Below are positions 1 to 21,560 of a DNA stretch of 21,560 nt, piece after piece (position 1 is the first letter of the stretch; each line of letters begins with the position of its first letter). Under the pieces are notes generated by a model. That model saw only the letters and a program-made list of their open reading frames with translations, searched no databases and was not told where the DNA came from. The DNA lies in the IMG/VR virus record IMGVR_UViG_3300037294_000166, positions 1-21,560 of that record; one strand, written 5' to 3'. Source of the stretch: a virus. Made by a program: the position numbers and the translations under genes.

Positions 1-1763
1 AGCACCGTATTAGCGGTCTGGGAGGCAAAATCAGCGGGCACAACCGCTAGCGCACCGCCCAGCGTCAAGTTACCGCTTGTGGTCACGGTTCCCGTGAGCG
101 TTATGCCGCTGACCGCGCCCGCACCGATCACGCTGGTCACGGTGCCGGTAGTGCTTGAGGTGCCTGCGCCAATCGCAGTGCGGAACGTCGCCGCGTCAAG
201 CGCGCTAGCTGTGTTGTCAGCGTTGAAACGCGGAAACGTCACGGCGCTGGGGTCGGCCAGCGTAAACACATTGCCGCCCAACGTGGTAGCCCCCGCAGCA
301 ATTCGAATACCCGCAGCGTCGGTTGCGCCCGTACCCCCGTTAGCAACCGCCAGCGTCCCCGCCAGCGTCACATCGCCCGCCGTGTCCGTTGCAGGGGTCA
401 GGCCCGTGGTGCCGCCGCTAAACGAAAGAACGCCCGTGTTGGCAATTGTGACCGCCGTTGAGCCGTTATAAGACGTGCCGGACAACCCAGCGCCTATTGT
501 CAACGCAGCCGTGGCCGTGGCTGTCACCGTGGTTGACTCGCCAAGCGAGACCGAAGATCCGTTGATCGTGACCGCGCTGTTAGTCAGCGCCGAGTTGGCG
601 ATGTCGCTCAGCGTGCCCCCCAACGTCAAACTTCCCGCCGAGGTAACAGTGCCGGCCAGCGTCAACCCGTTGACCGAACCCGTCCCGCTTACCGAGGTCA
701 CCGTGCCGGCGAACTGATCCGCCGAGCTGATTGTGAAGTTGGGGTAAGTGCCTGTGATTGTTGTTGTGCCGCCCTGGGTGAGGGCTACGACTTGATCGGG
801 CGCGGTGTTGGTGATAGTGACTGCGGCCGAGCCGTTGTACGACCCCCCGCCCAACCCCGCTCCAATCGTCAACGCGTTGGCAACGCTGCCCGCACTGCCC
901 GTGGTGTTCTGGTTCAGCGTCGGAACATCGCTGGCCACAATAGCCCTGAACGTCGGGTCAGCCGAACCGCCCGTCGCGGGGCCAGCAAAAAACAATCCCG
1001 CCGCTGTGGGGGACAAAATAACAACAGAGCCCCAAGTCGGCGCAGCAGGGCCGCCCGACACAAGCACTTGGCCGGACACACCGGAAGGGCCGACATACAA
1101 GCCGTCCGAGCCGGACCAGACCACGGCGCCAGGCTGCATCACAAGGCTGCGAGCCGTGCCGCCGCTTTGCAGGCCGAGGATGTTATCCACCTGCGCGTCG
1201 TCGGACAGGTCCACGGCCGGGTGTCGGTGGTCCGAGCGAGACAGCGTAAGCGCTGAGCCCGCCGAGCCAGAATTACTCCCAGCCAGCGGAGTGCCGCCAT
1301 ACGACGCCGACAAAGTCACGTTTGCATTCAGCGCGCCGCCGCCCACAAGACCGTTGCCCGCAATCACTTGGCGCGTTGTAGGTACAAACCCCGACACGGA
1401 CAAAGGCACTTGCGTCGCAGCCGTCACGCGGCCCGTGGCGTCAACGGTAAGCTGAGGAACATTTGTGCCGTCGCCGTACACGCCAGGCGTCACGCCCGAG
1501 ATTACAAGCTGAGTGGTACCGATGCCGCCCGGGGCAACCGAAAGCGTCACGTTGGCTGACAGCGCGCCGCCGCCCGTCAGGCCCGTACCCGCAATCACCT
1601 GTGTGCTGGTGGGTACACCCGCCACACTGAGCAGGTCACCCACGCGAATTTTGTAATTGTTACCCTGATACACAATCATCATCAGGCTGTTCTCGTCAGC
1701 CACTGGGGCGACGGGCAGCTGTGTGACCGTGGTGGGGATGAGGTTTGAGGGAACCTGAGCCAT
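1..1763 (-). CDS. Repeat-rich tail fibre-like protein (3' end outside window)
   Basis: An open frame starts at ATG 1763, one base after the stop of the preceding gene, and runs off the left edge after 587 codons without a stop. The protein is rich in Gly, Thr, Ser, Ala and Val and nearly free of Cys, with short beta-strand-like modules typical of phage fibres. Three module types each occur twice: QVIAGTGLTGGGALSANV (about 55-72, again 132-149), ALTIGAGLGGGSYNGSAAVT (297-316, again 420-439), and a TVTSVxGxGxVxGxTLxGTV block (354-385, again 541-572). The segment ADPTFRAIVASDVP (about 269-282) is of a kind common in phage tail fibres. The likely role is host-surface recognition by a trimeric fibre. 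The position after the connector gene fits this. The receptor-binding tip would lie beyond the window. Confidence 0.8.
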   Translation of the reverse strand, partial: MAQVPSNLIPTTVTQLPVAPVADENSLMMIVYQGNNYKIRVGDLLSVAGVPTSTQVIAGTGLTGGGALSANVTLSVAPGGIGTTQLVISGVTPGVYGDGTNVPQLTVDATGRVTAATQVPLSVSGFVPTTRQVIAGNGLVGGGALNANVTLSASYGGTPLAGSNSGSAGSALTLSRSDHRHPAVDLSDDAQVDNILGLQSGGTARSLVMQPGAVVWSGSDGLYVGPSGVSGQVLVSGGPAAPTWGSVVILSPTAAGLFFAGPATGGSADPTFRAIVASDVPTLNQNTTGSAGSVANALTIGAGLGGGSYNGSAAVTITNTAPDQVVALTQGGTTTITGTYPNFTISSADQFAGTVTSVSGTGSVNGLTLAGTVTSAGSLTLGGTLSDIANSALTNSAVTINGSSVSLGESTTVTATATAALTIGAGLSGTSYNGSTAVTIANTGVLSFSGGTTGLTPATDTAGDVTLAGTLAVANGGTGATDAAGIRIAAGATTLGGNVFTLADPSAVTFPRFNADNTASALDAATFRTAIGAGTSSTTGTVTSVIGAGAVSGITLTGTVTTSGNLTLGGALAVVPADFASQTANTV

Positions 1764-1764
1764 A

Positions 1765-2073
1765 TCAGTCAATCACGTATAAAAAGCGTTGTCCGTCTTC
1801 GCTGACGATGAACTGCGTTCCGTCTTGCACGATGAGGCCGCTGGGGTTGGTGTTGACCGGTGTGTCAGGGCGCACAAACGGTAGCGTGATTTGGTCCTCT
1901 TTGCGGGGGGCCAGGCGGTACGGGTCGTAGTCGTCCGAGTCCTCGCGGCAGACCATGAGCGCCGGGTAGTTGGGGTCGGGGTGGAGCTCCGCCAGGCGGA
2001 ACTTGCGCGAACACCGGGCACAGATACCGATACCGTAGGTGGTCTCACCGCTGACATCAATAAAGGTGCTCAT
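1765..2073 (-). CDS. Small cysteine-containing conserved phage protein
   Basis: This 102-aa protein starts at ATG 2073, which overlaps the stop of the connector gene by 4 bp (ATGA), so translational coupling is likely. A GGAG lies about 10 nt upstream. It carries CARC at residues 18-21, a His near 31 and another Cys at 42, which could bind a metal. It is acidic overall, with an aromatic and Pro-rich second half (DDYDPYRLAPR). Similar short proteins sit between connector and fibre genes in other podovirus-like phages, from memory of the family. Its biochemical role is unknown. A minor virion component or tail assembly factor is an inference from position only. Confidence 0.75.
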   Translation of the reverse strand: MSTFIDVSGETTYGIGICARCSRKFRLAELHPDPNYPALMVCREDSDDYDPYRLAPRKEDQITLPFVRPDTPVNTNPSGLIVQDGTQFIVSEDGQRFLYVID

Positions 2074-3062
2074 CGGGTGTAAACTCCAATACCCGGGTTG
2101 ATGAACGTAGGCGAGCCGTCGCCGTCGCCCTCCCAGGCGCGCTTCAGCGAGATTGCGGCCCGCTGCTCCAACGCGGGCACCAGGGTGGCTTCAACGCTCG
2201 GAGTCTCCATTCCCACCCGGGCCGACAACCCGTTGACAATAGCCTCAAGCCACCGCTGGGGAATCTCGATCTCCTGGCGCAGGTTCTCCGTATCCATGAT
2301 CTGCCTATGGCGCCACACAATTAACTGTTGCTGCTCGGCGGCGAGGTTGGGCGCGGGCCAGAGGTTCATCACCGGGCGCTTTAAGTCACGCTGGAACCAA
2401 TACGTCAACGGGCGACCCTGAAACACCTTATTGCTCTGGGCAACGTAAGTGTCCCGGTTCAACAACCCCATCGGTATCTCCTGCGGCAGGGTGCCTAGGT
2501 ATATCTGAGTGGCGGAAATAACGTCCGTAGAGGTGATTCGGAACAGCCGATAGGCCAAGGCTGGGGTAACGTCAGTCCAGGTCCATTCGCCAGCCGAAAC
2601 GCTGGTTTCCTGCGTACCGACCTGAGTCCAGATGAGACCGTCATTAGAGGCTTCAAAAACCACGTCAACCGAGGCCGCCTCCCACTTCACGCCCACGGTG
2701 TTGACAGTGCCTGAGCCGCCCTGCTCGTCGTTGAAGTCAACGGTGTACGAGTTAGGCAGTGAGACCGTAACACCGGTGAGCTCTTGCAGGGTGCGGAGGT
2801 TGGCGTTCAAAACACCCACGGTCCCCAGGTCAAGCGTCACCACGGGCTGACCTTGATAGAACGGGTAAATTTGCCGCTCAATGCACCAGCTCGGTGTGCG
2901 GTCATTAGCCAACTCCGAAAGCATCAAACCCAGCGACTCAAGCGCGTAGCTCTGCATCTCGCTGGTTATTGCTTGCGCGGGCAGGCGGCAACGCCTAAAG
3001 GCGTGGTCAACCACCTTCAGGGCGTTAAATGTCGCGATGCTGACGCTGCCAGAAAAGGCCAT
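2070..3062 (-). CDS. Head-tail connector / tail accessory protein (P22 gp4-like), with inserted beta-sandwich
   Basis: This 330-aa protein starts at ATG 3062 with GGAG five bases upstream. The N-terminal part (about 30-70) has a helical pattern, with AITSEMQSYALESLGLMLSE followed by an aromatic stretch. That resembles proteins that dock under the portal ring in P22-like and related phages. The C-terminal part (about 195-330) continues this style (YWFQRDLKRPVMNLWPAP, then a long helix ending in KRAW). Between them, residues about 75-190 look like an inserted beta-sandwich of discoidin (F5/8 type C) character: VDVVFEASNDGLIWTQVG, then YRLFRIT. The likely role is to seal and extend the portal after packaging. 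The assignment is by style and gene order and is moderately sure. The inserted domain is less certain. Confidence 0.65.
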   Translation of the reverse strand: MAFSGSVSIATFNALKVVDHAFRRCRLPAQAITSEMQSYALESLGLMLSELANDRTPSWCIERQIYPFYQGQPVVTLDLGTVGVLNANLRTLQELTGVTVSLPNSYTVDFNDEQGGSGTVNTVGVKWEAASVDVVFEASNDGLIWTQVGTQETSVSAGEWTWTDVTPALAYRLFRITSTDVISATQIYLGTLPQEIPMGLLNRDTYVAQSNKVFQGRPLTYWFQRDLKRPVMNLWPAPNLAAEQQQLIVWRHRQIMDTENLRQEIEIPQRWLEAIVNGLSARVGMETPSVEATLVPALEQRAAISLKRAWEGDGDGSPTFINPGIGVYTR

Positions 3063-3127
3063 ACCGGCTCCAAGTGATGCGTAGTCAGATGGCAGCCGCG
3101 TGTTGGCGTGCCCCGGGATTGACTTGA

Positions 3128-3158
3128 ATTATAGTGTTGAATACGACCCGAGGGTCGC
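3128..3158 (-). promoter_or_regulatory. Promoter-like site upstream of connector gene
   Basis: A perfect TATAAT is read on the minus strand at 3133-3128, in the 107-bp spacer before the connector gene. No good -35 box lies 16-18 nt upstream. Instead the dyad CGACCC-GA-GGGTCG (3145-3158) occupies that area. The surrounding motif ATTCAACACTATAATTCAA closely matches the site at 6867-6883. It may be a late internal promoter that needs an activator, or a phage-specific consensus. Confidence 0.45.
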
Positions 3159-3169
3159 GTTCAGCGGTT

Positions 3170-3586
3170 TTAGGCTTTTGTTTTAGCGGCGTAGCCGCCG
3201 GACTTCATAGCTAGCAGCGGGCCTTTAGGGGCCACTGGAACAGAGCGCCGGGCCGGGGCCTCGACTTTGCGGCTGTTCATCATGGCGTCACGACGCATGC
3301 CCGGGGTGACCGTCATCTCCCGTTTCTCAACGGCCTCGACCCGGGGGGCTTTAGCCATGCCGCCCTTGGCGAGCTTGGTCAGCGGTTCGCCTTTGTGCAG
3401 CGCTTTTTCATGCTTGTGCACGGCCACCTTCATCATGGCTTTGTCTTGCTTCATGTCCTCGACTTTACCGCCCTTGGCGTAGCCGGTCTTTTTAACCGCT
3501 CCCCCCTCGCAGTAACCGCCCTTTGCGGAGGACATGTCACCGGCGGTCTTCTTGAAGTCAAACTCTTTAACGTATGTGCAGCCCAT
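3170..3586 (-). CDS. Lys/Gly-rich basic protein with AKGG motifs
   Basis: This 138-aa protein starts at ATG 3586 with GGAG about eight bases upstream, and follows the preceding gene by 12 bp. It is very basic and of low complexity. AKGG occurs three times (SAKGGY, YAKGGK, LAKGGM), alongside EGGA and SGGYAAK. An Arg-rich C-terminal part contains PARRSVPVAPKG. No catalytic motif or membrane segment is visible. Proteins with such AKGG tracts recur in environmental phage head and tail modules, from memory, without a known function. Binding to DNA or to acidic virion surfaces would suit its charge, but that is inference. Confidence 0.65.
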   Translation of the reverse strand: MGCTYVKEFDFKKTAGDMSSAKGGYCEGGAVKKTGYAKGGKVEDMKQDKAMMKVAVHKHEKALHKGEPLTKLAKGGMAKAPRVEAVEKREMTVTPGMRRDAMMNSRKVEAPARRSVPVAPKGPLLAMKSGGYAAKTKA

Positions 3587-3598
3587 AGGATTCTCCGT

Positions 3599-3844
3599 TT
3601 AGTCGTGGCCGTTTCGGCCGTTGAGATTATCAATCTTGCGCTCAAGCCGGTCAAACCGGTCAAGCAGTTGTTGCATGTCGGCGCGGAACTCGGCGCGCGT
3701 GAGTAGGTCGCGGGCGACCTCCTCGCGGGTGCGGTTCAGCAAGATACTGAGACGGGAGATCTCGTCGAACTTGCTTTTTAGTATAAAGCCCATGAACGCC
3801 ACTGCCCCGCTAAGAATAATGTTCCAAAGCATCATATCATTCAC
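3599..3844 (-). CDS. Small membrane protein with coiled coil
   Basis: This 81-aa protein has one hydrophobic N-terminal segment (about residues 5-22, LWNIILSGAVAFMGFIL). A charged amphipathic helix follows and ends in LLDRFDRLERKIDNL, a likely coiled coil. The start is GTG 3844, supported by AAGGG about six bases upstream; an in-frame ATG follows three codons later. The size and one-TM-plus-helix layout recall phage lysis proteins (class II holins or inner-membrane spanins). However, no endolysin or outer spanin gene lies beside it here, so a lysis role is only a possibility. It could also be a small membrane-bound virion or ejection factor. Confidence 0.65.
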   Translation of the reverse strand: MNDMMLWNIILSGAVAFMGFILKSKFDEISRLSILLNRTREEVARDLLTRAEFRADMQQLLDRFDRLERKIDNLNGRNGHD

Positions 3845-3861
3845 GTCAACCCTTTAATGTG

Positions 3862-4272
3862 TCAGGCTGAGGCGTAGGTCTTGATGCCCTCAATCACGAT
3901 CGTGTAGCGGTCGCCAGCAGCGGCCCCCACCGTTGTGAACAGCACATCGCCGGTCACGCCAGCGCCCGCGTTGTTGGGTAACCCACCGAACATGTCGTAG
4001 CACATGTGGTAGAACTGATTTTCAGGAATAGTCTCACAGAGCACATCCGTGGTCGCGTCCCACAAGATGTCAACCCCCATACCCTGGGTTTGTACCCAGA
4101 GTTTGTTGATCTTAACCCCGTTGCACGCTAGGCTAAAAGAGTTGGGCGCTAGTGTTGAAACGTCAATCTTAACAGCGGCGGCTTCGCCGGTGCCGTCAGA
4201 GACGTTAGTGAACTTGCCGATGAACAAGCGCTCACCGTCAAGAATGGTTTGTGAAGTTACTGCGTCAGCCAT
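3862..4272 (-). CDS. Putative minor virion protein downstream of capsid
   Basis: This 136-aa protein starts at ATG 4272 with AGGAG seven bases upstream. It opens with MADAVTSQTILDGERLFIGK. The sequence is beta-rich, with little charge and regular alternating hydrophobics (KINKLWVQTQGMGVDILWDA; a C-terminal strand YTIVIEGIKTY). Proteins of this look occur just after the major capsid gene in other environmental podovirus-like phages, from memory, and are usually called structural. A capsid-surface or fibre-base role is plausible. There are no catalytic signatures. It is the second gene after the capsid terminator, so it needs read-through or its own promoter. Confidence 0.65.
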   Translation of the reverse strand: MADAVTSQTILDGERLFIGKFTNVSDGTGEAAAVKIDVSTLAPNSFSLACNGVKINKLWVQTQGMGVDILWDATTDVLCETIPENQFYHMCYDMFGGLPNNAGAGVTGDVLFTTVGAAAGDRYTIVIEGIKTYASA

Positions 4273-4332
4273 AGTGATCTCCTGAGTTGGAAAACAGAGG
4301 TCAAAGCCCCTGCGTCGTTAGCACAGAAGGGT

Positions 4333-4596
4333 TTAGCTCAGAGCCGCGCCAACAGCGGTCACCCAGGCGGCGCCCGTGCTGATGACCAAACAGTACTCGT
4401 TGTTGCCGAGGCCGTTGTCGTTGACCAAGCGCACCTGGCCCAGGTTGGCCGCAGCGGCAGCCGGTAAGGCGGCGGTGGCTACTGGGGTCAGGCCGACAAA
4501 GGTAGCCGTCGTGACGTCGCCCGTGACGTCGCCCGTGATTGAGCCAACAAAGCCGTTGTTGGAGGTGACTGGGCCGGAGAAAGTAGTAGAAGCCAT
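4333..4596 (-). CDS. Small fibre-like / decoration-type virion protein
   Basis: This 87-aa protein starts at ATG 4596, with AAGGAA about ten bases upstream. The N-terminal half is a Gly/Thr/Val repeat (FSGPVTSNNGFVGSITGDVT) resembling short fibre shafts. Two exact copies of a 12-base unit (GTGACGTCGCCC on the plus strand, 4511-4534) underlie the TGDV-TGDV part. The C-terminal half (GNNEYCLVISTGAAWVTAVG) looks like a compact beta domain. It may be a head fibre or capsid decoration protein: it lies right after the major capsid gene, separated from it by the terminator. This role is inferred from composition and position. Confidence 0.6.
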   Translation of the reverse strand: MASTTFSGPVTSNNGFVGSITGDVTGDVTTATFVGLTPVATAALPAAAAANLGQVRLVNDNGLGNNEYCLVISTGAAWVTAVGAALS

Positions 4597-4691
4597 TTTG
4601 TTCAGTTCCTTACATGCAAGTTGTGCGCAGCCGTCTGCATGTCGTCGGCCAGGACGGGCCGTCTGCTGCGCTTAAAAATTTCAAGGTGTCC

Positions 4692-4723
4692 AAAAAAGCC
4701 CCCGGCCTTGTGAGCTGGGGGCT
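4692..4723 (-). terminator. Rho-independent terminator after the major capsid gene
   Basis: On the minus strand, AGCCCCCAGC (4723-4714) pairs with GCCGGGGGCT (4706-4697) across a 7-nt loop, with one A-C mismatch. It is followed directly by a run of T (4697-4692). It lies 15 bp past the capsid stop codon, in the right orientation to end capsid transcripts. This is the strongest terminator seen in the window. Confidence 0.9.
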
Positions 4724-4737
4724 TCATTTGACATCTT

Positions 4738-5652
4738 TTAGACGCCAGCAGTACCGAACACACCGCGTGGGTCAGTCCAACCCAGAACATAACGCTCTGT
4801 GGCTTTGTAACGCATGCTGTCGGTTTCGAAGTCGCCTTCCATGGATTTCTCCAAGCCACGACGCATCAACAGCTTCAAGCCGTCTGGAGCGTCGGTCTGC
4901 ACCCACCAGGCGGTGCTAGAGGTGATACGCGACAAGTTAGCCTGACCATCAGCCAGCAAGCCCATTGACTTAACCGGGTTGATGTCGTTGTCGGCCGTGC
5001 CGGTACGCAACACAGACTTGAGGAGAACCTCGGCCTGGAACACGTTGGACGGGCCGGTAACGATTTTCTTCGGTGTCAAGCGGATACGCTTGCCGTTGTT
5101 GTCAACAGCGTTGCGGATCTGGATGAGCATTTGCTCCAAAGAAGTCTGGCTCAGCGCGGCGGGCGTGGTCAGCTGATTGCTGAACGTGCCGTTCACGATC
5201 GGGTGGGCCGAGGAAACCAACGCCACACCGTCACCACCCAGATACGCACCGTTAAAGGCGCGGTTCAGGATGTTGGCGGCCAGGGTCTCTTTAGTCTCAA
5301 TCAGCGACTGCGCCAAGTGCTTGGCGTAGGTCTGGCCGATACGGATGTGGTCGCCGTCTTCAACCAAGACCTTAGTCAGGGCGAAAGCCAGGCCGTACAC
5401 TTTGTACAGGTAACGCTGCAAGAACAACACACCACCCGACTGGTACGTCACGGCCATACCGTCTGGCAGCTCTGGCGCAGCGCCAAAGCCGTACAGGACG
5501 GGCTCTTCGTGGTAGTTACGGGGGATGCCTTTTTGCTCGCGGAAGACCATCTTCCACTCATCGGCACGCTGGTCATAAACGCCGTCAAAGACTTCGTTCA
5601 TGATTGGTTCAACTACGGAGCGAAAGTCCGTACTGCGCATTGGGGTAGCCAT
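4738..5652 (-). CDS. Major capsid protein (HK97-fold type)
   Basis: This 304-aa protein starts at ATG 5652 with a strong AAGGAGG eight bases upstream, fitting very high expression. The N-terminal helix-rich part (VEPIMNEVFDGVYDQR) leads into a region with FALTKVLVEDG and LIETKETLAANILNRAFNG. The central stretch TPKKIVTGPSNVFQAEVLLK is typical of HK97-fold capsid subunits, as is the C-terminal RGLEKSMEGDFETDSMRYKA followed by a strand and a Trp (YVLGWTDPRG). It forms the icosahedral shell, with the separate scaffold protein encoded upstream. A strong terminator follows at once, and the gene order scaffold, accessory proteins, capsid supports the call. Confidence 0.9.
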   Translation of the reverse strand: MATPMRSTDFRSVVEPIMNEVFDGVYDQRADEWKMVFREQKGIPRNYHEEPVLYGFGAAPELPDGMAVTYQSGGVLFLQRYLYKVYGLAFALTKVLVEDGDHIRIGQTYAKHLAQSLIETKETLAANILNRAFNGAYLGGDGVALVSSAHPIVNGTFSNQLTTPAALSQTSLEQMLIQIRNAVDNNGKRIRLTPKKIVTGPSNVFQAEVLLKSVLRTGTADNDINPVKSMGLLADGQANLSRITSSTAWWVQTDAPDGLKLLMRRGLEKSMEGDFETDSMRYKATERYVLGWTDPRGVFGTAGV

Positions 5653-5665
5653 ATATTAGCCCTCC

Positions 5666-6265
5666 TTAGATCGAGTTGACCGCTGCTTTGTACTGATGTT
5701 CGTTGATACGAACGATCGCTACAATGTAGGCATCGGTAAGAGAGTCATTGATTTCGTTACCGAAGCCGGTAATCTGGAACTGGCCAGATGTGGCTTGGAT
5801 GACGCCGATTTGGCTGTTAGACAAGCCCGTGCGGGTGGAACCACCAGGGGAAGCCACAACCCAGTCGCACTCTTCGCCGACCGCGGTCTGCATAGTAGTG
5901 GTGCCGGGGGTGCCCGGGTTGGTGTACTGGGCCTCGAACAGCGCCTCTGGGTCGTCAAGAACCCAGGCGATGATGTTTGAGCCCGTAGCGCCGGTAGGCC
6001 AGAAAGGCGAGATCGTAGGTTTGCCGCTAGCGTCATCGTACTGGCAGCCTTGGAAGATACCAAGCAGCGAGATGCCGTCGGTGGTGCCCGAACGGGAGCC
6101 GTCCGAAGTGCCGAGCTGGATTGTACCTGTGTCAACGAGTTTTACGGGGTCACCGGAAAAAATGTTGGCCGCGTAGGTAGACGCGATTGTGTAGGCTTTT
6201 GAGCGCATCTGACCACTGTTGTGGAAAGACGGGCGAAAGCCAAAAGGTGCGCTAGTCGAAGACAT
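5666..6265 (-). CDS. Putative capsid-associated structural protein
   Basis: This 199-aa protein starts at ATG 6265 with AGGAG eight bases upstream and ends 13 bp before the capsid gene. It opens with MSSTSAPFGFRPSFHNSGQ and has a beta-rich, low-lysine sequence with a strand-turn pattern (SGDPVKLVDTGTIQLGTS, SNIIAWVLDDPEALFEAQY). This general form is known in capsid-proximal genes of other podovirus-like phages, where the proteins are annotated as structural. The most likely role is a decoration or capsid-stabilising protein made in amounts similar to the capsid protein. I recognise no enzymatic motif. Confidence 0.65.
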   Translation of the reverse strand: MSSTSAPFGFRPSFHNSGQMRSKAYTIASTYAANIFSGDPVKLVDTGTIQLGTSDGSRSGTTDGISLLGIFQGCQYDDASGKPTISPFWPTGATGSNIIAWVLDDPEALFEAQYTNPGTPGTTTMQTAVGEECDWVVASPGGSTRTGLSNSQIGVIQATSGQFQITGFGNEINDSLTDAYIVAIVRINEHQYKAAVNSI

Positions 6266-6302
6266 ATGCGTTACTCCTGGAGGGGTTGAATTGAATTACA
6301 CG

Positions 6303-6839
6303 TCAGGTCAGCTCAAAACGAGCTTCCCGTCTTTGTCCTATTTCGGCATTACCGTCACCGGCCACAATTTTTGACTTCGAAGCTCGCGCTTGCTGCTCCA
6401 TGAACTCGGCGGTATCTGTGAGTTTTTCTTCCTCACGGAGCGGCGCGTCATGGTGGGCCTCTTGCATGTATTTCTCATACAGGCCCATCGGCAGCTTAAA
6501 AGCTAACATCTCATTCACACCAATGAAACCATTCCAGTCACCTGTTTTAATGGTGGCGTACTCCCAGCCGGGGACATCTTCAGGCTTAACAGCCTGATAG
6601 CCCAGACGCATACGGGTCTGAATAGAATCACGAGGGTTGGTCGTGGTGAGCCAGCACATGTGCCAGCCCGGTGTAGAAGGCAAGTCCGGTAGGGAGGACT
6701 GAAAAAACTGTTGACGGAACATTGCAACTCGCTCATCGTCAGACAACTCGCGATTTTCAGACACAGGGCGATCTTGCATCGCCCGGCTCTCACGGTTATC
6801 TACGGCTCCAGCGGATTTCTTTAAGCGTTCGTCTGACAT
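6303..6839 (-). CDS. Conserved phage head-module protein, function unknown
   Basis: This 178-aa protein starts at ATG 6839 with AAGGAG seven bases upstream. It has a charged, likely disordered N-terminus (about 1-40) and a compact middle with PGWHMCWLTTTNPRD and MRLGYQAVKPEDVPGWEYA. A helical charged tail (about 140-178) follows. I recall similar proteins next to scaffold and capsid genes in related phages but no assigned role. It is soluble, without signal or membrane segments. Its place between scaffold and capsid-associated genes suggests a head assembly or internal head function, by inference. Confidence 0.65.
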   Translation of the reverse strand: MSDERLKKSAGAVDNRESRAMQDRPVSENRELSDDERVAMFRQQFFQSSLPDLPSTPGWHMCWLTTTNPRDSIQTRMRLGYQAVKPEDVPGWEYATIKTGDWNGFIGVNEMLAFKLPMGLYEKYMQEAHHDAPLREEEKLTDTAEFMEQQARASKSKIVAGDGNAEIGQRREARFELT

Positions 6840-6866
6840 TTACTTGCTCCTTCAGCAATGGGTTGA

Positions 6867-6896
6867 ATTATAGGGCTTGAATTTGTGAAAAGTAAA
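6867..6896 (-). promoter_or_regulatory. Putative promoter between scaffold gene and downstream head genes
   Basis: On the minus strand TTTACT (6896-6891, 4/6 to TTGACA) lies 18 nt from a perfect TATAAT (6872-6867). The site is in the 58-bp gap after the scaffold stop and reads toward the 178-aa, structural and capsid genes. The flanks (ATTCAAGCCCTATAATTCAA) match the site at 3128. It could add capsid transcription independent of the scaffold. Confidence 0.55.
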
Positions 6897-6897
6897 T

Positions 6898-7884
6898 TCA
6901 CGCGCGGTTGTTCTTGTCGTATTCAGCGTAGCGCTTTACATATCGCTGGCGCAGGGCGGGGTCATCCCACACTCCGGCCTCGACCAGGGCCTGCTTCCGC
7001 TCGGGGCTGATGTAGACCTCGCGGCGGCTGGTGGCGGGGGCATGCTCGCGGCCGGAGCTAATCGCGGGGCCGCCTCGGGGGGCGCGCTCTTCACGGCCGT
7101 CGGCGGGCTCGCGGCGGGGGGCTGCGGCCTTGCCGAACCGCTCGGGCAGGCGTCGCGCAGCGCGCAGGCGCAGCTCATCCCAGTAGTCCTCGGACTGCGG
7201 GTTGTAGCCGTCACGCACCATACCCTGATCAATCGCCAACACGATGGCTGAATCCTCGTCACGGCCCTGCGGGTCGTACCAAGTGTTCTCACCCAGGAAC
7301 TCCTGTGCGTGGCGCATAGTGCGGTCGTCAATTCCAGGGGCCTTTTGCTGCGGGGCTTTCTGCGCGACGTTGTGCTTAGCGAAACCGAGATGCTGGGCTT
7401 TCTGCAGGGCTTGGTCGCGGTAGCGCATAGCCTGCGTGACGTCGGCACCGTTGCCCGCCTCAACAGCCTTGGCAATCACCCGCTCCGCCATTTCGGCCTC
7501 TTGCTGCGCCTTGGCGATTTGCGCGTCAAAGCTGCTCAGGTCGGTTTGAAACGCGCGCTGCTCCTGAGCGCCCATACGCCGCTCAAGCTCGTCGTTCCGC
7601 TTGCGCAGGAACTCCATCTCCACTTTGTCCCGTGAGATGGCTTTGTCGCGGCGCTCTTTGCGGTCCACTTTCTCCAGGCGGCGGCGCTCCCTAATGGCCT
7701 CACGCTCGTCGTCGGTGTCACCGTCTGAGTCGGGCTCACCGGCCTGGGCCTTGGGGCGGTCATCTTCCTCGTCATCGCGGTCCTCCGGCTCGGCAGCGCT
7801 GCTGAGCTTGGATTTGTCCTCGATGATGGTGATCTCTTCGGCGGCGTTCTTACGCTCGTCGTCTTCTTTCATTACGTCAGCCAT
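6898..7884 (-). CDS. Scaffolding protein
   Basis: This 328-aa protein starts at ATG 7884 with AAGGAG eight bases upstream. The N-terminal third is extremely acidic (EPEDRDDEEDDRPKAQ), then strongly charged and helical (about 80-150, with ERRRLEKVDRKERRDK and EFLRKRNDELERRMGA). A long predicted coiled coil continues through QQEAEMAERVIAKAVEAG. The C-terminal part is basic (RREVYISPERKQALVEAG, ending VKRYAEYDKNNRA). Acidic, helical proteins with a basic C-terminal segment upstream of a capsid gene are classic internal scaffolds that guide procapsid assembly and then leave. The assignment rests on composition and gene order. Confidence 0.8.
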   Translation of the reverse strand: MADVMKEDDERKNAAEEITIIEDKSKLSSAAEPEDRDDEEDDRPKAQAGEPDSDGDTDDEREAIRERRRLEKVDRKERRDKAISRDKVEMEFLRKRNDELERRMGAQEQRAFQTDLSSFDAQIAKAQQEAEMAERVIAKAVEAGNGADVTQAMRYRDQALQKAQHLGFAKHNVAQKAPQQKAPGIDDRTMRHAQEFLGENTWYDPQGRDEDSAIVLAIDQGMVRDGYNPQSEDYWDELRLRAARRLPERFGKAAAPRREPADGREERAPRGGPAISSGREHAPATSRREVYISPERKQALVEAGVWDDPALRQRYVKRYAEYDKNNRA

Positions 7885-7897
7885 AGGTCATCTCCTT

Positions 7898-8305
7898 TCA
7901 GATGAATGCACGGATCAACAACGGGTCGCCTACGACGCTACCGATGATGTCCAAGTCGTTAAAAATCACGAACAGCGCGGTCTCGCCACTCGGCAGGGGG
8001 ACCTCCCAGCGGTCGCCGCCGTACTTGGCGACGCGCACGTAGTCGCCCTCTTTGCACCACGAACCCTCGGGCCATGGGGCCATTGAGGTGCGGTTCTTAA
8101 AGGCCAACGGCCCCACCGTAATTACTCGAGCCACCTGGGTGTTCCACTTTTCAGTGTCCTTGGTCCCGGTGTCCAGAATAATGCCCGAGGCGGTCTTCTG
8201 TTTGGGGCTGCGGATTTGCACCAGAACACGGCTTCCGAAGGGCTGGATTCCGGCTTCTGCTGCCGGGAAAGCCTCCGCTAATGCGTTCTCATAGGTCATG
8301 GTCAC
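7898..8305 (-). CDS. Phage-encoded GroES-like co-chaperonin
   Basis: This 135-aa protein resembles Cpn10/GroES. A first beta strand (PFGSRVLVQI, 22-31) is followed by a flexible loop with SPKQKTASGIILDTG, whose GIIL (41-44) corresponds to the GIVL tripeptide by which GroES binds GroEL. Next come VARVITVGP (58-66), EGDYVRVAKYGGDRW (86-100) and the C-terminal strand LFVIFNDLDIIG (111-122). It would cap the host GroEL ring during folding of the capsid protein, as T4 gp31 does for its capsid; that role is inferred here. The start is GTG 8305, seven bases from GAGGAA; an ATG two codons later is an alternative. It overlaps the preceding gene by 17 bp and precedes the scaffold gene by 13 bp. It is longer than bacterial GroES (about 97 aa), mainly at the N-terminus and by an insert around 67-85. 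Confidence 0.82.
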   Translation of the reverse strand: MTMTYENALAEAFPAAEAGIQPFGSRVLVQIRSPKQKTASGIILDTGTKDTEKWNTQVARVITVGPLAFKNRTSMAPWPEGSWCKEGDYVRVAKYGGDRWEVPLPSGETALFVIFNDLDIIGSVVGDPLLIRAFI

Positions 8306-8486
8306 TGTTGCGTTCCTCGTCTAAGATTGAAAGAAGTATGTTGATAGAGGCCTCGTAACCGTTTACGGTGCCTACGCGGTAGCCATACTCAAAAGCGTCG
8401 CGGTTTTGGGGGCGCTTTAAAGACTCCACAGCAAACTCGGTTTGCGCGGTCTTCAAGCGGTTGAGCAGCTGGGCCTCGAAGCTCAC
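8289..8486 (-). CDS. Small conserved-type phage protein, function unknown
   Basis: This 65-aa protein starts at GTG 8486, overlapping the upstream stop by 4 bp (GTGA), and shows no clear ribosome site. Coupled translation is therefore likely. It is helical, with FEYGYRVGTVNGYEASINIL and a charged tail (LLSILDEERNSD). Its end overlaps the start of the GroES-like gene. I recall proteins with this FEYGxRVG pattern in other podovirus-like phages near the portal, without known function. No metal site, signal or membrane segment is visible. Confidence 0.65.
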   Translation of the reverse strand: MSFEAQLLNRLKTAQTEFAVESLKRPQNRDAFEYGYRVGTVNGYEASINILLSILDEERNSDHDL

Positions 8487-8626
8487 GCCGGGGTCTTGTG
8501 CCCGAGGTTGGGCGCAGCGGGCAGCGTTTGGCCCGTGACGGGTAGACCTGCGGCGAGGCGGTGTTTTTGCTTAACGGCGGCGCTGTTCATAGGAACCGAG
8601 CCGGTGGATTTTCCATTGGTAGCCAT
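8483..8626 (-). CDS. Very short protein between portal and head-assembly genes
   Basis: This is a 47-aa frame, MATNGKSTGSVPMNSAAVKQ onward, ending in LGHKTPA. The start ATG 8626 has AGGAGA eight bases upstream, just past the portal stop. Its TGA overlaps the GTG of the next gene by 4 bp, a typical compact phage arrangement that supports real translation. The product is basic, rich in Ala, Pro and Gly, and probably unstructured. Function is unknown. Confidence 0.65.
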   Translation of the reverse strand: MATNGKSTGSVPMNSAAVKQKHRLAAGLPVTGQTLPAAPNLGHKTPA

Positions 8627-8646
8627 TCTCATTCTCTCCTTATTAC

Positions 8647-11130
8647 TCAAACACCGGGATTGATGCCTGAACCTGTGCTGAAGGCGACTTTGTCACCACT
8701 CGCTATTTCCGCTGCCGCGAGCCTCATGGCCGTATTGTTGTCGGCGTCGTTCATAGCGATTCGCGCCTCCATCTCCAACATCGTACGCTGGTTCTCGGCC
8801 TGCTGGCGGGCTTGCTCCGACATGAGGCGCTCTTGAGCGGTTTGGGCGTCCTGCTGTAGGGAGGCCTGCTTGAGTTGGGCGTCTTGTTGGAGTTTGGCCT
8901 GCTCGCTGGCTTGGCGCTGCTGTGCCAACTGCAATTGCGTCTGTGCGCCCAACTGTGCCACCTGAATACTGCTGTCGGGGGGCATCTGCGGCTGCGGGAC
9001 GAACTGCTGCGCTTGTTGATCGATCTGCGCCAGCTGCTGTGCGAAGCCCCCGAGCCGCTGCTCGATGAACTGCTGCACCTTCAGGATGACTGCGACTTGT
9101 TGCTCGGCGTCGTCCTCGATCAGACCCCGGCGCTGGGCCTTGTCGACGGCCCCATGTGCCTCAGTCAGGTAGTAATTGAGCAGGTGATCACGCAGGTGCG
9201 TCGCCATAGGCAACAGGTAGGTCTTGGCAATCACGGGGTTACCCCCGAACAACGGCGACTGCAGGAACGCGAGGTGCGTCTTCAAGTGGGCGATGTGGTC
9301 CTGCCGAGGGAGCACATAAACCGGCCGGGCCATTGTGGCGGCGACGTTCTCGCTCACCGGGTCTATGTCCTCGGTGCCGGGCAGGGGCTGTAGCACCTCG
9401 TCAACGCTGATTTTCAGGTTCCGGAGGAACATCTCCTCCACCTTGCGCGGGTCATACAACTGGGGCAACATGGCCGCCCGCTGCAACACCGCCTGCGTTT
9501 GTGCAAAGCGCTGGGTTTCGCTGAAAATGGCGGGGTCGCTGACCGGCACCACGTCCAACGGGCCGTCAAAGTCCGAGGGGCGCACGTCGATTCCCGAAAG
9601 CTGGGCTTCGATGTCCTCTTCGGTCAGGTAGGCGCTGTTAATGCGGTGCAGAATCTTGAAAACCCGACCCATTGACGAGTGCATGCGGCTGTGGATGCTG
9701 GAAAACACCACCATCCCCTGCTCAATCAGCGCCATTGTGGTGCCGACGGGCTGATTTGCGTTAGCGTCGCTAAGTTTCTCAAACGAAGTCTGCACAACGC
9801 CCTTACCCGCGTCAACCACGAACCCGAGCAGCTGGAACAACACCGGCGACGGGCCGTTAAAGGGTAGGGGCATGGCGAGTTTGCGCACGTCATCAATCAA
9901 CGCCCCACCCTCCATCTCCACCACCTCAGTCGGCTGCACGTTCAGGGTCTGCCCAGCGGGGCCGCCCTTGAGCTTAAGCAACGTGGGCACGTTCTGAATG
10001 TGCGCCGAGTCAAGCAGGGCGCGCAGGGCACCCGTAGCCGCACCGCTCAGGCCGCCAATCATGTGGGTGAGGCCAATGGGGTACGCGCCGCGCCACGGCA
10101 CAAACGGGAATTCAACAATCCAGTCCAGCTCGACCTGGCGCTCGTCGTCTTTCTCCCAGTTGCGGTACAGCGAGACGGCTTGGGCGGTGGTTTTGTCAAT
10201 GCTGATGATGTACGGCTCAACGCCGTCGCCTAGGTCAAGGCGGGTGTACACCTCGTATACCATGCGCAGGCCGTCCTCGTTGTAGTACGAGTCCTTGCGG
10301 CCCTCGATCTTGTCATTAGCCTTGCTAGCTTTGCTGTACTCGGGCTCACCGGGGGAGCTAAGGTTGATATCAATGTACATACCGGTCTTGACCCGGTGCT
10401 TGAACTCCATCTCCGTGACGTACTGAACGTGCGTCTTGCGCTCGGCGGTGTAGAAGTTGGTGGCCGCAAAGGGCAGGTACACGTCATCAATGGGGATGAA
10501 CTCGGACATCGGGCGCTTGTGCGCCGGGCTCCACAGTAGCTTCAAGTACTGCGCCCCGCCCAGGGGCAACTGCGTGCTCAGCTGCTCCAGCTCGCCCCTG
10601 AACTCGACCATCTGCTCGGTCGTTTGCCAGTTCATGAACTCGGCCTTGCGCTCGGCCTTGGCGACTTTGTCTTTCTCCCGCTCGCCGATGATCTTGCTCT
10701 TGACGGGGCCGTTAGGGGGGAACATCTCCTTCATCACCCGGGCGGAGAAGTCCACACAGGCCTCGACGAGCATCGGGTGGACGACCTTGTTGGCCCCGCT
10801 GAACTGCGCCCCACCCGGGGCGTCATCACCCAGGCCCGTACGGCGCAGGCCTTCCTCGTACAGCTTGTCCCGTTTCTCGCGGGCGTCTTTGTCTTTCTCA
10901 ATTTTGCTGAGCAGCTCGGTCACGGCGTCATCAAGGGCACCCTGATCGACCTGGTCTACGATGTTGGCGAAGTGGTCCCGGTGTTCCCGGGTGTCCTGCT
11001 CGTCGCCCATACGGATCATAGCTCCGCCGTCTTCGGTGTCCTCAACGTCCGAACCCTCACCCGTGTCGACCTCTACGTTCTCGCCCTCTTCGTTCTCGGG
11101 CATTGTCAGGTCGTCGTTCTTGTTAACCAT
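8647..11130 (-). CDS. Portal protein
   Basis: This 827-aa protein is a large podovirus-type portal. It starts at ATG 11130 with AAGGAACTGAAC upstream, overlapping the preceding gene's end by 8 bp. A very acidic N-terminus (about 1-50) precedes the core: HPMLVEACVDFSARVMKEMF, a Pro-containing turn, then ELEQLSTQLPLGGAQYLKLL and further wing and stem regions. The C-terminal about 130 residues are Gln- and Ala-rich (QLAQIDQQAQQFVPQPQMPP, then a long QQDAQTAQERLMSEQARQQA coiled coil), like the barrel seen in P22-type portals. Twelve copies form the vertex ring through which terminase pumps DNA. Size, order and composition agree well. Confidence 0.88.
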   Translation of the reverse strand: MVNKNDDLTMPENEEGENVEVDTGEGSDVEDTEDGGAMIRMGDEQDTREHRDHFANIVDQVDQGALDDAVTELLSKIEKDKDAREKRDKLYEEGLRRTGLGDDAPGGAQFSGANKVVHPMLVEACVDFSARVMKEMFPPNGPVKSKIIGEREKDKVAKAERKAEFMNWQTTEQMVEFRGELEQLSTQLPLGGAQYLKLLWSPAHKRPMSEFIPIDDVYLPFAATNFYTAERKTHVQYVTEMEFKHRVKTGMYIDINLSSPGEPEYSKASKANDKIEGRKDSYYNEDGLRMVYEVYTRLDLGDGVEPYIISIDKTTAQAVSLYRNWEKDDERQVELDWIVEFPFVPWRGAYPIGLTHMIGGLSGAATGALRALLDSAHIQNVPTLLKLKGGPAGQTLNVQPTEVVEMEGGALIDDVRKLAMPLPFNGPSPVLFQLLGFVVDAGKGVVQTSFEKLSDANANQPVGTTMALIEQGMVVFSSIHSRMHSSMGRVFKILHRINSAYLTEEDIEAQLSGIDVRPSDFDGPLDVVPVSDPAIFSETQRFAQTQAVLQRAAMLPQLYDPRKVEEMFLRNLKISVDEVLQPLPGTEDIDPVSENVAATMARPVYVLPRQDHIAHLKTHLAFLQSPLFGGNPVIAKTYLLPMATHLRDHLLNYYLTEAHGAVDKAQRRGLIEDDAEQQVAVILKVQQFIEQRLGGFAQQLAQIDQQAQQFVPQPQMPPDSSIQVAQLGAQTQLQLAQQRQASEQAKLQQDAQLKQASLQQDAQTAQERLMSEQARQQAENQRTMLEMEARIAMNDADNNTAMRLAAAEIASGDKVAFSTGSGINPGV

Positions 11131-13264
11131 TGTTCAGTTCCTTGTGCAGCTGCGCCACAATTGATGAAATTTTAGTGTCATCGTAGTCCGGGGTTTCATT
11201 TCCTGCGTTTACCACGCCCCCGGCGGCAAAGCCCGCCCGGGTACGGTTCATTACTTCGTCGATGCGCGCGGGGTCGTAGTCAACATAACCACCCTCTGCG
11301 AAACCCAGCACCCCCGGGTCAATGTCCAAGTCCGGGTCAGTGTCAATCGGCTTCCAGGCCCCGCCCTCACGCATCTTTTTAATTTCTTCCATAGTGAGAT
11401 ACTCGCCCTGACCGATTGCGTCTAACTTCTCAGGAGAAAACTCGTCAATAAAGTTGCTTTTACGGTAAAGCCCCGTGTTCTCCAAGTCACCCACGTCACC
11501 CCAGTTGCCTGAGCGCACAAAATCCTGCACCGCGGGCAAGTACTCTTCGTTAGGGGCCTTGTTGCCTTTACCTTTGATCTGGACGATCTGGGGTGGAAGC
11601 GCCTCCCTCGCCGCAAGATACTCCGGACCTTCGTACACATTGTGATTTCGGTCGACCAGGCGGCGCTCAGCAATTTTGTTTTGAATCTCTTCGGGTTGTT
11701 TTTTGAACCAGCCGTTGTAGTCGAGATACGTCCCCGGCTTAACCTCAATCGTCACATGCGGACGCCCCTTGTCGTCGCGCAGGCTAAAAATCTTTGACCG
11801 GCCCTCAACCACGTCCGGGCAGTAGCCTCCGACGCAGTGGCCCATGGTCTCGCCCTCGTACTTCAGGGCGTCCTCGAGAGCGGCGCGGCGTGGGTCGTTC
11901 ATATTGCCTGGAAGAGTGTCTTCCCCTTTAGGCCCGACCAGTCGTTTAACCCCCAACGCATCGACCTGTTCAGTCCACCCTTCAGGCATGTCTGGCGTCT
12001 TCAGCTCAACCCACTTGGTACCCGACTCCGGATACTCCTTGATCACCTGCGTGGCCGGGTTCATAGCCTTGACCATGTCGGCCTCAACCTGCTGCGCCGC
12101 GCGCCAGTCGTTAATCCGGGCCACGCGCTCAACGGCCTGCGGCACCGTGACCTTGTCAAGGTCGGAGTACTTCAGCATCAACTCACGCGGCAGGCCTGAC
12201 TCCGGGTTGATTGAGTTTTTCAGCTCATCAACCAGATGATTAAAGCCTAGGTCGTTGCCAATGTTCAGGCCCGAGTTGAGCCGGTTGACCGAGGTCTCAG
12301 GCGGTACCTTGGCGAGCCAAGGGTTGTCGTTCAACCAGGGTGATGCCTCAGAGCCGTCTATAGCGTAATCGTCTAACAGGTCGCGGGCCTGGTTCTGGGT
12401 AACCGCCCGGTCGGCTCGGTTCTCCCAGCTCACGGCCTCGGGACCCACGGCCTCGCCCCGGGGATTAAAACCGGCCTGCTCGCGGGCGAGCTGAACTCGA
12501 TTGCTGAGCGAGGGGGCCTGGTAATTGCGGGCGTGCGTAATGCCCCGCTCGGCCAACAACCTCACCGGGTCTTCCGGCGTGGCCATATCGTTCTTGATGT
12601 ACTTTGTGAGCTTAGTTTCGAGCCATTTGTTGAGCGCCGCGTCGGGTTCGAGTTGTGCTCGCTGTTGAGCATAAAAAGCAGGCTCAATAGCAACCCCGGC
12701 TTCTAAATTCTGCGCATACGACGCATCTAAATCACGAAGCCTCGTCGCCGGGTCTGAACCCATCACCCGAACCCTCATAGGATCGACCGCCCGTTCGACC
12801 GAACCAGCAATCCAGTTGCCGCCCTTGGGTTTAACCACGTAAGCCGGTGCTGCAGCGGCGAAAAGCGGGTTACCGCCCTCAACCCCGCGCGCGATCTGCT
12901 CGGCGGTGAGTCGGCCCAACGCGCCCGCGCCCCTTCCGGTTAACTTGGCCCCTGTGGCTAAGCCAGCCCCTCCCGTCAGGGTTCCGGCCTCGGTAAGTGC
13001 GCGCCCGGTGGGGGTAGACTCCAAAGAGCGCCCGGGCAGTATCAAGCGAATGTCATCCGTGGTGGGTATGTACGTCTCCCCGCCCAGGCCCGGAATCATA
13101 CGCACCAAGCTCTCCAGGTCCCCGGGCAGGCCCAGGGTACCGGCCGCCCAACCGCGCAGGGCGCTGAGGGGGGCGTTGGCGGCGGCCTCACGGTCATTAC
13201 GGGCCTCAGGACGGCGGCCTGACGAGGGGTAACCCACAAAGGGGCGGGTGAGGTCTTCAGCCAT
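11123..13264 (-). CDS. Large probable virion protein with PcfJ-like segment
   Basis: This 713-aa protein lies between the packaging genes and the portal; ATG 13264 has AAGGAA about ten bases upstream. The N-terminus (about 35-110: LRGWAAGTLGLPGDLESLVR, TGGAGLATGAKLTGRG) is Ala/Gly-rich, as in internal virion proteins. Residues about 460-510 contain LKYEGETMGHCVGGYC, EGRSKIFSLRDDKGRP and HVTIEV. This pattern matches the PcfJ-like family, known from conjugative plasmids and some phages, whose chemistry is unclear. The C-terminus (about 650-690) has Gly-rich repeats with FAEGGYVDYDP and GFAAGGVV. It may be an injected or internal protein, or a maturation factor. The family call is from motif memory, not a search. 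Confidence 0.7.
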   Translation of the reverse strand: MAEDLTRPFVGYPSSGRRPEARNDREAAANAPLSALRGWAAGTLGLPGDLESLVRMIPGLGGETYIPTTDDIRLILPGRSLESTPTGRALTEAGTLTGGAGLATGAKLTGRGAGALGRLTAEQIARGVEGGNPLFAAAAPAYVVKPKGGNWIAGSVERAVDPMRVRVMGSDPATRLRDLDASYAQNLEAGVAIEPAFYAQQRAQLEPDAALNKWLETKLTKYIKNDMATPEDPVRLLAERGITHARNYQAPSLSNRVQLAREQAGFNPRGEAVGPEAVSWENRADRAVTQNQARDLLDDYAIDGSEASPWLNDNPWLAKVPPETSVNRLNSGLNIGNDLGFNHLVDELKNSINPESGLPRELMLKYSDLDKVTVPQAVERVARINDWRAAQQVEADMVKAMNPATQVIKEYPESGTKWVELKTPDMPEGWTEQVDALGVKRLVGPKGEDTLPGNMNDPRRAALEDALKYEGETMGHCVGGYCPDVVEGRSKIFSLRDDKGRPHVTIEVKPGTYLDYNGWFKKQPEEIQNKIAERRLVDRNHNVYEGPEYLAAREALPPQIVQIKGKGNKAPNEEYLPAVQDFVRSGNWGDVGDLENTGLYRKSNFIDEFSPEKLDAIGQGEYLTMEEIKKMREGGAWKPIDTDPDLDIDPGVLGFAEGGYVDYDPARIDEVMNRTRAGFAAGGVVNAGNETPDYDDTKISSIVAQLHKELNNG

Positions 13265-13276
13265 TGCGGGGGTTCC

Positions 13277-13552
13277 TTACCATTTGGTCTTGTTGGCCCA
13301 GTAGGCGGCGCTGCTCGGCCCCTTGGCGATGTTGGAGGCGTGACGGGCCTTGAACGAATCCCGCTTGGCGGTCACCGCTGCGGCCTCGCCGGGCTTGGGC
13401 TTGCCGGCGGTCTTGGCGCCCTGCTCACCGAAGCGAATCAGCTTCTCCTTGCCGTCGTAGCAGGCCTTAACGACGTGCGACTTGGCGGGATGGTCGGGGG
13501 TGCGCTTGGGTGTGTTGCAGGCCAGGTCGGCCTTCTTGAGTGGGGCGGTCAT
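13277..13552 (-). CDS. Small basic conserved-type phage protein
   Basis: This 91-aa protein starts at ATG 13552, overlapping the upstream stop (ATGA). GAGGAAG lies about eight bases before it. It is basic, with the pattern KRTPDHPAKSHVVKACYDG, then KLIRFGEQGAKTAGK, and a C-terminal FKARHASNIAKG-SSAAYWANKTKW. This IRFGxQG...ARHxxNIxKG...AYWANKxKW arrangement recurs in environmental phages, in my memory, without a known role. It ends 13 bp before the 713-aa gene. Nucleic-acid or capsid binding would suit its charge but is not shown. Confidence 0.7.
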   Translation of the reverse strand: MTAPLKKADLACNTPKRTPDHPAKSHVVKACYDGKEKLIRFGEQGAKTAGKPKPGEAAAVTAKRDSFKARHASNIAKGPSSAAYWANKTKW

Positions 13553-13722
13553 TTGGACTTCCTCGCGGCGCGCATGTTGTCTACCAGGTTCGGGTACGGC
13601 CGTCCGGCGGCCTCAGCCGTGCGCCGCGCGCTCGACTTTACGGCGGGGGTCAGGGGCTGGGGCTTGCCCACTGCGCCGGGGCGCTTCTTGTCCCAGACGG
13701 GCTTGACGGGTTTTGCAGGCAT
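13549..13722 (-). CDS. Short basic proline-rich protein
   Basis: This 57-aa frame starts at ATG 13722 with GAGGAG eight bases upstream, and its TGA overlaps the next gene's ATG. It begins MPAKPVKPVWDKKRPGAVGK and ends LVDNMRAARKSK. It is Lys/Arg- and Pro-rich and probably extended. The good ribosome site and 4-bp overlap support translation. The function is unknown. Its place directly after the large terminase gene suggests it belongs to the packaging and head block. Confidence 0.7.
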   Translation of the reverse strand: MPAKPVKPVWDKKRPGAVGKPQPLTPAVKSSARRTAEAAGRPYPNLVDNMRAARKSK

Positions 13723-13748
13723 TCAGGGTTCTCCTCAATTCGTGTTTA

Positions 13749-15326
13749 CTACGCCGCGTAAGGGTTAACCCGCTCACGCCGGATTGGGGCGCGCTCGTCA
13801 ACGTCCCGGGCGACCTGTAGCTCAAACCATCTTTCATTCTTCAGGTAGATGACCATCTGCGTGAAGCAGTCGACGTACTCATCGTGCGCGGCCACCGGGA
13901 ACTTGGCGAGCTGCTTCATGAACTCGCTCGCCCAGCTCACCGGCTGGCCCGGGTTCTTGGCTGACTCCGGCACCCACAGTATGCCCATCTCCAAGGTCGG
14001 CGCGGCCTGGTGGGCGCGGCTGACCTTGTCGGCGTTGCCTGGATTATAACCCACCGCTGGAACATTCGCCAAGCGCAAATCCTGCAACAGTGATTGCCCG
14101 CTGGCCTTGGCCTCGACGAGTATGCGGTCCGGGCGGCGGCCCCGGGTGGGCATTCCCGCCTTGGCGGAGCTGTCTGCGCCGTACTCCGTGGTCCAATCAT
14201 CCAACACCCGCTTACGCAGCTCGGGGTAGGACAGGTGCTCGTCCCAGGCGTCGATGAGCATCGCATTGCGCTCGCCCTTCAGCGTGAACACCCCCCACAC
14301 CTCACACCCCGTGGGGTCGCCCGTGGTGCGCTCGGTAAAGGCGGTGTCGTAGCTCTGTAGGATGTACTCAAACGGGGGCAACCTCTCCCCCACGGGCCAC
14401 AGCTTGAAGTGGTCCGTCTTCAGGATTCCCCCGCCGGTGGGGGTCGGGTCCTGCTGCAACTGCCCCGCCGTGCCGTACGTGCCGAGTAGCTGCTTCAGGG
14501 TTCTAATCTCCTCCGGGCCGAACCGCTCCGGGCAGATGAGCTCGCCCTTGACGGTGCGCGGGTCGTACGGGCCCATGGAGGTGCGGCGGCGTCGCCCGTC
14601 CCACTCGGCAGGAATTAGGATATGCTCCCAGCCCTTGATGTCGTCAATAATGTGCCCGCTGATGTCTTGCTCGTGCAGCCGCTGCATGACCGTCACCATC
14701 GCGTCGGTCTTCGGGTTGTTTAGCCGCGTGGACCAGACCTGGTCGAACCACAAAAGGGCCGTTTCGCGCATCGCCTCGGACTGCGCGTCTTGTGCACCGT
14801 GGGGATCGTCCAGGATAAGGCGCGATCCGCCCTCGCCGGTGGCTGTGCCGCCGACTGAGGTCGCCAGCCGGTAGCCGGTCTTGTCGTTCTCGAAGCGTTG
14901 CTTAGCGTTCTGGTCCCCGCTCAGCTCAAACATATGCCCCCACCGCGCCTGATACCACGGGCTCTGGATGAGGCGTCGGGTCTTCAAGTTGTCCCGTATG
15001 CTGAGGTTGCCCGAGTACGACGCACACAGGAACTTCTGCTCCGGCTGCACTAGCCACTCCCACGCGGGCCACATGACCGAGACAATGGTGGACTTTGAAT
15101 GCCGGGGCGGGATGTTGATTAGCAACCGCCGTATGTCCCCGTGGGTAATGGCTTCCAGGTGCTCGCAGATCTGCTCAATGTGCCAGCTCTCAATAAACGG
15201 TATCCCCGGCTCCACCACGTGCCAGCTCTGCTTGACGAACTCGTACAGCGAGACCTCCGCCCGGCGGCGCAACTGCTCCCGCTGAATCAGCTCACCCAGC
15301 GCTTGTGGATTCAACGGTGCGTTCAT
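13749..15326 (-). CDS. terL: Terminase large subunit
   Basis: This 525-aa protein is the packaging motor and nuclease. The ATPase domain has the variant Walker A PPRHSKST (73-80), typical of one terminase group, and Walker B LILDD (170-174). The nuclease domain shows the RNase H-like acidic set: SYDTAF (Asp327), ILVEAKASG (Glu405) and HDEYVD (Asp482/Asp486). Both active sites look intact. It cuts concatemeric DNA and drives it through the portal. The ATG at 15326 sits directly after AGGA, too close for a good ribosome site, so coupling to the gene ending 12 bp upstream is likely. The small subunit is two genes upstream. Confidence 0.95.
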   Translation of the reverse strand: MNAPLNPQALGELIQREQLRRRAEVSLYEFVKQSWHVVEPGIPFIESWHIEQICEHLEAITHGDIRRLLINIPPRHSKSTIVSVMWPAWEWLVQPEQKFLCASYSGNLSIRDNLKTRRLIQSPWYQARWGHMFELSGDQNAKQRFENDKTGYRLATSVGGTATGEGGSRLILDDPHGAQDAQSEAMRETALLWFDQVWSTRLNNPKTDAMVTVMQRLHEQDISGHIIDDIKGWEHILIPAEWDGRRRRTSMGPYDPRTVKGELICPERFGPEEIRTLKQLLGTYGTAGQLQQDPTPTGGGILKTDHFKLWPVGERLPPFEYILQSYDTAFTERTTGDPTGCEVWGVFTLKGERNAMLIDAWDEHLSYPELRKRVLDDWTTEYGADSSAKAGMPTRGRRPDRILVEAKASGQSLLQDLRLANVPAVGYNPGNADKVSRAHQAAPTLEMGILWVPESAKNPGQPVSWASEFMKQLAKFPVAAHDEYVDCFTQMVIYLKNERWFELQVARDVDERAPIRRERVNPYAA

Positions 15327-15338
15327 TCCTGGGTGGGC

Positions 15339-15548
15339 TCAGTCAATCGCTCTAATCACGGCCGCCATAAACTGGCAGGCCGACAGGCTGCCGTGTAGGT
15401 GGTCGGTGTTGGTGTGGCTGGGCACCTGGGCCAGGGCCTGCTCCCGGCAGCCCTCAGCGTAGCTCTCCAGCATTCCCACCACCTCGTTCTTGAGCTGCGC
15501 ACGGGCCAGCTCAATGTGCTCGTTCAGTTGTGCTTGGGTGAATTGCAT
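15339..15548 (-). CDS. Small helical protein between the terminase genes
   Basis: This is a 69-aa protein, MQFTQAQLNEHIELARAQLK onward. The start ATG 15548 has AGGAG seven bases upstream; an in-frame TTG five codons earlier would leave that site inside the gene and is rejected. It is helical and mildly acidic, with one Cys pair (GCREQ, SACQF). A C-terminal Ala/Ile helix ends in AVIRAID. It is not recognised as a known family. Its place between the two terminase genes suggests a packaging accessory role, by position only. Confidence 0.65.
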   Translation of the reverse strand: MQFTQAQLNEHIELARAQLKNEVVGMLESYAEGCREQALAQVPSHTNTDHLHGSLSACQFMAAVIRAID

Positions 15549-15569
15549 GTCTACACTCCTCAAAGGGGT

Positions 15570-16214
15570 TTACTTTGCGCCGCCCACGGACGACGACCGA
15601 CTCAGCATGTCCTGCATCTGCGCCAGCTCGGCATCGGACAGGTTCTTCAGGTCCAGCGCGGCAATCTGTACCGGACCGCCGCCGGGGCCGGTGTGCTCGG
15701 TCGTGATTTTGTCGCCGTACACTTTGGGGAGCATCTTGCTGAGCTTCCACTTCAGCGTGTCTACCTGAAGGCGCTTGCTCGCAATCACGTCTGAGGAGAG
15801 CGGCGCAATTACCTGCTTCAACCGGGGGGTCACCCCGTCAGCCTCGTACTGCGGGTTGCCGTCCTGGTCCTGCGCCTGCACGCTGATGAGGGAATGGGTC
15901 TCGGCGGCGATGCGCTCAATCCGGTCCCCCAGCAGCGTGTAGCCCCTCTCGCGCGCATGTGCGTACTCCCGGCCAAAGCCTTGGGGGTCTTTCTCCACCC
16001 AGGCCATGACGGATGACGGATGAGGCGCACCGGGGACGCGGCGGCAGGCCTCCTCAAGGGACTCACCCGCGCTGAGCACCTCGCAGATCTGACGACTCAC
16101 CAGCGCGCGGCGGTCCGCCGTAAAGGGCTGCGCCGCGGCAGCACGCTGAGTCGGGGACTTGACGGCGGAGGGGGAGGTATGTTTTGTAGCCATGATTCCT
16201 ATTTTACCCTTCAT
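15570..16214 (-). CDS. terS: Terminase small subunit
   Basis: The frame is 214 aa from ATG 16214, which overlaps the upstream stop by 4 bp. An ATG at 16193 (MATKHTSPSA) is a real alternative, with AGGA very close to it. Residues about 40-75 form a likely helix-turn-helix (ICEVLSAGESLEEACRRV, then a second helix with SSVMAWVEKDP). Then come FGREYAHARERGYTLLGDRI and, near 150-170, VDTLKWKLSKMLPKVYGDK. The last two patterns are typical of small terminase subunits of this kind. It recognises the packaging start site and recruits the large subunit. The C-terminus (PGGGPVQIAALDLKNLSDAE) is the probable contact region. Confidence 0.85.
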   Translation of the reverse strand: MKGKIGIMATKHTSPSAVKSPTQRAAAAQPFTADRRALVSRQICEVLSAGESLEEACRRVPGAPHPSSVMAWVEKDPQGFGREYAHARERGYTLLGDRIERIAAETHSLISVQAQDQDGNPQYEADGVTPRLKQVIAPLSSDVIASKRLQVDTLKWKLSKMLPKVYGDKITTEHTGPGGGPVQIAALDLKNLSDAELAQMQDMLSRSSSVGGAK

Positions 16215-16597
16215 ACTGCGTAAAGTTCGTGGGTCTTACGTCCCGAGGCTTTTTCAAGCTGAACGCGCTTGAGTTGGTTGGCGTTGATGAGCTGCTCGAT
16301 CGCTTTCTCTTTCCGTTCTTGCGAGCCCTTGACCCCGCCCCCATTCATACCCAACTGTGTGTAGAACGACTTGCCCCGGCCGGGCAGCGCCCTCACCAAC
16401 CTCAGCAGGTCCAACCCCAACTGCTCGTTGTCTTTTTTCAGCTTCACCTTGACCACCGGGTCGGGTTTGCTTTTACAGCCCGCGTGCAACCACGTCGGAC
16501 TCGCCCGGGGCGTAAACGCCCGCACAATGGTTCCTTTGTCGTTGGTCAACGTCACCACCACCACTCCGGGCTCAAAATGGGTCTCAAAAATCTTCAT
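16211..16597 (-). CDS. Small protein sharing the C-terminal domain of the primase-helicase
   Basis: This 128-aa protein starts at ATG 16597 with AGGAG eight bases upstream; a longer reading to 16723 has no better support. The N-terminal half (1-50) is a beta-type region with VVVVTLTNDKGTIVRAF. The C-terminal half (about 60-125) matches the end of the 707-aa primase-helicase encoded just upstream: LPGRGKSFYTQLG, then GGVKGSQERKE, and later QLKRVQLEKASGRKTH. The partner has GGVKGSQERKE and SVERIELEAPKGR. The region looks like a small winged-helix fold. It lies between the repeat-bearing spacer and the small terminase gene, so a DNA-binding regulator is conceivable. No established function is known to me. 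Confidence 0.75.
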   Translation of the reverse strand: MKIFETHFEPGVVVVTLTNDKGTIVRAFTPRASPTWLHAGCKSKPDPVVKVKLKKDNEQLGLDLLRLVRALPGRGKSFYTQLGMNGGGVKGSQERKEKAIEQLINANQLKRVQLEKASGRKTHELYAV

Positions 16598-16861
16598 ATC
16601 AAATACTCCTCTGTGTTGAGGTAAATTGTAGCCTATACTTACCGTTTCCGCTTGATCAGTCAACCGTGTGAAACAAGTCCACAAGAGTACACCAAACGAC
16701 CTTATACTTTGATCAGTTATCACTTCGTTCGGAAAACCACTCAGACCGACTACGGAGAGAGGCTGAACAGCCCTCTCCTCCGTCTGTCGAGTCGTTTGAG
16801 GTGGTGGTCAACCGTGTGAACGTTCGGTCGGTAATCGTGTGCCACACGGTTAACCACACGG
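16598..16861. other. Gene-free 264-bp spacer between primase-helicase and packaging genes
   Basis: No convincing gene lies here. It holds four copies of a repeated motif, a long hairpin and the 9-bp direct repeat TTGATCAGT (16652-16660 and 16709-16717). Minus-strand sequences near 16624-16630 (TACAAT) and 16635-16640 (TATAGG) resemble -10 boxes, but I found no well-spaced -35. The region could be a promoter-operator for the packaging genes or a replication origin, given the primase-helicase gene beside it. Confidence 0.5.
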
Positions 16862-16865
16862 TTAA
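16660..16865. repeat. Iteron-like repeats of TCAACCGTGTGAA in both orientations
   Basis: Plus-orientation copies are at 16660-16672 and 16808-16820, both exactly TCAACCGTGTGAA. Inverted copies (CACACGGTTAA) are at 16843-16853 and 16855-16865, the second overlapping the primase-helicase stop codon. A degenerate plus copy, TAATCGTGTG, is at 16832-16841. The clustered copies at 16808-16865 form an inverted arrangement. Such layouts are typical of binding sites for a phage replication initiator or repressor. Confidence 0.7.
16752..16783. other. Long imperfect hairpin in the spacer
   Basis: ACGGAGAGAGGCT (16752-16764) can pair with AGCCCTCTCCTCCGT (16769-16783) around a GAAC loop. This makes about 13 base pairs with two single-C bulges. 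It lies about 80 bp past the primase-helicase stop. No T-run follows on either strand, so it is not a standard intrinsic terminator. It could be a weak or factor-dependent terminator, an RNA processing site or an origin structure. Confidence 0.45.
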
Positions 16866-18985
16866 ACACCAAACCGGCCTTTCTCAATGGCTGAGGCGAC
16901 GTCCTCGTTGATGCGGAGGTAGTGGTTGGCGCGGCCTTTGGGGGCCTCAAGCTCGATGCGCTCCACTGAGCCGTCGTTGAGCAGCGAGGTCAGCGCGCGC
17001 TCTTTGCGCTCCTGTGAGCCTTTGACCCCGCCTTGAGCGACGGGCAGGCGTTCGTAGTGCGACCGGGCGCGTCCGGCGTCCCGGCGGATTAGGTCCATCA
17101 ACCGATCACAGAGCACCTGCCAGTGCTCCTGCTCTTTAGCCTCCTTACGGTCCTCCCTCAGCTGCGCCCGCTCACCCCCCGCCAGCGGACGGGCTATTGC
17201 GTGGCTGAACCACATTTCAACGGGGTAACCTAGCACATCGTTGTGCCGCTCCTTGTGGCTCACTAGGTCAAAGGTCAGCTCGGGGTAGCGGAGCGGGAAG
17301 CGCACCTTTACCGCCTTGAGCACCCGGGGTGAGTCCTCATGCTCGCCGTCCTTAAACACGGTGTACACGCCCTGCGCGTCGCCGGTCCAAGCGCCAGCCC
17401 CCCGGGGGCTCAGCGTGTCCGTCTCCACCATTCCGTTGGCCTTGGCCGCGTGGGCTACTATGATGACCGGGAAGGCGGCAAAGTGCTGCTTAGTCAACGC
17501 CATAGCGCGGCCTACCTCAGCGTTGTCGTTCTCGTTCTCTAGGTCAAACACGGCGTTGGCGGTGTCAAACACCACTAGGGGTAGGGCCTTGAAGATTGAG
17601 CCGTCTGCCTTCACGTTGTCAACTGTCCAGTCTCGGTACTCGTCGGCTACTTGAGCCACCACGGCCGGGTCAAGGCGTTGGGCCGCAATCACCCGGGTGC
17701 GCTCCTCAAAGTCTCCGGCCCGGTGCCCTGAGCAGCCCCAGGAGTGCAGCGAGTACACGACGCGTTGAACCTGCACTACCGACTCCGTTATGATTATGAC
17801 GTTGCGCCTTACGGCGGGCTTCATAATGTAGTCGGCGGGGCACAGGTGCGCAGTGGCCAGGGCTAGGGGCACCACGAGGGTGGTCTTGCCCACCCCGGGC
17901 GCGCCGGCAAGCACGTTAACCCCGGTGGACATGAAGTCGTCGTACAAGTACTCAAACACCGTCACCGTGCTCGCCCCGGAGTCCTGCGCTCGGGTCAGGC
18001 TGAGCGGGTGAGCCTCAATGCTGTCGCCGGTGTCGGGGTTCTTGACCGGGGCGTGATTCCCCGGCCAGCCGTCATCAATGGCCATGCGGAAAATGGAGCG
18101 GTACGTTATTGAGTGCGGGGTGCTCAGGTCGCGGTCCCACTTGCGGCGCTGGGCGGCGGCGTCAAACTTGTCAGAGCGGGACGCCCACTCGGTCCAGACT
18201 CGGTAGCCGTTCTCGCCGTACGGCTTGAGCACCATACCCACGTTGACCCATGTCGCGTAATCATCCGCGTCAACATGCCTCAACGCCGAGCGTAGGTCGT
18301 CAAACGTCTGCGCAGTCGCCACCGGTACGCCGCCCCGCTCCGTCAGGCTGAAGCTGACCGGCGCGCGTGCCCGGCTCGCTATTAGCGAGGGTAATGGAGA
18401 AGGCTGAGCCGGGTTGCTCTTTGACAACGGCGAGCGCCCCGCCCCCCACTTGTAATCCCCCGTGGGGCCTAGCGTCGGCGCGACGCAGATGTAGCCGTGG
18501 TGCTTCAAGTCAAGCCCCGTGCCCAGCGTAACGGGGTAGGTCATCTCCGGGTCCGCGGTAAACAGCCGGTGCTCCCCGCCGCCCTGCGTAGTCGCGGTGC
18601 AGTCCGAGTGCAACACCCCGTGCTCTGCCTCTAAGGCCTCAAGGGCCTCCCGTCCGCCGTTGCGGGGGTCAATGTCTAGGGCGAGTAGTCCGGAGTCGTA
18701 CAGGGACACTCCAATGCCTGCGTCGGGGTCCGTGGCCCACCACTCGCGGATTGTGGCCTGCTCGGTCGTGGCGTCATGGTGTCCATGCGGGGCCAGCTCG
18801 GAGTGTGGGTGCTTGCCGGCGTTGTGGCCTTTCTCGTTATTGGCCCTGCCGCAGCGGCACTGCCCGTTGGCGTCCACGGACCAGACGGGTAGCACCGCCC
18901 AGCCGCGCGCCGCATAGGCCAGCGCAAAGTCAAGCGGAGCCGGACCCCGGCGCACCACCGTGAGGTCAGTCTTCTTGATTGTCAT
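16862..18985 (-). CDS. Prim-pol primase / RepA-like helicase
   Basis: This is a 707-aa replicative primase-helicase. Residues about 15-205 are a bifunctional primase-polymerase domain: KHPHSELAPHGHHDATT, the metal-binding LALDIDP (Asp104, Asp106), then GGGEHRLF. Residues about 230-310 resemble a PriCT-2 primase C-terminal domain (DADDYATWVNVGMVLKPYG, KWDRDLS). Residues about 350-580 are a RepA/AAA_25-type ATPase with Walker A GAPGVGKTT (361-369) and Walker B LVVFD (to Asp474). A C-terminal winged-helix-like segment (about 635-690) holds GGVKGSQERKE. The ATG at 18985 has AGGAGG nine bases upstream; ATG 19003 lacks a ribosome site and is rejected. It overlaps the upstream gene by 20 bp. It likely unwinds and primes phage DNA. 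Confidence 0.88.
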   Translation of the reverse strand: MTIKKTDLTVVRRGPAPLDFALAYAARGWAVLPVWSVDANGQCRCGRANNEKGHNAGKHPHSELAPHGHHDATTEQATIREWWATDPDAGIGVSLYDSGLLALDIDPRNGGREALEALEAEHGVLHSDCTATTQGGGEHRLFTADPEMTYPVTLGTGLDLKHHGYICVAPTLGPTGDYKWGAGRSPLSKSNPAQPSPLPSLIASRARAPVSFSLTERGGVPVATAQTFDDLRSALRHVDADDYATWVNVGMVLKPYGENGYRVWTEWASRSDKFDAAAQRRKWDRDLSTPHSITYRSIFRMAIDDGWPGNHAPVKNPDTGDSIEAHPLSLTRAQDSGASTVTVFEYLYDDFMSTGVNVLAGAPGVGKTTLVVPLALATAHLCPADYIMKPAVRRNVIIITESVVQVQRVVYSLHSWGCSGHRAGDFEERTRVIAAQRLDPAVVAQVADEYRDWTVDNVKADGSIFKALPLVVFDTANAVFDLENENDNAEVGRAMALTKQHFAAFPVIIVAHAAKANGMVETDTLSPRGAGAWTGDAQGVYTVFKDGEHEDSPRVLKAVKVRFPLRYPELTFDLVSHKERHNDVLGYPVEMWFSHAIARPLAGGERAQLREDRKEAKEQEHWQVLCDRLMDLIRRDAGRARSHYERLPVAQGGVKGSQERKERALTSLLNDGSVERIELEAPKGRANHYLRINEDVASAIEKGRFGV

Positions 18986-19292
18986 CGCCGTCGGCCTCCT
19001 CATCTGAATCGACAGGTGCGCCCGGGGCGCGGTCTTGATAAGGGCGCACCGGGTACAACGCGCAGGTCAGCACTGCGCAGGTCCTGACGGTTTCCCGCTC
19101 GTAGTTGCAGCACTGCAGGCACTTGACCCGTATGGCGGTTGAGCGGGGTATTTGCCCCAGCAACGCCCGCTGGGTGGCGAGTTTGTGCTTCTCGGGTACG
19201 CTGCGCTCAAGGTAGGTGGAGATTGTTAAAGAGTCCGCCGGGGCGGTGGGCCGGGCGGGTTTGATGCGTTGTTTTCTAAGCAGGTTAGTCAT
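18966..19292 (-). CDS. Small cysteine-rich putative zinc-binding protein
   Basis: This 108-aa protein has the segment AIRVKCLQCCNYERETVR, followed by TCAVLTCALYPVR (about 53-83). Its cysteines at 58, 61, 62, 72 and 77 are arranged like a zinc knuckle. This C-x2-CC...VR-C-x4-C-LYP pattern is familiar from small proteins of unknown function in phages of proteobacteria. The N-terminus is basic (LLRKQRIKPARP) and the C-terminus very acidic (DSDEEADGDDNQED). It lies between the two helicase genes, so a replication accessory or DNA-binding role is plausible but inferred. It overlaps the primase-helicase start. Confidence 0.72.
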   Translation of the reverse strand: MTNLLRKQRIKPARPTAPADSLTISTYLERSVPEKHKLATQRALLGQIPRSTAIRVKCLQCCNYERETVRTCAVLTCALYPVRPYQDRAPGAPVDSDEEADGDDNQED

Positions 19293-19322
19293 TATGAGTT
19301 GTTGTACCGTGGTGCGTTAGGG

Positions 19323-20864
19323 TTAAACAGGAAAGGTCTCTTCCACTACGTTCCAGTAGCGGCCAGCCTTGCGTACGAGGACATGAGTGGGGTGTTGGGC
19401 TCCTTTGAGTTGCCAGCCCAGGCTGCGCGCCGGGGAGGGTAAGTTTACCGCCAAGCGGCGGTTTTTAAAAAACAGCAACGCCTGCGCGTTAGGCTGCTCG
19501 GTGTTGAGAAACAGCGACGCGTCGATGCGCGCGCCCTCCGCCGTGGTGCAGGCGTACTGCACCAACAATGCGGGTTGATTCGGGTTGCGCCGGGTGGGTA
19601 TTGCCACCGAGTTAACGGCGTGCACCTGCACCGTGAGTAGGGCACCGTCGGCGGCCTGTTCACCGGAGAGCGGGTCAATTACCGCCAAGGTACGCACCCC
19701 GGGCAGAACCCGGCGGGGTTCCTTAGGCGGCACGGGCAGGGCCTCAAGCCGCTCAAGCGGGGCACCCTGACGCACGTATGAGTCAAGGGTGTCAACGCCA
19801 CCCAGTCGCTGTAGGTTGCCTACAAAGTCGAGCAGCAGGCCGTTCTTTTTACCGGGGTTCAGCCGCGTGAGCCGACCCATCATCTGCACCCACAACGAGG
19901 AAGACGTCGTGGGGCGCAGGCACACCAGGCAGTCCAGCGCGGGGAAGTCAAAGCCCGTGGTCAGGGTGTCAACGGAGCACAGCACCCGAACCCGCCCCGT
20001 GGTAAAGGCCTCAAGGGTGGCGGCGCGTTCAGCGGGTGGCATACTCCCGGTGAGCACCCGGGCCTCATCACCCGTCACCCGGGCAATGACCGCCGCCGCG
20101 CGCATGGCGGCTACCACCGTCGGGCAATACACGGCGATGTGCTTGCGCTGGGGCGCCAGGGTGAGTAAAGCCAACGCCACCCCCCGTAACCAGGTGTTGT
20201 CCTGTAGGTCTGCTACCTCGGTGTTGTTGAAGTCATCACCCACCGTCACACCCTCAAGGTCGAGTTGGGTTTCAGTCTCCACCCCGATTAAAGGGCTCAA
20301 CCACCCGTCCGTCACCGCCTGAGGTACGGTGTAGGTATAGCTCAACTCGTTGAACCAGAAGTTCTTACCCCCGCCGTAGATGAGCCCTCCGTCCATGCGC
20401 CACGGTGTGGCGGTCATAGCGACGCGGGCGGCCGCTGGGTAATGTGCAAACACCCGCCCGTACTGCCCGGCCTCGCCGGTTTTGTGCGGAATACGATGGG
20501 CCTCATCAACGATGATAAGGTCCGGCGGGGGTAGTTCATCGCGCAGCGCCGGATTGATTATTGATTGCACCGTGGCAAAGGTAACCCCCCGGTCAAAGTC
20601 CGCGCGGCTCAAACCCGAACACACTAATCCGTAAGTCGAGTCACCCGTGTAGCGCTCGTAAGTCGCCGCGTTCTGGGTCACGAGCTGCTGCACATGCGTC
20701 AACACCCAAACCCTGAGCCCCCGGCCCTGGGCGGCCTTAGCCAGCTCGGCTATGATGAGGGACTTGCCGGTGCCGGTGGCCAGTTGTAGCACTGAATGAC
20801 GCCCGCGTTTCAGCGCGTCTACGGCGGCCTGATAGGCGGCGAGTTGATAGGGTCTGAGTTGCAC
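19323..20864 (-). CDS. Superfamily 2 DEAH helicase
   Basis: This 513-aa protein has the ordered SF2 motifs: LRPYQ Q-motif-like start (3-7), Walker A ATGTGKS (29-35), DEAH (120-123), TATP (151-154) and motif VI QMMGRLTR (327-334), preceded by DTLTTGFDFP. It belongs to the type of phage helicase related to the translocase part of type I/III restriction enzymes and to UvsW-like remodelers. It would act in phage replication, recombination or fork remodelling. The C-terminal about 140 residues are a less recognisable beta-rich domain (RVLPGVRTLAVIDPLSG onward). The start is GTG 20864, with GGAG six bases upstream. It is the first leftward gene after the divergent spacer. Confidence 0.88.
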   Translation of the reverse strand: MQLRPYQLAAYQAAVDALKRGRHSVLQLATGTGKSLIIAELAKAAQGRGLRVWVLTHVQQLVTQNAATYERYTGDSTYGLVCSGLSRADFDRGVTFATVQSIINPALRDELPPPDLIIVDEAHRIPHKTGEAGQYGRVFAHYPAAARVAMTATPWRMDGGLIYGGGKNFWFNELSYTYTVPQAVTDGWLSPLIGVETETQLDLEGVTVGDDFNNTEVADLQDNTWLRGVALALLTLAPQRKHIAVYCPTVVAAMRAAAVIARVTGDEARVLTGSMPPAERAATLEAFTTGRVRVLCSVDTLTTGFDFPALDCLVCLRPTTSSSLWVQMMGRLTRLNPGKKNGLLLDFVGNLQRLGGVDTLDSYVRQGAPLERLEALPVPPKEPRRVLPGVRTLAVIDPLSGEQAADGALLTVQVHAVNSVAIPTRRNPNQPALLVQYACTTAEGARIDASLFLNTEQPNAQALLFFKNRRLAVNLPSPARSLGWQLKGAQHPTHVLVRKAGRYWNVVEETFPV

Positions 20865-20897
20865 AGGCGGCTCCGGAGTTATACGTTATAACCAAAC

Positions 20898-20925
20898 ATT
20901 ATAGCCCCTGGGCAGGAGCCCGGGG
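20898..20925 (-). promoter_or_regulatory. Putative leftward promoter for the replication genes, with GC dyad
   Basis: A perfect TATAAT on the minus strand (20903-20898) sits 34 bp upstream of the DEAH helicase GTG. Where a -35 box would be expected lies the GC dyad CCCC-T-GGGC/GCCC-GGGG (20905-20925, loop AGGA). No match to TTGACA is present. The same layout (TATAAT with a GC dyad upstream) occurs at 3128-3158, suggesting control by a bound factor. Confidence 0.5.
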
Positions 20926-20945
20926 TGATTGTTTTTTCCAATCAC
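20925..20945. promoter_or_regulatory. Perfect dyad GTGATTG / CAATCAC
   Basis: The 7-bp arms GTGATTG (20925-20931) and CAATCAC (20939-20945) flank TTTTTTC. It lies in the divergent spacer between the leftward and rightward promoters. As DNA it could be a dimeric repressor operator. As RNA it is a weak stem with a T-rich loop. Confidence 0.45.
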
Positions 20946-20952
20946 GTTCTGC

Positions 20953-20967
20953 TTTTCAATTTGAAAA
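20953..20967. promoter_or_regulatory. 15-bp palindrome TTTTCAATTTGAAAA
   Basis: Arms TTTTCAA and TTGAAAA meet at a single central T. It ends six bases before the rightward -35 box and is strongly AT-rich in a GC-rich genome, so it is a good operator or UP-element candidate. No binding protein gene was identified in the window. Confidence 0.5.
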
Positions 20968-20973
20968 TACAAT

Positions 20974-21002
20974 TTGCCGAGTGTTGAATTGTCAGCTAAA
21001 GT
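20974..21002 (+). promoter_or_regulatory. Putative rightward sigma-70 promoter
   Basis: TTGCCG (20974-20979) and TAAAGT (20997-21002) are separated by exactly 17 nt, each matching 4/6 to consensus. The site points to the small rightward genes, with GGAG at 21025-21028 and ATG at 21037 suitably spaced downstream. Confidence 0.5.
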
Positions 21003-21036
21003 TCACTGCATAACTTAATAACTTGGAGCCCCTAGC

Positions 21037-21210
21037 ATGAACATCACCCTCCGCATCACCAACAACTTTGGCAACCGCGCCGTGTACCCGGCCTGCGACA
21101 CAGCCCGTAAGTTGGCTGACCTCATCGGAACTAAGACCTTTACCGATGTCGCAATCCAGAAGCTGATCAACCTCGGCTACACCCTGACCATTCAACAACA
21201 AACCCTGTAA
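21037..21210 (+). CDS. Short conserved-type phage protein
   Basis: This 57-aa protein is the first rightward gene. ATG 21037 has GGAG eight bases upstream. It runs MNITLRITNNFGNRAVYPAC, then RKLADLIGTKTFTDVAIQKL, ending in a short strand. Small phage proteins with this YPAC...LADLxGTKTFT...LGY layout are known to me from other phages but without a function. A compact alpha/beta fold is likely. As an early-position gene it may be a small regulator or host-takeover factor, which is only inference. Confidence 0.7.
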   Translation: MNITLRITNNFGNRAVYPACDTARKLADLIGTKTFTDVAIQKLINLGYTLTIQQQTL

Positions 21211-21222
21211 GGCGCGCCCGTT

Positions 21223-21414
21223 GTGATCACCCTACCCCAGGTCAACAAGGCCCTCACCCCTCTCGGCGACATACAGCTCGTCAAAGGTGGTGGTTACTTT
21301 TACTTTGTAGGCGAGTCCGTCAGCGTTGACGCTGGCGGTGTCTACGTCAACCGTTTGAGCCAGCTTACCCTGCCTGAGTGGGTGGCTGAAGCCGAGTCTG
21401 TAATTCAAATTTAA
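21223..21414 (+). CDS. Short phage protein, second rightward gene
   Basis: This 63-aa protein starts at GTG 21223, with AAGG about ten bases upstream overlapping the previous stop. It reads MITLPQVNKALTPLGDIQLV, then KGGGYFYFVGESV and LTLPEWVAEAESVI. It is a small mixed alpha/beta protein without Cys. Similar PQVNxAL...VKGxGYFYF proteins appear in early regions of other phages in my memory, with no established role. It lies 12 bp after its neighbour and 10 bp before the next gene, in one transcript. Confidence 0.7.
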   Translation: MITLPQVNKALTPLGDIQLVKGGGYFYFVGESVSVDAGGVYVNRLSQLTLPEWVAEAESVIQI

Positions 21415-21424
21415 GGAGCAATTT

Positions 21425-21560
21425 ATGACTGAAAAAGATACTGGTGGGCCAGCGTTCCCCTCAAAGAGGCGCGTACAAAGAGACGGTTATCTTACTACCG
21501 AGTACGAGCCTGTTGGTGGCATGACGCTGCGCGATTACTTCGCTGCCAAGGCGCTGCAGG
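21425..21560 (+). CDS. Phage protein with GGPAFP and GMTLRDYFAAKAL motifs (5' part only)
   Basis: ATG 21425 has AAGGAG six bases upstream. The frame is open to the right edge (45 codons): MTEKDTGGPAFPSKRRVQRD, later EYEPVGGMTLRDYFAAKALQ. The GGPAFP start and GMTLRDYFAAxAL signature recur in many small, unassigned phage proteins in early or accessory gene blocks. The C-terminal part is outside the window, so total size is unknown. Function is unknown. Confidence 0.78.
   Translation, partial: MTEKDTGGPAFPSKRRVQRDGYLTTEYEPVGGMTLRDYFAAKALQ

Follow-up and report, generated by a model that had tools for sequence, protein, structure and literature searches.

The window, i.e., the whole 21,560-nucleotide stretch of virus record IMGVR_UViG_3300037294_000166 analyzed here, encodes a 128 aa protein whose C-terminal half is homologous, by profile comparison, to the end of the 707 aa primase-helicase (Table 1). 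Between the two genes lies a conserved array of short repeats, and the next gene 3′ of the small gene is terS. We interpret the small protein as a free-standing origin-binding domain, similar to Cnr of P4, that would bind the same repeats as the helicase, tune initiation and control the promoter it shares with terS. We give this reading a probability of about one half.

Table 1. Features of the window discussed in the text.
Feature	Coordinates	Strand	Basis or remarks
Terminase small subunit (terS), Sf6-type; next gene 3′ of the small protein	15570..16193	-	PF20901 E 6.8e-23, phrog_1482 E 7e-30
Small protein P0001, 128 aa: N-terminal beta-hairpin, linker, C-terminal winged helix	16211..16597	-	Homologs in L013, L075, L108, L115, L022, L028
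Winged-helix domain of small protein, residues 57-128, helix-3 motif GSQERKE	16214..16429	-	AF2 model and profile comparison
N-terminal beta-hairpin region of small protein, residues 1-38, end TPRASPTW	16484..16597	-	Recurs in L013, L075, L108, L115
Iteron and hairpin element, putative replication origin and operator	16598..16865	.	Conserved before terS among related phages
Iteron GTCAACCGTGTGAA, closest to the small gene	16659..16672	+	Repeat scan
Central hairpin; inner stem CGGAGGAGAGGGCTGTTCAGCCTCTCTCCG at 16753-16782, enclosed by an outer stem	16742..16792	-	Covariation
Iteron GTCAACCGTGTGAA	16807..16820	+	Repeat scan
Iteron TTAACCGTGTGG	16842..16853	-	Repeat scan
Iteron TTAACCGTGTGG, overlaps primase-helicase stop codon	16854..16865	-	Repeat scan
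Primase-helicase, 707 aa: Prim-Pol, PriCT_2, AAA_25, C-terminal winged helix	16862..18985	-	Pfam E 1e-29, 5e-14, 2e-13; C-terminus by AF2
C-terminal winged-helix domain of primase-helicase	16910..17119	-	AF2 mean pLDDT 85.2; profile comparison

A Domain Shared by the Small Protein and the Primase-Helicase

The earlier note on this DNA reported both open reading frames, the sequence GGVKGSQERKE identical in their products, agreement of 27 of 32 bases between 16308-16339 and 17001-17032, and repeats in the spacer between the two copies. We recovered all of these, with both frames on the minus strand. The common segment is a real homologous domain. The small protein aligns to the helicase C-terminus with an hhalign probability of 100 (E 3.4e-41, 73 columns), the local score is 144 (shuffled mean 32, maximum 49, 300 shuffles), and a search of the record found the second copy of the domain at E 2.9e-14. 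The homology spans about 63-73 residues, longer than the motif first noticed, and is significant across the whole domain, as expected of paralogs. The DNA-level repeat reflects conserved amino acids, since 15 of the 28 identical residues (62 compared) use different codons and only 13 the same codon.

The AF2 model of the small protein (mean pLDDT 83.5) contains three helices followed by a two-stranded wing (H57-70, H76-81, H93-105, E109-118, E121-127). The elements follow in the same order in the model of the helicase tail, so the two are predicted to share one winged-helix fold; the differing folds that the earlier note had named as counterevidence were not seen. In a fold search, winged helices in the PDB matched the small protein model at Z about 9, and the closest were regulators of the MarR, PadR, and MecI types. 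The solved domain of P4 is absent among the fold matches listed, an absence that carries no weight as evidence. Searches of Pfam, PHROG, and PDB sequences with the winged-helix domain gave nothing above noise. Neither Pfam nor PHROG gave any match for the small protein, to a TerS family or otherwise, and the Sf6-type TerS is a separate gene. Sequenced phages and plasmids yielded no relatives at E up to 1, the genome contigs being queried with the helicase only. By these searches the small protein matches no known family, and the stretch it shares with the helicase is not a generic one, as it occurs in no family of unrelated proteins in Pfam or PHROG.

A Conserved Iteron and Hairpin Element

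By sequence comparison, the spacer is a conserved cis element in which an iteron array surrounds a covarying hairpin. Across 23 sequences, compensatory changes occur in 11 of 15 pairs of the hairpin (covariation score 0.445 vs. 0.160 shuffled). Iterons were found in 34/42 terS-upstream regions. Their sequence varies between phages (TAATCGTTCGG, TAACCGTGTGG, TAATCGTGTG, TAATCAAGTGG, TAACGGG, CTAAATAAG, AAGCCCGG), and much of the layout of the element is retained despite this. The array is directly 3′ of the helicase gene in the window and in L003, L023, L056, L061, L062, L073, and L147, and further downstream in the others. In L147, a distant relative (34%), the array directly after the helicase gene is of another sequence. 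A short-repeat array adjoining an initiator gene is the arrangement of an iteron-type origin. An Rfam search returned nothing, and a sigma-70 promoter scan of the window spacer gave no match. We rejected the idea that the element marks a single cos end: contigs that start nearby do so 114-537 bp upstream of the hairpin, at variable points, and in large contigs the position of the element is scattered.

The array could instead be an operator, and the small protein only a transcriptional regulator of the late promoter of its own gene and terS, its domain borrowed from the helicase tail for DNA specificity and without a role in replication. The small gene is the first behind the array, many relatives have TATAAT-like boxes shortly before the first gene, the size and layout would suit an autoregulator, and the closest folds are the regulators named above. 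However, most relatives have the same array before terS and no small gene, the array is far larger than a usual operator and includes a structured hairpin, and in the seven relatives listed above it directly follows the helicase gene. We consider this explanation rather unlikely.

Candidate Readers of the Array

In the phages compared, the sequence of the iterons tends to vary in step with the beginning of the recognition helix in the helicase tail, and not with TerS. Helix 3 begins with Gln in 34/34 helicases with the canonical iteron and with another residue in 7/11 with another iteron (Fisher 7e-6; 0.001 after dereplication), values to be read with the residue having been picked after inspection and with too few phylogenetically independent pairs. 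Overall divergence of the tail is not significantly related to iteron type (p 0.10); the helix-3 position alone stands out. The correlation of tail and iteron is imperfect because two cases break the pattern: the iterons of the window and L003 differ though their helicase tails are 91% identical, and L062 keeps the Gln with a different iteron. This co-change, together with the precedents of P4, SaPI/Cch2, and pRN1 described below, suggests that the cis element is a replication origin and that the helicase tail is its reader.

The array is more constantly associated with terS than with the helicase gene. In many phages the helicase lies up to 5 kb from the array, and in L115 about 10 kb separate the two, on opposite strands, the small gene there remaining with terS and the array. 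The array might be a pac site, with the small protein an accessory that helps TerS recognize it; the pac site of phage P1 is flanked by repeats. The array and small gene always adjoin terS, even where the helicase is elsewhere, and the scattered positions of the array in near-complete contigs agree with headful packaging better than with a cos end. Against this, widely differing TerS types occur with the same array (L006/L007; also L022, L073, and the canonical phages). L006 and L007 have helicases that are 99% identical and the same array, but the N-terminal regions of their TerS are 35% identical, and we did not find TerS supported as the reader. The predicted DNA-binding domain of the small protein is, moreover, related to a replication helicase and not to TerS. 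A packaging site is thus distinctly improbable.

Age and Distribution of the Small Gene

The earlier note had suggested a partial gene duplication that joined the domain to a new N-terminal half. The different N-terminal half is borne out and recurs in other phages. A duplication specific to this phage is not: the small protein shares 47% identity with the tail of its own helicase and up to 56% with those of others, and silent sites have diverged, which rules out a recent event. The duplication is old: helicase tails of other phages resemble the small protein at least as much as the tail from its own phage does. A tree of 68 columns was unresolved, and a single clade for the stand-alone copies was not rejected (p-AU 0.245).

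Homologs of the small protein occur in six other phages, for seven carriers with the window (L013, L022, L028, L075, L108, and L115). Five encode a single-domain protein with a similar N-terminal hairpin region and two encode tandem winged helices. The gene is directly before terS in 7/7, and the distance from hairpin to terS is 588-777 bp in carriers vs. 68-285 bp otherwise; in the carrier L013 we did not find the central hairpin. L027 and L028 share an identical sequence that runs through the left array and the hairpin. A gene with two winged helices then follows in L028 and is absent from the near-identical L027, and the TerS behind is nearly identical. L003 also lacks the small gene although its helicase is 91% identical to that of the window. 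From these comparisons the small gene is an accessory cassette, and because the majority of the phage group is without it, it is not essential to the replication scheme of the group. We do not claim that carriers of the small gene tend to have altered iterons (Fisher 0.004 over all loci, 0.08 after dereplication).

Sporadic presence (5/42 terS-upstream loci) and the often degenerate arrays of gene-bearing phages are what one might expect of a gene that arose by domain shuffling and is neutral or decaying, with no function of its own. Yet the frame stays open across divergences of about 30-40% identity, the position is fixed, and the N-terminal hairpin, linker pattern, and helix-3 motif are conserved in separate phages, which makes a functionless gene highly improbable.

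Proposed Role of the Small Protein

As a free-standing origin-binding domain, the small protein would act on a cis element that would itself serve as the replication origin. We infer that the C-terminal winged helix of the primase-helicase binds the iterons of this putative origin. Less certainly, the small protein may occupy the same iterons or dimerize with the helicase tail; binding of the same iterons is proposed because the recognition-helix motif GSQERKE is retained. In this way initiation would be restrained or adjusted, in the manner of P4 Cnr and short Rep forms, and the small protein would govern the promoter that immediately precedes its own gene and terS. As its levels rise, initiation would be damped as the packaging genes come on. 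Points against this model are that the array tracks terS over the helicase, that the tail-iteron correlation is imperfect, that most of the phages are without the gene, and that there is no sigma-70 match. A further point is that a weak, single-sequence test showed no sequence relation to Cnr or to the origin-binding domain of P4.

That the small protein competes with the helicase and links replication to packaging, the last step of the earlier note, is speculation. It gains circumstantial support because the gene always adjoins both the iteron and hairpin element on its 5′ side and terS on its 3′ side. We put forward only tentatively a replication-to-packaging switch, in which the protein would sit on the origin iterons, shut off initiation and time terminase expression, and in some phages would have been doubled into a tandem winged-helix, Rep-like protein.

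Beyond a few models, to our knowledge, little is understood of the passage from replication to packaging in phages. In the present case, a paralog of the predicted DNA-binding tail of an initiator is placed exactly between a putative origin and terS, and is gained or lost as a cassette among near-identical phages, with L027/L028 and window/L003 as matched pairs. The diversified iteron arrays of this clade and their related helicase tails are a natural data set for joint change of initiator and origin specificity. In some uncultured phages, a small extra gene between a repeat-filled putative origin and a packaging gene could regulate both steps.

Comparison with Known Systems

A close likeness is to alpha and Cnr of P4: a primase-helicase with a C-terminal winged helix, iterons just 3′ of the helicase gene, and a separate small protein. 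Alpha binds repeats via its winged helix, with the crr iterons just 3′ of its gene, and Cnr is a separate small protein that controls copy number (PMC8628076). Alpha has a TOPRIM primase, whereas the phage here has a Prim-Pol; cnr is upstream of alpha, whereas the small gene here adjoins terS; and the small protein here is a recognizable paralog of the helicase tail. P4 Cnr and the P4 origin-binding domain gave no sequence signal against our profiles (a single-sequence test and weak), and the small protein against P4 ORF106/Cnr gave an hhalign probability of 0.2, with only a single P4 sequence.

The C-terminal domains of SaPI Rep and SCCmec Cch2 bind iterons directly downstream of their own genes (PMC7581432), so that here too the iterons are in the intergenic region directly 3′ of an initiator helicase gene. 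These are other helicase families, and a stand-alone copy of the domain and a terS neighbor are not described there. ORF904 of pRN1 has a stem-loop origin downstream of its gene (PMC4234260) and resembles our system in its Prim-Pol, helicase, C-terminal winged helix, and structured origin 3′ of the gene. It differs in being an SF3 helicase of an archaeal plasmid, without iterons. The IncQ plasmid RSF1010 combines a RecA-like helicase (RepA), a separate primase (RepB′), a separate iteron binder (RepC), and ssi hairpins at the origin (PMC4234260). The RecA-like helicase, iteron-binding protein, and origin hairpins are similar by description only, but the three proteins are separate, and paralogy of iteron binder and helicase is not described. 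Finally, RepR′ of pIGRK is a truncated RepR that binds the origin and promoter, inhibits initiation, autoregulates and can act as a co-repressor (PMC6854812). It is thus a short initiator form acting as a negative regulator, as we propose for the small protein, but RepR′ arises from an in-frame internal start and the small protein is a separate paralogous gene.

Shared Predicted Winged-Helix Domain

As the earlier note had seen, the 128-aa small protein and the end of the 707-aa primase-helicase share GGVKGSQERKE exactly, with agreement at 27/32 bases of DNA. The similarity spans ~63-73 residues, scores 144 in alignment (shuffled maximum 49) and gives an E-value of 3.4e-41 when the small protein domain is compared with the helicase tail as profiles. 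The suggestion that both are winged helices agrees with AlphaFold2 models made from input alignments of the window and related loci only, which predict the same order of fold elements. In the small protein, a predicted N-terminal beta-hairpin and a lower-certainty linker precede the winged helix (residues 57-128, mean pLDDT 83.5); the modeled helicase tail has a longer first helix (mean pLDDT 85.2). In the PDB, both domains match MarR/PadR/MecI-type winged helices with Z near 9, which is unremarkable for a fold this small and common. By sequence, neither domain falls within a Pfam, PHROG or PDB family.

The 21.6 kb window has no near relative among sequenced phages, where identity stays below 32% for the best helicase matches and reaches 45% for the best match to TerL. 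Its minus strand reads primase-helicase, a 264-bp spacer, the 128-aa gene, terS and terL.

Coordinates of features in the window and related loci
Feature	Sequence	Position	Strand	Remark
Primase-helicase gene	window	18985-16862	-
Iteron array, covarying central hairpin and second hairpin, upstream of terS	window	16598-16865		counterparts in some 40 loci
128-aa gene (small protein)	window	16597-16211	-
terS	window	16193-15570	-
Two-tandem-winged-helix protein, stand-alone	L022	11058-11735
Two-tandem-winged-helix protein, stand-alone	L028	11618-12169
Related primase	L074	996-3134
GIY-YIG-nuclease-like reading frame	L061	from about 6416
GGGAACATGT-type array	L147	7100-7400

Stand-Alone Gene Family

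An IMG/VR scan with the helicase as query yielded 76 related loci on metagenomic fragments, with terS in view in 42 regions. In five phages of this set of 42 (window, L013, L075, L022 and L028), a copy of the domain is encoded apart from the helicase. With L108 (nearly duplicated by L109) and L115, both from targeted searches, the stand-alone gene is present in seven phages, the window included; the earlier note had proposed to look for it in related phages. A similar N-terminal region (K/E-I/L-F ... TPRPxPxW) is common to 5/7 proteins, and these five also end in GR(R/K)xxxx(Y/W)PA, whereas the helicase ends in GRANHYLRV. A tree of only 68 columns neither favors nor rejects a single origin of all copies (p-AU 0.245). 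L022 and L028 carry two tandem copies each, an architecture resembling iteron-plasmid Rep initiators.

The window's small protein shares 47% identity with the tail of its own helicase and as much as 56% with other tails, and 15/28 residues shared with its own tail use different codons. Judged from these sequences, it is an old paralogue and not the product of a fresh duplication in the window phage.

The small gene is an accessory cassette whose location is constant. The stand-alone gene lies directly before terS in all seven phages, and in L115 it is still with terS and the array although the helicase is about 10 kb off on the other strand. The left array and hairpin are identical in L027 and L028; past the hairpin, L028 continues with a variant of the second hairpin, a TATAAT box and the two-winged-helix gene where L027 has the usual right-hand hairpin, and the TerS proteins behind them are nearly identical. 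The helicase of L003 is 91% identical to the window's, yet this locus lacks the small gene.

Other arrangements were also observed. The L014/L115 contig (58.6 kb) has replication genes and the terS region on opposite strands, unlike the rest of the group. L061 has its nuclease-like frame between array and terS, where others have the winged-helix gene. The primase-helicase occurs twice on one contig (L031 and L035; IMGVR_UViG_3300047121_000347, 101.8 kb); the contig may be a joined assembly, or the phage may possess two replication modules.

Iteron Array and Its Candidate Reader

The element runs from left iterons through a central hairpin, right iterons and a second hairpin to the first gene. 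Upstream of terS, 34/42 loci share k-mers such as CGAACGATTACC, and the canonical iteron is rare elsewhere. The central hairpin has compensatory changes at 11/15 pairs (23 sequences) and a covariation score of 0.445 (0.160 shuffled, <=0.176 slid). The iteron varies by phage, though the layout is in large part retained: TAATCGTTCGG in most phages, TAACCGTGTGG in the window, TAATCGTGTG in L023, TAATCAAGTGG in L062, TAACGGG in L061, CTAAATAAG in L056, TTCGCCGGG in L074, TGATCAGTC in L013, and AAGCCCGG and ATGCCCGG in L041 and L042. This conserved element probably merits separate study. The related primase of L074, with its different iteron, has a C-terminal part non-homologous to the others. In L147, a distant relative on a Propionivibrio MAG contig, a GGGAACATGT-type array is directly 3′ of the helicase gene.

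TerS is an unlikely reader of the array, since L006 and L007 keep the same array and 99% identical helicases while their TerS N-terminal regions are 35% identical. The helicase tail appears the better candidate because the Gln at the start of helix 3, second in the SQERKE motif, is present in 34/34 helicases with the canonical iteron and absent from 7/11 with other iterons (p 7e-6; 0.001 after dereplication), at a position picked after inspection and among phages that are not independent. The window and L062 are exceptions; a pair-based control comprised too few pairs to discriminate, with 0 in the opposite direction. Overall tail divergence did not correlate significantly with iteron type.

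Proposed Role and Known Systems

The arrangement is like that of several known replicons. SaPI Rep and SCCmec Cch2 each use a C-terminal domain to bind iterons that immediately follow their own gene (PMC7581432), and in pRN1 a stem-loop origin lies downstream of ORF904, a Prim-Pol with a winged helix (PMC4234260). The winged helix of P4 alpha binds repeats, and the crr iterons are found immediately 3′ of the alpha gene. By these analogies the spacer is likely an origin (probability roughly 0.65), and we take the helicase tail as the putative reader of its iterons. Because the same helix-3 motif is kept, the simplest reading, at even odds or slightly less, is that the small protein would bind the same repeats or pair with the tail. 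Its gene is first behind the array with terS next, so the coupling to packaging that the earlier note raised is plausible, if putative. A negative or modulating role would be most likely, given that P4 Cnr controls copy number (PMC8628076; sequence comparison, with single P4 sequences only, gave no signal), that the title of a P4 domain paper names regulation by homo-/heterodimerisation of winged-helix proteins (Yeo et al., 2002, cited in PMC10516667), and that the short Rep form of pIGRK inhibits initiation and autoregulates (PMC6854812).
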